Below, in pieces: positions 1 through 64,000 of a stretch of DNA of 64,000 nucleotides. Origin of the DNA: Rhizobacter sp. OV335 (GTDB lineage: Bacteria; Pseudomonadota; Gammaproteobacteria; Burkholderiales; Burkholderiaceae_C); assembly GCF_900142965.1 (NCBI RefSeq), contig NZ_FRCQ01000020.1, positions 1 through 64,000 on the forward strand. The letters run 5' to 3'. The notes under the pieces were generated by a model. The model had not been told where the DNA came from. It did no database searches and worked only from the letters and a program-made list of their open reading frames with translations. Position 1 is the stretch's first letter. Every line of letters begins with the position of its first letter. The position numbers and the translations under genes are program-made.

Positions 1-240
1 GCCTGTCGAAGGGCCTGCTCGCATGGCACGACGGCTTCGACAAGCTCAGCCCGAACGGGGGGAGAGAACCCGTTCGCCCTGAGCCTGTCGAAGGGCCTGC
101 TCGCGTGGCACGACGGCTTCGACAAGCTCAGCCCGAACGGGGGAGGGAATCCGTTCACCCTGAGCCCGTCGAAGGGTCTGCTCGCATGGCATGAGGGCTT
201 CGACAAGCTCAGCCCGAACGGGGGAGTGGGGTACGGCCCG
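1..240. repeat. Three tandem 82-bp palindromic repeats
   Basis: Three near-identical units begin around 1, 83 and 164 (period 82 then 81). Each holds two inverted arms, GAGCCTGTCGAAGG and CTTCGACAAGCTCAG, around a 20-odd base centre, flanked by GTTCG and CGAAC outer arms, so each unit can fold into a long hairpin. Elements built on this arm are common between genes in Burkholderiales. The array lies just beyond the stop codon of the downstream kinase (256) and could act as a transcription end or mRNA stabiliser. That role is inference. The first unit is cut by the window edge. Confidence 0.85.
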
Positions 241-255
241 AACGGAGAGTGAGGC

Positions 256-2511
256 TCAGCTGCCGCAGCGCGCCAGCGCGGCCCGCACCTCGGCCGGGTC
301 GAGCTGGCCCGGTGCGAGGCCGACGCGGGCCTGCAGGTCGACCAGGATCGCAAGCGAGCGCCTGTAGTGCTCGCAGCTTTCGCGCGGCGCGCTGCGCGAA
401 AGCGCGCGGCCCAGGTGAAAGTGACTGCGCCCCTGGATGCGCAGCGCCGCGACATCGGCCTGCGCGCCCGGCGACAGCGACTCGAACACCGCAATCGACT
501 CGCGTGCGGCGCGGGCGCTGCCCGGCAGGTCGCCGCCCTCGTACAGCGCGCCGCTCAGGTTGTTGCTGGCCAGTGCCAGCGCCTGGCGGGCGTCCATGTT
601 GTCGGGATCCAGCCGCGTCAGTTCGGCCAGCAGCGCAGTGCCCCGCCGGTAGGCGGCGATCGCCTGCGCCGGCTGCTTCACGCGCAGCAGCGTGACGCCC
701 AGGTTCAGGTGCTCGCTCGCCGCATAGCGCATGTAGCTGCTGTTGCGCGGCTCGCGGTCGAGCAACTGCTGCTTCAGCCGCATCGAGGCCTCGAACGATT
801 GCAGCGCCAGCCGGCCGCTCGCCAGGCTGTCGTCGTGCTGCGCCAGGTACTGGCCGCGCAGGTCGTGCCACACCGACAGGCTCATCACCGCCTCGCGATC
901 GTCCGGTTGACGCCGCACCACCTCGCTGAGCGCGCGGAACTCCAGCTCGGCGGCCTGCAGGTAGGCGGGAAAGTCGCCGGCGTAGAACTTCAGCTGGCTC
1001 AGCTGGCCGTGCATCGCCGCCAGCAGCGACGTGAAATCGGCCTCGCCCGGGTGCGCATCGACCAGCGCCTGCGCGAGCACGATGCCGGCGCGCAGCATCG
1101 CATCGGCCTGCGCCAGCTCGCCCAGCGAATCCGACAGCGCGCCCAGCCGCTTGTGCACCACCACCAGCTCGCGCTGCGCGGCGTCGCGCGCGGTGCCCGG
1201 CGCGGCCGCCGCGACCGCGGCCGACGACAGCTCGCGCGCACGCAGGTAGCTGCGGCGCGCGCCTTCCGGGTCGCCCAGGTTGGCGCCGAACGGCTGGCCC
1301 TGGATGTCGCCCACCTTGCGGTAGCCGGCCGCGATCTCGGTGCGCAGGCCGGTGTCCTCTGCCGGATCGGTGGACGGATCCTCGCTCAGCTCGTTCAGGT
1401 AGCGCAGCGCATGCTCGACCACCAGCTTGCGCGCCGACGTGGCGCCGGGCAGGTTCTGGATCGCGTCGTGCACGTCGAAGATCAGCACGCGGCCGAGCGC
1501 GCGCACGTTCGCGAAATGCTGCTCGGCGCGGGCGCGCTGGTGCTGCGCGCGCTGCGTCTCGTGCACCATCAGCGCCAGGCCGGCCGCGAGCGCCAGGTTG
1601 GCCAGCAGCGCCGCGCCGACCGCGCTGCGGTGGCGCAGCACGAAGCGGCGCACGCGGCCGTGCAGCCCACCACTGCGCGCCTGCACCGGCAGGCCTTCGA
1701 GGCAGCGGAACAACTCCTCCGACAGCGCCTGCGCCGACGCATAGCGCTGCGCCGGCTCCTTCTGCAGCGCCTTGCGCACCACCGCCTCCAGGTCGCGGTC
1801 GACGCGCGCGCCGGTGGGCGGTGGCTCGCGCTCGCAGACCTCGTGCGCGAGCGCATGCGCCGCCTGCTCGCGGTACGGGCTGCGGCCGGCCAGCAGCCGG
1901 TACAACAACAGCCCGAGCGCGTAGACATCGCTGGCCGGCGTCAGCGGCAGGCCGCGCACCTGCTCCGGGCTCGCGCACGAGAGCGTCATCGCCGAAGCCG
2001 CCGGCTCGCCGATGTGGCGCGCGATGCCGAAGTCGACCAGGTGCAGTTCACCAGTCGCGCCGACCAGCAGGTTCTCCGGCTTCAGGTCGGCGTGCACGAT
2101 GCCCTGCTGGTGCAGGTAGTGCACGACCTCGCAGACCTCGCGCATCAGCCGCAATCGCGCCGGCAGGTCGAGGCCGGCGCGCTCGCAGTGGCGGGTGATC
2201 GGCTCGCCGTCGACCAGGGCCATCGCGAACCAGGGCAGGTCGGTCGCGGCGACGCCGGCATCGAGCAGCTTCGCGAGCTGCGGGTGGTCGAGGCCGGCGA
2301 CGATGCGCTGCTCGCGGCGGAAACGCTCCAGCGCTTCGGGCGATGCGGCGCCGTCGGCCTGCGTCGCCAGCTTGATCGCGACCTGCTGCTCGTACTGCCC
2401 GTCGTCGCGTGCCGCGCGCCACACCTCGCCCATGCCGCCGCGGCCGAGCGGCGCGACCAGCCGGTACGGGCCGAAACGCTGGCCGGTGAGGGCGGTCGGG
2501 GCGCGTTCCAT
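256..2511 (-). CDS. Receptor-like Ser/Thr protein kinase with TPR tail (HAD variant)
   Basis: The 751-residue protein has a cytoplasmic Hanks-type kinase domain (about 15-275), one membrane segment (about 296-315) and a long helical TPR-like C-terminal half. Visible motifs are the glycine loop GRGGMGE (23-29), lysine K47, the catalytic loop HADLKPEN (140-147), DFG (160-162) and SPEQVRG. The catalytic aspartate D142 and asparagine are present, but the usual HRD arginine is alanine. Activation-loop control therefore probably differs from the neighbouring kinase, which has HRD. It lacks the 80-residue N-terminal extension of that neighbour. The ATG at 2511 is chosen because it lies 20 nt after the upstream kinase stop. 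It is the last gene of a sigma-LuxR-kinase-kinase run. Substrates are unknown. Confidence 0.88.
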   Translation of the reverse strand: MERAPTALTGQRFGPYRLVAPLGRGGMGEVWRAARDDGQYEQQVAIKLATQADGAASPEALERFRREQRIVAGLDHPQLAKLLDAGVAATDLPWFAMALVDGEPITRHCERAGLDLPARLRLMREVCEVVHYLHQQGIVHADLKPENLLVGATGELHLVDFGIARHIGEPAASAMTLSCASPEQVRGLPLTPASDVYALGLLLYRLLAGRSPYREQAAHALAHEVCEREPPPTGARVDRDLEAVVRKALQKEPAQRYASAQALSEELFRCLEGLPVQARSGGLHGRVRRFVLRHRSAVGAALLANLALAAGLALMVHETQRAQHQRARAEQHFANVRALGRVLIFDVHDAIQNLPGATSARKLVVEHALRYLNELSEDPSTDPAEDTGLRTEIAAGYRKVGDIQGQPFGANLGDPEGARRSYLRARELSSAAVAAAAPGTARDAAQRELVVVHKRLGALSDSLGELAQADAMLRAGIVLAQALVDAHPGEADFTSLLAAMHGQLSQLKFYAGDFPAYLQAAELEFRALSEVVRRQPDDREAVMSLSVWHDLRGQYLAQHDDSLASGRLALQSFEASMRLKQQLLDREPRNSSYMRYAASEHLNLGVTLLRVKQPAQAIAAYRRGTALLAELTRLDPDNMDARQALALASNNLSGALYEGGDLPGSARAARESIAVFESLSPGAQADVAALRIQGRSHFHLGRALSRSAPRESCEHYRRSLAILVDLQARVGLAPGQLDPAEVRAALARCGS

Positions 2512-2531
2512 GGCTTGTTCGTCAGGCCTTC

Positions 2532-5042
2532 TCAGGGGCAGCGCTGCAGCGCCTCGCGCGCCGCGTCGGGGCCGATGTCGGTCGGGTCGAGCAGGCGCTT
2601 CACCTCCTGGAACATCGGCAGGCTCTGCCGGTAGCGGGTGCAGGCCTCGGCGGTGTCGCCCTGCGCGCGCAGCGCCTGGCCGAGCTGGTAGTACGCGAGG
2701 CCGTGCAGGTAGTGCGTGACGATGTCGCGCCGGATGCCATCGGGCAGCGCCTCGAAGGTGGCGACCGCGGCAGCCGCCGTGCTGCGGCTGCCCGCCACGT
2801 CGCCGGCGGCGAGCTGCGCCTCGCTGAGCCGCACCGCCGCGCCGGCCCGGTCGGAATTGAACTGCGGGCTGTTCGGCTCCTGCTGCGCCAGGCGCTCCAG
2901 CATCGCGATCGCGCGGCGGTGCAGCTCCAGCGCCTTGCCCGGCTGCTTCAGCCGCACCAGCGCGCGGCCCATGCCGTGGTACTGGATCGCGAGCGTGCGC
3001 GTGAGCTTGGTGTCGTTCGGGTTGGCATCGGCCATGCGCTGCAGCAGCGCCGCGCCCTTGCCGTACTCCTGCAGCGCGAGCTGCGCGCTCTGCGGCAGCA
3101 GGTCGTGGCCGAGCAGCGTCATGCCGCGCAGCCCGTAGGTGGTGGCCAGCGTGTTGGCGGCGATCGCGTCGGCGGGCTCGCGCGCCAGCAGCGCCTCGAG
3201 CTGCTGCGTGGCGGTGCCGGTCGATGCGAGGAAGGCCTCGTGCTGGCCGGCGCGCTGCTGCGTGCTGCCGAGCTCGGTGTACAGCGTGGCACGCAGCAGG
3301 GCCACCCGCAGGTTGTCGGGCTCGGCGGCGAGCAGGTCGTCGGTGATCGCGATGCCCTGGCGCAGCGATGCCGCCCCGTCGTCGTTGCGGCCGACCGAGG
3401 TCAGCAGCGCCCCGCGGCTGCCGTACAGCAGCGCGAGCTCGCGCTGCGCGGCGGGGAAGTTCGGGTCGCGCCGCCGCGCCGCCTGGCCGAGCGGCTCGGC
3501 CAGCGCGATGCCGCGCTCGTAGCTGGCCAGCGCGGCCACCGGGTCGCCGAGACTCGCCTCGGCATTGCGGCCCTGCAGGTCGGCGATCTGCCGGTAGCCG
3601 CCGGCCAGCTCCAGCTGCAGCGCGGCATCGCCTTGCAGCTCGGCGCTGAGCTGCTGCAGGTAGTTCAGCGCCGTCTGCACGACCAGCTGGCGCGCCTGGG
3701 TCGAGCCCGGCAGGTTGCGGATCGCGTTGTTGACGTCGAGGATCAGCGTGTTGGTGAGCTTGCGAACGCTCGCGAAATGGCGCTCGGCGCGCTCGCGCTG
3801 GACGTTGGCCTGCCACGCTTCATACGCGGCGATGCCGATGCCGGCCGTCAACGCGAGGTTGGCGACCAGCGCCGCGCCGACCATCGCCCGGTGGCGCAGC
3901 ACGAAGCGGCCGGCGCGGTAGCTCCACGCACCGCGGCGCGCATGCACCGGCAGGCCTTCGAGGTGGCGGAACACGTCGTCGGCCAGCGCCTCGGCCGACG
4001 CATAGCGGTGCGTCGGCTCCTTGCGCAGCGCCATCAGCACCATCGCGTCGAGGTCGCCGCGCAACTGGCGGCGCAGCCGGCCGCCGTGCGGCACCGCATG
4101 GCTCGGGCGCGGCGGCTCGGTCTCGCAGATCGCGCGCGTCAGCGCGTAGCTGTCGGTGGCCTCGCCATAGGGACTGGCGCGCGCCAGCAGCCGGTACAGC
4201 ACGACGCCGAGCGCGTAGATGTCGCTGGCCGGCGTCAGCGTCTCGCCGCGCACCTGCTCGGGGCTGGCGTAGTCGGGCGTCAGCACGCGCTGCAGCGTGA
4301 GGGTCGCCTCGCTGCCGTCGCCGCTGGAGCCCAGCCGCTTGGCGATGCCGAAGTCGACCAGCTTCACGACGCCCTGCGGCGTGACGAGGATGTTGGCCGG
4401 CTTCAGGTCGCGGTGGATCACGCCCTGCCGGTGCGCATAGTCGACCACCAGGCAGACGTGGCGGAACAGCTGCAGCCGCTGCGGCAGCGCGAGCGCGTTC
4501 TGCTCGCAGTAGAAATCGAGCGCGATGCCGTCGACCAACTCCATCACGAAATACGGCTCGCCGTCGGGCGAAAGGCCGGCGTCGAGCAGCTTGGCGAGGT
4601 TCGGGTGGTCGAGCGACGCGAGGATGCGGCGCTCGGCATTGAAACGCGCCAGCAGCATCTGCGGGTCGCCGTCTTCGCGCATCAGCTTGACCGCGACGCG
4701 CTGCTCGAACTGGCCGTCGTCGCGCTCGCCGCGGTAGACCTCGCCCATGCCGCCGCGGGCGATCAGCGAGACCAGCCGGTAGGGGCCGAGGCGGCGGCCG
4801 ATCCACTGCCGCGACGCGTGCGCGTTGATCGCCTGCAGCAGCTGCGCGGCGGGCTGCTGGTCGAGCGCCGTGTCTTCCGGCTCGGCGGCGGCGAGCAGCG
4901 ATTCGAGCTCGGCCTGCAGGTCCGGCTCGCCGGCGCAGCTGTGCTGCACGAACCCGGCCCGCTGCGCGAGGGGCAGCGCCAGCGCATCGGCCACCAGCGT
5001 CTTCAGGCGTTGCCAGCGCTGGGCATCCATCGTCTGGCTCAT
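2532..5042 (-). CDS. Receptor-like Ser/Thr protein kinase with TPR tail
   Basis: The 836-residue protein starts with an 80-residue helical extension (RWQRLKTLVADAL...), of the kind seen in kinases encoded beside ECF sigma factors. The kinase domain follows (about 88-355: ARGGMGE loop, K119, HRDLKPAN at 210-217, DFG at 230-232, ASPEQVRG). One membrane segment (about 385-407) separates it from a C-terminal half of tetratricopeptide-like helices. All catalytic residues are intact. It starts 10 nt after the LuxR-type regulator and is followed 20 nt later by a paralogous kinase. The two share layout and much sequence and probably arose by tandem duplication. The predicted role is membrane-anchored phosphorelay, with the TPR half outside or as a docking platform. 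Partner identity is inference. Confidence 0.9.
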   Translation of the reverse strand: MSQTMDAQRWQRLKTLVADALALPLAQRAGFVQHSCAGEPDLQAELESLLAAAEPEDTALDQQPAAQLLQAINAHASRQWIGRRLGPYRLVSLIARGGMGEVYRGERDDGQFEQRVAVKLMREDGDPQMLLARFNAERRILASLDHPNLAKLLDAGLSPDGEPYFVMELVDGIALDFYCEQNALALPQRLQLFRHVCLVVDYAHRQGVIHRDLKPANILVTPQGVVKLVDFGIAKRLGSSGDGSEATLTLQRVLTPDYASPEQVRGETLTPASDIYALGVVLYRLLARASPYGEATDSYALTRAICETEPPRPSHAVPHGGRLRRQLRGDLDAMVLMALRKEPTHRYASAEALADDVFRHLEGLPVHARRGAWSYRAGRFVLRHRAMVGAALVANLALTAGIGIAAYEAWQANVQRERAERHFASVRKLTNTLILDVNNAIRNLPGSTQARQLVVQTALNYLQQLSAELQGDAALQLELAGGYRQIADLQGRNAEASLGDPVAALASYERGIALAEPLGQAARRRDPNFPAAQRELALLYGSRGALLTSVGRNDDGAASLRQGIAITDDLLAAEPDNLRVALLRATLYTELGSTQQRAGQHEAFLASTGTATQQLEALLAREPADAIAANTLATTYGLRGMTLLGHDLLPQSAQLALQEYGKGAALLQRMADANPNDTKLTRTLAIQYHGMGRALVRLKQPGKALELHRRAIAMLERLAQQEPNSPQFNSDRAGAAVRLSEAQLAAGDVAGSRSTAAAAVATFEALPDGIRRDIVTHYLHGLAYYQLGQALRAQGDTAEACTRYRQSLPMFQEVKRLLDPTDIGPDAAREALQRCP

Positions 5043-5052
5043 GAGGCTCCCT

Positions 5053-5943
5053 TCAGCGGCGCGCGAGGCGCTGCGCGGCCTGGGTCAGCTGCACGCGGTT
5101 GCGCGCGGCGAAGCGGCGGCGCAGCTGGCGCATGTGGTAGTCGACCGCGTGCGAGGACAGCTGCAGTTCGCGTGCGATCTGCTTGTCGCTCGCGCCGTGC
5201 GCGAGCTGCAGCAGGATGTCGCGCTGCACCGGGTTCAGCACCTCGTCGCCCGGCTCGGTGGGGCCGGACGACGGCCAGCGCGTGTGCTGCAGGTAGAACT
5301 CGTGCAGGCACAGGCTCAGCGTCAGCAACTGGCCGAGCACCGCGTCGCCGATCCACGCGCTGCCCGGCGTGCGCGACAGCAGGCTCAGCAGCCAGCGCTC
5401 GTCGGCACGGCGGCCCGGCAGCGCGAGCAACGCACCGCTCTGCATGCCGGTGGCGCGCAGGTCGGCGACGAAGCGGGCGAAGTGGGTGCCTGCGCCGGGC
5501 GCCGCACTGCCGTCGTCCCACTGGTCCAGCGACCAGATGCACGGCAGCGACGACTGCAGCGCCTCGCGCCAGCGCGGGTCGACCTCGTGGTGCTGCTGCG
5601 CGAAGTAGTGCTGCAGCCACTCGGCATCGATCAGGCTGGTGCAGAACGCGCTCGGCCGCCAGCCGGCTTCTTCGCGCACCAGCGTGCCGCAGGCCAGCCA
5701 CTCGAAGCCGAGCGCCTGCAGCAGCGCGCGCACCGTGCGGTGGCGCTCGCACGGGCTCTCGGCGGCCAGCAGCGCAGTCAGCAGCGCGGGCCGGCGCACG
5801 CTGCCGCGCGGGTGCGGCTCGATGCGCGGCGGCTCGGTGTGCAGCAGCACCGGCGGCGGCGGGCGCAGCAGCGGCGACCCGTGCTCGGCAGCCTGCAGGT
5901 GGCCGAAATTGCTGTCGATGTCGGCATGGAATGCGGCGTTCAT
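5053..5943 (-). CDS. LuxR-type transcriptional regulator
   Basis: The 296-residue protein has a C-terminal LuxR/GerE helix-turn-helix (about 230-290). It is recognised by the run LNPVQRDILLQLAHGASDKQ followed by IARELQLSSHAVDYHMRQL. The N-terminal 200 residues resemble autoinducer-binding-type sensory domains in size and in tryptophan/tyrosine content, but the ligand-pocket residues cannot be confirmed by eye, so no ligand is assigned. The ATG at 5943 is preferred over an upstream in-frame start at 6003 because GGGAGAG lies just before it. It sits between an ECF sigma gene and two kinases on the same strand, 10 nt before the first kinase, so it is likely a co-transcribed regulator of this signalling unit. 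Confidence 0.8.
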   Translation of the reverse strand: MNAAFHADIDSNFGHLQAAEHGSPLLRPPPPVLLHTEPPRIEPHPRGSVRRPALLTALLAAESPCERHRTVRALLQALGFEWLACGTLVREEAGWRPSAFCTSLIDAEWLQHYFAQQHHEVDPRWREALQSSLPCIWSLDQWDDGSAAPGAGTHFARFVADLRATGMQSGALLALPGRRADERWLLSLLSRTPGSAWIGDAVLGQLLTLSLCLHEFYLQHTRWPSSGPTEPGDEVLNPVQRDILLQLAHGASDKQIARELQLSSHAVDYHMRQLRRRFAARNRVQLTQAAQRLARR

Positions 5944-6036
5944 CGCAACTCTCCCGAAGTTCTCGTTCCCGCTAGGGCGCAAGCTCGGGCCGTGGCGGCT
6001 CATGCAATGTGTGTCGAAGCGTATCCGCGCATGGGT

Positions 6037-6651
6037 TCAGCGTACGGCCAGCTCGCGAAGCAGCCAAGCGCGGGCGCTGGCCCATTCGCGCTTCACGGTG
6101 GCGGGCGAGATCTCGAGCGTGGCCGCGGTCTCGTCGACGCTCAGCCCGCCGAAGAAGCGCAGCTCGACGACGCGGCTCTGCTGCGCATCGAGCTGCTGCA
6201 GCCGGGTGAGCGCCTGGTCGAGCGCCAGCACGTCGAGCACCGGCGTGTCGCGCGGCGCGAGCTGCGCGATGGCGGCTTCCGACAGCTCGTCCAGCGGCAC
6301 GTGGAGCTGGCCGCCGCCGCGCTTGTCGGCGCCGCGCGCACGCGCATGGTCGACCAGGATGTGACGCATCACTTTCGATGCGAGCGCGAAGAACTGCGAG
6401 CGCGAGGCCCATTGCACCGGGCGGTCGTCTGTCAGACGGAGGTAGGCCTCGTGCACCAGGCCGGTGTTCTGCAGCGTGTGGTGCGCGCGCTCATGGCGCA
6501 GGTGGCGGCCGGCGAGCCGGCGCAGCTCGTCGTACACCAGCGGCAGCACCCGGTGCAGCGCGTGCGCATCCCCGTCGGTCCAGCGCCGCAGCAACTGCGT
6601 CACCTCGCCGCCCAACACCGCATCGTTCGAGGGTCGATCGACCACGCGCAT
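6037..6651 (-). CDS. ECF-subfamily RNA polymerase sigma factor
   Basis: The 204-residue protein has sigma region 2 in the N-terminal half (LVHEAYLRLTDDRPVQWASR, SQFFALASKVMRHILVDHAR) and a region-4 helix-turn-helix at the C-terminus (VELRFFGGLSVDETAATLEI, SPATVKREWASARAWL). This matches the ECF family typified by TIGR02999/Sigma70_ECF (PF07638), which is characteristically encoded beside Ser/Thr kinases, as here. No anti-sigma factor gene is visible. Control may instead pass through phosphorylation by the kinases at 256-5042, which is inference from the family and layout. The 93-nt gap to the LuxR-type gene may hold a promoter. Confidence 0.92.
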   Translation of the reverse strand: MRVVDRPSNDAVLGGEVTQLLRRWTDGDAHALHRVLPLVYDELRRLAGRHLRHERAHHTLQNTGLVHEAYLRLTDDRPVQWASRSQFFALASKVMRHILVDHARARGADKRGGGQLHVPLDELSEAAIAQLAPRDTPVLDVLALDQALTRLQQLDAQQSRVVELRFFGGLSVDETAATLEISPATVKREWASARAWLLRELAVR

Positions 6652-6779
6652 CCTCCGACATCCGTTGCCGAAACCGAAGAGGGCCGAGCTTACGACACGG
6701 GCTGCGATGCGAACGCATCAGTTTGTGTGCGGGCCGCGCGTTGCTTCGCGTGGCGCGACACCGCTTCGCCCCGCCGGGG

Positions 6780-7409
6780 TCAGGGCGTCGCTTGCGCGCC
6801 GATCAGCCGGCCGGTGCGCGCCTGGAATGCGCAGCGGTAGGTGAACGGGATCGAGTTCATGCCGGGCGCGCGTTCGACGGCGCCCTGGCCGTCGAGCCAG
6901 GTGTCGTCGTTCGGGGCGGGCTGCAGCCGGCGCGTCTCGGCATCGAAGGCGATGCGGCCGACGCGCGGGTACTTGTCTTTCAGCGTCGCGGCGATCGCGG
7001 TCTCGCAGGCGTCGGGCGAGACCTTGCTCAGGTCGGGCTCCCAGGCCTTCTCGGCGGCCGGGCGGGTGCTGCCGGTTTCGCGGAACACGACGCCCGAGGT
7101 CTCGTTCGATTCGGCGTTGTAGGCGCAGCGGTAGGTGAAGCTGTGCACGCCGGTCGCGGTGGTCTTGTAGCGGCCGGCACCCTTGACGGTGGTCTCGTCG
7201 CCGGTGGCCGGCAGCAGCGAGCGCTGGGCGGCGACGAACTCGATGTCGCGCGCTTCCTTGCCGCGCATCTCGCGGATGGTGTCGGCGACCGCGGTCTCGC
7301 AGCGTTCGGCGGGTTTCGCATCGGCCGTCGGCGCGGGGGCCGGCGCGGCCAATGCCACGCGGGCCGTGGACAGCAGGATCAGAAAGGGCAGGGACCGGAT
7401 CAGGCGCAT
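6780..7409 (-). CDS. Exported protein with two copies of a Cys-pair domain
   Basis: The 209-residue protein of unknown function starts MRLIRSLPFLILLSTARVAL, a clear signal peptide with a likely cleavage after ALA near residue 24. The mature part is an internal duplication of about 85 residues. Each half begins with a CETA(V/I)A helix motif (cysteines of RCETAVADTI and ACETAIAATL) and ends with a FTYRCA(Y/F) strand, which suggests one disulfide per repeat. The first copy is HSFTYRCAYNAES and the second IPFTYRCAFQART. Translation could start further upstream, but the signal peptide fixes the ATG at 7409. It lies downstream of the CGNR gene on the same strand after a 76-nt gap. I do not assign a role. 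Confidence 0.75.
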   Translation of the reverse strand: MRLIRSLPFLILLSTARVALAAPAPAPTADAKPAERCETAVADTIREMRGKEARDIEFVAAQRSLLPATGDETTVKGAGRYKTTATGVHSFTYRCAYNAESNETSGVVFRETGSTRPAAEKAWEPDLSKVSPDACETAIAATLKDKYPRVGRIAFDAETRRLQPAPNDDTWLDGQGAVERAPGMNSIPFTYRCAFQARTGRLIGAQATP

Positions 7410-7485
7410 GGGGAGACGACGTGGGAGCTGGAAGCAGCGGCAAGGGTACACGCTGCGCCGCGCGAGGGGAACCGCTGTTGCACGT

Positions 7486-8082
7486 TCAGGCCTCGGGTTC
7501 GGTGGGGCCTGCGGCGGCCGATCGGCGCGCATGGTGGCGCTGCACCTTGGCGCGGTTGCCGCAGTCGCCCATCGAGCACCAGCGGCGCGGTGCGCCGCGG
7601 CTGTCGTCGAGGAACAGCCAGCCGCACAGTGGCCCGGCGCACAGCCGCATGCGGGCAGCGCGCGGCGAGCAGAACAGCGACAGCCCTTCGCGCGCCAGCA
7701 GCGTGCGCAGCGAGGCCGCGCCATCGTCGGCGGTGCCGCGCCAGCGCAAGCCGGCCTGCGTGTGGCTGACGCGCGGGCCGTCGCCGGCGGCGAGGTCGTT
7801 CAGCAGCGCGAGCGCGGCCGCCGGCGGCTTCGTGCCCTGCGTGATCGCGAGGCCGACGCGGAACACCGCATCGCGCGCGGCGACCACCGGCGCGAGCTCG
7901 TCGGCCGAAGCCTTCAGCGCCGCGGCGCCGCGCGCATCGACCAGGTCCTGCTCGAGGCACCACTGCGCGAAGCGGGCCCAGCTGCTCAGGCGCTCGGACG
8001 GCGCATCGGCCAGGTGATCGCCGGCGGTGTTCGCGAACTCCAGCGCGAGCGCGCCGCCGACGCCGGCCGAGATGCCGGGCAT
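7486..8082 (-). CDS. CGNR zinc-finger (ABATE-type) regulator
   Basis: The 198-residue protein has a helical N-terminal stress-sensing (ABATE-like) domain (about 5-130) and a C-terminal zinc-binding treble-clef. The latter is recognised from CAGPLCGWLF followed by RRWCSMGDCGNR, the signature CGNR. Family members are treated as probable DNA-binding regulators, and none of the residues needed for zinc binding is missing. The ATG at 8082 shares one base with the TGA of the preceding glutathione S-transferase gene (TGATG), so the two are translationally coupled. This start is preferred over an upstream in-frame start inside the transferase gene. The pair may be a small detoxification operon controlled from the palindrome at 8761-8778. 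Confidence 0.82.
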   Translation of the reverse strand: MPGISAGVGGALALEFANTAGDHLADAPSERLSSWARFAQWCLEQDLVDARGAAALKASADELAPVVAARDAVFRVGLAITQGTKPPAAALALLNDLAAGDGPRVSHTQAGLRWRGTADDGAASLRTLLAREGLSLFCSPRAARMRLCAGPLCGWLFLDDSRGAPRRWCSMGDCGNRAKVQRHHARRSAAAGPTEPEA

Positions 8083-8726
8083 CAGGACGCGGCCGGCCAG
8101 TAGCGCCGCTCGGTGTCGGCGAAGCGTGGGTGGGCGTCGATGCGCGACAGCAGCGCGGCGAAGGCCGGCCGCGCCGCCGCCAGGTGCGGGCGAGTGCCGA
8201 AGCACTTGGACAGCGCGGCAGCCATCAGGTCGAGCGCGCCCGGCGCGTCACCGCCGAGGAAGCCCGCGGGGGGCGCTGCGTAGCTGTCGGCGAACACCTC
8301 CCAGAGGCCGTGCAGGTGGCGGCGGGTCTGCGCGCGGATGCGCTTGGCTTCGTCGTCGCTGCAGGCTGCGCAGAAGCGCTCGGGGAAGTCGATCACCGTG
8401 ATCGCCGGATAGACGTTGGCGGCCAGATAGACGAGCCCGCGCAGGTGACTGGCACGGGCGGCCGCGTCGGTGGGCAGCAGTTGCGCCTCGGGGTGCGTGA
8501 GGCCGAGGTGGATCAGGATCGCCGCGGTCTCGGTCAGCAGCTCGCCGCCGGCGCCCTGCAGCGTCGGGATCTGCACCAGCGGGTTGATCGCCTTCAGCCG
8601 GTCGCGGCCGGGCGACTCGGTCCACGGCGCGGCTTCGACGGTCTCGAAGGGCACGCCGCACAGGCGCAGCGCGGCATCGACGGCGGCGCAGCCGACCGAG
8701 CCGGGGGTCGCGAAGAGGGTGTACAT
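8082..8726 (-). CDS. Glutathione S-transferase family protein
   Basis: The 214-residue cytosolic enzyme has an N-terminal thioredoxin-like domain (about 1-77) with the cis-proline segment NPLVQIPTL and the glutathione-contact motif LLTETAAILIHL. An all-helical C-terminal domain follows, including the conserved APGALDLMAAAL stretch. Length is typical of the family. The usual catalytic Ser/Tyr/Cys near the N-terminus is not certain: MYTLFATPGSVGCAA offers S10 and C13. Substrate is unknown. It is the first gene of a two-gene unit with the CGNR regulator. Its promoter region, about 115 bp shared with divergent greB, contains a perfect 18-bp palindrome. Confidence 0.88.
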   Translation of the reverse strand: MYTLFATPGSVGCAAVDAALRLCGVPFETVEAAPWTESPGRDRLKAINPLVQIPTLQGAGGELLTETAAILIHLGLTHPEAQLLPTDAAARASHLRGLVYLAANVYPAITVIDFPERFCAACSDDEAKRIRAQTRRHLHGLWEVFADSYAAPPAGFLGGDAPGALDLMAAALSKCFGTRPHLAAARPAFAALLSRIDAHPRFADTERRYWPAAS

Positions 8727-8760
8727 GGCGAGGTCCTCGGGTTTCGGATCGGCGCCATTT

Positions 8761-8778
8761 TGCCTAACCGGTTAGGCA
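8761..8778. promoter_or_regulatory. Perfect 18-bp palindrome, probable operator of the GST operon
   Basis: TGCCTAACC and GGTTAGGCA form an uninterrupted perfect palindrome, 34 bp upstream of the transferase ATG (8726) and 64 bp upstream of greB. The CTAACCGGTTAG core has the form of a dimeric TetR- or MarR-type operator. No regulator of those types is encoded next to it; the CGNR protein at 7486-8082 is the nearest candidate. Confidence 0.7.
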
Positions 8779-8842
8779 AGTCAATCACCCTGGTCGCGAG
8801 TGGAATGCGCCGGGCACCGGCACTTGGGTTCAAATCGCCGGC

Positions 8843-9409
8843 ATGAGCAAGGCGTTCACCAAAGAGACCGATTCCGATGGCGATGACGATGACGACGTCG
8901 GCCTGCCGGCGTTGCCGCAGGGCACGCGCAACTACATGACGCCGGCCGGCTACCAGGCGCTGCGCCACGAGCTGTTGACGCTGCTGGACGACGAGCGGCC
9001 GAAGGTCGTCGAGGTGGTGTCGTGGGCCGCGAAGAACGGCGACCGTTCCGAGAACGGCGACTACCTGTACGGCAAGAAGCGGCTGCGCGAGATCGACCGC
9101 CGCATCCGCTTCCTGACCAAGCGGCTCGACATCGCCGAGGTCGCCGATCCGTCGCTGCACCACGGCAACGACCAGGTGTTCTTCGGCGCGACCGTGACCT
9201 ATGCGAACGAGCGCGGCGAGGAGCGCACGGTCACGATCAAGGGCGTCGACGAATCCGACAGCAGCCAGGGCGAGATCAGCTGGATCGCGCCGATCGCGCG
9301 GGCGCTGCTGAAGGCGCGCGTCGGCGACGAGGTGCAGCTGATGACGCCGGGCGGCCTCGAGCGGATCGAGGTGATCGACGTGCAGTACCCGAAGGGCAGC
9401 GCCGGTTAA
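8843..9409 (+). CDS. greB: Transcription elongation factor GreB
   Basis: The 188-residue protein rescues backtracked RNA polymerase by stimulating transcript cleavage. The N-terminal coiled coil (about 30-105) carries the acidic tip NGDRSENGDYLYGKKRLREI. The FKBP-like C-terminal domain ends IARALLKARVGDEVQLMTPG. An unusual acidic run DSDGDDDDDVG precedes the coiled coil. It converges on spoT: the two stop codons share the bases TTAA at 9406-9409, so the coding regions overlap by four bases. Placement next to spoT-rpoZ-gmk is normal for Burkholderiales. Confidence 0.95.
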   Translation: MSKAFTKETDSDGDDDDDVGLPALPQGTRNYMTPAGYQALRHELLTLLDDERPKVVEVVSWAAKNGDRSENGDYLYGKKRLREIDRRIRFLTKRLDIAEVADPSLHHGNDQVFFGATVTYANERGEERTVTIKGVDESDSSQGEISWIAPIARALLKARVGDEVQLMTPGGLERIEVIDVQYPKGSAG

Positions 9410-11703
9410 GGCTTCACGCGGGTCACGCGCAGCACCGGCGCGGCCCGGCGCAGCGTGCGCATCACGTCGGCCAAGTGCAGCCGGTCGCGCACGCTCAGCA
9501 GCAGCCGCAGCTCGATGGTCTGCGCCGCCGGTTCGTCGTCCATGTCGATGTGGGTGATGTCGGCCTCGGCCTCGCTGACGGCCGCCGCCACCTGCGCCAG
9601 CACGCCCTTGCCGTTCTTCAGCAGCAGCGTGACGCCGGTCTCGAACGCACGCACCGGTTCTTCGGCCCACTCGACCGTCATCCAGCGCTCGCTGTCGCGC
9701 TCGAACAAGCGCTTCGCGGTGGAGCAGTCGACGGTGTGCACCAGCAGCCCTTCGCCGCGCCCCAGGTAGCCGACGATCGCGTCGCCCGGGATCGGCCGGC
9801 AGCACGGCGCCATCTGCACCGACGCGCCTTCGCTGCCGTCGATCACCACCAGGCCTTGCGACGGCGCGTTGTCGTCGGCGCCGTAGCGACCCATCGTCAG
9901 CGTCAGCGCATCGGGGCGCTCGCCGCGCTCGCCCATCATCTGCGCCAGCCGCTTCGCGACGATGGTCGCGATCTTGCGGCCCAGCCCGATGTCGATCAGC
10001 AGCTCGGCGCGCGAGCGGGTGCCGCTCCAGCGCGCGAGCTGTTGCCACAGCGCGCCGGCCGCGGCTTCGGCCGGGTCGCTGGCCGGCATGTTCAGGCCCT
10101 CGGCGCGCAGCGCCTGCGCGAGCAGCTTCTCGCCCAGCTGCTGCGACTCTTCCTGCTCCATGTTCTTCAGGTAATGGCGGATCTTCGAGCGCGCCCGGCC
10201 GGTGCGCACGAAGTTCAGCCAGGCCGGGTTCGGCCGCGCGCCGGGCGCGGTGACGACCTCGACCACGTCGCCGCTGCGCAGCTCGGTGCGCAGCGCGACC
10301 GGGTCGCCGTTGACCTTGGCCGCGACGCAGTGGTCGCCGACATCGGAGTGGATCGCGTACGCGAAGTCGACCGGCGTCGCGCCGCGCGGCAGCGCCATGA
10401 TCCGCGACTTCGGCGTGAACACGTAGACGGCATCGGGGAACAGGTCGATCTTGACGTGCTCGAGGAACTCGTTCGCGTCGCGCGTCTCGTCTTGAATGTC
10501 GATCAGCGACTGCAGCCACAGCGTGCCCAGGCGCTGCGCGTCGTGCAGCTGGGTGTTGCCGCCGGCCTTGTACATCCAGTGCGCGGCGATGCCCTTCTCG
10601 GCCACCGCGTGCATCGGCTCGGTGCGGATCTGGAACTCGACCGCGGTGCCCAGCGGGCTGACCAGCGTGGTGTGCAGCGACTGGTAGCCGTTCGCCTTCG
10701 GGATCGCGATGTAGTCCTTGAAGCGCCCCGGCAGCGGCTTGTACAGCTGGTGCAGCACGCCGAGCGCCAGGTAGCACTCGGGCAGCGTGCCGACGACGAT
10801 GCGGAAGCCGAAGATGTCGTTGACCTGCGCGAAGCTGAAGTGCTTCTCGCGCATCTTGCTGTAGATCGAATAGAGGGTCTTCTCGCGGCCGAACACCTGC
10901 ACCTTCTGCTGGGCCTGCGGCTGCGCGTCGGCGAAGGCCTTCTCGACCTCGCGCTGGATGCGCTCGACGATGTCGCGCCGGTAGCCGCGCGCGCGCAGCA
11001 CTGCCTTCGACAGCGCCGCATGGCGCCACGGCCGGGTGTGCTGGAACGACAGCTCCTGCAGCTCGCGGTAGGTCTGGTTCAGGCCGAGCCGGTGCGCGAT
11101 CGGCGCGTAGATGTCGAGCGTCTCGCGCGCGATGCGCATGCGCTTGGCCGGCGCCATCGCATCCATCGTGCGCATGTTGTGCAGGCGGTCGGCGAGCTTG
11201 ATCAGGATCACGCGCACGTCGCGCGCCATCGCGAGCAGCATCTTGCGGAAGGATTCGGCCTGCGACTCCTCGCGGGTCGAGAACTGCAGCTTGTCGAGCT
11301 TGGTCAGGCCGTCGACCAGGTCGGCGGTGGACGAGCCGAAGCGCTCGATCAGCTCGGGCTTGGTGACGCCGCAGTCTTCCATCGCGTCGTGCATCAGCGC
11401 GGCCATGATGGCCTGGGCGTCGAGCTTCCAGTCGGCGCACAGGCCGGCGACCGCGATCGGATGCGTGATGTAGGGTTCGCCGCTCGCGCGGAACTGGCCC
11501 AGGTGGGCCTCGTCGGCGAAGCGGTAGGCCTCGCGCACGCGCTTGATGTCGGCGGCGTCGAGGTAGTCGAGCTTGTGGGTCAGCGCCGCGAACGACGCGG
11601 CGGCCGCGTCTTTCGTGGCCGCCGGCACCGGCGCGCTGCCGCCGCGGCCCGACGGGGCGGGCGGCGCTTCACGCAAGGCAGTGGCCGGAGAACGGGCGTT
11701 CAT
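9406..11703 (-). CDS. spoT: Bifunctional (p)ppGpp synthetase/hydrolase
   Basis: The 765-residue enzyme of the stringent response has an N-terminal HD hydrolase domain with AHLGQFRASGEPYITHP and MHDAMED (His105-Asp106), so hydrolase activity looks intact. The synthetase domain follows (GRFKDYIAIPKANGYQSLHT; EKGIAAHWMYKAGGN). Next come TGS (DLFPDAVYVFTPKSRIMALP), a helical/zinc-finger-like region (VQMAPCCRPIPGD) and a C-terminal ACT domain. Intact HD and synthetase motifs together indicate the SpoT/Rel type rather than RelA. It lies downstream of gmk-rpoZ in the same direction, 110 nt after rpoZ. The N-terminal 35 residues are Ala/Pro-rich and low in conservation. Confidence 0.96.
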   Translation of the reverse strand: MNARSPATALREAPPAPSGRGGSAPVPAATKDAAAASFAALTHKLDYLDAADIKRVREAYRFADEAHLGQFRASGEPYITHPIAVAGLCADWKLDAQAIMAALMHDAMEDCGVTKPELIERFGSSTADLVDGLTKLDKLQFSTREESQAESFRKMLLAMARDVRVILIKLADRLHNMRTMDAMAPAKRMRIARETLDIYAPIAHRLGLNQTYRELQELSFQHTRPWRHAALSKAVLRARGYRRDIVERIQREVEKAFADAQPQAQQKVQVFGREKTLYSIYSKMREKHFSFAQVNDIFGFRIVVGTLPECYLALGVLHQLYKPLPGRFKDYIAIPKANGYQSLHTTLVSPLGTAVEFQIRTEPMHAVAEKGIAAHWMYKAGGNTQLHDAQRLGTLWLQSLIDIQDETRDANEFLEHVKIDLFPDAVYVFTPKSRIMALPRGATPVDFAYAIHSDVGDHCVAAKVNGDPVALRTELRSGDVVEVVTAPGARPNPAWLNFVRTGRARSKIRHYLKNMEQEESQQLGEKLLAQALRAEGLNMPASDPAEAAAGALWQQLARWSGTRSRAELLIDIGLGRKIATIVAKRLAQMMGERGERPDALTLTMGRYGADDNAPSQGLVVIDGSEGASVQMAPCCRPIPGDAIVGYLGRGEGLLVHTVDCSTAKRLFERDSERWMTVEWAEEPVRAFETGVTLLLKNGKGVLAQVAAAVSEAEADITHIDMDDEPAAQTIELRLLLSVRDRLHLADVMRTLRRAAPVLRVTRVKP

Positions 11704-11763
11704 GGCCCGAATTTATCGCGGATTCGACGCAGGCGCCGCCGTGGGGCCGCAGCAAGGGAAAAC

Positions 11764-11786
11764 GCGAACGGCCCGCGAGGGGCCGT
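11764..11786 (-). terminator. Terminator-like hairpin after rpoZ
   Basis: On the minus strand, ACGGCCC and GGGCCGT form a 7-bp GC-rich stem around a 5-base loop, followed by TCGCGTTTT. It lies 28 bp after the rpoZ stop and before the spoT start. The U-tract is short and displaced, so it may be an attenuator between rpoZ and spoT rather than a strong terminator. Confidence 0.4.
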
Positions 11787-11813
11787 CTTGGCGAGGATTC
11801 TGGCGGTGAAGAC

Positions 11814-12017
11814 TCAGATCGGCACCTTGCGCAGCATCTCGATGCCGATCTCGCCGGCGGCGATCTCGCGCAGCGCGGTCACGACCGGCTTGTTCTTGGT
11901 CTCGATCTTCGGGGCGTGGCCCTGGCTCAGCATGCGCGCGCGGTAGGTGGCGGCCAGCACGAGCTGGAAGCGGTTGGGGATCTTGGTCAGGCAGTCTTCG
12001 ACGGTGATGCGGGCCAT
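11814..12017 (-). CDS. rpoZ: RNA polymerase omega subunit
   Basis: The 67-residue protein starts [20 protein letters not shown] and continues [13 protein letters not shown], the conserved omega fold that wraps the beta-prime C-terminus. The tail [16 protein letters not shown] is also standard. Length is typical for betaproteobacteria. The ATG at 12017 is preceded on its strand by a purine-rich GGAGTTCTTGACC. It follows gmk by 17 nt and precedes spoT, the usual order. Confidence 0.96.
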
Positions 12018-12034
12018 GGTCAAGAACTCCGTTC

Positions 12035-12655
12035 TCAGTTGAGATTCAGGTTGGCAAAGACAGCAGGTCTGCTTCTTTGCAGTGCAGCGTACTTGAGCCG
12101 CTGCGAGTGAACGATCGCCTTCAGGTCGAAGAGCGCCGTCTCGAACAAGGCGTTGATGATAACAAAGTCGAAATGTCGGGCTTGCGCGACCTCGACGCGG
12201 GCGTTCGTCAGGCGCTGCTCGATCACGTCGGGGTGGTCTTCGCCGCGGCGGTTCAGGCGCTGCGCGAGTTCTTCCCAGCTGGGCGGCAGGATGAAGATCA
12301 GGATCGCGTTCGGAAACAGCCGCTTGATCTGCAGCGCGCCCTGCCAGTCGATCTCGAGCACCACATCGTGGCCGCCGGCGATGCGCTCCTCGATCGCCCG
12401 GCGCGAGGTGCCGTAGAGGTTGCCGTGCACCTCGGCCCATTCGAAGAAGTCGCCGGCCGCGATCTTGGCGCGGAACTCCGGCTCGCTGATGAAGCAGTAC
12501 TCGCGCCCGTCCTGCTCCTGGCCGCGCGGCGCGCGGGTGGTGTGCGAGACCGAGACGACCAGGTGCGAATCGAGTTCCAGCAAGGCCTTCACGAGGCTCG
12601 ATTTGCCGGCGCCGCTGGGGGCGGCCACCACGAAGAGATTGCCGGGGTAATCCAT
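12035..12655 (-). CDS. gmk: Guanylate kinase
   Basis: The 206-residue enzyme phosphorylates GMP to GDP. The P-loop is [11 protein letters not shown] (12-22). The GMP-binding residues sit in [20 protein letters not shown], and [17 protein letters not shown] is the family signature. The ATG at 12655 is preceded by CCCGCGCG without a ribosome binding site, and a -10-like CAAAAT lies only 8 bases before it, so a leaderless message is possible. In relatives yicC is immediately upstream. Here 15.8 kb of other genes intervenes, so gmk needs its own promoter. Confidence 0.96.
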
Positions 12656-12705
12656 CGCGCGGGATTTTGCACCAGCGCTGCAGGGCTTCCCAGGTGGAAA
12701 GTCGC

Positions 12706-12750
12706 TTGACGCCCGAGTTCTTGCTTTCTATGATTGAGTACTTGCTCAAT
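12706..12750 (+). promoter_or_regulatory. Sigma-70 promoter with overlapping operator for the TetR gene
   Basis: The -35 TTGACG (12706-12711) and -10 TATGAT (12729-12734) are separated by an ideal 17 bases. An inverted repeat, ATTGAG (12733-12738) and CTCAAT (12745-12750) around TACTTG, overlaps the -10 end and the start site. Binding there would block transcription. The natural reading is autorepression by the TetR-type protein that starts 20 bp downstream. Confidence 0.75.
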
Positions 12751-12769
12751 TAAAAAAACGCAGAACGCC

Positions 12770-13345
12770 ATGGCCCGACCTCGCAGCGAGGACAAGCGCA
12801 ACGCCATCCTCGACGCCGCCATCGAGGAATTCGCCGCGCGCGGCGTGTGGTCGACGCCGACCGCGGCGATCTCGCGCACGGCCGGCGTCGCCGAGGGCAC
12901 GCTGTTCACCTACTTCGCGAGCAAGGACGTGCTCGTCAACGAGCTGTACCGCGCGCTGAAGGTCGAGCTGGCCGACGCGATGATGAGCACGTATCCGGCG
13001 AAGGCGTCGTCGCGCGAGAAGTTCGCGCACGTGTGGATGCAGTACCTGCAGTGGGCGATGGCCCACCCGCTGAAGTGCAAGGTGATGGGCCAGCTGCGGG
13101 TGTCCGACCGCATCACGACCGAGACCCGCGAGGCCGGCAGCGCGCCGTTTGCCGAGCTGCTGCGCGAGGGCGAGGAGTGCGTGCGCCGCAAGGTCTTCGT
13201 CGACCAGCCGGTGCACTTCATCGGCGCGATGTTCAACGGCCTGGCCGAGGCCACGATGGCCGCGCTGGCCGAGCCCGACGGCAGCGGCACCGATTACGCC
13301 GCCGCCGGCTTCGATGTGTTCTGGCGCGGCGTTGCCCGCCCATGA
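12770..13345 (+). CDS. TetR/AcrR-family transcriptional repressor
   Basis: The 191-residue regulator has the N-terminal TetR helix-turn-helix (about 8-55): DAAIEEFAARGVWSTPTAAI, SRTAGVAEGTLFTYFASKDV, then LVNELY. The remaining two thirds is the helical ligand-binding and dimer domain, too variable to assign a ligand. The ATG at 12770 is chosen over an in-frame ATG at 12734, which would lie inside the operator/-10. It precedes a NAD(P)-binding protein gene by 16 nt and a metallo-hydrolase gene. The three probably form one operon under its own repression from 12706-12750. Confidence 0.9.
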   Translation: MARPRSEDKRNAILDAAIEEFAARGVWSTPTAAISRTAGVAEGTLFTYFASKDVLVNELYRALKVELADAMMSTYPAKASSREKFAHVWMQYLQWAMAHPLKCKVMGQLRVSDRITTETREAGSAPFAELLREGEECVRRKVFVDQPVHFIGAMFNGLAEATMAALAEPDGSGTDYAAAGFDVFWRGVARP

Positions 13346-13361
13346 TGAAAAAGGAACTCTC

Positions 13362-14045
13362 ATGAAAGTCTTGATCTTCGGCGCCACCGGCATGGTGGGC
13401 CACGGCGTGCTGCGCGAATGCCTGCTGGCCGACGACGTGACGCAGGTGGTGAGCGTCGGGCGCAGCGCGCTCGCGCAGCAGCACCCGAAACTGGTCAGCG
13501 TGGTGCATGCCGATCTGTTCGACCTGACAGCCATCGAAGCGCAGTTGCGCGACGTCGATGCCTGCTTCTTCTGCCTCGGCGTCTCGTCGGTCGGCATGAG
13601 CGAAGCCGACTACCGCCGCCAGACGCTGGACCTGACCTTGTCGATCGCGCAGGCGCTGGCCCGCGTGAGTCCGCAGGCGTGCTTCGTCTACGTCTCCGGC
13701 ACGGGCACCGACAGCAGTGAGAAGGGCGGCTCGATGTGGGCCCGCGTGAAGGGCCGCACCGAGAACGAACTGATGCGGCTGCCGTTCCGCTCCGCCTTCA
13801 TGTTCCGGCCGGGCGTGATCCAGCCGCTGAACGGCGCGCGCTCGAAGGTGGGCTGGATCCACGCCTTCTATGTGGTGCTCGGGCCGGTGCTGAGCGGCCT
13901 GCGGTCGCTGTTTCCGCGCAGCCTGCTGAGCACCGAGGTGATCGGCCGCGCGATGCTGGCAGCCGCCCGCGGCCCGGCAGCACGGCGGGTGGCCGAGCCG
14001 GCCGACATCTTTGCATTGAGCCAGGAGACCCGCGATGGGCGTTGA
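13362..14045 (+). CDS. NAD(P)-binding Rossmann-fold oxidoreductase-like protein
   Basis: The 227-residue protein starts MKVLIFGATGMVGHGVLREC, the glycine-rich dinucleotide-binding strand-loop-helix of atypical/extended short-chain dehydrogenases. The central part CFFCLGVSSVGMSEADYRR and FVYVSGTGTDSSE fits the NAD(P)H-binding epimerase-like (HTATIP2/oxidoreductase) group. No complete Tyr-xxx-Lys catalytic pair is obvious, so activity may be non-classical. A good ribosome binding site (AAAGGAA) precedes the ATG. The stop overlaps the start of the next gene by 11 nt. Control by the upstream TetR repressor is inferred from layout. Confidence 0.8.
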   Translation: MKVLIFGATGMVGHGVLRECLLADDVTQVVSVGRSALAQQHPKLVSVVHADLFDLTAIEAQLRDVDACFFCLGVSSVGMSEADYRRQTLDLTLSIAQALARVSPQACFVYVSGTGTDSSEKGGSMWARVKGRTENELMRLPFRSAFMFRPGVIQPLNGARSKVGWIHAFYVVLGPVLSGLRSLFPRSLLSTEVIGRAMLAAARGPAARRVAEPADIFALSQETRDGR

Positions 14046-15246
14046 GAAGAAATCCGGCTGGCGCCGGCTGAAGTGGAGCCTGCTGGCCGCCGGGACCGGC
14101 ATCGCGCTGATGCTGGCCAGCGCCTGCACCGGCTTCGGCGAACTGCACCGCGGCCAGGCCGAGCAGCAGCCGCTCGAGGCGTCGCCGCAATGGCACGACG
14201 GCCAGTTCAACAACCCGCAGCCGATGTGGAGCAACATGAAGGACGCCTTGCTGCGCGCGTTCGACAGCACGCCCGATGGCGCGCCGCTGGCCGCGGTGCC
14301 GGTGCTGGCGAGCCAGGGCGAGGCGCTCGCGACGCTGCCGGCCAGCGGGCTGCGGGTGACCTGGTTCGGCCATTCGTCGACGCTGCTCGAGATCGACGGC
14401 ACGCGGGTGCTGCTCGACCCGATCTGGAGCGAGCGCGCGTCGCCGGTGAGCTGGGCCGGGCCGAAGCGCTGGTTCGCGCCGCCGATCCCGCTCGACAAGC
14501 TGCCGCCGGTGGACGTGGTGCTGGTCTCGCACGACCACTACGATCACCTCGATGCCGGCACGGTGCGGGCGCTGCAGGCCAGCGGGGCACGCTTCGTCGT
14601 GCCGCTGGGCATCGGCGGGCACCTGCGCGGCTGGGGTGTGCCGGCCGATCGCATCGTCGAGCTCGACTGGTGGCAGTCGACGCAGGTCGGCACGCTGCAG
14701 GTCACGTCGACGCCGGCGCGCCATGCCTCGGGTCGCCTCAACCCGCAGAGCGATCGCACGCTGTGGACCGGCTTCGCGCTGGTCGGCGCGACGCACCGTG
14801 TGTACTACTCCGGTGACACCGGCCTGTTCGAGGAGATGAACGACATCGGCAAGCGGCTCGGGCCTTTCGACCTGACGCTGATCGAGTCGGGGCAGTACGA
14901 CGCCGATTGGCCCGACTGGCACCTCGGGCCGGAGCAGGCCGTGCTGGCGCACCAGCGCGTGCAGGGCAAGCTGATGATGCCGGTGCACTGGGGACTGTTC
15001 GCGCTCGCCCACCACGGCTGGACCGAGCCGGTCGAACGCGTGCTCGCGGCAGCGGCTTGCCAGGGTGTCAGCGTGTTGACGCCGCGGCCGGGGCAGAGCG
15101 TCGAGCCGGGTCGCGATCCAATGCCGGGGCGATGGTGGCCGCAGCAGGCCTGGCGCAGCGCGGCCGAGAAGCCGGTGGTGGCGACGAAGAACGGCATCGA
15201 CGGCGATCGGGTGCAACTGCCGGCGTGCGTCACGTCGGCTTCGTGA
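14035..15246 (+). CDS. MBL-fold metallo-hydrolase, probable lipoprotein (UlaG/NAPE-PLD-like)
   Basis: The 403-residue protein has an N-terminal hydrophobic segment ending LMLASAC, a plausible lipobox (Cys24), so it may be membrane anchored in the periplasm. The metallo-beta-lactamase fold is recognised from TWFGHSSTLLEIDGTRVLLD, the metal motif SHDHYDHLD, YYSGDTGLF and MMPVHWGLFALAHHGW. This set is typical of the UlaG/N-acyl-phosphatidylethanolamine phospholipase D-like branch, whose members act on phosphodiester or lactone substrates. The true substrate is not known. AGGAG precedes the ATG. It overlaps the upstream Rossmann protein gene by 11 nt and is the last gene of the TetR-led unit. It converges on the MocR gene with a 4-nt gap. 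Confidence 0.85.
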   Translation: MGVEKKSGWRRLKWSLLAAGTGIALMLASACTGFGELHRGQAEQQPLEASPQWHDGQFNNPQPMWSNMKDALLRAFDSTPDGAPLAAVPVLASQGEALATLPASGLRVTWFGHSSTLLEIDGTRVLLDPIWSERASPVSWAGPKRWFAPPIPLDKLPPVDVVLVSHDHYDHLDAGTVRALQASGARFVVPLGIGGHLRGWGVPADRIVELDWWQSTQVGTLQVTSTPARHASGRLNPQSDRTLWTGFALVGATHRVYYSGDTGLFEEMNDIGKRLGPFDLTLIESGQYDADWPDWHLGPEQAVLAHQRVQGKLMMPVHWGLFALAHHGWTEPVERVLAAAACQGVSVLTPRPGQSVEPGRDPMPGRWWPQQAWRSAAEKPVVATKNGIDGDRVQLPACVTSAS

Positions 15247-15250
15247 GTCG

Positions 15251-16714
15251 TCAGGACGGGCGCACGGCCTGCGCCAGCGCGCGAATGCCCGGCTCGATGT
15301 CGGCGGTCTCTATCAGCCCGTAGCCGAAGACCAGGCCGTTCAGCACCAGCGGCCGGCGCACGCTGGAGGCCAACGTGGCGATGCGGACGCCGGCTGCCGC
15401 AGCCGCAGCCGCGGCCTGCCACCGCACCGCAGGGTCGGTCGCGTGCAAGGCCGCGCTGAGGTGCAGGCCGGCCAGCGACGGGACAGGCGTGAGCCGGTGC
15501 GGCAGATGCTGTTCGATTGCCCGCAGAAGCGTGTCATGCCGCTCTGCGTACAGGGGCCGCATCTTGCGCACGTGGCGGGCCAGGTGGCCTTCGGCGATGA
15601 AGCTGGCGAGCGTGGCCTGGTTGACCGCCGGCACATGCCAGTTGTGCTGCAGCCGCGCGGCCACCAGCGCGGGCACGGCCCATGGCGGCGCGATGACGAA
15701 GCCGATGCGCAGCGCCATGAACATGCTCTTCGCGAAGGTGCCGACGTAGAAGACGCGCTGCTCGCGGTCGAGCGTCTGCAACGCATCCAGCGGGCGGCCG
15801 CCGAGGCGGAACTCGCCGTCATAGTCGTCCTCGATCACCAGCGCATCGTGCGCACGGGCATGTTCCAGCAGGGCCAGGCGCCGCGCCGCCGACATCGTGA
15901 CGCCCAGCGGCGACTGGTGGGAGGGCGACACGGCAATCACATCGACGCGCTGTGGCAGCTGATCGACGCACAGGCCGTGCTGGTCGATGCCGATGTCGTG
16001 CAGCCGCGCGCCGGCCCGCTCGAAGGCGGCATGCAGCGGCGGGTAGCCGGGGTTCTCGAGTGCGACGGCGGTGCGACCCGAGGTGACGAGGATGCGCACG
16101 AGCAGGTCGAAGGCCTGCTGCGCTCCGGCCGTGACGACCACGGCGTCGGCATCGCAGGCCACGGCGCGGGCACCCGACACGTGCTGCGCGATGGCCTCGC
16201 GCAGTCGCGGGTCGCCCTGCGGATCACTGCCGGCGCCGCTGGTCCGCGCGGCGGCGCGCAGCGCGCGCGATGCGAGGCGCCGCCACACGTCGAACGGAAA
16301 GCGTTGCTGGTCCGGGTAGCCGGCGCGGAAGTCGAAACGCGGTGCTGCCGAGGGCGTGGCGGGTGCCGGGCTCGCGTTTCGCCAGGCGGCGGCGAGCTTG
16401 TGGGCAGGCGCCGCGCCCGGCGCCGGCGGCGTTGACCTGGGCGTCGCCGTGCGCGATGCGACGAAGGTGCCTGATCCGTGATGACCCTCGACATAGCCTT
16501 CGGACTGCAGAAGGTCGTAGACGCCAGTCGCCGTGCTGCGTGAGACGCCGACCATCGCGGCCAGCTTGCGCGACGCCGGCAGGCGCAGGCCGGGCACAAG
16601 GCGGCCCTCGACGATCGCGGACCGGAGCTGGCGATGCAACGCCTGCGAAACCCCGCCTGAACCCGGCGCCGGCAGGTCGAGGTCGATGCCGAAAAGTGGA
16701 TTGCTCGAAGTCAT
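15251..16714 (-). CDS. MocR/PdxR-type regulator (GntR HTH fused to aminotransferase)
   Basis: The 487-residue protein has an N-terminal winged GntR helix-turn-helix (about 15-85: LHRQLRSAIVEGRLVPGLRL, SRSTATGVYDLLQSEGYVEG). A linker joins it to a fold-type-I PLP aminotransferase domain. The PLP lysine sits in VGTFAKSMFMALRIGF, with IEDDYDGEFRLGG upstream. Such proteins use PLP or an amino compound as effector and usually regulate a divergent gene. Here the divergent neighbour is a zinc-ribbon metallo-hydrolase gene, with a 75-bp shared control region. The ATG at 16714 gives normal family length. An upstream in-frame start would run into that neighbour. Confidence 0.92.
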   Translation of the reverse strand: MTSSNPLFGIDLDLPAPGSGGVSQALHRQLRSAIVEGRLVPGLRLPASRKLAAMVGVSRSTATGVYDLLQSEGYVEGHHGSGTFVASRTATPRSTPPAPGAAPAHKLAAAWRNASPAPATPSAAPRFDFRAGYPDQQRFPFDVWRRLASRALRAAARTSGAGSDPQGDPRLREAIAQHVSGARAVACDADAVVVTAGAQQAFDLLVRILVTSGRTAVALENPGYPPLHAAFERAGARLHDIGIDQHGLCVDQLPQRVDVIAVSPSHQSPLGVTMSAARRLALLEHARAHDALVIEDDYDGEFRLGGRPLDALQTLDREQRVFYVGTFAKSMFMALRIGFVIAPPWAVPALVAARLQHNWHVPAVNQATLASFIAEGHLARHVRKMRPLYAERHDTLLRAIEQHLPHRLTPVPSLAGLHLSAALHATDPAVRWQAAAAAAAAGVRIATLASSVRRPLVLNGLVFGYGLIETADIEPGIRALAQAVRPS

Positions 16715-16719
16715 GCAAA

Positions 16720-16740
16720 GTGGCTCTTTGAACGAACCAC
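16720..16740. promoter_or_regulatory. Inverted repeat between MocR and MBL genes
   Basis: GTGGCTC (16720-16726) and GAACCAC (16734-16740) match as an inverted repeat at six of seven positions around TTTGAAC. It sits 5 bp before the MocR start in a 75-bp divergent intergenic region. It is a probable binding site for the MocR protein, which would control both itself and the divergent gene. Confidence 0.55.
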
Positions 16741-16789
16741 ATTGGACGGCATCCTGCGGCCATCGACAAGCCAATCCAAGGAGAACGCC

Positions 16790-17629
16790 ATGCACCACCC
16801 GATCTGCGCCACCTGCGGAACGCAGTTCGCCGCAGCTGCTGCGGCACCCGCGCGCTGTCCGATCTGCGAGGACGAGCGGCAGTACGTCGGCTGGCAGGGC
16901 CAGCGCTGGACCACGATGGCCGAACTGGCGTCAAGCCATACCTTGCGATTGGAGGACGATGGCGGCGTGCTGGGCATCGGCCTGGCGCCGGGCTTCGCGA
17001 TCGACCAGCGCGCGATGTGGCTGCCCACCGATGCGGGGAACATCCTGTGGGAGTGCGTCAGCCTGGTGACCGACGAAGCGGTCGCCGCATTGAAGGCGCG
17101 CGGGGGCGTCGATCTGATCGCCATCTCGCACCCGCATTTCTATGCGTCGATGGTCGACTGGAGCGAGGCGCTGGGCGGCGTGCCGATCCTGCTGCACGAG
17201 GCGGATCGAGAGTGGGTGATGCGGCCGTCCAGCCGGATCCGCTTCTGGCAAGGCGACGAGCTGCGGCTCTCCGAGAGCGTGGCGCTGCTGCGCTGCGGCG
17301 GCCACTTCGCGGGCAGCACGGCCTTGCACTGGCAGCGCGGACCGCGGCCGGGCGGTGCGCTGTTTCCAGGAGATGCGTTGCAAGTGGTGGCGGATCGCAG
17401 GCACGTGTCGTTCATGTACAGCTACCCCAACCTGGTGCCGATGAAGGCGGCGGATGTCGTGCGCATGAGGCAGGTGCTCGAGGGTCGATCCTTCGACGAT
17501 GTGTTCGGCTACACCTGGGGTCGCAACATCCGCGGCGAGGGGCGCGCCGCAGTCGACGGCTCCTTCGATCGCTACCTGCGTGCGATGGGTGTAGAAGCCG
17601 ATGAATCGACGTTGCAAGAAAATTGTTGA
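16790..17629 (+). CDS. Zinc-ribbon MBL-fold-like hydrolase
   Basis: The 279-residue protein has an N-terminal zinc ribbon formed by CATCGTQF and RCPICEDER (four cysteines). A metallo-beta-lactamase-like domain follows: NILWECVSLVTDEAV, ISHPHFYASMVDW, HEADREWVM, CGGHFAGSTALHW and LFPGDALQVV. The canonical HxHxDH motif is reduced to HPHFYA, so the metal site is non-standard and catalytic type is uncertain. The ATG at 16790 has an AAGGAGAA ribosome binding site upstream. Divergent transcription from a MocR-type gene suggests induction by an amino or pyridoxal-linked compound. A promoter for the following small transcript overlaps the end of this gene. Confidence 0.75.
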   Translation: MHHPICATCGTQFAAAAAAPARCPICEDERQYVGWQGQRWTTMAELASSHTLRLEDDGGVLGIGLAPGFAIDQRAMWLPTDAGNILWECVSLVTDEAVAALKARGGVDLIAISHPHFYASMVDWSEALGGVPILLHEADREWVMRPSSRIRFWQGDELRLSESVALLRCGGHFAGSTALHWQRGPRPGGALFPGDALQVVADRRHVSFMYSYPNLVPMKAADVVRMRQVLEGRSFDDVFGYTWGRNIRGEGRAAVDGSFDRYLRAMGVEADESTLQENC

Positions 17630-17654
17630 CGATTGAGTAAAGACTATTTACAGT
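17626..17654 (+). promoter_or_regulatory. Sigma-70 promoter upstream of the tRNA module
   Basis: The -35 TTGACG (17626-17631) and -10 TACAGT (17649-17654) have an exact 17-base spacer. The surrounding DNA is markedly AT-rich for this genome. The -35 overlaps the stop codon of the MBL gene. Transcription would enter the 17660-17881 structured region and, past the terminator, the tRNA genes. Confidence 0.65.
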
Positions 17655-17699
17655 CCGCCTCCTCGATTGATCGAACGAAGTTTTTCAGGAACCCGCATC

Positions 17700-17819
17700 G
17701 TGACCAAGCCGCTCCACACCGTCGCTTACCGACCCCTGCAGGGTCAGGTCGCGCTGCTGTGTCAGCGCCGGCTTGATCGACACGAGGATCGGGTTCAACC
17801 GGGAGAAGGGTGCGCTTGA
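17700..17819 (+). CDS. Possible 39-residue small protein in a structured leader
   Basis: A GTG-started frame preceded by CAGGAA encodes 39 residues beginning VTKPLHTVAYRPLQGQ and ending QPGEGCA. It lies between a good promoter (17626-17654) and a strong terminator (17850-17881). The same stretch contains several hairpins: GACCC/GGGTC near 17734, GTGTC/GACAC, GAAGGG/CCCTTC and CTCTG/CAGAG. It may therefore be a structured RNA rather than a gene. I recognise no family. Confidence 0.25.
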   Translation: MTKPLHTVAYRPLQGQVALLCQRRLDRHEDRVQPGEGCA

Positions 17820-17849
17820 GGCACGCCCTTCCAAGCTCTGTTTGCAGAG

Positions 17850-17881
17850 GCCCGGATCTGATGAGGATCCGGGCTTTTTTT
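17850..17881 (+). terminator. Rho-independent terminator
   Basis: GCCCGGATC (17850-17858) pairs with GATCCGGGC (17866-17874) as a 9-bp perfect stem with a 7-base loop, followed by seven T. It closes the short transcript from the promoter at 17626-17654 before the tRNA genes. Either the tRNAs depend on readthrough or they have their own promoter in 17882-17985, where I see no clear one. Confidence 0.9.
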
Positions 17882-17985
17882 CATTTCGTCTCTATCAGGA
17901 AACCCTTGTGGAGCTTCGGCTTCGAGGGCGGAAATCGGCCGCAACGATTGGGCGGCGCCGGAACCCGTGACCGGATGGATTGAAT

Positions 17986-18061
17986 GCTCCGTTAACTCAG
18001 TGGCCAGAGTGCCGGCCTGTCTAGCCGGAAGCCGCGGGTTCGACTCCCGCACGGGGCGCCA
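17986..18061 (+). tRNA. tRNA-Asp (GTC), divergent
   Basis: The cloverleaf is complete: acceptor GCTCCGT/ACGGGGC with one T-G pair, D stem ACTC/GAGT with an AGTGGCCA loop, anticodon stem CCGGC/GCCGG with loop CTGTCTA, T arm GCGGG-TTCGACT-CCCGC, discriminator G and encoded CCA. The anticodon GTC reads Asp codons. It differs from ordinary bacterial tRNA-Asp at known identity positions: base 10 is A instead of G, base 38 is A instead of C, and the second pair is C-G. It may be a foreign isoacceptor carried by a mobile element. Confidence 0.85.
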
Positions 18062-18071
18062 ACAGCAACAT

Positions 18072-18157
18072 CTCGACGTAGCCAAGTGGTCGAAGGCATC
18101 TGGCTGCAAACCAGACGGCGCAAGCCCGCATCCGTTCGAATCGGATCGTCGAGTCCA
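18072..18157 (+). tRNA. tRNA-Cys (GCA) with long, class-II-like variable arm
   Basis: It lies 10 nt after tRNA-Asp. The acceptor is CTCGACG/CGTCGAG, the D arm GCC/GGC with an 11-base loop, and the anticodon stem TCTGG/CCAGA with loop CTGCAAA (GCA). The T arm is ATCCG-TTCGAAT-CGGAT, followed by discriminator T and encoded CCA. U73 plus GCA is the CysRS identity set. The variable region is 14 bases (CGGCGCAAGCCCGC) and can form a GGC/GCC stem closed by a GCAA tetraloop. The 3-bp D stem with a large loop also matches class II tRNAs such as tRNA-Ser. Total length is 86 nt against about 74 for normal tRNA-Cys. The first pair is C-G rather than G-C. Confidence 0.85.
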
Positions 18158-18172
18158 GTCAGTGAAAGCAAG

Positions 18173-18195
18173 GCCGGTGGAACGTTCCATCCGGC
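18173..18195. other. Long palindromic hairpin after tRNA-Cys
   Basis: GCCGG (18173-18177) and CCGGC (18191-18195) flank the perfect palindrome TGGAACGTTCCA, with one bulged T. It has no U-tract. It could be a processing stem at the 3' side of the tRNA transcript or an operator for the HNH gene 49 bp further on. Confidence 0.55.
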
Positions 18196-18244
18196 AGCGC
18201 CACTCATCCATTCCACGCCGACGGCCCGCGAAAGGAGGCCACCG

Positions 18245-18820
18245 ATGCAGCCCCACTCTCACAACCACGTGCTGCAACTCGACATCCAGGGAACGCCGCA
18301 GGCGTGGATCTCGCTCGAGCATGCGGCCTCCCACGTGGCGGCCGATGCGGTGGCCTGGGTCGAGGGCGACGGCCCGCTGGCCACGCTGCGCGGCGGCTTC
18401 AACGTCGCGCGCGGGCGGCAGTCGGTCATCGACGTGCACCCGATCATTGCAATGCGCGGTGCGTCGCGCGTCAACCTGTTCGACGTGGCGCCGGCCTTCA
18501 GCAAGAACAAGCTGTTCCGCCGTGACCGGCTGACCTGCGCCTACTGCGCCCAGCGCTTCTCGGAGCGTGACCTGCAGTGCGAGCACATCGTGCCGGAGTC
18601 GCGCGGCGGCCGCTGGACCTGGATGAACCTCGTCACCGCTTGCGGTGCGTGCAACGGCCGCAAAGCCGCTCGCACGCCTGAGGAAGCACGCATGCCGTTG
18701 GTTTACCTGCCGTACGTGCCCAGCCGCTTCGAGGACTTCCTGCTCGAAGGCCGGCACATCCGGGCCGACGTGCACGACTGGTTGTCGGCGCGGCTGCCGA
18801 AGGGATCGCGCCTGGGCTGA
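18245..18820 (+). CDS. HNH endonuclease
   Basis: The 191-residue protein has a C-terminal HNH nuclease of the two-CxxC (McrA/COG1403) type. The motifs are CAYCAQRFSERDLQCEHIVP, then ESRGGRWTWMNLVTACGACN and GRKAARTPEEA. The metal-binding His of EHIVP, the Asn of WMNL and both CxxC knuckles are present, so it looks active. The N-terminal 90 residues are unassigned. The ATG at 18245 is fixed by an excellent AAAGGAGG ribosome binding site 6 bases upstream. An earlier in-frame start would run through tRNA-Cys. It lies 87 nt after the tRNA pair and 11 nt before a sigma-like gene. Free-standing HNH nucleases beside tRNA genes are typical of phages and mobile elements. Confidence 0.88.
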   Translation: MQPHSHNHVLQLDIQGTPQAWISLEHAASHVAADAVAWVEGDGPLATLRGGFNVARGRQSVIDVHPIIAMRGASRVNLFDVAPAFSKNKLFRRDRLTCAYCAQRFSERDLQCEHIVPESRGGRWTWMNLVTACGACNGRKAARTPEEARMPLVYLPYVPSRFEDFLLEGRHIRADVHDWLSARLPKGSRLG

Positions 18821-18831
18821 CAGCCTGCCGC

Positions 18832-19485
18832 ATGCGGACCATCGACGAGTTCCTGCGGGCCCAGGCAACTGCACTGCGACGAATCGCCGGTGCGACGCGT
18901 GGCGAGATGAGTGTCGACGACGTCAAGCAAGAGGCGTGGCTCGTCGCTGCCGACATGGGGCAGAAAAGAGGCTACCCGGTCGACTTCGACGATCCTGACG
19001 ATCAGCAGTCCGTCCTCAAGTGGCTCTACTGCAAGCTCGTGAAGTTCGCCGAGAAGCAGATGCGCCACGCCATTCGCATCGACAAGAACTGGGACCAGGA
19101 GGATGCCGAAGTCGCCGCCAGCGCCTTGGCGCGCCTGCTGACCTCGCCGCTGGATTCGGACCCACTGGTCCGATTGCAACAAGCCGAGGACGAGATCGAC
19201 TACGCGAAGTTGGTCCGACACAGCTACTCCGAAGCGTCGGCCTATGTGCAACTGCTGATCAGGTTCGACTGGGATGTCCATGCACTTGCTGCGGACTTGC
19301 GCGTCTCCGTCAAGACCTTGCGCAAGCGTCTGCGCGTGTGCGGCATCAAGGCGAAGGTTCAGCCTTCGCTCTTCGACGGCCTGGCGTTCATCGATCCCGG
19401 GTTCGAACCGCGTCGCGCGCTGCGACCCAGCATTCAACGCACTGTCGAGAAAGTCGTCCACCAGCGATATTGGCGCTTCGGTTGA
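18832..19485 (+). CDS. Sigma-factor-like / helix-turn-helix protein
   Basis: The 217-residue protein has an N-terminal stretch RRIAGATRGEMSVDDVKQEA followed by WLVAADM, which resembles sigma-70 region 2 (ECF-like DxxQE(A)(W/F)L). A helix-turn-helix VHALAADLRVSVKTLRKRLR near residues 148-168 is placed like region 4. The C-terminal 45 residues are unassigned. It may be a mobile-element sigma factor or an ECF-derived regulator; catalytic function is not expected. It follows the HNH gene by 11 nt, so the two are probably co-transcribed, and it converges on jetD with a 5-nt gap. Confidence 0.55.
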   Translation: MRTIDEFLRAQATALRRIAGATRGEMSVDDVKQEAWLVAADMGQKRGYPVDFDDPDDQQSVLKWLYCKLVKFAEKQMRHAIRIDKNWDQEDAEVAASALARLLTSPLDSDPLVRLQQAEDEIDYAKLVRHSYSEASAYVQLLIRFDWDVHALAADLRVSVKTLRKRLRVCGIKAKVQPSLFDGLAFIDPGFEPRRALRPSIQRTVEKVVHQRYWRFG

Positions 19486-19490
19486 GCGGC

Positions 19491-20693
19491 CTATTCCCTT
19501 GCCGGCAACGAATCAAAAACCTCTTGGTCGATGAAGCGGCCGTGAAGTCGCATCGCCGGCAGCAATTCGTGGTCAGCGTATGGGCAGCCTGTCTCACCGG
19601 GGTCGGATTGCTGAGCCTTCGAGGCCTGATCCGGCAGGTGGCCGTTCCCCTGCGCCAACAAGCGTGCCAGCGCGCGATACCCGGCTTGCCATGCACTCGC
19701 ATGTGGAAAGACCTCGCGCAGGTTGCCGAGGATCTGCATGCCTGCGAAGTCAAGGTCGCCGAAAAAGAAGACGGGAACTTCCGCCGCATTGAAGAGCCAA
19801 GCCTCGATGGCCGGCAACACGGCATTGGCCGATGGGGCGCGCAGGTACGGTCGGCACCCTGAGCGCGAGCGCAGCCGCCGTGCGCTGCCCCGGAAGCCGG
19901 CGGCATAGACGAGCAGGCTGCGGTCCCAGGCGGGAGCGCGTGCGTCGGCCATGTGCTCGAAGGTCACGAGGTTCTCGACGAACAGCACGTCCGCGAAACT
20001 GCCATCCCCGGGCGGCGCCAGCAACAGCTGGATCGGTGGCTCGTGAAACTGGCCTGGCACGGCGCCGGTCAGGCGAAGCAGTTCTTCCCGGTTGTCCAAC
20101 AGCTTGGAGCGTCCCTGAAACACACGCGCCGAAGCCTCGCGCAGCGCCATGGACCGGCCGGAGCGACACAAGTCGATCAAGGCCGACAGGCTGTGGGTCG
20201 CCTCGTCCAGCGAAAGACTCTCCAGCAGCGTCATCGGGTTGCGGGCCAGGTAGTCGAGCAGCCCCTGGGGGTTGCCGGGCAGGGTCGCTCCTGGCGCGGG
20301 CGGCGTGGCGGCCCATTGCGTCCGCAGGTGCTGCAACCACTGCTGCTGCCATCGCAAGGCCTGCGGCATGTAGCCGGCCCAGGCTGCCAGGGCATCGAAG
20401 TCGCGAAGCTCGAGTCTCGGCTTGCGGTCGGTGAAGCCGGCAAAAGCGCGTGGCGCATCGATCTGCAGTCCGACCCAGCCTGTTTCGCACAGCTCGTCCA
20501 GCAACATGACCAGCAGCTGCAGCTGGTCGGCGTCAGCCGCAACGTGCAACTCGGGCGCGGTCTTGCGGTCCAGCGGCAGGCGCACGGGGCCCTGACCGAT
20601 GCTGCGCTCGGCTTTGGCGAGAAGAGCGCGGGCCAGGCGCTGGAGGAATGGGTGGGCTGCAGGCGGCTCGACAGGGGGCAACGAGGGCAGCAT
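19491..20693 (-). CDS. jetD: Wadjet nuclease subunit JetD
   Basis: The 400-residue protein has a helical N-terminal arm domain (about 1-200) and a C-terminal TOPRIM nuclease domain. The catalytic glutamate is in LFVENLVTFEH (E240) and the DxD loop in VFFFGDLDFAGMQI (312-315). The tail FIDQEVF also fits DUF2220-type proteins. In Wadjet, JetD cuts circular DNA after the JetABC complex has extruded it. The key residues are intact. It is the last gene of the jet operon, 3 nt after jetC. Confidence 0.9.
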   Translation of the reverse strand: MLPSLPPVEPPAAHPFLQRLARALLAKAERSIGQGPVRLPLDRKTAPELHVAADADQLQLLVMLLDELCETGWVGLQIDAPRAFAGFTDRKPRLELRDFDALAAWAGYMPQALRWQQQWLQHLRTQWAATPPAPGATLPGNPQGLLDYLARNPMTLLESLSLDEATHSLSALIDLCRSGRSMALREASARVFQGRSKLLDNREELLRLTGAVPGQFHEPPIQLLLAPPGDGSFADVLFVENLVTFEHMADARAPAWDRSLLVYAAGFRGSARRLRSRSGCRPYLRAPSANAVLPAIEAWLFNAAEVPVFFFGDLDFAGMQILGNLREVFPHASAWQAGYRALARLLAQGNGHLPDQASKAQQSDPGETGCPYADHELLPAMRLHGRFIDQEVFDSLPARE

Positions 20694-20696
20694 GGT

Positions 20697-23600
20697 TCAG
20701 ACCGTGGTGCCGGCGCCGCTCGAATCAGGTGAGGAAGCGCCCATCGGCGCCGCGGCTGCGTCCCATTCCTTGCGTGCAGCGTCGCGGGCCTGGGCCGCAT
20801 GCTCGGCCCACAGGCGCGTGAGGGCGTCGCGGTGCAGCGTCTTCTCCTGCACATCGCTGATGAACAGTTCCTGGCCGTCGCGCCGCGCGAGCACCTTGGA
20901 GAAGGTGAACTCCTTGTCGAACTCCGGCTTCACCGCACCGGACTTCGAGGTCGGCATCGCCACCACGAGTTGCAGCCCCAGCGTGCGCGACAGAAACTGC
21001 AGCACGCTGCGCGAACGCGATTCATCCATCTTCGAGAACGCCTCGTCGCTGAGCATCAGCCGCAGCGCCGGGGCTTCGCGCCGCTCTCGCCCGAAGTGGC
21101 CGAGCGCATGGGCGAGCACCGCCGAGCGCACGACGTAGAACGGCGTCTCCAGCTCACCGCCCGAGCCGGTGCCCCAGGTGGACAGCCGAGTGGTGCCGAC
21201 CGGGCTGATACGCACGATGTCGTAGCGGCGGTAGTTGCGGTAGTCGGCGAGTTCCTTCAGCGCCCGCTCGTTGGCACCTTGGTCGTTGGCGAGCAGCAGC
21301 CGGCGAATGTCCTCCGCGGTGGCGCGTTGTTCATCGCTGAGACGGGGCGACGCGAAGATCGAGCCGCGATCGTGTTCCAGTCCTTCCACGGCACCCTCGA
21401 CCGCATCGAAGAACTCGCACACCTTCTTCATGCGGGGAATCCAGTCCCATTCCAGCTGGAAGCTGTCGTTGCCGAAGCGGATGTCCTTCAGGTGGCGGTT
21501 GAGCCGTTGCAGCACGACAGCGCCTTGCTTCACGTCGTCGCGAACCTTGAAGCAGAAGCTGCTGGTGAAGACGTGGTTGAAGCTGCCTTCCGCCTCTTGC
21601 AGCGAGCGGGCGTTGTCGGCCAGCCCGATGGCACGCTGGCGCTGGGCGTGCTCATCGATGGCGTTGCGGGTCTGAAGAACAAGCGGCAGCAATTCCTCGA
21701 GGCGGTCGATGCTGCGGGGCAGATCGCTCCAGGCGAAACGCTCGCTGTCGTCGCGCGCGCCGCCCAGGTAGGTGCCGACCGCCTGCTGGAGCTCGCGCAG
21801 CGTGCGCGGCAGGTTCTCGCGCAGGGTCTGCGCGCGATGGCGCAAGGCGTCCAGGCTGGTCTGCGCCTCGGCTGCCAGTGCTTGCGCGTCGCTGACCAGT
21901 TGCGGTTCGGTGGCCAGTTGCGGCACCGCGCCGGCGAAGCGAGCAGCCCAGACCGTGGCGTTGGTGCAGGCTATCTCCAGATCCGGAAGCCGTAGATCGA
22001 GGATCTGCTCACGGTCACGCAAAGTGGCCAGTTCCTTGTCGACGGCACCGACCAGTTTCAGCTCGTCGTCGCGGAGGCCCTTGACGACTGCAAGGCGTTC
22101 GTCAAGCGACCGGCGCTCGGCTTCCAGTCCCTCGATGGAAGACAAGTCGAGGGCCTTCAGCGCCTGCTCGGCGGTGGCGTGCTGCGCCTGGCTCTCCAGA
22201 ACGGCCAGCACCAGCGGCGACAGCGGTGTGAATGCGGCGCCGTTGAACATGCGCGCGACCGCCTTCAAGGATTGGTCCAGCAACTGCAGCGTGCGCGCCT
22301 CGTGAGTCAGCCGCGCGAGTTCGTCCTCGCACCATGTGCGGCGGCGCTGGCGAGCCGCTTCCCCGAAGCTCAGGTCGCTGTCCGGCGCGCGGCACGCGAA
22401 CATGCCGTACCCGCGGCTGCCCAGTCCCTGTTCCATCAGGCCTTGCGGCGTGCGCGCAAGCTCTTCCTCGCTGTCCACCTTGCGCACGCGGCCGTACTGC
22501 GCCATCAGGAAGGCGTTGGCGACGGGATGCCGGCACACCAGTTCGTGCAGGATGGCGCGGCCTTCGGGCCGGCGGCCTTCGGTGTCCTCCATGGCTTTGC
22601 GACCCTGCACGACCTTGGGCGAGCGCACCGGGAAGCGCCGCTTCACCAGCCGTGCGCAGAGCGCCTCGTGGCCTGCCTCGACGATGATCGCGAACCGATC
22701 GCCACCCATGTAGCCCTCGATGGCGTTCTGCCACGTGCTGCCAGTGCGCGGCTCCACCAGCTGGGCCAGCAGATGTGGGCGAGCCTGCGGCAGCTCGCGC
22801 TCGATCAGCGCCACGGCCTCGTGGTTGTCAGGTGGGGCGACGCTGCGTCCGGCCTGCAGTTGCCGCAGTTCGGCGTCGCGCTGCTCGGCCTCGTCCTTCA
22901 ACGCCTTCGCGCGTGCGCCTGCGTCGGCGAGTGCCTGCACGACGGCGGCCTGCACCGAGTCGTCGCCCTCGTGGATGCCGCGCTGCAGGATGGCCAGGTT
23001 GGCATCGAAGACCTCCAGTTCGAAGGCGGGCAGTTCCACGTCGAGGCGAGCTGGCCGCGCGTATGCCCGCGCCATGTCCGGCCACGGCTTCAACACGCTA
23101 GAGGCGGCCGGTCGAAGCGCCTGCACCGCGTCGGCCAGCGCGGACATGGCGGTCAGGTCGAGCGTCAGCAGATGCGTCAACTGATCGACCATCGCGCCGA
23201 TGCCGTGCGCAGCCTCCTGGACACGGGCCCAGTGCAGGCGGAACTGATCTGACTGCAGCAGGACCTGATTCTCCAGCGAGTCTTTCTCCCGGGCCACCTC
23301 GCTGCCCGCCAGGCGCTGCTTCACCATTCCCTGTTGTTCCCGCAACTGGACGTCCTGAGCGTCGAGCGAGGCCAGCTTCTCGGCCGACTGGCCTTGCTTC
23401 CTGTCCTGCGTCGCGATCTGACGCTTCACGGAGGCCAGCTCGTCCCCGGTTTCGCTGAGCACCCGCAACGCGTGCGCAATGGTGATGACGACGAAGCGGC
23501 GAGATTCGTCGAGCACGGCACCGGCGCGTTCACCGGCGGCATCGAGCCGATCGAGGTTGGTCTGCAGGCGATCGGCCTCCGCCTTCAGGCCTGCGATGGA

Positions 23601-24371
23601 GCGCATCAGCTCGCGCATCTTGTCGAGGTCGCGGCTGAAGTCGTGCGGCTCCAGGATCTCGTCGCGCACCAGGTCGTTGACGTTGCCCAGCTCCTTGTAG
23701 GCCATGGCCTTGACGATGGACTTGCCGGCGCGCACGGCCTCGTGCTCGCCCACGGCGGTCTTTCCCATCAGCGCGCCATAGAGGTGTTGCAGATAGCCGC
23801 CCTTGTCGGGAAAGCGCTGGACCACCGTTTCCTTGTCGGCTTTCAGGCGGTGTTGCAGCTGCAGGTAAAGCTCCTTCAGCGGCAGCGGCGCGTCACCCAG
23901 GGCTTCGCCGCTGCGCCGTGACAGATCCGTCAGCGACAAGGCCCGGCGCACGATGAAGAACTGCGGCGGACCCTGCAGCGTGGCGCGCCGTCCTTCTTCG
24001 AACGCTTCCACGCCGACCAGCGCCGTGAACGATGGCGCCTGCTCGCCCGCGCTTTCCGAAGGCTCGAACACGATGCCCACATAGCTGGTCGAGCGCGTGC
24101 GCATGAACACGCCATCGGCCTGCTGGCCCAACGCATAGGCCGCCAGCGTCCGCGGCTCCTTGCCGCCGCGACGGCTCTGCGTGGATTCGTCCTGGCCGAT
24201 GTTGAACTGCACCAGGTGCTGGTGCGCGGCCGTCAGCACGGTCTGGATCGCGTCGAGCAGCGTGGATTTTCCCGACCCCGATTCTCCCGTGAGCAGCACG
24301 GTGTCTGCGAAGACCCATTCACGGTCATCGAGTGAACCCCAGTGCCAGGTCAGCAGCTTGCCGATCTTCAC
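20697..24371 (-). CDS. jetC: Wadjet SMC-like ATPase JetC
   Basis: The 1224-residue MukB/SbcC-like motor has its N-terminal ATPase lobe with Walker A TGESGSGKSTLLDAI (28-42). A very long helical coiled-coil middle follows. The C-terminal lobe has signature-like GTGSGGELETPFY, Walker B LMLSDEAFSKMDE and VVAMPTSKSG. This is the loop-extruding subunit that recognises small circular DNA. Translation starts at GTG 24371, overlapping the jetB stop by four bases (GTGA). Length is normal for the family and no break is seen. It is the largest gene of the defence operon. Confidence 0.92.
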   Translation of the reverse strand: MKIGKLLTWHWGSLDDREWVFADTVLLTGESGSGKSTLLDAIQTVLTAAHQHLVQFNIGQDESTQSRRGGKEPRTLAAYALGQQADGVFMRTRSTSYVGIVFEPSESAGEQAPSFTALVGVEAFEEGRRATLQGPPQFFIVRRALSLTDLSRRSGEALGDAPLPLKELYLQLQHRLKADKETVVQRFPDKGGYLQHLYGALMGKTAVGEHEAVRAGKSIVKAMAYKELGNVNDLVRDEILEPHDFSRDLDKMRELMRSIAGLKAEADRLQTNLDRLDAAGERAGAVLDESRRFVVITIAHALRVLSETGDELASVKRQIATQDRKQGQSAEKLASLDAQDVQLREQQGMVKQRLAGSEVAREKDSLENQVLLQSDQFRLHWARVQEAAHGIGAMVDQLTHLLTLDLTAMSALADAVQALRPAASSVLKPWPDMARAYARPARLDVELPAFELEVFDANLAILQRGIHEGDDSVQAAVVQALADAGARAKALKDEAEQRDAELRQLQAGRSVAPPDNHEAVALIERELPQARPHLLAQLVEPRTGSTWQNAIEGYMGGDRFAIIVEAGHEALCARLVKRRFPVRSPKVVQGRKAMEDTEGRRPEGRAILHELVCRHPVANAFLMAQYGRVRKVDSEEELARTPQGLMEQGLGSRGYGMFACRAPDSDLSFGEAARQRRRTWCEDELARLTHEARTLQLLDQSLKAVARMFNGAAFTPLSPLVLAVLESQAQHATAEQALKALDLSSIEGLEAERRSLDERLAVVKGLRDDELKLVGAVDKELATLRDREQILDLRLPDLEIACTNATVWAARFAGAVPQLATEPQLVSDAQALAAEAQTSLDALRHRAQTLRENLPRTLRELQQAVGTYLGGARDDSERFAWSDLPRSIDRLEELLPLVLQTRNAIDEHAQRQRAIGLADNARSLQEAEGSFNHVFTSSFCFKVRDDVKQGAVVLQRLNRHLKDIRFGNDSFQLEWDWIPRMKKVCEFFDAVEGAVEGLEHDRGSIFASPRLSDEQRATAEDIRRLLLANDQGANERALKELADYRNYRRYDIVRISPVGTTRLSTWGTGSGGELETPFYVVRSAVLAHALGHFGRERREAPALRLMLSDEAFSKMDESRSRSVLQFLSRTLGLQLVVAMPTSKSGAVKPEFDKEFTFSKVLARRDGQELFISDVQEKTLHRDALTRLWAEHAAQARDAARKEWDAAAAPMGASSPDSSGAGTTV

Positions 24372-25057
24372 GGCAAGCTGCCCTCGGGAGGCGCTGGAGC
24401 CGCAGCAGGCGGCAGGTTCCTTCCGGCCAGCCGCAGGGCGTCTTCCATCGCATCATCGCTCACGAAGCTCATGACGGGCCGCAGCACCGCCAGGCCCATC
24501 TGCATGTCGCCCGCATCGTCGCGCTCCACGAAGTGCACGACACGGTGCTTGCGCAAGTCGCGCAGCAGCGTCATGCGCTCGGTGGCCGAGTTCGGCAATC
24601 GATGCGCCAGCAGCGACACGACGGCTTGGGACAGCTCCTCGAGGCTGATGGCCAGTCGCTCGTCGACCAGTGGCCGTCGGCCCGTGAGCGCTTCGGTGTA
24701 GAGAAAGCGCAGCGCAATGACCGTGGCCACGAAATCGCGTGACAGACGGGCACGCAGCCGCTTCACGCCGTCTTCATCGTCCTCGCCGCCGCCTTCCCCG
24801 GGCGGGTACAGGCGCAGCAGCCGGGCCTCCGGGTCGTGCGCGAGCACGAAGCCCATGCAGCCGAACCACTCGCGCAGCAGCTGTTCGCACTGCAGTGCAT
24901 CGTCGTAATGCCTGGCTTCGGGCTGGGAGTAGTCGCGCCAGAGCACGCCGGTGGCCAGCAGACGCCCTGCCAGCTCGGCGAAGCGGGCGGCCTTCACGTT
25001 GCCGGCGCCTTCCGTGGAGAGACGCTGTTCGACGAAGTGGGCGAGCGATTGCGTCAT
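24368..25057 (-). CDS. jetB: Wadjet kleisin-associated (KITE-like) subunit JetB
   Basis: The 229-residue protein lies between jetA and jetC with ATGA/GTGA overlaps on both sides. Its winged-helix-rich sequence (LREWFGCMGFVLAHDPEARL; RFLYTEALTGRRPLVDERLA; ATERMTLLRDLRKHRVVHFV) fits the MukE/KITE-like JetB position. Such subunits bind the kleisin JetA and bridge it to the SMC heads. The family number is not certain by eye: DUF4194 is the usual label for type I, and other Wadjet types use different domains. The call rests partly on operon order. Confidence 0.85.
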   Translation of the reverse strand: MTQSLAHFVEQRLSTEGAGNVKAARFAELAGRLLATGVLWRDYSQPEARHYDDALQCEQLLREWFGCMGFVLAHDPEARLLRLYPPGEGGGEDDEDGVKRLRARLSRDFVATVIALRFLYTEALTGRRPLVDERLAISLEELSQAVVSLLAHRLPNSATERMTLLRDLRKHRVVHFVERDDAGDMQMGLAVLRPVMSFVSDDAMEDALRLAGRNLPPAAAPAPPEGSLP

Positions 25058-26490
25058 CTCGACGGGGGCTCCAACCGGTCCGTGGGCTGGACATCCAGCA
25101 CGTAGTTGTCCGCTGCGAAGAACTCGTTGCGAACCTGTGCGTCGGTCTTGCGGGCCCGCACGCGCAACTGGCGACCTTCCGCCGACCGCGCCGCTCCGAC
25201 GGCGTGCAGCACGCGCACGGCATCGGCCGCGGTGGCGACGGGCAGGACATCCAGTGCGACGGGGCCGTGCTCCAACAGCGGCAGCAAGCCCTTCAGCACG
25301 TCACGGTCGCTGAAGGCAAAAGCCTCTGCCTCGGCGCGGCGCAGCATCGCCAAGAGCCGGCTCTCATCGTCCACCACCAGCGGGGACTGCGCGGCATGGG
25401 CCGCTTCGCGGTCACGCAGTATCCAGCGCAGTACACCGCCGGGCAGACGGGCTTCGCAGGTCGCGAGGCGATCGGCCAGCGCGTCCAGCAGGGTGTCGCG
25501 CTGCGAATCCGGGCGCTCCTTCAACCAGGCCATCGTGCGGCCCAGCGCGGATTCGGCGCCGTAGTCCAAAGACAGCGCCTGCCGCAGCAGGCTGGTGAAG
25601 CGGCGCACGTAGTTGTTCATCTCCGAACGCAACATCGGCAGCTTGAGGCTGCACGCGGCCTCGACCATGTTCTCGATGCGGTCGGCCAGCCACAGCAGCG
25701 GGCTGCGGCCCTGCACTTCCTGCTCCAGCCAGGGCGCGCGCTGAAGGAGATGTCCATCGGCCTGGGCGCGCAGTTCGCCATCCAGCGCGCGCACCTCGTC
25801 CAGCGCCTCGACGATCTGGCCCCGGTGACGCTCGGCGGAGTCGGCCACCAGGCGCACCGCGTACTCATGCATGAAGCGCTTCTCGATGAAGTCGTTGAAC
25901 TCGCTCCAGGCCACCTTCTGCGCGAGGGCTTCTCGGGTCAGGCTCTGGATCAACTGGCGGAAGTACTCGATGTCGTCCTGCAGGTCTTGCACGACGCGGC
26001 TCGCGAATTCCTGTGCGTCCAGCAACTCGTCCGCATCGCGTGTGGCAATGAAGGCCGTCAGCGCCTTGCGCGCCGAGCGCATGTTGCGCTGGCGGGTCTT
26101 GGCACGCGAGTCGTCGAGGTTGGAGAAGGTCTCGCTGAAGGCCTTGCCGGCGCGGCTGAGCTTGAGCGTCGGCTTGAGATCGATGGGGTCGCGATAGTCC
26201 TCCAGCCAGCCATGGTCCTTGAGCTTGCGCAGAAGCTCGCCGGCGTAGGCCCGCTCCTCCTCGGGACGCACCGGTTGCTCCGCTTCGAAGGCTTGCGCGC
26301 GCAGCTGGGGATCGGCGAGTGCGCGCAAGATGATGTCGAGCACGACCTCGCGGGTCAGAGTTTCCGCATAGTCGGCGTTGGCCCCGTGCACGCGCTCGTG
26401 CAGCGCACGCAGCGCGGCCGTACACAGCGCGCGGTTGTCGTGCGTGAGCGGGCGGAAGAATTGCTCGCGAGGCGGTGTGAAGAACTGCAC
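25054..26490 (-). CDS. jetA: Wadjet kleisin subunit JetA
   Basis: The 478-residue protein starts at GTG (26490) with the pattern QFFTPPREQFFRPLTHDNRA, then TREVVLDIILRAL. Helical segments and a winged helix follow, and the C-terminus is consistent with kleisin binding to SMC heads (LRVRARKTDAQVRNEFFAAD). The N-terminal pattern looks closer to the JetA form annotated DUF5716 than to DUF3375, so the Wadjet subtype is left open. It is the first jet gene, 77 nt downstream of the TOPRIM-like gene on the same strand, and overlaps jetB by four bases. Confidence 0.85.
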   Translation of the reverse strand: MQFFTPPREQFFRPLTHDNRALCTAALRALHERVHGANADYAETLTREVVLDIILRALADPQLRAQAFEAEQPVRPEEERAYAGELLRKLKDHGWLEDYRDPIDLKPTLKLSRAGKAFSETFSNLDDSRAKTRQRNMRSARKALTAFIATRDADELLDAQEFASRVVQDLQDDIEYFRQLIQSLTREALAQKVAWSEFNDFIEKRFMHEYAVRLVADSAERHRGQIVEALDEVRALDGELRAQADGHLLQRAPWLEQEVQGRSPLLWLADRIENMVEAACSLKLPMLRSEMNNYVRRFTSLLRQALSLDYGAESALGRTMAWLKERPDSQRDTLLDALADRLATCEARLPGGVLRWILRDREAAHAAQSPLVVDDESRLLAMLRRAEAEAFAFSDRDVLKGLLPLLEHGPVALDVLPVATAADAVRVLHAVGAARSAEGRQLRVRARKTDAQVRNEFFAADNYVLDVQPTDRLEPPSR

Positions 26491-26567
26491 GGCGGTTTGA
26501 TCAGTTGTTCACGGCAACCGCACCGGCGAACGGCGCGACGAAGCAAGCTGCTTCATATGTTTGATGT

Positions 26568-27161
26568 TCAGCCTCGACCAGCGACATGGGTTTGCCACTC
26601 TTTGCACAGCTTGCGAAACGACCGGCTGTTGTCGAAGGCTTGTTGCAGATCGATGCGGGCGGAAAATGCAGGTTGATCCAGAATTTCGCTGTACGTACCG
26701 CTTTGCATGTGCTCCCTCATCCAGCCCTTGGCATTGCGAGGCGATTCGGCCAGGATTTTCTCCTCAGGGGCCAACGAAAACCCACGTGCCCCATGCAAGG
26801 AAGGCGCGGCGGCGATGAACCAGGCTTCGAACTCCCGGTTCGCCAGCACCACCGACAAGCGCTGATGCGGTATGTGCTGTTGTGCCCGTTGGTGAATTTC
26901 TCGGCCCAGGCTGGCAGGGCAGTCGTCATCGGCATCCAGCACGATCAGAACCCACCCATCGCGGCCACTCTTGGCCGCTGCCAGAAGCAGCTGTCTGCGA
27001 AATTCATCGTCCTTGTTCAGAAACTTGTCGCGCCGAACCCGGATGGGTTGCAGCAGGTTGACCAGCGCAGCCGGTTCCCGTTCCGAAGCCAGTCTTCGCA
27101 ACAAGATCGGCAACGCGGAAACCTCTCCGTCGCCCTCCACGATCGATGCGATCGAGATCAC
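26568..27161 (-). CDS. DUF4276-type TOPRIM-like protein
   Basis: The 197-residue protein begins MISIASIVEGDGEVSALPIL. The E..GDGE segment (E9, E13) followed by GWVLIVLDADDDCP (77-80) is the TOPRIM acidic pattern seen in OLD-type nucleases and topoisomerases. VVLANREFEAWFIAAAPSLH is typical of DUF4276. It is probably a nuclease or nuclease-like effector. It starts at GTG 27161, overlapping the stop of the upstream ATPase gene by four bases (GTGA), which makes a tightly coupled two-gene unit. Comparable ATPase plus TOPRIM pairs include PARIS (AriA-AriB), and OLD fuses both parts. Specific activity is inference. Confidence 0.82.
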   Translation of the reverse strand: MISIASIVEGDGEVSALPILLRRLASEREPAALVNLLQPIRVRRDKFLNKDDEFRRQLLLAAAKSGRDGWVLIVLDADDDCPASLGREIHQRAQQHIPHQRLSVVLANREFEAWFIAAAPSLHGARGFSLAPEEKILAESPRNAKGWMREHMQSGTYSEILDQPAFSARIDLQQAFDNSRSFRKLCKEWQTHVAGRG

Positions 27162-28363
27162 GACCGGGCCTCGCCGAAGAGCTCTGTCTGGCTTGCGCTC
27201 TGCTGCGCGATGATGTCGCGATCGGGGGCCAGCTGATTCATGCGCAGAAGCTCTCCGGCGGAAAACAGGTGATTGCGCAGTACTTGGCGAGAGGCTTCGT
27301 CCAATGGCGCAATTTTCGTCTCCCCGCCTTCCGAGACGACGGAGATGATGGAATCGGCATCGATGCCGCGGTCATCCAGCAGGTCAGGGCTGTGACTTGT
27401 CACCAGGACTTGCGTGTGGTTGGCGGCATGCACCAGCACCTCGCGCAAGGCGGCGCTGGCCGCAGGATGCAGCGCAGTTTCGGGCTCTTCAATGCCGATC
27501 AACGTCGGCGAGTAGTCGACGTTGCTTTGCAGCAGTGCCGTCATCACGCCGAGCGCTCGCAGCGTGCCATCGGACATGTTCTGCGCCAGAAATTTCCAAG
27601 GATGTTTGGCACCCGCCATTTCCTGTCGAAACTCCAGCGTTTCCATGGGGCCGATGGACTTGCGCTCCATGCCGTGCACCATGGGCACCACCGATTGAAG
27701 ATACTCTTCGATGGTCTTCACGCGATCGGGCGCAACACGCTCCAGATGCCCGATCACGCTGGCGATGTTCTCGCCAGCGGGCTTGAGCAAGCGACCGTCC
27801 TGCGGCTTTTGAAGTTCCCGCATCAGCTCGGGATTCAGGTTGTAGAAACCCATCGCAGTCAATGTGTCGAATACTGGCCTGAATGCCGTGAAGCCGGATG
27901 CCGCTACCAAGGCAAGTCGGTCTGCCGTCACCGACGGGAAGGTGGGTTCGCTGCTGTCGCGCAGCTGGCCCTTGGAAATGCGGAAGAAGGGGCCTTTGCC
28001 GATTCCGGTGATGACGCATTCTTCGTGCTGCACTTCATAACCGCCACTGGCCATCGCACCGATGTCGAAGGCATATCGCCCCTCACGACCATCTCGCAGG
28101 CGAAATTCAAGTCGAATGCCGAAATGCGTCGGATGGCCACTGGAGCGGCGGCGCACTTCGTTCAAGCCGCCACGCGCGTTGATGGCGCTGTCCAGGGATC
28201 CGGCCAACGCGTCTCGAACAAAGTGCAGAGCGTCCAGAAAATTGCTTTTTCCGGCGCCGTTGTGACCGACCAGGTAGGTCAGAGGGAGCAAGCGAACATC
28301 ACAATGGCCGATGCTCTTGTAGTTGCGAAGCACCACACGCCGAATGCAAACTGTCTGGGCCAT
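27158..28363 (-). CDS. ABC-type AAA ATPase (AAA_21/COG4637-like), defence-pair partner
   Basis: The 401-residue protein has a single ABC/SMC-type ATPase domain with a helical insertion. Walker A is VGHNGAGKSNFLDAL (32-46), the signature region AQNMSDGTLRALGVM, Walker B LIGIEEPETALHP, and the switch histidine lies in LVTSHSPDLLD. This is the OLD/RecF-like layout without a fused nuclease; the TOPRIM part is the overlapping next gene. The ATG at 28363 with GAGAGG 6 bases upstream is preferred over an in-frame start at 28438. It lies 124 nt downstream of yicC on the same strand and is the first gene of the defence run. Its promoter is expected in 28364-28487. Confidence 0.88.
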   Translation of the reverse strand: MAQTVCIRRVVLRNYKSIGHCDVRLLPLTYLVGHNGAGKSNFLDALHFVRDALAGSLDSAINARGGLNEVRRRSSGHPTHFGIRLEFRLRDGREGRYAFDIGAMASGGYEVQHEECVITGIGKGPFFRISKGQLRDSSEPTFPSVTADRLALVAASGFTAFRPVFDTLTAMGFYNLNPELMRELQKPQDGRLLKPAGENIASVIGHLERVAPDRVKTIEEYLQSVVPMVHGMERKSIGPMETLEFRQEMAGAKHPWKFLAQNMSDGTLRALGVMTALLQSNVDYSPTLIGIEEPETALHPAASAALREVLVHAANHTQVLVTSHSPDLLDDRGIDADSIISVVSEGGETKIAPLDEASRQVLRNHLFSAGELLRMNQLAPDRDIIAQQSASQTELFGEARS

Positions 28364-28487
28364 GTAAACCTCTCTGTCTTGAAGGAGTCGTGGCGGATGT
28401 GCTTGCAAGGGCGGCCTCTCGCCGAGCATGTTTGCCACGCGCGTGCCCAGGGACGCGGCACAGGGCCGGCATGAACTGCAGCAGACC

Positions 28488-29432
28488 TTACTCCAGGTTC
28501 TGCACCTGCTCCCGCAACTGCTCGATCGCGACCTTCATCTCCACCGAGATGTTGGTCAGCTCCAGCGTCGAGGCCTTCGAGCCCAGCGTGTTGGCCTCGC
28601 GCAGCAGCTCCTGGATCAGGAAATCCAGCCGCTTGCCGACCTCGCCGCCCGCCTTCAGCAGCCGGGCGATCTCTTCCAGGTGGGCGCGCAGGCGGGCCAG
28701 TTCCTCGGCCACGTCGATGCGGATCGCATAGGCCGCGGCCTCGTTCAGCGCGCGGTCCTGCAGCGCCTCGCGAGCGATGCTCTGGGTCGCGCCGGTCACG
28801 TCGAGCGCCTCCTGCCAGCGCTCGACGAAGCGCTGCTGCTGGCGCTGCACCGCGGCCGGCACCAGCGGCTCGGCCTGAGTCGCCAGTTCGCGCAGGCGCT
28901 TCACGCGGTCCATCAGCACCGCCACCAGCTTCTCGCCTTCGCGCTCGCGCGCTTCCGCCAGGCCGTCGATGCAGCGCCGCGCGGCGTCGAGCGCCGCTTC
29001 GTCCAGGTGCTCGGCCGCCGAGCCTGTCTTGCACCACTGCAAGACCTCGTGCACCGACAGCGGCTGCGCCTTCGGCAGCCAGCTCTGCACCGTGCTCTCG
29101 ATACGGCTCAACCGGTTCAGCTGGTCCGGCTGCGGCGTCGGCCAGGCCGATTCGGTTTCCCGATGGGTGTTCAGCCGCAGCTCGACCTTGCCGCGCCGGA
29201 AGCGCTTGGTGATCAGGTCGCGCAGCACCGGCTCCAGCGAGCGGAATTCATCCGGCAGGCGCAGGCTCAGGTCGAGGAAGCGGTTGTTGACGGAACGCAG
29301 TTCCACCATCACGCTGGTCAGCGAGGTCGCAGGCGACCGGGCGGCGGAAGCATCTGCCGCCACCGTGCTATCTGTGGCGGTTTGCGCCCCGGAGGTGGCG
29401 CTTGCGTACCCGGTCATGCTGTAGACTGGCAT
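28488..29432 (-). CDS. yicC: YicC-family endoribonuclease
   Basis: The 314-residue protein has the N-terminal YicC domain starting MPVYSMTGYAS and continuing VELRSVNNRFLDLSLRLPDE. The C-terminal DUF1732 part carries AAYAIRIDVAEELARLRAHL, KRLDFLIQELLREANTLGSK and VEMKVAIEQLREQVQNLE. YicC proteins are hexameric RNases. A run of about 27 Ala/Thr/Ser-rich residues between MTGYAS and VELRSVN is an insertion relative to the common form. Normally gmk follows directly; here an accessory island separates them. It is divergent from the kinase gene with 28 nt between start codons. Confidence 0.94.
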   Translation of the reverse strand: MPVYSMTGYASATSGAQTATDSTVAADASAARSPATSLTSVMVELRSVNNRFLDLSLRLPDEFRSLEPVLRDLITKRFRRGKVELRLNTHRETESAWPTPQPDQLNRLSRIESTVQSWLPKAQPLSVHEVLQWCKTGSAAEHLDEAALDAARRCIDGLAEAREREGEKLVAVLMDRVKRLRELATQAEPLVPAAVQRQQQRFVERWQEALDVTGATQSIAREALQDRALNEAAAYAIRIDVAEELARLRAHLEEIARLLKAGGEVGKRLDFLIQELLREANTLGSKASTLELTNISVEMKVAIEQLREQVQNLE

Positions 29433-29460
29433 TCAATTTATCGCATTGCAAAATCCGATT

Positions 29461-30429
29461 ATGTCAAAGCCAAAACCTGCTCCGTTGCCATCGGGCACGG
29501 TCGTCGGTGGCTACCAGGTCATCAAGAAGCTGGCAGCGGGTGGCTTTGGCGTCGTCTACCTCGCCGAAGACTCCGACCGGCACCTGGTCGCCATCAAGGA
29601 ATACCTGCCCTCCTCGCTGGCCGAGCGAGCGCCGGGTGAACTGACGCCACGCGTCAAGCCCGAGAAGCAGCCGCTGTACCGCCTGGGGCTGAAGAGCTTC
29701 TTCGAAGAAGGCCGTTCACTCGCGCAGATCAGCCACCCGAGCGTGGTCAGCGTGCTGAACTTCTTCCGCGAGAACGAAACCGTTTACATGGTGATGAACT
29801 ACCTGCAGGGCGACACGCTGCAGGATTTCATCGTCACCGCGCGCGACCTGAAGCGCGACAAGGTGTTCCGCGAGTCCACCATCCGCAGCCTGTTCGACGA
29901 GATCCTGCGCGGCTTGCGCATCGTGCACCAGCACAAGATGCTGCACCTGGACATCAAGCCGGCCAACATCTTCATCACGAACGAGAACAAGGCGGTGCTG
30001 CTCGACTTCGGCGCGGCGCGCGAAGTGCTGAGCAAGGAAGGCAACTTCATCCGCCCGATGTACACGCCCGGCTTCGCCGCGCCCGAGATGTACCGCCGCG
30101 ACGGCACGCTCGGCCCCTGGACCGACATCTACGCGATCGGCGCCTGCATCTACGCCTGCATGCAGGGCTATCCGCCCAACGATTCCCCGCAACGCATCGA
30201 GAAAGACCGCCTCGCGCTGTCGCTCTCGCGGCTGCGCAACGTCTATTCCGACAACCTCATTGAAGTAACCGAGTGGTGCATGTCGCTGGATCCCTTGTCG
30301 CGCCCGCAAAGCGTTTTTGCCCTTCAGAAGGAACTGGCGCGCGAGACCGAACGGCGCTACACCAAGCTCAGCTTCAGTGAACGACTGAAGTTGCAGCTCG
30401 AAAACCTCACGACCGGCGCGAAGGGCTGA
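29461..30429 (+). CDS. Cytosolic Ser/Thr protein kinase (HLD type)
   Basis: The 322-residue kinase domain has no membrane segment. Motifs: glycine loop AAGGFGVVY (25-33), K46 in VAIKEYLP, catalytic loop HLDIKPANI (162-170) and LDFGAAREV (181-189). It has HLD instead of HRD, a non-RD variant common in this bacterial subgroup. The ATG at 29461 (MSKPKPAP) is preferred to a TTG 15 bases earlier. It precedes a PP2C phosphatase gene by 4 nt and forms a kinase/phosphatase pair placed between yicC and rph, an arrangement recurrent in Burkholderiales. Substrates are unknown. It is unrelated in layout to the TPR kinases at 256-5042. Confidence 0.92.
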   Translation: MSKPKPAPLPSGTVVGGYQVIKKLAAGGFGVVYLAEDSDRHLVAIKEYLPSSLAERAPGELTPRVKPEKQPLYRLGLKSFFEEGRSLAQISHPSVVSVLNFFRENETVYMVMNYLQGDTLQDFIVTARDLKRDKVFRESTIRSLFDEILRGLRIVHQHKMLHLDIKPANIFITNENKAVLLDFGAAREVLSKEGNFIRPMYTPGFAAPEMYRRDGTLGPWTDIYAIGACIYACMQGYPPNDSPQRIEKDRLALSLSRLRNVYSDNLIEVTEWCMSLDPLSRPQSVFALQKELARETERRYTKLSFSERLKLQLENLTTGAKG

Positions 30430-30433
30430 GGTC

Positions 30434-31348
30434 ATGCGATTCACCGTGTACCAGGTCAGCCGCAAGGGTGGCCGCGAGAAGAACGAAGACCGCATGGGCT
30501 ATTGCTACACGCGGGATTCGGGGTTGTTTGCCCTGGCCGACGGCATGGGCGGCCACCCGGAAGGCGAGGTCGCCTCGCAGCTCGCGCTGCAGACCCTCGC
30601 CGCGATGTACCAGCGCGATGCCAAGCCGACGCTGAAGGAGCCGATGCGCTTCCTGCACGAGGCCATCATCGCCGGCCACCACCAGCTGCTGCGCTACGCC
30701 ACCCAGAAGGCGCTGATCGACACGCCGCGCACCACCGTCGTCGCCTGCGTGCTGCAGGGCAACAACGCGTACTGGGCGCATTGCGGCGATTCGCGCCTGT
30801 ACCTCGTGCGCGGCGACAAGCTGGTCGCCCGCACCCGCGACCACTCGTACTCCGAACTGCAGGAAACGCTCAGCCACGTCGTGCCGATGGGCGAGCGCTT
30901 CAACCGCAACGTGCTGTTCACCTGCCTGGGCAGCCCGGGCAAGCCGGTGGTCGACACCGTCGGCCCGCTGGTGCTGCAAAGCGGCGACCGCCTGCTGCTG
31001 TGCTCCGACGGCCTGTGGGGCACGGTCACCGATGCGACGATCACCGAGCAGCTGGCGCGCAACACGCTGGCCGACGCGGTGCCCGAGCTGGTCGAGCAGG
31101 CGCTGCGCAACGGCGGCGCGAAGAGCGACAACGTGACGGTGCTGGCCGTCGAATGGGAATCGGCCGAAGACAACGACAGCAACGGCGGCATCTCCACCGA
31201 CACGCTGGGCGAAGAGGTCTTCGCGTCGACCATCCAGGCGAGCGTGCTGGGCCAGGAAGCGCCCGACGAACTCGACGATGCCGAGATCGAGCGCTCGATC
31301 AAGGAAATCAACGAGGCGATCCGCCGGTCGTCGCAAAAAAAGCCCTGA
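30434..31348 (+). CDS. PP2C-family Ser/Thr phosphatase
   Basis: The 304-residue metal-dependent phosphatase shows [62 protein letters not shown] and [12 protein letters not shown], the complete PP2C aspartate set. An acidic C-terminal tail of about 60 residues ([12 protein letters not shown], then [19 protein letters not shown]) lies beyond the catalytic domain and may be regulatory. It is coupled to the kinase 4 nt upstream and presumably reverses its phosphorylation. Rph follows after 130 nt. Confidence 0.93.
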
Positions 31349-31478
31349 CGGCACGCCGGGCGCGTCCCGGCGTAAGCTTCGGCATCGTTCGCCCCCGAGT
31401 CCGCTCGCGCCCGCCGCGATGCGGACTTTGTCTTTCACGACACCACCTTCGTCGCACCACCTTCACCGCTGCACACCC

Positions 31479-32204
31479 ATGAGCTTCATCCGCACCCAAG
31501 GCCGCGCCGCCGACGCGCTTCGCCCCGTCAGCATCCGCCGCCATTTCACGAAGCACGCCGAAGGCTCGGTGCTGGTGTCGTTCGGCGACACCCAGGTGCT
31601 GTGCACCGCGTCGGTCGAAGAGAAGGTGCCGCCGCACAAGCGCGGCAGCGGCGAGGGCTGGGTGACGGCCGAATACGGCATGCTGCCGCGCGCCACGCAC
31701 ACCCGCAGCGACCGCGAGGCGGCGCGCGGCAAGCAGAGCGGGCGCACGCAGGAGATCCAGCGCCTGATCGGCCGTTCGCTGCGCTGCGTGTTCGACCTGA
31801 AGAAGCTCGGCGAGCGCAGCATCCACCTCGACTGCGACGTGATCCAGGCAGACGGCGGCACGCGCACCGCGGCGATCACCGGCGCCTACGTGGCGGCGCA
31901 CGACGCCGTCGGCTGGCTGCAGCGCAAGGGCCTGATCGTCGAATCGCCGATCCGCGATGCGGTGGCCGCGATCTCGGTCGGCATCGTCGACGGCACGCCG
32001 CTGCTCGACCTGGAGTACATCGAAGACTCGGCCTGCGACACCGACATGAACGTCGTGATGACCGCCGCAGGCGGCTTCGTCGAGGTGCAGGGCACGGCCG
32101 AGGGCGCGGCCTTCTCGCGCGACGAGATGAGCGCGCTGCTGGGCCTGGCCGACAAGGGCATCCGCGACCTGGTGGCCGCGCAGCGGGCCGCGCTGGCGGG
32201 TTGA
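31479..32204 (+). CDS. rph: Ribonuclease PH
   Basis: The 241-residue phosphorolytic exoribonuclease trims tRNA 3' ends. Conserved blocks: [77 protein letters not shown] and [20 protein letters not shown]. Active-site arginines and the phosphate site are intact and length is standard. The ATG at 31479 is chosen from conservation; a longer in-frame opening upstream overlaps the phosphatase and is not coding. rdgB starts 5 nt after its stop. Confidence 0.97.
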
Positions 32205-32209
32205 AGACG

Positions 32210-32815
32210 ATGCGGCTCGTGCTCGCGTCGAACAACGCGAAGAAGCTCGGCGAGCTGCAGGCGCTGTTCGCGCCGCTGGCCATCGAGCTGGTCACGCAGG
32301 GCTCGCTGGGCATTCCGGAGGCCGAGGAGCCGTACCTCACCTTTGTCGAGAACGCGCTGACGAAGGCCCGGCACGCCGCGCGCGCGGCCGATGCCGCGGC
32401 GATCGCCGACGATTCGGGCTTGTGCGTCGATGCGCTGAAGGGCGCGCCCGGCGTGCTGTCGGCGCGCTATGCGACGCTGTTCGGCCAGCCGAAGAGCGAT
32501 GGCGACAACAACCGCGTGCTGCTCGAGCAGATGCACGGGCGCGACGACCGGCGTGCCCGCTTCGTCAGCGCGCTGGTCGCGGTGCGCGAGGCCGACGACC
32601 CCGAGCCGCTGATCGCCTTCGGCCGCTGGAACGGCGAGCTGCTGCGCGAGCGCGCGGGCGAGGGCGGCTTCGGCTACGACCCGTTGATGTTCATCCCGTC
32701 GCTCGGCCGCTCGGTGGCGCAGTTGAGCGCCGACGAGAAGAACCGTGTCAGCCACCGTGCGATCGCATCGCAGCAGATGCTGGCGCTGATGCGCGAGGTG
32801 TGGCACCTTGGCTGA
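32210..32815 (+). CDS. rdgB: Inosine/xanthosine triphosphate pyrophosphatase (RdgB/HAM1)
   Basis: The 201-residue nucleotide-pool sanitiser hydrolyses ITP, dITP and XTP. Motifs: LVLASNNAKKLGELQALF, YLTFVENALTKARHAA, AIADDSGLCVDALKGAPGVL, GEGGFGYDPLMFIPSLGRSV and EKNRVSHRAIA, all normal. The start at 32210 is 5 nt after the rph stop. Its end overlaps the hemW TTG start by 8 nt, consistent with one rph-rdgB-hemW transcript. Confidence 0.97.
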   Translation: MRLVLASNNAKKLGELQALFAPLAIELVTQGSLGIPEAEEPYLTFVENALTKARHAARAADAAAIADDSGLCVDALKGAPGVLSARYATLFGQPKSDGDNNRVLLEQMHGRDDRRARFVSALVAVREADDPEPLIAFGRWNGELLRERAGEGGFGYDPLMFIPSLGRSVAQLSADEKNRVSHRAIASQQMLALMREVWHLG

Positions 32816-34055
32816 CGTCATTCCAATCGGCCCGGCGCCGGACGCACCGGCCGCGGCCGGCGAATCGGCGAACGACATGGTCGCGCGCTACATGCGCCCC
32901 GGCACGCTGCAACTCGCGGCGCTGCCACCGCTGTCGCTGTACGTGCACCTGCCGTGGTGCCTGCGCAAGTGCCCGTACTGCGATTTCAACTCGCACGAGA
33001 AGCCCGGCGAGCTGCCCGAGGCACGCTACCTCGACGCACTGCGCGCCGACCTCGAAGCCGCGCTGCCCTTCGTCTGGGGCCGGCGCGTGCACAGCATCTT
33101 CATCGGCGGCGGCACGCCCAGCCTGTTCGCACCGGCGGCGATCGACCAGCTGATCACCGATATCCGCGCGCGCCTGCCGCTGGAGGCCGGCTGCGAGATC
33201 ACGCTCGAGGCCAACCCGGGCACCTTCGAGCGCGACCGCTTCCGCGGCTACCGCGCGGCCGGCGTCACGCGCCTGTCGATCGGCGTGCAGAGCTTCGACG
33301 ACGAGAAGCTGCGCGCGCTGGGCCGCGTGCACGATGCCGCGCAGGCGCGCGCCGCGGTGGCCGAGGCACGCGAGTGCTTCGACACCTTCAACCTCGACCT
33401 GATGTACGCGCTGCCCGGGCAGACGCTCGAGCAGTTCGATGCCGACCTGAAGCAGGCACTGGACTTCAAGCCGCCGCACCTGTCGATCTACCACCTGACG
33501 ATCGAGCCGAACACCTTCTTCGCGAAGCACCCGCCGGCCATCCCCGACGACGACCTGGCGTTCGACATGCTCGACCGCATCGTCGAGCGCACGGCCGCGA
33601 GCGGGCTGGCGCGCTACGAGGTCTCGGCCTTCGCGCAGCCGGGCCACCGCTGCCTGCACAACCAGAACTACTGGCAGTTCGGCGACTACCTCGGCATCGG
33701 TGCCGGGGCGCACAGCAAGCTGAGCTTTCCGCACCGCGTCGTGCGACAGATCCGCTTCCGCGATCCGGCCAAGTACATGGCGCAGGCGCTGGCGGGCGCG
33801 GCGATCTCGCAGGACGAAGAGGTCGCGCGCAAGCAGCTGCCGTTCGAGTTCATGCTGAACGCGCTGCGGCTGGTCGACGGCTTCGAGCTGGTGCGCTTCA
33901 CCGAGCGCACCGGGATGCCGCTGAGCGCGATCCGCGCGCCGCTCGACAAGGCGCTGGCGCAGGGCCTGGTCGAGCAGGATGGCGGCTGGGTGCGGCCGAC
34001 CGCTCGCGGGATGGATTTCCTCAGCGACCTGCAGTCGTTGTTCCTGGCCGATTGA
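32808..34055 (+). CDS. hemW: Radical SAM heme chaperone HemW
   Basis: The 415-residue protein has the cluster motif CLRKCPYC (C51, C55, C58) of the CxxxCxxC type, preceded by LYVHLPWCL, and HSIFIGGGTPSLF. It also has RLSIGVQSFDDEKLRALGRV and the C-terminal HemN_C winged helix. HemW-type CxxxCxxCxF proteins handle heme rather than oxidise coproporphyrinogen. The best start is a TTG at 32808, overlapping rdgB by 8 nt with GAGGTG upstream. The next ATG (32877) would remove 23 poorly conserved residues and cannot be excluded. Convergent with the M50 protease gene. Confidence 0.93.
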   Translation: MADVIPIGPAPDAPAAAGESANDMVARYMRPGTLQLAALPPLSLYVHLPWCLRKCPYCDFNSHEKPGELPEARYLDALRADLEAALPFVWGRRVHSIFIGGGTPSLFAPAAIDQLITDIRARLPLEAGCEITLEANPGTFERDRFRGYRAAGVTRLSIGVQSFDDEKLRALGRVHDAAQARAAVAEARECFDTFNLDLMYALPGQTLEQFDADLKQALDFKPPHLSIYHLTIEPNTFFAKHPPAIPDDDLAFDMLDRIVERTAASGLARYEVSAFAQPGHRCLHNQNYWQFGDYLGIGAGAHSKLSFPHRVVRQIRFRDPAKYMAQALAGAAISQDEEVARKQLPFEFMLNALRLVDGFELVRFTERTGMPLSAIRAPLDKALAQGLVEQDGGWVRPTARGMDFLSDLQSLFLAD

Positions 34056-34058
34056 GCC

Positions 34059-34796
34059 TCAGACGCTGCCGGTGCCGCCGCCGTGGCGCATCAGCTCCAG
34101 CATCTCGTGCAGGTCGTAGGTCATCACCGCGAGGAAGCCGACCAGCGCGATGTAGCAGACCGCATAGCCCGCCCGCGTCTCGAACGATGCCACGCGGTAG
34201 GCCTGCGCCGACGGGTCGCCGCGCTGCTTCCACGCGTTCCACAGCTGCGAGCCGGCCAGCACCGCCACCAGGATCAGCATCGGGCTCGGGCGCCACATCA
34301 CCATCGCCAGCAGCACCGGCACCCCCGCCAGCCACAGCCACGGCGAGATCACCTGCGTGATGCGCCCGCCGTCCAGCGGGCTCAGCGGGATCAGGTTGAA
34401 CAGGTTCAGGAAGAAGCCCGAGTACGCGACCGCGAGCAGCCAGTCGATGTGCTGGTCGCGTGCGACGAAATAGCAGGCCAGCGCACCGAGCGAGCCGATC
34501 AGCGGACCGGCCATGCCGACATAGGCCTCGGTCTCGGCATCGTGCGGCTGCTCCTTCAGCTGGATCCACGCGCCGACGAACGGGATGAAGGTCGGCGCGC
34601 CGACCGCCAGCCCGCGTTGCCGTGCCGCGATGAAATGCCCCATCTCGTGCACGAACAGCAGCGCGACGAAGCCGACCGCATAGCGCCAGCCCCAGATGAA
34701 GGCATACACGACGACCGACAGCAGCATCGTGCCGCCGGTCGTCAACAGCTTGCCGAATTTCAGGCCGCTGAACAGCAGCAGGAGCAGCTTGATCAC
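34059..34796 (-). CDS. M50-family (site-2-protease-like) membrane metalloprotease
   Basis: The 245-residue protein has about six hydrophobic segments. The zinc motif FVHEMGHFIAARQRG lies in the second or third, and the third ligand motif NLIPLSPLDGGRI is further on, the S2P/M50 signature. Helical inner-membrane protease fold is expected, with an unknown intramembrane substrate. It starts at GTG 34796, overlapping the TGA of the DUF2167 gene by four bases (GTGA), so the two proteins are made together and may cooperate. The ATG-less start is supported by this coupling. Confidence 0.85.
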   Translation of the reverse strand: MIKLLLLLFSGLKFGKLLTTGGTMLLSVVVYAFIWGWRYAVGFVALLFVHEMGHFIAARQRGLAVGAPTFIPFVGAWIQLKEQPHDAETEAYVGMAGPLIGSLGALACYFVARDQHIDWLLAVAYSGFFLNLFNLIPLSPLDGGRITQVISPWLWLAGVPVLLAMVMWRPSPMLILVAVLAGSQLWNAWKQRGDPSAQAYRVASFETRAGYAVCYIALVGFLAVMTYDLHEMLELMRHGGGTGSV

Positions 34797-35701
34797 GTGT
34801 CGGACTTCTTGCGCGAGAAGAACTTGCCGATCACCGCCAGCAGCCCGGCACCGGCCAGCAGCGCAACCTTCGCGAACTTCAGGAAGAACGCCGCGATCAC
34901 CGCGAACAGCCCGAGCTTCTTGACCGCGACGCCGGCCACCAGCGCGGCCAGCCCGTACTCGGCCACCTTGTCGGTGCTGCTGTTGAAATCGGCATACCCC
35001 TTGCCGCCGTTGAAGTTCAGCGCCGACAGCAACTGGCCGGCCACCGGCTTGTCGGCCTCGATCGCCCCACGCGAGGTGATCAGGTTCAGCGTGATGTAGC
35101 CCTCGCGGCCGAGCGCGTAGGTGTTGTAGTTGATGCTCTGCTGCGCGTCGTTCTCGCCGGGCGTGCGCGCCGCCATCGACCACACGAGGCGGTGCGCCGT
35201 CGCGTCGTAGCTCGGCTTCTGCACCCAGCCGACGATCTCGAGCTCGGGGAAGCCCTGCTCGCGGCGGCGCTTGTTGCCGGCCTCGGTGCCTTCCTTCAGG
35301 CTCTTGTACAGGTCGTCGACGTTCCAGTCCTTGGCGTCGTCGTCCTTGATGTAGCCCGCGGCCTCGTAGCGCGCGACCACCAGCCATTGCGGGTCGCCGC
35401 TGGATTGCACCAGGCCGATCAGCCGGTCGTCGCTGCTGTTGCCCATCGCCTGCATCAGCCGGCCGGCCTGGGGCTGCGGGACGTATTCCATGCCGGCAGG
35501 CAGCTTCAGCACGGCCTGGTCGCGCAGCGTGATGTCGCTCGGCCCCTTGACGGTGGCGGCACGCGCCGCGGCAACGGCCGCCTCGCCTTCCTTCTGGCGG
35601 TCTTCGGCGGTGCCGGCCTGCACTGGGGCGGTTGTCAGCACACCGGCCAGCGCGAATGCGGCGGCCAGGGCCGCGGCGGCGGCGATCTTGATGAACTTCA
35701 T
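34793..35701 (-). CDS. DUF2167 membrane protein
   Basis: The 302-residue exported protein has a signal peptide (MKFIKIAAAAALAAAFALAG, cleavage near AQAG). The long periplasmic domain contains the DUF2167 blocks GYIKDDDAKDWNVDDLYKSL, RLVWSMAARTPGEND and INYNTYALGREGYITLNLIT. C-terminal hydrophobic segments (LAALVAGVAVKKLGLFAVIA and FAKVALLAGAGLLAVIGKFF) end in a basic tail. Family function is unknown. It is coupled by a 4-base overlap to an M50 protease gene, so the protease may process it or be anchored by it. That is inference. Confidence 0.85.
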   Translation of the reverse strand: MKFIKIAAAAALAAAFALAGVLTTAPVQAGTAEDRQKEGEAAVAAARAATVKGPSDITLRDQAVLKLPAGMEYVPQPQAGRLMQAMGNSSDDRLIGLVQSSGDPQWLVVARYEAAGYIKDDDAKDWNVDDLYKSLKEGTEAGNKRRREQGFPELEIVGWVQKPSYDATAHRLVWSMAARTPGENDAQQSINYNTYALGREGYITLNLITSRGAIEADKPVAGQLLSALNFNGGKGYADFNSSTDKVAEYGLAALVAGVAVKKLGLFAVIAAFFLKFAKVALLAGAGLLAVIGKFFSRKKSDT

Positions 35702-35764
35702 GGGTCCTCCGGGATGTGTTGCCTGCGTGGCAGTTGTCGGCGCGCCCTCACGCGCCGATCGATG

Positions 35765-36688
35765 CTATCGCAGCGGCATCGGCGGTGTCTTCACCAAGTC
35801 TTGGGATTGCGTGAGTTCTTCGCGCAGCCAGTCGCGCAGCGCGACGAGTGGCGGCCAGTCGCGCAGGTCAGGCGGGTAGACCAGCCAATAGGCGTAGGCC
35901 TCGTCGTCGGGCAGCGAGAGCGGCGACAGCCGCACCAGCTTGCCGTCGCAGATGGCATCGGCCGCGAGCAGCTCGCGGGCCAGTGCCAGGCCCAGGCCCT
36001 GCTCGGCGGCCTGCAGCATCAGCCCGGCATCGTTGAAGGCGGCCACCGGGTTCACGCGCACCCGCAATCCGGCCAGCTCGAACCAGCGCGCCCACAGGCT
36101 CGCACTGCCGAGCAGCGGCTCGTCGGCCAGTGCCTTCGCGTCGCGTCCCTGCAAACGGTGCGCCGCATTCGGCGAGCCGATCGCGATCAGCGGCGAATCG
36201 ATCAGCCGCTCGCTGACCAGCCCCTTCCATTCGCCGTCGCCCTGGCGCAGCGCGGCATGGAAGCCGTCGCGCTTCAGGTCGATCACCTGTTGCGACGCGA
36301 ACAGCTCGATGCCGATGTGCGGATTGCGCTCGCGCCAGCGCGCCATGCGCGGCAGCAGCCAGCGCTGCGCGAACGACGGCAGCAGCGTGACGCGGATGCG
36401 GTGCTCGGCCCCCGAGGCGGCCGCCGCCGCGGCGCGCATGCCGTCGTCGAGCTGGGCCAGCGCCGGCTCCACCGCGCGCAGCAGCGCGGCGCCGGCCGCG
36501 TTCAGCGCGATGCGGCGCCCGCGGCGGTCGAACAGCACGAAGCCGAGTTGCTCCTCGAGCAGCTTGATCTGCTGGCTGACAGCGCTGTGGGTCAGGCTCA
36601 GTTCCTCGGCCGCGGCCCGCAGGTTCTCGAGCCGGGCGACGGCGCGGAACGCCGGAAGCGTGTTCAGCGGCAGGCGATGGTTCGGCAT
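35765..36688 (-). CDS. LysR-family transcriptional regulator (GcvA-like)
   Basis: The 307-residue regulator starts MPNHRLPLNTLPAFRAVARL. The N-terminal winged helix-turn-helix is LENLRAAAEELSLTHSAVSQ, followed by QIKLLEEQLGFVLFDRRGRR and a two-lobed effector domain. NTLPAFRAVARLENLRAAAE is the GcvA-subgroup pattern. Two further in-frame starts (36700, 36724) lie inside the inverted repeat region, so 36688 is preferred. It is divergent from a DUF1127 protein gene, with paired 13-bp inverted repeats between them suggesting autoregulation and control of the neighbour. Confidence 0.92.
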   Translation of the reverse strand: MPNHRLPLNTLPAFRAVARLENLRAAAEELSLTHSAVSQQIKLLEEQLGFVLFDRRGRRIALNAAGAALLRAVEPALAQLDDGMRAAAAAASGAEHRIRVTLLPSFAQRWLLPRMARWRERNPHIGIELFASQQVIDLKRDGFHAALRQGDGEWKGLVSERLIDSPLIAIGSPNAAHRLQGRDAKALADEPLLGSASLWARWFELAGLRVRVNPVAAFNDAGLMLQAAEQGLGLALARELLAADAICDGKLVRLSPLSLPDDEAYAYWLVYPPDLRDWPPLVALRDWLREELTQSQDLVKTPPMPLR

Positions 36689-36766
36689 GCTGGTAAGCAT
36701 AGCTGACCAACTCGCGCTGAACAAATCAATTCCATCCCAGAGGACTGCCTTCTATGCTTACCAGCA
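36686..36766. promoter_or_regulatory. Paired 13-bp inverted repeats in the LysR/DUF1127 control region
   Basis: TGCTGGTAAGCAT (36686-36698) and ATGCTTACCAGCA (36754-36766) are perfect inverted copies 55 bp apart. Each is itself nearly palindromic (ATGCT-4-AGCAT), of LysR-box form. One overlaps the LysR start region and the other lies 24 bp before the DUF1127 start. This layout fits two dimers of the LysR protein bridging the intergenic DNA. Confidence 0.75.
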
Positions 36767-36789
36767 ACCGAAGCCAGAAGGAGCCCACC

Positions 36790-37086
36790 ATGACGACGCC
36801 GCAAACATTCCAGCCCAGCCTGCCCCTGTGCCGTCCGATTGCCGTGCGCTGGGCCGATCGGTGGCGCGAGGCGCTGCTGGCGCCTGTCGCGGCATGGCAT
36901 GGGTGGCGCGAGCAACGGCGGCGCGAGCGCCGTTACGACGCGGTGCTCGATTTGAGCCCGCGCACCTTGAAGGACATCGGCGCGCCCGACTGGGTGGTGT
37001 CGCACGCGCAGAGCCGGCGCGAGGTCGAAGCGCATCGCGTCGACGATTTCCGCCTCGGCGTGCGCGAGCTGCCCTCGCGCTGGTGA
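36790..37086 (+). CDS. Small DUF1127-type basic protein
   Basis: The 98-residue protein has a DUF1127-like core, RYDAVLDLSPRTLKDIGAPD, preceded by a basic helix REQRRRERR. DUF1127 proteins are small RNA-binding or phosphate/carbon-metabolism regulators in alpha- and gammaproteobacteria; here the role is open. The ATG at 36790 has AAGGAG 7 bases upstream, and an earlier in-frame ATG (36754) lies within the inverted repeat. Divergent from the LysR gene, presumably its target. Convergent with cheB 16 bp downstream. Confidence 0.8.
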   Translation: MTTPQTFQPSLPLCRPIAVRWADRWREALLAPVAAWHGWREQRRRERRYDAVLDLSPRTLKDIGAPDWVVSHAQSRREVEAHRVDDFRLGVRELPSRW

Positions 37087-37102
37087 CCTGGGTGAACCGC
37101 GA

Positions 37103-38200
37103 TCAGACGCGGTTCAGCGACAGCCCCGACGTGCTGCGCAGCCGATCGATCAGGTGCGGCGCGATCTGCGTCAGCGGCAGCACCTCGTGCGCCGCGCCCG
37201 CGTTGATCGCCTCGCGCGGCATGCCGAACACCACGCAGCTCGCCTCGTCCTGCACCAGGTTGTAGCTGCCGGCGTCGCGCAGTTCGCGCATCGCCTTCGC
37301 ACCGTCGGCGCCCATGCCGGTCAGCATGATGCCGAGCGCGTTCGGGCCGACGACGCGCGCCGCCGACTTGAACAGCACCTCGACCGACGGCTTGTGCCGG
37401 TTCACCGGTTCGCCGTCCTGCACGCGGGCGATGTAGTTGGCGCCGCTGCGCTCCACGCTCAGGTGCAGCCCACCCGGCGCGATGTAGGCATGGCCCGGCA
37501 GCACGCGCTCGCCGTCCTGCGCTTCCTTCACGCGGATGCGGCACAGGCCGTCCAGCCGCGCGGCATAGCTGCGCGTGAAGCCGGGCGGCATGTGCTGCGT
37601 GATCATCACCGCCGGGCAGTCCGGCGGCAGGTTGATCAGCACTTCCTTGGTCGCTTCGGTGCCGCCGGTGGAGGCGCCGATGAAGATGATCTTCTCGGTC
37701 GACAGCCGGCCGAGCGAGGCCATCGGTGCGGCCGGGCGGACCGGCGCGGCCGTGCCGTCGGCAGCCGGCGCGCTCGACGGCACGTGCAGCTTGCGGATGT
37801 GGGCCTTCGCCGCGATGCGCACCTTGTCGGTGATGTCCTCGGCGAGCAGCTTCAGGCCGTCGGCGACGCCGATCTTCGGCTTCGCGACGAAATCGATCGC
37901 GCCCAGCTCGAGCGCGCGCAGCGTGACGTCGGCACCGCGCTCGGTCAGCGTCGACACCATCACGACCGGCATCGGGCGCAGCCGCATCAGCTTGCTGAGG
38001 AAGTCGATGCCGTCCATGCGCGGCATCTCGACGTCGAGCGTGATCACGTCCGGGTTCAGGTTGCGGATCATCTCGCGCGCCACCAGCGGGTCGCTGGCCG
38101 CGCCGATGCATTCCATGTCGGGCTGCCGGTTGATGATCTCGGTGAGCAGGCTGCGCACCAGCGCCGAATCGTCCACCACCACCACGCGTGTCTTTGCCAT
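37103..38200 (-). CDS. cheB: Chemotaxis methylesterase/deamidase CheB
   Basis: The 365-residue protein has an N-terminal receiver ([17 protein letters not shown], phospho-acceptor D56 in [24 protein letters not shown]) and a C-terminal methylesterase with the Ser-His-Asp triad in [30 protein letters not shown] and [20 protein letters not shown]. It removes methyl groups from chemoreceptors when phosphorylated by CheA. It is the last gene of a cheR-cheD-cheB run on the minus strand, 52 nt after cheD. Receptors and cheA are outside the window. Confidence 0.97.
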
Positions 38201-38252
38201 GTTCGTGCCTTGCAGGTTGTCTCGTCGTCGTTGTCGTTGGATGCGGATCTGG

Positions 38253-38897
38253 TCAGAACAGGTCCACCGAGCCGCCGCCGGTCGCGGCGGGCAAGGCCTT
38301 CTGCGCGGCGATGCGGTCCTGCTGCACCAGCGCTTCGGGGTGGGCCGGCGCGAGGCGCTTGACCATCGCCTTGCCGCTGCCGGGCAGGAAGCAGACCTTG
38401 CGCGGATAGATGTCGAGCACGTCCTTCGACACGATCGGGATGCGCTCGGTCTTCAGGTAGTCGATCACGAAGCTGGTGTTGCGCTCGCCGACGTTCATTG
38501 TGTTCATGCCGCTGATGACCTGGCCGCCGCCGAACACCTTGGCTTCCATCGTCATGCGGTTGGCACCACGCTTCATCATCTCGTTGATCAGCAGTTCCAT
38601 CGCGTACGAGCCGTAGCGGCCCGAATCGCCGGCGCCGTCGGGCAGCATGAAGTGGTTCATGCCGCCGACCTTGGCATTGCGGTCCCACAGGCAGGCGGCG
38701 ATGCACGAGCCGAGCGTGGTCATGATCAGCATGTCCTCGTCGTGCACGAAGTACTCGCCGGGCAGGATCTTGACCGCGTCGTTCTTGAAATGCGCGTCGT
38801 AGAAGAAGAACGAGGCCTCCCCCGGCTTGCGCGGCGCGCCCTTCAGGCGTTCGAGCCGGGAGCCGGCCGCGGGGGTGTTGGAGCTGATCAAGGCCAT
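38253..38897 (-). CDS. cheD: Chemoreceptor glutamine deamidase CheD
   Basis: The 214-residue deamidase acts on receptor glutamines. The catalytic cysteine is in [14 protein letters not shown] and the partner histidine in [10 protein letters not shown]; the conserved [20 protein letters not shown] loop follows. A C-terminal extension [17 protein letters not shown] is probably flexible. It lies between cheR (43 nt upstream) and cheB. N-terminal residues are variable, so the exact start is less certain than the family call. Confidence 0.95.
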
Positions 38898-38940
38898 GGT
38901 CTATCCATATCGGCGGGCGGGAGGGTGTGCTTGAGCAGGC

Positions 38941-39798
38941 TCAAACCCGTTCGTAGACCGTCTTGCCGCGCAGGCGGAAGATGTCCTTGGAATCCGTGAA
39001 ATTCTCCGAGTGCCCGACGAACAGCAGGCTGCCGGGCTTCATCACGCCGTGGATGCGTTCCAGCACCTTGCGCTGGGTGGGCGCATCGAAATAGATCATC
39101 ACGTTGCGGCAGAACACGATGTCGAACGGGTCGCCGAGCGACCAGCGCGCGTCCATCAGGTTGTGCACGCGGAACTCGATCATGCGCGCCAGTTCCGGCT
39201 TCACGCGGATGAAGCCGCTGTTGTCGCCCTTGCCGCGCAGGAAGTGCGCGCGGTGGTGGGTGGCGGTCAGCCCGCGCGCATCGGCCGGGTAGACGCCGCG
39301 GCCGGCGGTGGCGAGCACGTTGGTGTCGATGTCGCTCGCGACGATGCGCACCGCGCTGTGGCCGAGCGCCTCGGCGCAGGTCATCGCGATCGAGTACGGC
39401 TCCTCGCCGGTGGAGGCGGCGTTGCACCACACGCGCAGCGAGTGGCCGGCGCGCGCCTTCAGGTCGGAGGCGAGCGCATGGAAATGGTGTTCCTCGCGGA
39501 AGAACGAGGTCAGGTTGGTCGTCAGGCAGTTCACGAACTCCTGCCATTCGCGGTCGGCCGACGGGCCGCTGGAGGCCTCGAGCCACTGCAGGTAGCTCGC
39601 GAAGCTGCGCTGGCCGGTCTCGCGCAGGCGGCGCGACAGGCGGCTGTACACCATCGCCTGCTTGCCGGCGTGCAGGCTGATGCCGGCACGCTGGTAGATC
39701 AGCTGGCGCACGCGCTCGAAATCGGCGTTGCCGAAGCTGAACTCCTGATCGGACGCGTTGCGCAACGCGGCGAGTTCGGCAGGGGACGCTGCACTCAT
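38941..39798 (-). CDS. cheR: Chemotaxis methyltransferase CheR
   Basis: The 285-residue SAM-dependent enzyme methylates chemoreceptor glutamates. The N-terminal helical domain (DFERVRQLIYQRAGISLHAG) precedes the methyltransferase domain with LRVWCNAASTGEEPYSIAMT, VRIVASDIDTNVLATAGRGV and FDIVFCRNVMIYFD. The ATG at 39798 is chosen because GGAGACATC lies before it; an in-frame extension to 39930 is unconserved. First gene of cheR-cheD-cheB. The 162 bp to the divergent cyclase gene should hold both promoters. Confidence 0.96.
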   Translation of the reverse strand: MSAASPAELAALRNASDQEFSFGNADFERVRQLIYQRAGISLHAGKQAMVYSRLSRRLRETGQRSFASYLQWLEASSGPSADREWQEFVNCLTTNLTSFFREEHHFHALASDLKARAGHSLRVWCNAASTGEEPYSIAMTCAEALGHSAVRIVASDIDTNVLATAGRGVYPADARGLTATHHRAHFLRGKGDNSGFIRVKPELARMIEFRVHNLMDARWSLGDPFDIVFCRNVMIYFDAPTQRKVLERIHGVMKPGSLLFVGHSENFTDSKDIFRLRGKTVYERV

Positions 39799-39960
39799 GA
39801 TGTCTCCAGGCAATCGTTCGGATGTTGTTCGAGACGGGACCAGCGGACTCCGATGCGGACCACCTCCACGCCTTATCGGCTGCCAGTCTGCGGACCTTGA
39901 GGCGCCGCCAACGCGGGAGATGGGTACCAATCACCGCGCTATTCCCAGGGGGGCGTGAAT

Positions 39961-40743
39961 ATGCCCGCTGCTAGACTGAAACCACACAGCCTCTGGTCCG
40001 ACGTGTCCACATCTCCAGCAGTACCCGCAACGCCAGACCCGAATGCCGCACGACAGCTGCGGCTCGCGGGTGCGCTGCAACTGCTCGGCCAGTCCGGTCA
40101 CTCCCTGCCCGATCTGGCCCAGGTCGGCCAGACCGCCTGGCTGCAGTCGGTGATCGACGCGCTGTGCGACATCTCCAGCCGCGACGCGTTGACCGGCCTG
40201 TCGAACCGCCGCCAGTTCGAACTGGCGCTGGCCCGCGAGATCGACCGCGTCGCGCGGGCCGGCGAGCCGGCGCTGGTGCTGATGGTCGACATCGACCGTT
40301 TCAAGATGGTCAACGACACCCACGGCCATGCGGCCGGCGACTTGGTGCTGAAGGCCGTGGCCGCGTCGCTGATGAGCTGCGTGCGGCCGATGGACACCGT
40401 GGCCCGCTTCGGCGGCGAAGAATTCGCGATCATCCTGCCCAACTGCCCGCCGGCCTTCGGCCATGTGGTGGCGGAGCGCATCCGCAGCAAGGTCGAAGCG
40501 ACGCCGGTCACGGTGGCGCGGCGGCAGTCGCTGTCGGTCACGATCAGCCTGGGCGGGGCCTTTGCACCGCAGTGGGTGCGGTCGTCGGCCACACTGTGGA
40601 TCGAACGCGCCGACCAGCAGCTCTACCGCGCCAAGCGCGAAGGCCGCAACCGCGCCTGCCTCGAGCAGCCGCCGGTGTCGCTGGTGAGCGCCGAGGAAAA
40701 GGGCATGCTGTTCGGTACGTCGCAGTTCCAGGACATTGAATGA
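39961..40743 (+). CDS. Diguanylate cyclase (GGDEF)
   Basis: The 260-residue protein has a short N-terminal helical part and a GGDEF domain (about 72-235): SSRDALTGLSNRRQFELALA, VDIDRFKMVNDTHGHAAGD and RFGGEEFAIILP. The active site GGEEF (151-155) is intact and RPMD five residues before it gives an I-site, so product inhibition is expected. The start is uncertain: ATG 39961 has AGGGGGG upstream, GTG 39955 is possible, and a -10-like TAGACT at 39971-39976 would favour a later start (GTG 40003). It overlaps the MinD-like gene by four bases (ATGA). Confidence 0.9.
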   Translation: MPAARLKPHSLWSDVSTSPAVPATPDPNAARQLRLAGALQLLGQSGHSLPDLAQVGQTAWLQSVIDALCDISSRDALTGLSNRRQFELALAREIDRVARAGEPALVLMVDIDRFKMVNDTHGHAAGDLVLKAVAASLMSCVRPMDTVARFGGEEFAIILPNCPPAFGHVVAERIRSKVEATPVTVARRQSLSVTISLGGAFAPQWVRSSATLWIERADQQLYRAKREGRNRACLEQPPVSLVSAEEKGMLFGTSQFQDIE

Positions 40744-41573
40744 GTGTTGAACAAGCGATGAGCACGACAGAAACCGCAGCTCCCGCAGCGCGCGCGCCGT
40801 CCGCGCACCGTGCGCGCACCATGGCCGTGACCAGCGGCAAGGGTGGCGTCGGCAAGACCTTCGTGTCGGCCAACCTGGCGGCCGCCTTGGCGCGCCGCGG
40901 CGAACGGGTGCTGGTGCTCGATGCCGACCTCGGCCTCGCGAACCTCGACGTGGTGCTGAACCTGTTCCCGAAGATCACGCTGCACGACGTGTTCACCGGC
41001 AAGGCCAAGCTCGAAGACGCGATCCTGCCGGCGCCGGGGGGCTTCTCGGTGTTGCTGGCCGGCTCGGGCCTGGTCGAGTACTCGCGGCTGACCGCTGAGA
41101 TCCGCGAGCAGCTGCTGAAGATCATCGAGACCGTGGCGCCGCGCTTCGACCGCATCCTGCTCGACACCGGCGCCGGCATCTCCGACGTGGTGCTGTACGC
41201 CGTCTCGCTGGCCGACGACGTGCTCGTCGTCGCGACCCCCGAACCCACCTCGCTGACCGACGCCTACGCGACCATCAAGGTGCTCGCGACGCAGCAGCAG
41301 CGCACGAAGATCTCGCTGGTGGTGAACCAGGTCAACCGCGCCGGCGAGGGCCGCGTGATCCGCGGGCAATTGCAGCAGGTGGTCGACAAGTTCGTCGCGC
41401 CGCAGCTGGCGGGGCCGGATCCGTCGCTGAAGCTCGAACTGCTGGGCGAGGTGCCGATCGATCCGTCGGTGCGCGAGGCGGTGCAGAAGCGGCAGTTGCT
41501 GCTCGAATCGCTGCCCGGCTGCGAAGCGGCCAAGGCGATCGTCGCGATCGCCGCCAAGCTTGCCGCATCGTGA
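40740..41573 (+). CDS. MinD/FlhG-type P-loop ATPase
   Basis: The 277-residue deviant-Walker ATPase has Walker A MAVTSGKGGVGKTFVSANLA (28-47), LDADLGLANLDVVLNL, FDRILLDTGAGISDVVL and LVVATPEPTSLTDAYATIKV. The length and DLGLANLDVVL pattern are those of FlhG/FleN-type regulators of flagellar number, rather than MinD proper, since no minC/minE neighbours are seen. It overlaps the diguanylate cyclase upstream (ATGA) and the globin gene downstream (GTGA), so the three are translationally coupled. Proximity to che genes supports a motility role. Confidence 0.88.
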   Translation: MSVEQAMSTTETAAPAARAPSAHRARTMAVTSGKGGVGKTFVSANLAAALARRGERVLVLDADLGLANLDVVLNLFPKITLHDVFTGKAKLEDAILPAPGGFSVLLAGSGLVEYSRLTAEIREQLLKIIETVAPRFDRILLDTGAGISDVVLYAVSLADDVLVVATPEPTSLTDAYATIKVLATQQQRTKISLVVNQVNRAGEGRVIRGQLQQVVDKFVAPQLAGPDPSLKLELLGEVPIDPSVREAVQKRQLLLESLPGCEAAKAIVAIAAKLAAS

Positions 41574-41977
41574 GCGAGACCGCACCCGCTCCCAAGCCCG
41601 CCACGCCGTTCGAATGGGTCGGCGGCGAGGGCGTCGTGCGTGCGCTGGTCGACCGCTTCTACGACCTGATGGACCTGGAGCCCGGCTATGCCGCGCTGCG
41701 CGCCGCGCACGGCGCCAGCCTGGAGTCGGCGCGCGACAAGCTGTTCTGGTTCCTGTGCGGCTGGCTCGGCGGGCCGCAGCACTACACCGAGCGCTTCGGC
41801 CACCCGATGCTGCGGGCGCGCCACCTGCCGTTCTCGATCGGCATCCTTGAGCGCGACCAGTGGCTCGCCTGCATGCACCAGGCGATGCAGGAAACCGAAC
41901 TGGACCCGGCGTTGATCACGCGCTTGCGCGAATCCTTCTTTCAAACGGCTGACTGGATGCGCAACAAGGGCGTCTGA
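41570..41977 (+). CDS. Group II truncated hemoglobin
   Basis: The 135-residue globin shows the trHbO pattern: FEWVGGEGVVRALVDRFYDL, KLFWFLCGWLGGPQHYTERF and GHPMLRARHLPFSIG with the proximal histidine in RARHLPF, then ERDQWLACMHQAMQE. It starts at GTG 41570, four bases inside the MinD-like gene (GTGA). Family members bind oxygen or act in redox protection. Its position behind a c-di-GMP cyclase and an FlhG-like ATPase suggests oxygen-related control of motility, which is inference. Confidence 0.93.
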   Translation: MSETAPAPKPATPFEWVGGEGVVRALVDRFYDLMDLEPGYAALRAAHGASLESARDKLFWFLCGWLGGPQHYTERFGHPMLRARHLPFSIGILERDQWLACMHQAMQETELDPALITRLRESFFQTADWMRNKGV

Positions 41978-42000
41978 GCGCCCTCGTTGCGCCTTTCCGA

Positions 42001-44016
42001 TCAGCGGGCGTGCGAGACGCGCACCGCGTTCAGGCCGTCCGACAGTGCCAGCTCGAAGCTGCCACCGCTCGGCAGGTCGGCGCTCGACAGCGTGACGCTG
42101 CCACCGCGCAGGTCCTGCGCCAGGTTGCGGCGCTGCTCGGTGCCGACCCAGGTCACGGTCAGGTACGGGTGACGTGCTGCATCCCACGTCAACTTCAACG
42201 CACCGCCACTTTCCTGCACCTGAACCTGAGCCGCTGCGGCCTGCGCACGCTCGGTCGTGCTGGCTGCCTTGGCCTGCGAGTTCAACAGCGTCTTGGCGCC
42301 TTGCAGCACCGTGATGCTCTGGATCGCACCCGGGTTCGGGACCGTGAAGCCGAAGTGCTGCAGCGTGCTGTTGTGGTCCAGCGTACGCGGCGCGAACGGG
42401 ATGTCCGCGGTGCCACTGGCCGACACGATGCGCAGCGTGTACTGGCCGGGCTCGGGTGCTTCCGCGCGGCCCACCAGCGACTTCACCGGGTTCAGCTCGG
42501 CCGTGCCGGTCGCACCGATCTCGCCGCTGATCAGCAGCAGGTCTTGCGTGGCCGTCATCGCCGCGGCAGCCGCCTCGTTGACCATCGACTTGTCAGCCGG
42601 CGTCAGGTAGGTCTGCATCTTCCGGTAGTTGTAGTCGGAGAAGACCTGGCCACCGCAGTAGCTCATGATGTCGTGGCGATCGGTCGGGCGCGGGTCGTAG
42701 AAGGTGTTGCTGTCCGCCAGGTACGGCCACACATAGCGGCCCGACTTGCCGAGGTTGGCGTCCGGGTACGGGTAGGCCGGGTCCGGGCTGCCGGCGCCGC
42801 CGCAGGCCGCGTGGGGCAGCGAGAAGTTGTGGCCCATCTCGTGCGCCACGACGTCGCGCACGGTGGTCGGCTGGTCGGGCATGTCGAAGCCGACGCCGGA
42901 GTGGCTGCTCAGGTAGGCCAGGCCGGCGAGGCCCCAGGTGCGCTTCGGGATGAAGCCGAAATAGTGGTCATGCTTGGCTGCGCCTTCCAGCGAGTGAAGG
43001 TCGGCCAGTTCGCCGAGGATCTTGCCGAACGCATCGCTCCAGCCGTCGTCGGTGGTCGGCAGCGTGGTCACGCGGCTCGACACGTAGGTCGGGTGCGACT
43101 GCACGGTGACCGACGAGACCGGGAACAGCGCCTGCAGGTGGGCGCCCTGGCTCACCGGCAGCTTGCCGACGGTGCCGGCGATCTGGATTGCGATCGGCAC
43201 GAACTTCATCGGCGTGCCGCCGCCGACGCGCGGCGTGATCGTCGTGCCGGCGCTGCTGCCGATCAGTGCGGTCAGCTTGACGCCCGTCTTCACGAGATCG
43301 GCCGGCACGGTGGCGGTGTACGAATCGGCAAAGCTCGGCACGGCCGGCACGCTGGCCGGCAGCGCGCCGGTGGGCGCGGTCAGCAGGATGTCGCGGGTGC
43401 TGCCGTTGGCGCTCGTCACACGCAGCGTGCCGCTCGGCTTGGTGCCGCCGGTGGCGCCGCTCGTGACGTTGACCTTGACCAGCGCCGCCTTGCCCGAGAC
43501 CAGCACCAGCGCGCTGTCGTCGCTGTTGAACAGCAGCGATTGCGCGACCTGGATGCCCGACACCGGCGACGTGCCCGTCGGCGGGGTGGTGGTGGTCGGC
43601 GCGGTGACCTTCAGCGACGACGCGGCGTCGTTGAAGCCGAGCGACACCAGGTTTGCGGTGTCTGCCGTCAGCGTGATCGAGCTGCCGCCGTAGTTGATGT
43701 GCTGGAACAGCTGGACCTTGTAGCCCGCCTTCACCTTCACCGACGAGACGCGGTCGTTCCAGGCCGAGCCGATCCAGGTCGAGTCGGCGCCGGCGCAGAA
43801 GCTCGCGCCCTGGTAGTTGATGTGTTCGTAGAAGCAGATCGCGGAGGTGTCGACCGCGGCGGCCGTCACGGCCTCGGCCTGCTGGTCAGCAGCGCTCTGT
43901 GCGTCGGCGCTCTGCTGGTTGCCGCCGCCGCAAGCGGCCAGCAGCACGGCCACCGATGCCAGCGGCAACAGCAGGCGATGGGTGGACGAATCGAATGCTC
44001 GGGATTGTCGGGACAC
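42001..44016 (-). CDS. Lipoprotein zinc metalloprotease with crystallin-type domain
   Basis: The 671-residue protein has a signal peptide ending LLAAC (lipobox, Cys29), so it is probably a lipoprotein. A beta-gamma-crystallin-like domain follows (about 58-138: ICFYEHINYQGASFCAG and YKVQLFQHINYGGSSITLT are two Greek-key repeats). A Thr/Pro linker, an immunoglobulin-like region and the protease core come next. Its zinc motif is AHEMGHNFSLPH (H392, E393, H396, third ligand H402), with the Met-turn-like DIMSYCGG downstream (M66-like metzincin). The C-terminus is another beta domain. The GTG at 44016 is chosen because AAGGAGGTC precedes it. It is probably a secreted or surface protease; substrate unknown. 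Confidence 0.85.
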   Translation of the reverse strand: MSRQSRAFDSSTHRLLLPLASVAVLLAACGGGNQQSADAQSAADQQAEAVTAAAVDTSAICFYEHINYQGASFCAGADSTWIGSAWNDRVSSVKVKAGYKVQLFQHINYGGSSITLTADTANLVSLGFNDAASSLKVTAPTTTTPPTGTSPVSGIQVAQSLLFNSDDSALVLVSGKAALVKVNVTSGATGGTKPSGTLRVTSANGSTRDILLTAPTGALPASVPAVPSFADSYTATVPADLVKTGVKLTALIGSSAGTTITPRVGGGTPMKFVPIAIQIAGTVGKLPVSQGAHLQALFPVSSVTVQSHPTYVSSRVTTLPTTDDGWSDAFGKILGELADLHSLEGAAKHDHYFGFIPKRTWGLAGLAYLSSHSGVGFDMPDQPTTVRDVVAHEMGHNFSLPHAACGGAGSPDPAYPYPDANLGKSGRYVWPYLADSNTFYDPRPTDRHDIMSYCGGQVFSDYNYRKMQTYLTPADKSMVNEAAAAAMTATQDLLLISGEIGATGTAELNPVKSLVGRAEAPEPGQYTLRIVSASGTADIPFAPRTLDHNSTLQHFGFTVPNPGAIQSITVLQGAKTLLNSQAKAASTTERAQAAAAQVQVQESGGALKLTWDAARHPYLTVTWVGTEQRRNLAQDLRGGSVTLSSADLPSGGSFELALSDGLNAVRVSHAR

Positions 44017-44330
44017 GGTCTGACCTCCTTGTAGGGTGCGCCTATCGCGATCGCGAATGCGCGTTGTGGTCAAAACCGTGCAAAGTTCATACCGATCGAC
44101 TTGCAACCATCGGTGAAACAGGGTTGACAGGTCGATTTTTGACAGCGCTTTCAGATGTTTTCGAACGCCTTGCCCGTGCGCTGTCGAGGCGTGTGCCGAC
44201 GCCCTAGTCGCATGCGATGTAACCTGCCTCCCACGGGTTAGGGGGATGAAGGGCCGCGTGGCATTTGTTGCCTTGCTTACGACCCGACGCGCATGCGACG
44301 AAGCACGCCAGATCGTGACGCGGTATGACG
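44017..44330. other. Intergenic region, no gene seen
   Basis: The region between the protease start and the smr stop has no convincing gene in either strand. It contains a 12-base palindrome TCGCGATCGCGA at 44045-44056, inside the leader of the protease. It should carry the protease promoter, but I cannot point to a clean -35/-10 pair. Confidence 0.5.
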
Positions 44331-44969
44331 TCAGCGCAGCGCGCGAAGCAGCACGATCACCGCGCCGTGACCGCCTTCGTCGCCGCGCGCCTGCACGAAG
44401 GCGAGCACGTCGGCCTTCTGGATCAGCCAGCTGCGCACCTTGCCCTTGAGCACCGGTTCGCGGCCGGGCGAGCCGTTGCCCTTGCCATGCACGACGCGCA
44501 CGCAGCGCATGCCGCCGTGCACGGCATCATGGACGAAGGCGGTGAGCCGTTCGCGGGCCGCATCGCGGCGCAGGCCGTGCAGGTCGACCTCGCCCTGGAT
44601 GGCCCAGCCGCCGCGGCGCAGCTTGCGCAGCACGTCGATGCCGATCTCGGGGCGGCGGTAGGACAGCTGGTCATCGGTCTCGAGCAGCGTGACCGGGTCG
44701 AACTCGTCGGAGAGGGATTCGCGCAGCGCGCGCTCTTCATCCAGCTCGCGCTGGCGCGGCTCGGGCGAAGGGGGCGTCGGCAGCGCGTGGCGACGGCCGC
44801 TGGGCGCCATCGGCTGCACGCGCCCGACGCTGGCCGAGAACAGGTTGGCCTCGCGCAGCCGGCGGGCTTCTTCCTCGCGGGCGCGGGCCTCGCGCTCGGC
44901 CGCTTCGCGCTGCGCCTGCCTCAGCGCCTCGCGGATGTCGGCCAGGTCCTGCAGGCTGCGCAGGGTCAC
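44331..44969 (-). CDS. Smr-domain protein
   Basis: The 212-residue protein has an N-terminal charged coiled coil ([20 protein letters not shown]) and a C-terminal Smr domain with the [14 protein letters not shown] motif and HGKGNGS loop. Smr domains are DNA nicking or RNA endonucleases. It overlaps the upstream radC gene by four bases and is the usual radC neighbour in Burkholderiales. The ATG at 44969 follows directly in that overlap. It resembles E. coli SmrB-type (YfcN) proteins, recently linked to ribosome collision rescue; by eye I cannot separate SmrA from SmrB. Confidence 0.9.
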
Positions 44970-45646
44970 AGCAGGCCCCGCTCCACGAACGAGACCACGT
45001 CGGTGTCGCCGACCACCAGGTGATCGAGCACGCGCACGTCGATCATCGCGAGCGCCGACTTGAGCGTCTGCGTCAGCGCCTCGTCGGAGCGCGAGGGTTG
45101 CGCCGAGCCGGAAGGGTGGTTGTGCGCGAGGATCACCGCGGCGGCGTGCAGCTGCAGCGCGCGCTTCAGCACCTCGCGCGGGTAGACGCTGGCCTGCGTC
45201 AGCGAGCCGCGGAACATCTCTTCCATCTGGATCAGCCGGTTCTGCGCATCGAGGAACAGCACCGAAAACACCTCGTGGCCGCGCCCGCCGAACTGCAGCC
45301 GCAGGTAGTTCTTGACGTTGACGATGTTGTCGAGCACCGGCCGCTCGGTCATCTGCTGGCCGAGCGAGCGGCGTGCCAGCTCGAGCACCGCGCTGACCAG
45401 CGCCCGCTTGGCGGGCCCGAGGCCCTTGATGCGCTGCAGCGCCTGCGGATCGGCCTGCAGCAGCCCGGTGAGCCCCCCGAAATCGTCGAGCAGGCGCTGC
45501 GCGAGGTTCAGCACCGAATCGCCCTTGACCCCGGTGCGCAGCAGCAGCGCGACCAGCTCGGCATCGGCCAAGGCCTGCGGGCCGCGGGCCAGCAGTTTTT
45601 CACGCGGGCGGGCGTCGGCGGGCAGGTCTTTGAGCAGCATGGGCAT
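44966..45646 (-). CDS. radC: RadC family JAB-domain protein
   Basis: The 226-residue protein has an N-terminal helix-hairpin-helix ([20 protein letters not shown]) and a C-terminal MPN/JAB metal site, [16 protein letters not shown], with upstream [20 protein letters not shown]. All metal ligands (HxH...D) are intact. The biological role is uncertain despite the name. Length is normal. It is divergent from fkpB and overlaps the smr gene by four bases. Confidence 0.95.
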
Positions 45647-45711
45647 GATCCGGCGGAACGGCGGGGCGCCGCACCTAAAATTGAGTCCAGTCTACCGAAC
45701 CAGGATTTGCC

Positions 45712-46155
45712 TTGACCCACGTTCAACAGGGATCGTTCCTGACCCTGCACTACCGGCTGGCCGGCCCCGATGGGGTCGACCTGATCAACACGTTCGCCGA
45801 CAAGCCGGCCACGCTCTCGCTGGGCAGCGGAGAGCTTTCGCCGGCGATGGAAGCGCGGTTGATGGGCCTGGCCGAAGGCACGCGGGCGTCGTTCGAGCTG
45901 GCCGCCGGCGAGGCCTTCGGCGAGCGCAACCCCGACATGCTGCAGCGCGTGAAGCTGGCGCTGCTGCACGAGTTGGGCGACCCCGACGAGCAGTACCACC
46001 TCGGCGACGTGGTGCAGTTCCCGACGCCTGATGGCCAGGCCTCGTACGCCGGCGTCGTGCGCGAGGTGGGCAGCGACTGGCTGCTGTTCGACTTCAACCA
46101 CCCGCTGGCGGGCCGGCCCGTGACCTTTGAAGTTCAACTGATCGGGGTGCTGTGA
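45712..46155 (+). CDS. fkpB: FKBP-type peptidyl-prolyl isomerase (FkpB/SlpA-like)
   Basis: The 147-residue protein starts at TTG 45712 (AGGA seven bases upstream) with [20 protein letters not shown], followed by [20 protein letters not shown], typical of the SlyD/FkpB subfamily with its insert-in-flap domain. [14 protein letters not shown] and [11 protein letters not shown] delimit the FKBP core. It catalyses proline isomerisation and acts as a chaperone. Its stop overlaps the ispH start; slpA-ispH linkage is common in proteobacteria. Confidence 0.93.
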
Positions 46156-47129
46156 TGGGCGAGAACCACATGACAAGCCACACGCTGGACGAAGTGCTGC
46201 TGGCCGAGCCGCGGGGTTTTTGCGCCGGGGTCGACCGCGCGATCGAGATCGTCGAGCGCGCGATCAAGAAATTCGGCTCGCCGATCTACGTGCGCCACGA
46301 GATCGTGCACAACACCTACGTCGTCAACGACCTGAAGGCCAAGGGCGCGATCTTCATCGAGGACCTGGCCGACGTGCCGCCCGGCGCCACGCTGGTGTTC
46401 AGCGCGCACGGCGTGTCGCAGGCGGTGCGTGCCGAGGCGGCGCAGCGCGGCTTCAGCGTGTTCGACGCGACCTGCCCGCTGGTCACCAAGGTGCACGTCG
46501 AGGTGGCCAAGCTGCACAAGGAAGGCTACGACTTCATCATGATCGGCCACAAGGGGCACCCCGAGGTCGAGGGCACGATGGGCCAGCTGAACGAAGGCAT
46601 CTACCTGGTCGAGGACGTGGCCGACGTCGGGCGCGTGCAGGTGGCGCAGAGCGAGAAGCTGGCGGTGGTGACGCAGACCACGCTGTCGGTGGACGATGCG
46701 GCCGAGATCCTGGCTGCGGTGAAGAAGCGGTTCCCGCTGGTGCGCGAGCCCAAGCAGCAGGACATCTGCTACGCGACGCAGAACCGGCAGGATGCGGTCA
46801 AGGTGATGGCGCCGCAGGTCGACGTGCTGATCGTCGTCGGCAGCCCGACCAGCTCGAACAGCAACCGCCTGCGCGAACTCGGCGAGCGGCTCGGTGCCGA
46901 CGCCTACATGGTCGACCAGCCCGAAGACCTGCAGCCGCAGTGGTTCGACGGCAAGCGGCGCGTCGGCCTGACGGCCGGTGCCTCGGCGCCCGACATCCTG
47001 GTGCAGCAGGTGATCGAGCGGCTGCGCACGCTGGGCGCCGTGTCGGTGCGCAAGATGCCGGGCGTGATCGAGACCACGCACTTTCCGCTGCCCAAGGGCC
47101 TGGGCGACAAGTCCATGGCCGACGTCTGA
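46155..47129 (+). CDS. ispH: 4-hydroxy-3-methylbut-2-enyl diphosphate reductase
   Basis: The 324-residue Fe-S enzyme makes IPP and DMAPP in the MEP pathway. Cluster cysteines are in [28 protein letters not shown] and [14 protein letters not shown], with the substrate loop [11 protein letters not shown]. Start at ATG 46155 shares a base with the fkpB TGA; GTG 46152 is also possible. serS follows after 36 nt. Confidence 0.97.
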
Positions 47130-48461
<1,332 letters not shown>

Positions 48462-48536
48462 GGGGAGGGCGGAACGGCCCTTTTCCTGGGCTAGAATCCG
48501 CGGCTCGGCAGTTGACCCGCCGAAGCCCCAGTTTCA

Positions 48537-48625
<89 letters not shown>

Positions 48626-48659
48626 TGATAGATCCGGCAAAGTTCGCCGAAGTCCGAGA

Positions 48660-48694
48660 AAGCCCCGCAAACCCTTGTGTTTCGGGGCTTTTTT
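48660..48694 (+). terminator. Rho-independent terminator after tRNA-Ser
   Basis: AGCCCCG (48661-48667) pairs with CGGGGCT (48683-48689), followed by six T to 48694. It lies 36 bp after the tRNA and should end its transcript. Confidence 0.9.
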
Positions 48695-48714
48695 CATTCG
48701 CGCGGCGGAGAACT

Positions 48715-48810
48715 TCCTGGGCCACGCTGGACGTGGCGATGCGCTTGGCCGAGCCGACGCGCGAAGGGCTGCCGACGCCGATCGCCGCGGTGCGCGAACA
48801 CCCAATTTGA
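48715..48810 (+). pseudogene. Remnant of an RTX protein C-terminus
   Basis: The short frame SWATLDVAMRLAEPTREGLP, then TPIAAVREH and a stop, matches the RTX protein tail near 62770-62850 ([20 protein letters not shown]) residue for residue over 24 positions. Nothing upstream resembles the rest of an RTX protein. It is a fossil left behind the tRNA-Ser terminator. Confidence 0.7.
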
Positions 48811-48908
48811 CGTGGCCGCAAGACGTGCAAATGTTCTGCACAGTTGATTTCTAGACTCGCCCGATCGACGCCACCGCGCAGTGCAACCCGGTGTCGAAAG
48901 GAGAAGAC

Positions 48909-49262
48909 ATGAAGAACTGGACGCAGTTTCTGACGATGTTGTCGTTGTGTGTTTCGCTCGTGGTCGTCAGGGCAATGACCGTCGTGATGGATGCGTTCGT
49001 GCTGCACATCGAACGAAGGGCCGAGCGGATCTACCTGCAGGCCCAGGGCCTCGCCGTGAGCCTGGCCCGCGCCTACCTCCGGCACGTCAGGCTGGACATC
49101 GACCCACGGTGCCCCGCATGCCGCAGCGGCCTGCAGGTGATTGAGCGGGCGGAAGCGGTGCCCGGCCAGTCGATCGTGGCGGTGGTGGACGTGAGCTGCC
49201 AATGCGGGCTGTGCAACTCGCGCTTCGGCATGCCGCGGCATGGTGAAGACGAGCTGATCTAG
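48909..49262 (+). CDS. Small membrane-anchored Cys-rich protein
   Basis: The 117-residue protein of unknown function has an N-terminal hydrophobic segment (FLTMLSLCVSLVVVRAMTVV) for membrane anchoring. An amphipathic helix and a C-terminal half with CPAC, CQCGLC and further cysteines follow, suggesting a zinc-binding knuckle. AAAGGAG lies 8 bases before the ATG at 48909, so a real gene is likely. It lies alone between the tRNA-Ser remnant and the broken genes at 49484. No family is recognised. Confidence 0.55.
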   Translation: MKNWTQFLTMLSLCVSLVVVRAMTVVMDAFVLHIERRAERIYLQAQGLAVSLARAYLRHVRLDIDPRCPACRSGLQVIERAEAVPGQSIVAVVDVSCQCGLCNSRFGMPRHGEDELI

Positions 49263-49483
49263 GCCGCCGAGCCTCCCGGCGGGACAGGCAGGTCAGGCCT
49301 CGCGGCGTGGTGAGACGTGCCGTGAGGCTCGCCCGATTTCGCTGATGAAATCGATGCCTCGGGCGCAGCGCCATGGCGAATCGGCATGTCGCCATCTGGC
49401 TTTCAGATGTCCCTCTTCAGAGGGGCCTTGCGCGGGTGCAAGCCGTGGCTAGACTGCGCCGGGTCATCGGGAGAAAAAAGACA

Positions 49484-49925
49484 ATGGCTTTCGTCAACGA
49501 GTACATCAGCGAGGCAGATGCGCTGGCGCACGCACCACCGCAGCCGTGGGTGGTTCATTCGCCTCGCGTGCTTTCGGTCCCGGGCTTGTTGCTCGCCAGC
49601 GAGTGCGCTGCGCTGATCGAACTGGCCGAGCAGCGAGGCTTTGGCGAGGCGACGGTGCGAACGGACGCGGGGCCGCAGTTCATGACCAATGTGCGCAACA
49701 ACGAACGCGCGCAGTTCGAGGCGCCGGAATGGATCGATCTGCTGTGGCGGCGGATGGCTGCGATGCCGCTTCGCCGGAGGCGCCACGGATTTCCGGACCT
49801 TCGAGATCGTGCCGAAGGTGGGCAGCGGCTTGCTGTTCATTCATCACACGTGGCATGAAGGGGCCGCGGTGACGGAGGGGGTCAAGTACGTGCTCAGGTC
49901 GGACGTGATGTACGGCGTGCCTTGA
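49484..49925 (+). pseudogene. Broken prolyl 4-hydroxylase-like 2OG-Fe(II) oxygenase
   Basis: The N-terminal part runs MAFVNEYISEADALAHA, then VVHSPRVLSVPGLLLASECA and TDAGPQFMTNVRNNERAQ in one frame to about 49770. The C-terminal part FRTFEIVPKVGSGLLFIHHT, then WHEGAAVTEGVKYVLRSDVM, continues in another frame to 49925. The first is the start and the second the end of a P4Hc oxygenase. The join loses the middle (about 40 residues with the HxD iron ligands) and shifts frame. It is clearly inactive. A -10-like TAGACT (49450-49455) and an ATCGGGAG ribosome binding site survive. Confidence 0.8.
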
Positions 49926-49936
49926 AAGGAAACATC

Positions 49937-50285
49937 GTGGCGTTCGTGAATGAGTACATCATCGATGACGACCGGCAGGCGTACGGCATCGAGGCGATCG
50001 ATCAGAACTTCGTGACCGGAGGAACAAATTCCCGCCAATGGACGATCGATCGAGAACGCGTTCTGGCACGGGGAACTCATCGTGGTCGATCTGTCGCTTG
50101 TGGACGCCGTCGGCAGCGACGGGAAGAGCGGCGCGGTCCGCTACCAGTTGCGTCAACTGCGCCTGCCACCATACCTCGACGCGCAGCGAGACGAGGTGAT
50201 GTCGGATTTGCGCGAGGCCTTGCTTGCCTACAGGGATGGGGGTGTCTATGCGGTGGCGAGTTCTTTTGCTTTGGTGGTTGAGTAG
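49937..50285 (+). pseudogene. Broken gene of unknown family sharing the MAFVNEYI start
   Basis: A GTG at 49937 opens VAFVNEYIIDDDRQAYGIEA, IDQNFVTGGTNSRQWTIDRE. Near 50055 the frame changes to FWHGELIVVDLSLVDAVGSD, LRLPPYLDAQRDEVMSDLRE and AYRDGGVYAVASSFALVVE before the stop at 50285. The two halves look like one protein with a missing middle. Its first eight residues match the start of the preceding broken oxygenase. I do not recognise a function. Confidence 0.65.
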
Positions 50286-50287
50286 CG

Positions 50288-50610
50288 GTTGCCGAGCTGA
50301 CGATCATCAACTGGTACGTGGGCACGGCCAACAAGATCGAGACGATCAAGCTGGCCGATGGCACGCGACGGTTCCGGTCACGGTCACGGTACTGTCGAGC
50401 AGCGTGCCCACCGAGAAGGCCATGCCGGTCGTGGTGACGGGATGGGACGCGATGGCTGCCTCGCTGTCGAGCACACCGGTTCGCGAAGGCCTGCCGACGC
50501 CGCTGCACGCCGGCGAATCGCCGACGACACCGTCAGCGCATGAGCTCGCCTTCTCGTCGCCATCGACCCGGTGGCACGGTCCCTTGTCTCTGCGGCAGAT
50601 GGCAGCTTGA
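50288..50610 (+). pseudogene. Decayed C-terminus of an RTX protein
   Basis: From 50292 the frame [20 protein letters not shown] and LADGT aligns with the intact RTX protein tail at 62630-62705. After a frameshift near 50370 comes VPVTVTVLSSSVPTEKAMPV, then VREGLPTPLHAG and a stop at 50610. It matches the intact [20 protein letters not shown] tail and ends at the equivalent place (WHG...LRQMAA versus WRG...LRGLGA). A whole RTX gene once ended here; only about 320 bp remains. Confidence 0.85.
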
Positions 50611-50636
50611 CGACACTCGCAGCGGAGAATCGCACG

Positions 50637-51866
50637 ATGCGCGTCTTGGTGATCCATCAGAACTTCCCCGGCCAGTTTGGCCAGCTCGTCACGGCCTGGG
50701 CCAAGCGCACGGGCTGGGACGTGCGCGCACTCGGCCGCGAGACGGCGCCCGGGCTGCCCGGCTTCGACGGCCTGCTGAACTACAAGCTCGCGCGCGCACC
50801 GCATGCGCAGCAGCACGGCTACCTGCGGCAGATGGAATCGGCCACGCTGCACGGCCAGGCGGCGGCGCGCGCGATGCTGAAGCTGCGCGACCACGGCTTC
50901 AAGCCGGACGTGATCCTCGCGCACCCGGGCTGGGGCGAGACGCTGTATGCGAAGGACGTGTTCCCCGACGCGCGCCTCGTGCACCTGTGCGAGTGGTACT
51001 ACAACGCCGACGGCCAGGACCTGGGCTTCGATGCGGAGTTTCCGATCAGCTTCGACGACCGCGCGCGCATCCGCACCTGGAACGCGCTGCACACGCTGAA
51101 CCTGACGAACTGCGATGCCGCGGTCACCCCGACGCAGTGGCAGCGCAGCCGGCACCCGGAGATCTTTCTGCCGAAGATCGGCGTGCAGCACGAAGGCATC
51201 GACACCGACGGCCTCGCACCCGATGCGAATGCGGCGATCCGCACGCGCAGCGGCGTGGTGCTGAAGGCGGGCGACCCGGTCGTCACCTACGTGGCGCGCA
51301 ACCTCGAGCCGTACCGCGGCTTCCACATCTTCATGCGGGCGCTGGAGCGGCTGCAGCAGCAGAACAAGACCTGCCACGCGATCATCGTCGGCGGCGACGG
51401 CGTGAGCTACGGCAAGCGCGTGCGCGATGCGACGAACTGGCGCGAGAAGATGCTGCAGGAGGTGAAGCTCGATCCGGCGCGCACGCACTTCACCGGCAAG
51501 CTGCCGCGCGCGCAGTACCTGAAGGTGCTGCAGGTGTCGGCGGCGCACGTGTACCTCACGTACCCCTTCGTGCTGAGCTGGTCGCTGCTGGAGGCGATGG
51601 CCTGCGGCGCGGCCATCATCGGCTCCGACACCGAGCCGGTGCGCGAGGCCATCACCGACGGCGAGACCGGCGCACTGGTGCCGTTCTTCGACGTGGCGCG
51701 CATCGCCGAGGCCACGGCCGGCGCGCTCGAAGGCGGCAGTGCCTGGACCGCCCGCCGGCTCGCCGCTCGCCAGCATGCACAGCGCTATTCGATGCAGGCG
51801 GGCCTGGCCGGCTACGACGCTTTGCTGACCGCGTCATCCCCCAAAGTGGGGACGCCGATTCCCTGA
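50637..51866 (+). CDS. Glycosyltransferase family 4
   Basis: The 409-residue GT-B enzyme has an N-terminal Rossmann half starting MRVLVIHQNFPGQFGQLV and a donor-binding half with VVTYVARNLEPYRGFHIFMR, HAIIVGGDGVSYG and YLTYPFVLSWSLLEAMACGA, followed by IIGSDTEPVREAI, the GT4 EX7E-type region. Transfers a sugar to an unknown acceptor, perhaps an exopolysaccharide or the secreted RTX protein. The ATG at 50637 is chosen from conservation; the longer frame upstream overlaps the RTX remnant. A strong hairpin (51854-51875) covers the stop codon. Confidence 0.9.
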   Translation: MRVLVIHQNFPGQFGQLVTAWAKRTGWDVRALGRETAPGLPGFDGLLNYKLARAPHAQQHGYLRQMESATLHGQAAARAMLKLRDHGFKPDVILAHPGWGETLYAKDVFPDARLVHLCEWYYNADGQDLGFDAEFPISFDDRARIRTWNALHTLNLTNCDAAVTPTQWQRSRHPEIFLPKIGVQHEGIDTDGLAPDANAAIRTRSGVVLKAGDPVVTYVARNLEPYRGFHIFMRALERLQQQNKTCHAIIVGGDGVSYGKRVRDATNWREKMLQEVKLDPARTHFTGKLPRAQYLKVLQVSAAHVYLTYPFVLSWSLLEAMACGAAIIGSDTEPVREAITDGETGALVPFFDVARIAEATAGALEGGSAWTARRLAARQHAQRYSMQAGLAGYDALLTASSPKVGTPIP

Positions 51867-51892
51867 GGAATCGGCCCCGCGCTGGCTAGACT
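51854..51892 (+). promoter_or_regulatory. Hairpin plus -10 element before the secretion operon
   Basis: GCCGATTCC (51854-51862) and GGAATCGGC (51867-51875) form a 9-bp perfect stem with loop CTGA across the glycosyltransferase stop codon. TAGACT (51887-51892) lies in TGGCTAGACTGC, a box also found at 49446-49457. ATCGGGAG then precedes the ABC transporter ATG (51922). The hairpin probably ends or attenuates the upstream transcript and the box starts the operon. Confidence 0.6.
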
Positions 51893-51921
51893 GCACCACA
51901 CAAAATCGGGAGTGAGCCTCC

Positions 51922-54090
51922 ATGACGAGGACGAGGGGTGGGGCGCCGCAAGCGGTGCCGCCACAGCAGCTGCTGTGGGCATTGGGATCGATCTGTTCGC
52001 TGCATCGTCAGCCGTTCTCGGCCGAGCTGGTGGCGCGCGAGTTTCCGCCGCCCTGCACGCACGCGACGGTGATTGCGGCAGGCCGTACGCTCGGCCTGAA
52101 GATCCGGCAGATCACGCTGAAGCCGGCGCGCCTGGAACGCATGGTGTTCCCGCTGCTGGTGGCGCTGAAGGCCGATGCCGCGGACGATGCGGCGCCGGTG
52201 TTCGGCATCGTGACCGCCGCGGTCGACGGCAAGGTGGTGCTGTTCAAGGCCGGCAGCGCGACGGCGAGCGAGCTCGATGCCGAGGCGTTCGCGCAGGCGA
52301 TCACAGGCGAGGCCTGGCTGGCGGTGCCGGTCACTGCCGCAGCGGCCGACCCCGATGGCGCGGCCGGGGCGCCACGCTTCGGCTTCCGCTGGTTCGTGCC
52401 CGAGCTGATGAAGCACCGCGAGGTGTGGCGCGACGTGCTGCTCGCGTCGCTCGCGCTGCAGCTGATCGCACTGGCGACGCCGCTGTTCACGCAGGCCATC
52501 ATCGACAAGGTGGTGGTGCACCGCACCCAGAGCACGCTGATCGCGATCGGCATCGCGATGCTGATCTTCACCGTCTTCACCAGCCTGCTCAGCTGGGTGC
52601 GGCAGTACCTGGTGCTGCACACCGGCAACCGGGTCGACGCGGTGCTGGGCGCTGCCATCTGGGAGCACCTGCTGCGGTTGCCGCTGCGCTACTTCCAGCA
52701 CCGGCCCACGGGTGTGGTGGCGGCGCGGCTGCATGCGGTCGAGACGATCCGCGAGTTCGTCTCCGGCGCGGCGGTCGGCCTGGTGCTCGACCTGCCGTTC
52801 CTGGTGATTTGCCTCGGGCTGATGTTCTGGTACAGCGCCTTGCTGACCTGCATCGCGCTCGGCATCCTGGCGGTCATTGCGGTGGTGAGCGTGGTGATCG
52901 CACCGCTGTTCCAGGCGCGGCTGAACGAGCAGTTCCTGCTGGGCGCGCGCAACCAGGCCTTCGTCACCGAGCACATCGCCGGCTTCGAGACGGTGAAGAG
53001 CCTGCAGATGGAGCCGCAGCTACGCCAGCGTTTCGCCGGCTACCTGGCGAGCTACCTGCAGTCGGGCTTCAAGACCAAGCAGACGGCCAACACCTACAAC
53101 ATCTTCGCGACCACGCTGGACCAGGTGCAGACGCTGCTGATCCTGATGGTGGGGGCGTACACGGTGATGACGGAGCCGAGCTTCACGATCGGCATGCTGG
53201 TGGCCTTCCAGATGTTCTCCGGCAAGCTGAGCCAGCCGGTGCTGCGCATCGTCGGGCTGTGGAGCCAGTTCCAGCAGGCTTCGCTGAGCGTGCAGCGGCT
53301 GGGCGACGTGATGAACGCGCCGGCCGAGCCGTACTCGATCACGCCGCAGCGGCAGGCGGGTGGCGCCGGCCGCATCGAGGTGCGCAACCTGGGCTTCCGC
53401 TACGCCGATGACCTGCCGCTGCTGTACCAGGACCTGAGCCTGACGATCCAGCCGGGGCAGACGGTCGCGATCATGGGCCCGTCGGGTACCGGCAAGAGCA
53501 CCTTCGCGAAGCTGCTGATGGGCTTCTACCAGCCGAGCCAGGGGCAGATCCGCATCGACGACGTCGACATCCGCCACATGGCCGCCAACGAGCTGCGCGC
53601 GCACTTCGGCGTGGTGCCGCAGGAGACGGTGCTGTTCAGCGGCAGCATCTTCGACAACCTGCGCGCCGGCAACCCGGCCGCGAGCTTCGAGCAGGTGGTG
53701 CAGGCCGCGAAGATGGCCGGCATCCACACGACGATCGAGGCGTTGCCGCAGGGGTACCAGACCGAGATCGGCGAGCGCGGCAGCGGCCTGTCGGGCGGGC
53801 AGAAGCAGCGGCTGGCGATTGCGCGTGCATTGCTCAAGGGCCCGAAGGTGCTGATCTTCGACGAGGCCACATCGGCGCTCGACCACGACACGGCCGAGAG
53901 CTTCGCGAAGACGATCAACGCGCTGAAAGGGCGGGTGACGATGCTGTTCATCACGCACAACCTGCCGAAGCTGTTGAAGATCGATGCGGTGGTGCAGCTG
54001 CATGCGGAGGGCGGGCAGATGCTGCAGGCGGTGGCGCAGGAGTCTGCGCATCGTGGGATGGCCGGCGAGGGGACGGACGCTCATGGATGA
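51922..54090 (+). CDS. Type I secretion ABC transporter (HlyB-like)
   Basis: The 722-residue inner-membrane exporter has an N-terminal C39-peptidase-like domain (about 15-130) without the catalytic Cys, the kind that docks RTX substrates. A six-helix membrane domain (about 160-440) and an ATPase domain follow. Walker A is MGPSGTGKSTFAKLL (around 518), the Q-loop PQETVLFSG, signature LSGGQKQRLAIARAL (around 622) and Walker B VLIFDEATSALD. Together with HlyD at 62952 and an outer-membrane channel outside the window it should export the RTX protein at 54460. It overlaps the next small gene by 8 nt. Confidence 0.95.
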   Translation: MTRTRGGAPQAVPPQQLLWALGSICSLHRQPFSAELVAREFPPPCTHATVIAAGRTLGLKIRQITLKPARLERMVFPLLVALKADAADDAAPVFGIVTAAVDGKVVLFKAGSATASELDAEAFAQAITGEAWLAVPVTAAAADPDGAAGAPRFGFRWFVPELMKHREVWRDVLLASLALQLIALATPLFTQAIIDKVVVHRTQSTLIAIGIAMLIFTVFTSLLSWVRQYLVLHTGNRVDAVLGAAIWEHLLRLPLRYFQHRPTGVVAARLHAVETIREFVSGAAVGLVLDLPFLVICLGLMFWYSALLTCIALGILAVIAVVSVVIAPLFQARLNEQFLLGARNQAFVTEHIAGFETVKSLQMEPQLRQRFAGYLASYLQSGFKTKQTANTYNIFATTLDQVQTLLILMVGAYTVMTEPSFTIGMLVAFQMFSGKLSQPVLRIVGLWSQFQQASLSVQRLGDVMNAPAEPYSITPQRQAGGAGRIEVRNLGFRYADDLPLLYQDLSLTIQPGQTVAIMGPSGTGKSTFAKLLMGFYQPSQGQIRIDDVDIRHMAANELRAHFGVVPQETVLFSGSIFDNLRAGNPAASFEQVVQAAKMAGIHTTIEALPQGYQTEIGERGSGLSGGQKQRLAIARALLKGPKVLIFDEATSALDHDTAESFAKTINALKGRVTMLFITHNLPKLLKIDAVVQLHAEGGQMLQAVAQESAHRGMAGEGTDAHG

Positions 54091-54436
54091 CGCCCTGTCG
54101 TTTCGGGGTCGGTGGCCCCAAGGCCTTCGTCTCTTCTGGCTCCTGCTGAATAGCTCCCTCTTGTTTTCGTATCTCGCGTTCATCGCTTGGTATGAGCTGA
54201 CGAATACGGCTGACCGTGAATTGCAGGGCGCGGACAAGGTGTTCTCGGTGGTGCTTTCGGCAATTCAATTGTTTCCGGCTGCAGTTTTCCTGCTGATTTT
54301 CCTCAGGTCACCATCTCTTCTGAGGCTCGGCAAGTGCCTTGTCTTTCAGACGGTTTCCATCGTGCTGGCAAATGCAATGGCTTTTCTTGTAGGGTTCTTT
54401 TATTTACGGCACGTGTCGGGGTTCAATTTCTCATAA
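54083..54436 (+). CDS. Small multi-spanning membrane protein in the secretion operon
   Basis: The 117-residue protein has three or four hydrophobic segments (FWLLLNSSLLFSYLAFIAWY; SVVLSAIQLFPAAVFLLIFL; SIVLANAMAFLVGFFYL). No family is recognised. It starts 8 nt inside the ABC transporter gene and ends 23 nt before the RTX gene, so it is co-expressed with both. Codons are more AT-rich than the neighbours, as in the first kilobase of the RTX gene. It may assist assembly or protect the host from its own RTX protein; that is inference. Confidence 0.6.
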   Translation: MDDALSFRGRWPQGLRLFWLLLNSSLLFSYLAFIAWYELTNTADRELQGADKVFSVVLSAIQLFPAAVFLLIFLRSPSLLRLGKCLVFQTVSIVLANAMAFLVGFFYLRHVSGFNFS

Positions 54437-54459
54437 CCAACATCAGGGCGGAGTAAATC

Positions 54460-57400
54460 ATGGCGAATCCAATTTCCATCAGTGGTGATGAGATCACCTA
54501 TCAGTATAAAGAGCTGAAAGTAAAGTTCAACATGAAGACGGGGGAAGTCACCACGCTTGGCGCTGGTGGGGTCACCTTCAAGCCGTCGGAGAAGATCGCC
54601 GATCTCGCGTTCGATATTCCGGGAGTGCCCGGCCTGAAATACAAAATAGACAGCGATGGCAAGGGTAATGTTTCCCTCAAGTTCGGACCGCTCACTGCCA
54701 AACTGTCATTCAATGCGGCGACTCAGCAGACTACAGGCTTGGAATTGGATATCGGTTGGGGCAAGGCAGCTATTTCCGGAGAGCTCAAGACCAAGATATC
54801 GAAGAATGCAGATGGAAATTATGTCGGCGAGCTATCCGGAGAAGCAAAGGTGTTCGGCTTTGAGCTCTCAAAGGTCGGCCCAAAAAAAGTGGAACTGGAT
54901 ACGCACGACCCAGCAAACGGATTGCTTTTTTTCAAGTGGCTCCCTTATTCAGATACGACAATCGAGAGGGCTAGGGACAATTTGAAGAAGACTCATCCAG
55001 AGCAGGATGCCTACAACCAGATCTCGTCGACCATCGTCGGAGCGACGGACCTTTCCAATCAAGACAAGGCAAAAGTTCTGGCGGGGGTAGCTGCGGCTGT
55101 ATTCGACGTCGAGATTCCTCAATCTTTCGTCGATGGACTGGCGCGGTTGACCGGCGCGTTGTCGGGAAACGCTCTGATCGCTGCGTTCGATGCGGTCATG
55201 ACAACCGCCTTCCCGGCCTTGGCGGCTGGAAGGTCTTCAGTGCTCGGCAGCCTGTTCGCACCTACGAGCGAAACCAGCACGAAGATCGATCTGAACAACA
55301 CGTCCTGGAGGGCGGCCGCCGAGGCGGACTATCGCCTTGCTGCCGGCTTGGCGGATGGTGCCGGTGACAGCGGCAGCAAGCGTTTCGACTCGGCTTATGT
55401 GGGGGCCGGTGCCGTCTCTGGCGATGCGGCAGCGAACCTGATCATCGGCAGCGCGGCCGCCGACATCCTGTCCGGCAATGCGGGGGACGATGTCCTGATC
55501 GGCGGAGGCGGGAACGACGTCCTGGCGGGTGGTGCCGGCAGCGACGAACTGCGTGGTGGCGCCGGGGACGATCGGCTTGACGGTGGCGCCGGGGATGACA
55601 GCCTGCTTGGTGGCGACGGCATCGACATCTACGCGATCACCGCAGGTGAGGGCTTCGACACGGTGCTCGACTCCGACGGTGCAGGTGTCATCAACTTCAC
55701 GGTGAACGGCACGAGCGTGCAGCTCAAGGGCGGCAAGGCCGTGGCCGGATCCCCCAACACCTGGGTCAGCGACGACGGCCAGATCTTCTACAGCCTGATC
55801 GACAGCCGAAGCACGGTGGGGCAGCAGGACCTGATCGTCTCCTGCGCGCAAGGCGCCTTCTGCATCGCCAACTTCAAGCCCGACCAGCTCGGCATCAAGT
55901 TCGATGCGGCGCCCACCCCGGTGCAAATTGCGCCTTCGGTGCGCGATGCATTGGGCGACCAGGAGGTCGTCGTCAACGGCGTGGACATCGGCGGGCCCAC
56001 TCTGCTCGGCGGCCATGACCGATTCATCATTGCGGGCAACGCGCCTGGCGTGATCCTGCCGTTTTATCGCGGCACCCCGGACCTGTCCACGCACGATCAA
56101 CCGGGCGACGAGCTGGATGGCGGCGGCGGCAACGACATCATCGTCAGCGGCATGGAAGATGGGAGCGTCATCGCGCCCGTCGGGGTGTTCGTGGAATCCA
56201 TCAATCAGGACATCGGCAACGACACGCTCTTTGGGGGCGCCGGTGTCGACATCCTGAGCGGTGGCAACAAGAACGATCAGCTGTTCGGAGGCGACGGCGC
56301 GGACTTCCTGTTCGGTGGACGCGGTGCCGACATGCTGTACGGCGGCGCCGGCGACGACCTGCTGTTCGCCAGCCACTCGTTCAACGTCTGGGGCAGCGGC
56401 AAGTGGTGGTTGCCCGCCGACGAGTACGACCTCCTCAGCCAGGCCGATCGTGACAGCGGCAAGTACGGGCGCTTTGCATCGCTCGGCGCCGGCGAAGTGG
56501 AGGTCGGCCGCGGCCAGCAGTGGCAGGTCACCGTGACGACCGGCGCCGATGGCGGCAAGGTCTACCGGTTCAACGGCGTCGAAGTGGCCGATACCAGCAA
56601 TCAGCGGCCCGGTGGCCTGAACTACCTGCTGTGGAACGAGTACGTCAACGCATCTGCGCCGGCACGCGGCGACGATGGTGACTTCCTCGATGGCGGGACG
56701 GGCAATGATCTGCTTGTCGGCTCGGCAGGCGCCAACATCCTGCTGGGCGGCGCAGACGACGACATGGTCTACGGGCGCGGAGGTGCCGACGTGGCCTTCG
56801 GCGGCACGGGCAACGACTACCTGCTCGGCGACGGTGTCAATGGCGCCACGGCACAGAGCTGGACATATACCGCAGCCGGCGACGAAGGCGCGGATTACCT
56901 CGACGGCGAGTCAGGCAACGACACGCTGCGCGGAGGCGGCGGCAATGACACCCTGCTCGGCGGTGCCGACAACGACAGGCTGTGGGGCGATGCCGGCAGT
57001 GACAACATGGACGGCGGCGATGGCGACGACCAGCTCTCGGGCGACGATGTCGAGGGCATCCTGCCGGCCAGCCAGCACGGCGCCGACACGTTGAAGGGCG
57101 GTCAGGGGGCCGACACGCTGCTCGGCGGCGGCGGCAACGACCTGTTGAGCGGCGGTGATGGCAACGACTGGCTCTCGGGCGAGAACGAAGACTCCTTCTT
57201 CGCTGTCTCCACCCTGACCGGCGACGACACGCTCGACGGCGGCAGCGGTGCGGACACGCTGGTCGGCGGCAATGGCAAGGACCTGCTGATCGGTGGCGCC
57301 GGCGACGACACGCTCATCGGCGGTGCCGGCAACGACACGCTGGACGGCGGTGCCGGCCTGGACCTGATGTCCGGCGGCGCCGGCGACGACACCTACATCC

Positions 57401-60400
57401 TGCATGCCGGCGACCTGACCATCGACGGCACCGTGGCCGACACGATCTCCGACACGCAAGGCGTCAACAAGGTCGTGTTTGCCGATGAGGCCGTGGTGGC
57501 CACCGGCAAGGGAGCAGTCCCGGGCGACCTGGTCGTCGTGATGGACGGCGGCGCGCGGGTGGTGATCCAGGGTGGCCTGCGAGGCAATGCGGTCAGCTCG
57601 TTCGAGATGGCGGATGGCACGACCCAGTCGCTCGCGCAGTTGCTGCGCTCGACGCTTGTCGACAGCGTCTCCCTCACGACGGACGGCAGCTCGCGCTCAC
57701 TGGCCGGCGGCAAGGCGGCCGATACGCTGAACAGCTTCGACGGCAACGCGCGCCTGGAAGGCGCCGGCGGCGACGACATCTACAACTGGAACGGCGGCGG
57801 CGTCACCATCGCGCTGAGCCAGGGCGACGGCATGGACCTGCTGCAGGGCTCCGCGCTGCTGTCCGAGGCCGGCGTCTCGCGCGATCCGAACGTGATCGAG
57901 TTCGCCGACAACGTGGCCCCCGACAGCGTGCGGCTGGAATGGCGTGTCGTCGACCGCGCGCCGCGGCTCGTACTCGCCTACGGCAGCGGAACCGACTGCG
58001 CCGTGCTGCAGTTCAACGGTGCCGACTGGGCCCATGTGTCGACTTCGTTCGACCGCGTGCGTTTCGCCGATGGGTCCACGCTGAGCTTCCAGGAGCTCGC
58101 CGCGCGTGGCGTGCGGCTCGATGCAACGGCTACCGGCAGCAGCGTCTCCGGCACATTCCTTGACGAGGTGCTGCGTGGCAATGCGCTGGCCAACACGCTG
58201 ACCGGGGGCGGCGGCAACGACACCTACGTCTTCGGTCGTGGCGACGGCGCCGACCGCATCGGCAACACCGATCGCGGCCAGACCGATGTCGAGGTGGTGC
58301 AGTTCACCGCGGATGTCCTGCCCTCGGACCTGATCTGGGTCCAGCACGACGACGACCTGATCATCCGCATTCGCGGCACCAGCGACCAGCTGACGGTGAC
58401 GGGCGCCTTCTCGACCAACCCGATGAACCAGTACCGATTCGCGGATGGCTCGGCGTTCACCACGGCATCCCTGCCGCTGGCGAGCGGCAACGAGCAGGCC
58501 ACCACCGGTGCCGACCAGATCTACACCGGGGCCGCGGCCGACGCGATCGACGCGTTGGGCGGCAACGACAGCGTGCAGTCCGGCGCCGGTGACGACACCC
58601 TGCTGGGCAGCGGCGGCGACGACGTGCTCGACGGCGGCACCGGCAACGACGTGCTGGACGGCGGCGCCGACTACGACGTGCTGAAGGGTGGTGCCGGCAA
58701 CGACACCTACCTGTTCAACCCAGGGACGGGCAGCGACCGCGTCATCGATCTCGATGGCAGCAACGCCAATGTGATCCAGGTCGGTGCCGGGTTCTCAGCC
58801 GCCGACATCACGCTCGTGCGCACCGATCAGGACGGTGGTGGAGCGTCCTCCACCAGCGATTCGCTGATCCTGGTGCATGGCCCCTCGGGCGCCCAGATGT
58901 GGATCGACCAGTTCTTCCAGCCCGGCGGCCAGGGCGTGGCCAGCATCCGCTTCGCCGACGGCAGCACCTGGAGCTACGCCGACGTGGTCGCTCGCGCCGG
59001 GGCCAGCATCCATGGCCCGGCCGACACGCAGACGGGGGGCATCGGCGACGATGTCTTCTCGATCGACAACTCGTCCGACGTGATCATCGAGCAGGCTGGC
59101 GGCGGCACCGACACGGCGCGCAGCACGGTGACGTACACGCTGCCGGACAACGTCGAGAACCTGGAGCTGACCGGCTGGATGCCGATCTCGGGCTACGGCA
59201 ATGCGGCGGCCAACGTGCTGCGTGGCAATGCCGGCAACAACGTGCTGGACGGCATGGGCGGTGCCGACACCTTGTACGGCGGCGCCGGCAACGACTGGTA
59301 CTACGTCCTCGACCGCACGCGCTACGCCGGCGTCGATCGCAGCTTCTTCGTGCCGGTCACGCCGAACGTCGTGGAACTCGCGGGCCAAGGCATCGACACG
59401 CTGCAGAGCAACGCGTTCGGCGTCACGCTCCCCGACAACGTGGAGAACCTCTACGTCGGCTCTCTCATCAAGGCCAGCGGCATCTTCTACAACGCCAACG
59501 ACGTGTTGCGCTACACGTACATCGGCAATGCCGGCAACAACGTGATCGACCTGCAGACGGGCGGTGCGAACTTCAACTGGATCAGCGGCCCGATCCTCGG
59601 CACGCTGATCGACGGTGGCGCCGGGGCCGACACGATGATGGGCACCACGATCGACGACACCTACATGGTCGACGACGTGGGCGACGTCGTGATCGAGAAG
59701 GCGGTCCTCGCCGACGGGGCTCAGCTGTCCTCGGCAGACCAGGTGATCTCGACGCAAAGCTACACGCTCGGCGCCAACCTGGAGATGCTGACGCTGCGCG
59801 GCAGCGCGGCCATCAGCGGCGGCGGCAATGCGCTGGACAACATCTTCGACAGCACGCAGAACACGGCCGCCAACGTGCTGGCCGGCCAAGGTGGCAACGA
59901 CACCTACCGCATCGGCGTGAACGACGTGGTGATCGAGGCGGCGAACGGCGGCATCGACACGGTGATCGTCGACAGCCTGGCCGGGCTCACGGCCACGCGG
60001 CTGTCGCTTGCCGACTATGCGAATGTCGAGAACCTGCGCGCGGGCGCATTGATCGGCAACATCGACGTGCTGGGCAACGCCGGCAACAACGTGCTGTACG
60101 GCAGCCAGGCGAACAACGCGATCCAGGGCGGCGACGGCGACGACCGCCTCGAGTCGCTGGACTTCGCAAGCGTCAGCTACAGCTCCTTCTACCAGCGCTA
60201 CGACTACCTCGACTCCTACGACCAGCTCGATGGCGGCGACGGCAACGACACCCTGCGCGGCTACGGCGGGCACGACACCCTGCTCGGTGGCGCGGGAGAC
60301 GACATGCTGGAGATCCGCGACGCCACCTACGCGCTGCTCGACGGAGGCAGCGGCAACGACACGCTGAGCCTCAGCCGCACCGGCAACATGTCTTCATACG

Positions 60401-62955
60401 TCCAGGTGCAGTTCGGCCAGGGAGCGGGCGTGGACCGGGTCAGCACCGCAGGCGCGCGCAGCGATGCGCTTTGGCAGGGATCGAAGCAGGGCCTGTCGGC
60501 GATCGGCCTGACGGCCAGCACCGATGCGAGCCGCCTGCGCTTCACGCAGCAGGACACCGCGCTGGTGATCTCGATCGACGGCAGTGCCGATCAGATGACG
60601 ATCGAAGACTTTTTCTCGGGCCCGGGCATGGTCCGCACCGACCTCGACTCCATCCTGCTGCCCGATCGCACGCGGCTCACGCGCGATGCGATCGTGGCCG
60701 GTCTCGGCCGCAGCTCGTTGCAGCAGGCGACCACGGGTGCTGACCTGCTGATCGCCTCGGCGGGCGGCGGCAGCTTGTCCGCCGGCGATGGCGACGACCA
60801 GTTGTTCGGCCAGGGCGCGGCCGACATGCTGAACGGCGATGCCGGCAACGACCTGCTCAAGGGGGGGAGCGGCGCCGACACGCTCAGCGGCGGCGCAGGC
60901 GACGATACGCTCGTCGGCGGCGAAGGAGCCGACCAATATGTCTTCGGCGCGAACTGGGGACAGGACGTGGTGTTGGAGATCAAGCGCGACGAGTTCTTCG
61001 TGGCGAATGAGATGAATGCGGTGGACGACAGTGCCGTCGATGCGATCGTCTTCCAGTCCGGCGTGCTGGCCTCCGACATCCGCGGCAAGCTGGACAATCG
61101 CGACCTCGTGCTCACCCATGCGGTGACGGGCGACACGATTCGCGTCGCCGAGTGGTATCTGTCCGACACGAGCACAGGCCACGTGGAGGAGATCCGCTTT
61201 GCGGACGGCACGGTCTGGGGCACGTCGCAGATCAACCAGCTGCTCAGTCGGCTCACCGGGACCGACGGTGACGACACCCTCGAAGCGCTCCCCATCGACA
61301 GCCTGCTGACCGGCCTGGCCGGCAACGACTGGCTGCGCGGCAACATCGGCAACGACACGCTGCTCGGCGGCGACGGCAACGACTTCCTGAACGGCGACGC
61401 CGGCAACGATCGGCTGGAGGGCGGTGCCGGCACCGACAGCCTGTACGGCGGCCTGGGCGACGACACGTATGTCATCGACAGCACGCAGGACAACATCAAC
61501 GAGTTCGATGGCGAGGGCATCGACACCGTCGAATCCGCCATCACGCTGACGCTGGCGGCGACGCTGGAGAACCTGACGCTCACCGGCACCGGCAACCTGA
61601 ACGGCATCGGCAACAAGGTCGGCAACGTGCTGGTGGGCAATGCCGGGGCCAATGCGCTGGACGGCGGGCAGGGCGTCGACACGATGCGCGGCGGTGCAGG
61701 CGACGACGCCTACACGGTGGACAGCACGGCCGATGTCATCGTCGAGAACTCCGCCGAAGGCACCGACACGGTGAAGAGCAACGTCAGCTACACGCTCTCG
61801 GCGAACATCGAGGTGTTGACGCTGACGGGCAGTTCGAACGTGAACGGCACGGGCAACGACCTGGCCAACACCCTCACCGGCAACGGCGGAACCAACCGGC
61901 TGGACGGTGGCGCGGGAGCGGACGCCATGAGCGGCGGGGCGGGCAACGACACCTATGTGGTCGATGACCAGCTTGACAGCATCACCGAGGCGTCCGGTGC
62001 CGGTACCGACGCGGTCGAGTCCACCGTCACCTACACGCTGGCCGTGAATGTCGAGACCCTCACGCTCAAGGGCAGTGCCAACATCGACGGGACGGGCAGC
62101 ACGACGGCGAACACGCTGGTGGGCAATGTCGGCAACAACGTGCTCGACGGAAAGGGCGGTGTCGACATGATGATCGGTGGCCTGGGCAACGACAGCTACT
62201 TCGTGGACGTCGCGGGCGAGACGATCACCGAGCTGTTCGGCGAGGGCACCGACACGCTGAACACCCTGGCCACGATGACCAGCGCGCTGGCTGCCAACGT
62301 CGAGAACCTGAACCTGCTGGGCACCGGCAACCTGAATGGCATGGGCAACGATCTCGACAACCTGCTGTTCGGCAACAGCGGCAACAACACGCTGACGGGT
62401 GGGCTCGGCAACGACACCTACTACGGCGGTGGCGGCACCGACACGATGAGCGACACCGCAACGAGCTCCAACGACGTCTACCGTTGGGGTCGCGGCGACG
62501 GCCAGGACACGATCACCGATGCGGGTGGCAGCGACCGCATCGAGATCGCCACCGGCATCACCGCAGCGCAGCTGACCCAGACGCGCAGCGGCAACAACCT
62601 CGTGCTGGGGATCAGCGGCGTGACGGCCGACAAGCTGACGATCACCAACTGGTACGTCGGCACGGCCAACAAGATCGAGTCGATCAAGCTGGCCGACGGC
62701 ACGACGATTCCGATCACGGTGACGGCGTTGTCGAGCAGCGCGCCGACCGAGAAGGCGATGCCCTTGCTGGTCGATTCGTGGAGCGCGCTGGATTCGGCGA
62801 TGCGCATCGCGAGCCCGCAACGCGAGGGCCTGCCGACGCCGATCGGCGCCGACCCGGCCGCGGCGTCGGACGTGCTGGCCGCCGGCCTCGCCGGATCCGG
62901 CAACCACACGGTCTGGCGCGGTGAACGCCACGACCTGCGAGGCCTCGGCGCATGA
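54460..62955 (+). CDS. Giant RTX-repeat secreted protein (2831 residues)
   Basis: The N-terminal 320 residues ([20 protein letters not shown], largely beta strands) are of unknown family and have lower GC. RTX calcium-binding nonapeptide blocks (GGxGNDxL type) follow at about 321-388, 541-637, 737-981, 1348-1420, 1881-1980, 2094-2167 and 2268-2341. Three tandem 100-residue units, each with [17 protein letters not shown]-like and GNDTYVVD-like parts, occupy about 2385-2668. FADG...W segments between blocks resemble HCBP-type repeats. No protease, lipase or hemolysin motif was found, so adhesin or S-layer-like use is likeliest. The C-terminal 100 residues ([31 protein letters not shown]) recur in two pseudogene remnants and may be the secretion signal. 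GGAG precedes the ATG. The stop overlaps the HlyD start (ATGA). Confidence 0.93.
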
Positions 62956-64000
62956 CCCAGCTCGCCGTGCTCGACCCCGACGCGCTCGACTTCGCGCCCG
63001 ACCTGCTCGCGATCCAGGAGCGCCCGCCGGCGCGCCTGCCGCGGGTGCTGTTGGTCACGGTCGCGGTGCTGATCGGGCTGCTGCTCGCGTGGTCGGTGTT
63101 CGCGCAGCTCGACATCATCGCGACGGCCGAGGGCCGGCTGGTGCCGATCAGCTTCACCAAGCTCGTGCAGCCGGCCGAGGCCGGTGTCGTCACCGAGATC
63201 CTGGTGAAGGACGGCGACGCGGTGACCGAGGGCCAGTTGCTGCTGAAGCTGGACGCGCGGGCCTCGCAGGCCGACACCGCGGCGCTCGGCCAGGAGGTGG
63301 CGCTGAAGAAGCTGACGCTGCGCCGCATCGAGGCCGAGCTGGCCGACCAGCCGCTGCTGCCCGGCCGCGGCGAGCCGCCGCTGCTGTACGCCCAGGTCGA
63401 CGCGCAGTTCCGCGCGCGCCGCCAGGCCTACCTCGATGCCGTCGCGCAGGAGCAGGAGACCCGCGCCCGCGCGCAGGCCGACCTGCATGCGTCGCAGCAA
63501 CAGCTGTCCAAGCTGACGCAGACGCTGCCGAGCTACCAGCAGTCCGCGCAGGCCTACCGTCAGCTCGTCAAGGAAGGCTTCGTCGGCGAGCTGGCGGCCA
63601 ACGAGAAGGGCCGCGAGGCCACCGAGCGCGAGCAGGACGTGAAGGTGCAGACCGCCAACGTGCAGAGCGGGGCACTCGCCATCGCGCAATCGGAGCGCAA
63701 GCTGGCGGCGCTGCGCTCGCAGTACCGCTCGCAGCTCGAGAACGAGCGCATCGAGACGCTGGCCACGCTGAACCGCAGCGACCAGGAATGGCAGAAGTCG
63801 ACGGTGCGTGCCGGCCAGCTGGAGATCCGCGCGCCGAACGCCGGCATCGTGAAGGACCTGGCCACCACCACGCGCGGCGCGGTGGTGTCGGCCGGCGCGC
63901 TGCTGATGAACATCGTGCCGCAGGGCGAGCCGCTGCAGGCCGAGGTGCAGCTGCACAACGAGGACGTCGGCTTCGTCAGCGTCGGCCAGCTCGCCAAGGT
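62952..64000 (+). CDS. HlyD-family membrane fusion protein (5' part)
   Basis: The first 349 codons of a type I secretion adaptor are present; the gene runs past the window end. The N-terminal tail is cytoplasmic, one membrane segment (about 31-52: [20 protein letters not shown]) leads to the lipoyl half [20 protein letters not shown], a long coiled coil ([20 protein letters not shown] onward), and the second lipoyl half [20 protein letters not shown]. The start is 62952, sharing ATGA with the RTX stop. It bridges the ABC transporter to an outer-membrane TolC-type channel. Confidence 0.95.

Follow-up and report, generated by a model that had tools for sequence, protein, structure and literature searches.

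The canonical bacterial tRNA-Cys is about 74 nt long and has a short variable loop, and the locus described here raises the question of what a tRNA-Cys of 86 nt and class-II-like shape is, which amino acid it carries and what purpose it serves. The gene lies on the plus strand of the window, by which we mean the whole 64,000-nucleotide stretch of Rhizobacter sp. OV335 DNA that was analysed (contig NZ_FRCQ01000020.1, positions 1 to 64,000). The original prediction, made from the letters of this stretch, proposed that the tRNA could be charged by CysRS, or mischarged by SerRS through its long arm and so mistranslate Cys codons. As we describe below, it is the setting of the locus, more than any mistranslation, that makes it interesting.

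A conserved tRNA-Cys with a long variable arm

ARAGORN calls a tRNA-Cys(GCA) at 18072-18157, and the Rfam tRNA model scores the same stretch at 47.8 bits, its gathering score being 29. The cloverleaf has an overall 7/5 arrangement, consisting of a 7-bp acceptor stem (CTCGACG/CGTCGAG) with a C1-G72 pair, a D arm with a 3-bp stem and an 11-nt loop, an anticodon arm with a 5-bp stem and the loop CTGCAAA, a 14-nt variable region (18116-18129, plus strand; tRNA positions 45-58, as read from the sequence) in which a 3-bp stem carries a GCAA loop, and a 5-bp T stem, with U73 and an encoded CCA completing the 86 nt. This is the class-II-like cloverleaf as it was first drawn, with the D arm, C1-G72, GCA and U73 all seen in the sequence. 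The GNRA-capped variable stem of the original prediction is likewise there in the window, but the GNRA cap is not kept across the family, where the loop caps in the alignment include AACA, GACA and GTCCA. The Rfam tRNA model has 50 matches across the Rhizobacter sp. OV335 genome, in which the DNA of the long-armed gene matches at a single place. The canonical tRNA-Cys for which a search had been proposed is also encoded there, as an ordinary 74-nt tRNA-Cys(GCA) (locus L009, 1675-1748) whose shape the 86-nt gene does not match, and the long-armed tRNA-Cys is therefore an extra one.

Comparison with relatives establishes that this is a real, conserved tRNA with family-wide compensatory changes. 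Among six copies from the genus, all 138 pair cells are standard and five pairs are changed on both sides. A wider alignment has 25 members, leaving out three truncated Cys genes, all forms of 80-81 nt and, apart from L232, those of viruses, and including two members (L121 and L237) whose 4-bp variable stems are out of register; 98.3% of its 575 pair cells are standard, and 110 cells are changed on both sides, against a shuffle mean of 26.9 and with none of 500 shuffles as high. These changes fall at 19 of the 23 pairs, including all three pairs of the variable arm, and each of the five helices, which are 96-100% paired, has at least one pair changed on both sides. No member of the alignment departs from U73 or GCA (25/25), not even those with quite different acceptor stems. 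A reading of 18072-18157 as a pseudo-tRNA is ruled out by this compensatory evolution.

The gene belongs to a family of 86-88-nt tRNA-Cys, with GCA and U73, of the tRNA arrays of Burkholderiales. Within the genus, a covariance model finds full copies in four of 11 genomes (once each in G000 and G006, twice each in G001 and G008) and a gene cut within the T arm in G003, G004 and G009. In three genus genomes, the long Cys is seen to be cut in the T loop by a common replacement sequence (L065, 9379-9464; L066, 9472-9557; L071, 9750-9834). Among 399 genomes of the family, where tRNA-Tyr is the nearest canonical background of the model, we looked at the rows above about 73 bits plus G025, and further long Cys genes may exist; at least 28 new loci were found, and the 21 that were scanned comprise 13 tRNA-Cys(GCA) and eight tRNA-Tyr. 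The gene in G025 is an 81-nt Cys within a tRNA array. At E 1e-17, 399 genomes of the order add two more carriers, both GCA, and 398 genomes of the phylum return the window's own copy and one tRNA-Tyr, with nothing further. Of the 19 other genomes carrying a long Cys, 15 have a canonical 74-nt tRNA-Cys match; of the four lacking one, two are drafts from the same family and two belong to a different family of the order. As a finding that would speak against it, the original prediction had named close relatives with the same arm in a conserved ordinary tRNA-Cys; this is half borne out, in that the arm is present in relatives, but in array tRNAs and not in the ordinary tRNA-Cys.

The family extends to mobile DNA. 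The gene has one DNA match in PLSDB, the conjugative 599-kb megaplasmid of Methylibium petroleiphilum PM1, and 87-nt forms, found via the HNH gene described below, are carried on plasmids of Variovorax RA8 and Polaromonas P1-6. A DNA search of phage records with the tRNA-Cys gave partial matches to tRNA-Ser only. In IMG/VR, an exact class-II Cys pattern matched eight contigs, in five of which ARAGORN calls a Cys tRNA (86 nt in L232, 89 nt in L234, 83 nt in L236 and 77 nt in L229 and L235); class-II-like Cys genes are present alongside tRNA clusters in a few IMG/VR contigs, and a stricter class-II Cys pattern gave no matches there.

The tRNA array unit

The tRNA-Cys shares one tRNA-array unit with a tRNA-Asp, an HNH gene and two RNA elements, A and B, neighbours whose membership the original prediction had missed. 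The tRNA-Asp(GTC), at 17986-18061 (plus strand), is of array lineage, with the loop CTGTCTA where the canonical loop in the genome is CTGTCAC, and an identical 76-nt sequence occurs in G002 and G006. Both tRNAs of the window unit are redundant with the canonical set of the genome; stretches from relatives hold two to 22. All 13 tRNA-Cys from other genera in the scanned family loci lie among three to 22 tRNAs within about 3 kb, while G001 has, on a contig of 83 kb (L063), 22 tRNAs spread over 19 kb, 21 of them within 2.4 kb, and a further nine near its chromosomal copy; the corresponding stretch of the PM1 megaplasmid holds 27. Ordinary 72-74-nt Cys genes are found in some arrays (L149, L177, L242, L247), and many arrays are without Cys. 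The arrays of G002 and G006 lie at the corresponding chromosomal site and are collinear with the window, with six tRNAs in G006. The locus is best explained as a mobile tRNA array unit of which a reduced copy sits in the chromosome. Elsewhere, element B and a lone long Cys form a cassette (L070, 7768-7940) about 3.9 kb upstream of that genome's second array.

The island in which the unit sits bears defence genes downstream of the tRNA-Cys, as had been proposed. An ORF of 217 aa (18832-19485, plus strand) without a family match (Pfam), the membership of which in the array unit is uncertain, is also present at the same site in G002; its start gives the impression of a small sigma factor. There follows a Wadjet type I system, JetABCD (19491-26490, minus strand), which is context outside the array unit and is absent at this site in G002 and G006, and adjoining it, at a site variable among Rhizobacter genomes, an AAA_21 and DUF4276 pair (26568-28438, minus strand) that matches PADLOC HEC-01A/B.

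The HNH endonuclease gene (18245-18820, plus strand; 191 aa) has a profile match to HNH_5 and belongs to an array-linked family. Among the best 80 of 90 relatives, at least two tRNAs lie within about 3 kb of 43 of the 54 homologues with at least 60% identity and of one of the 26 below 60%, a control that consists of less similar homologues, mostly from Comamonas and Delftia, so that the comparison is not independent of phylogeny. The same division is seen for RtcB (PF01139, an RNA ligase), present at 38 of 54 close-HNH loci and at none of 26 distant ones, and for a slipin/Band_7 gene (22/54 and 1/26). In the HNH counts, as in those for element B, some places appear under two locus ids or come from contigs that are cut. 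All 37 RtcB genes of at least 50% identity are on the HNH strand, and in G007 (L069) about 250 bp separate the HNH match from the start of RtcB; the window's own genome has its RtcB elsewhere (C34), not at the array. The similarity of the HNH protein to Cas9, a Geobacter HNH enzyme and McrA, as well as its PADLOC matches (PtuB, restriction enzymes, DpdF), is limited to the HNH core, and its target may therefore be DNA or RNA.

Upstream of the tRNAs, element A (17786-17884, plus strand) is a conserved leader ending in a predicted intrinsic terminator (17846-17878); upstream of the element lies a promoter-like site, TTGACG-17-TACAGT (17626-17654, plus strand), assigned by consensus match only. 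The predicted fold in the window has three hairpins, and a consensus drawn from 31 sequences bears out the terminator and, in part, the first hairpin; a search of Rfam gave no match. By our own reading of the pairing, an invariant CCGGG is a potential pairing partner for the terminator's 5' arm, making an attenuator possible.

Element B (17897-17982, plus strand) is a conserved structured RNA of about 80 nt, which takes a tRNA slot in arrays. Its loops lie near AACGATTGG and AACCCGTSA, and its stems covary. In a three-stem structure drawn from the same sequences used for counting, with a first hairpin only 80-86% paired, 12 of 18 pairs show changes on both sides, a count that no shuffle out of 500 reaches. 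At E 1e-5, a model of the element has matches in 60 of the 299 genomes drawn from the family, with 47 matches in 41 genomes at 43 bits or more and the rest, at 31-41.5 bits, possibly due to chance; a draw of 299 phylum genomes yields two, namely the window's own and one of its family. Of 47 occurrences, 44 have a tRNA no more than 60 nt downstream, some places being counted twice. Among 30 element B loci, tRNAs lie within about 1.5 kb at 23 and an HNH match is present at 15; in the seven without tRNAs, rtcB is directly downstream in three (G109, G213, G068), an HNH gene is present in G215, and three have neither HNH nor rtcB in about 9 kb. An exact pattern of element B gave no match in IMG/VR phages. 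Element B was rejected as a known RNA, Rfam giving no match up to E 5, as was the idea that either element is a sigma54 promoter, since a scan of 18 stretches turned up the consensus in just one, L069, at a distance from the array.

The arrays also show a systematic change in the anticodon loop. For this comparison an array locus was three or more tRNAs, which may include a few ordinary ones, with viral loci dropped. In the seven-base loop, 301 of 487 distinct array tRNAs differ from the canonical isoacceptor of the window's genome (the reference used throughout, in place of each array's host), and 220 of these 301 are changed at positions 37-38. For 12 control isoacceptors, a set without Leu(CAG), Phe, Gln and His, 117 of 161 array tRNAs differ compared with none of 69 ordinary tRNAs (47 loci of relatives), a contrast by which the idea of evasion by phage tRNAs is extended to arrays in bacterial genomes and plasmids. 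The changes are isotype-specific, affecting Asp (37/37), Leu(CAG) (23/23) and Phe (21/23), with few or none in Trp (2/16) and Asn (0/12). Array Cys loops differ from the canonical one in 22 of 29 cases, 18 of them only at position 32 and three at 37-38; the larger changes of array Cys sit in the D and variable arms.

Cysteine or serine identity

Bacterial Cys determinants are U73, C3-G70, G2-C71 and GCA, with U73 alone giving Cys identity to minihelices, while it is chiefly the variable arm, rather than the anticodon, that determines serine identity (PMC9976931). The window tRNA-Cys has U73, GCA and C3-G70; it is without G2-C71, having U2-A71, and without the G15:G48 of E. coli, having G15-C48 in our numbering. 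By overall identity, the nearest of 42 canonical tRNAs is Ser(UGA), at 73%, versus 57% for canonical Cys. The likeness to tRNA-Ser, which the original prediction noted in the D arm, thus holds overall, the window's own Ser(CGA) being outside the set compared. By class, it is not a tRNA-Ser, given its GCA anticodon and a 14-nt variable region with a 3-bp stem. In the genome's canonical set (G000, L218-L228 set), tRNA-Ser(GCT) has U73 where G73 is usual, so that U73 alone is insufficient against SerRS, which makes serine mischarging slightly likelier and the backup role proposed below slightly less likely. In arrays, all 26 Cys of at least 80 nt ending in CCA have U73, versus G73 in 21 of 24 Ser with CCA.

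A tree built without the anticodon loops unites all 36 Cys sequences (UFBoot 93). Inside this clade, the deep nodes have support of 42-62, two long forms branch first and the canonical Cys (10 sequences, support 100) are nested; the sister branch is a Ser (support 32). With such weak deep nodes, a Cys tRNA may have acquired the long arm or may have kept it from a class-II ancestor. An origin by anticodon switch of a Ser tRNA was set aside: Ser(UGA) is nearest by identity, but the tree groups all of the Cys. Mischarging by SerRS, with Ser inserted at Cys codons, would draw on that nearness, on the U73 shared with Ser(GCT) and on a serine identity that is mainly variable-arm-based (PMC9976931). 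Against it stand the constancy of U73 and GCA in all 25 members, the split between array Cys and array Ser at position 73, the grouping in the tree and a variable stem of just 3-4 bp, which together make the mistranslation of Cys codons less likely than charging by CysRS and, in our judgement, highly improbable, although the U73 of Ser(GCT) counts against its dismissal.

A proposed backup role and its alternatives

The reading that we favour, with modest confidence, is that the long-armed tRNA-Cys is a backup tRNA, charged by CysRS and reshaped to escape tRNA-cleaving enzymes; its expression, its charging and its nuclease resistance are what we infer from the features described above. The functional unit would comprise leader A, RNA B, the tRNAs and the HNH nuclease, with slipin and RtcB added in many relatives. 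In it, the tRNA-Cys would be a working spare isoacceptor, charged via U73 and GCA, whose enlarged D loop and long variable arm may have been remodelled such that enzymes cutting canonical tRNAs fail to recognise it, the anticodon loops of its array mates presumably being remodelled to the same end. As the anticodon loop of the Cys is little changed, its nuclease resistance would rest on the D and variable arms. The spare set could then sustain translation when tRNAs are damaged by phage defence, toxins or the weapons of rivals. There are parallels in phages, where loop mutations in tRNAs are predicted to block anticodon nucleases (PMC10264068) and where, as told in PMC13096335, the tRNA-Tyr of T5 resists cleavage by retron-Eco7 via its distinctive variable loop; the same source describes cleavage of host and phage tRNA-Tyr in the variable loop by Septu, and amplification of a tRNA-Tyr segment by the homing endonuclease SegB. 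In Anabaena, too, the tRNAs of the trn operon are regulated together with HNH, RtcB and slipin genes under translational stress (PMC10272220). A class-II-like tRNA-Cys that keeps the main cysteine identity elements puts to the test which departures CysRS and the ribosome accept and which features tRNA cutters read.

Several observations count against a backup role, namely the gene copies cut in the T arm, the arrays with an ordinary Cys or none, the missing determinants and the U73 of Ser(GCT). By analogy, a result from Anabaena would also count against it, removal of the trn operon having left the kasugamycin and BMAA resistance of a repressor mutant unchanged (PMC10272220). The same operon is induced by ribosome-targeting drugs, and more trn expression favours survival (PMC10272220), which would suit a supplementation of codons or dosage for a plasmid or phage and its host, the odd shapes being the drift of a separate lineage. 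The broad isoacceptor set of arrays such as L063 is in keeping with this, but loop changes that are isotype-specific, repeated and absent from the ordinary tRNAs are poorly predicted by drift alone, and we consider supplementation a possibility, if an unlikely one. It is distinctly unlikely that the gene is the relic of a decaying array, out of use in the window strain; the reduction from six tRNAs at this site in G006 to two, and the broken genes of G003, G004 and G009, speak for decay, whereas the window copy is intact, leader A, RNA B and the HNH gene are kept, and compensatory changes run through the family. A decoy function, as raised for YrlA (PMC7790460) and brought to mind by the tRNA-sized element B of the same array, seems very unlikely for a molecule that keeps Cys identity elements and an encoded CCA, for which a decoy has no need.

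In a bolder version of the backup role, to which we give very little credence, the HNH enzyme would cut canonical tRNAs, the array tRNAs, including the long Cys, would be immune, RtcB would mend the halves, and leader A would act as an attenuator that frees the array when translation fails. This builds on the resemblance of the HNH core, among other HNH families, to PtuB of Septu, part of a tRNA-cleaving system.

Some of these features are already known from other systems. Plasmid and phage arrays of Mycobacterium are likewise dense mobile clusters, redundant with host tRNAs, with HNH genes and with altered D, anticodon and variable arms (PMC5966550, PMC12803027), so that neither the arrays, their HNH genes nor the altered tRNA bodies are new; one M. 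intracellulare plasmid array that we analysed differs in having a 72-nt Cys, and the relevant passages of these papers do not mention elements A and B or the linkage to RtcB. Anabaena PCC 7120 has a 26-tRNA megaplasmid operon, trn, within a TrcR regulon that also contains HNH, RtcB and slipin genes, the parts being joined by one shared repressor, whereas the Burkholderiales unit joins the same four kinds physically (PMC10272220). The selC* tRNA-Cys is also an extra Cys tRNA with GCA, U73 and a longer variable arm, but is 8/4 and Sec-like with a bulge at 51a (PMC7609411), whereas the window tRNA-Cys is 7/5, has no bulge and belongs to arrays. Phage tRNA clusters that evade tRNA cutters share altered anticodon and variable loops, with SegB adjoining the tRNAs, but are phage-borne, and the passages describing them contain no class-II Cys (PMC10264068, PMC11555353, PMC13096335). 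A literature search covering few subscription journals found no published report of a class-II-shaped Cys lineage, of RtcB linkage in these arrays or of elements A and B; some phage genome papers mention RtcB, tRNA genes and HNH. As one unit here combines tRNA reserves with RtcB, an HNH nuclease and a pair of RNA elements that have no match in Rfam, the purpose of plasmid and phage tRNA arrays becomes testable at one locus. A minor observation concerns the array tRNA-Leu, some of which are of only 77-78 nt with short variable loops (L073, 9360; L144, 4325; L150, 4336; L178, 3188; and others), a mirror image of the long Cys.
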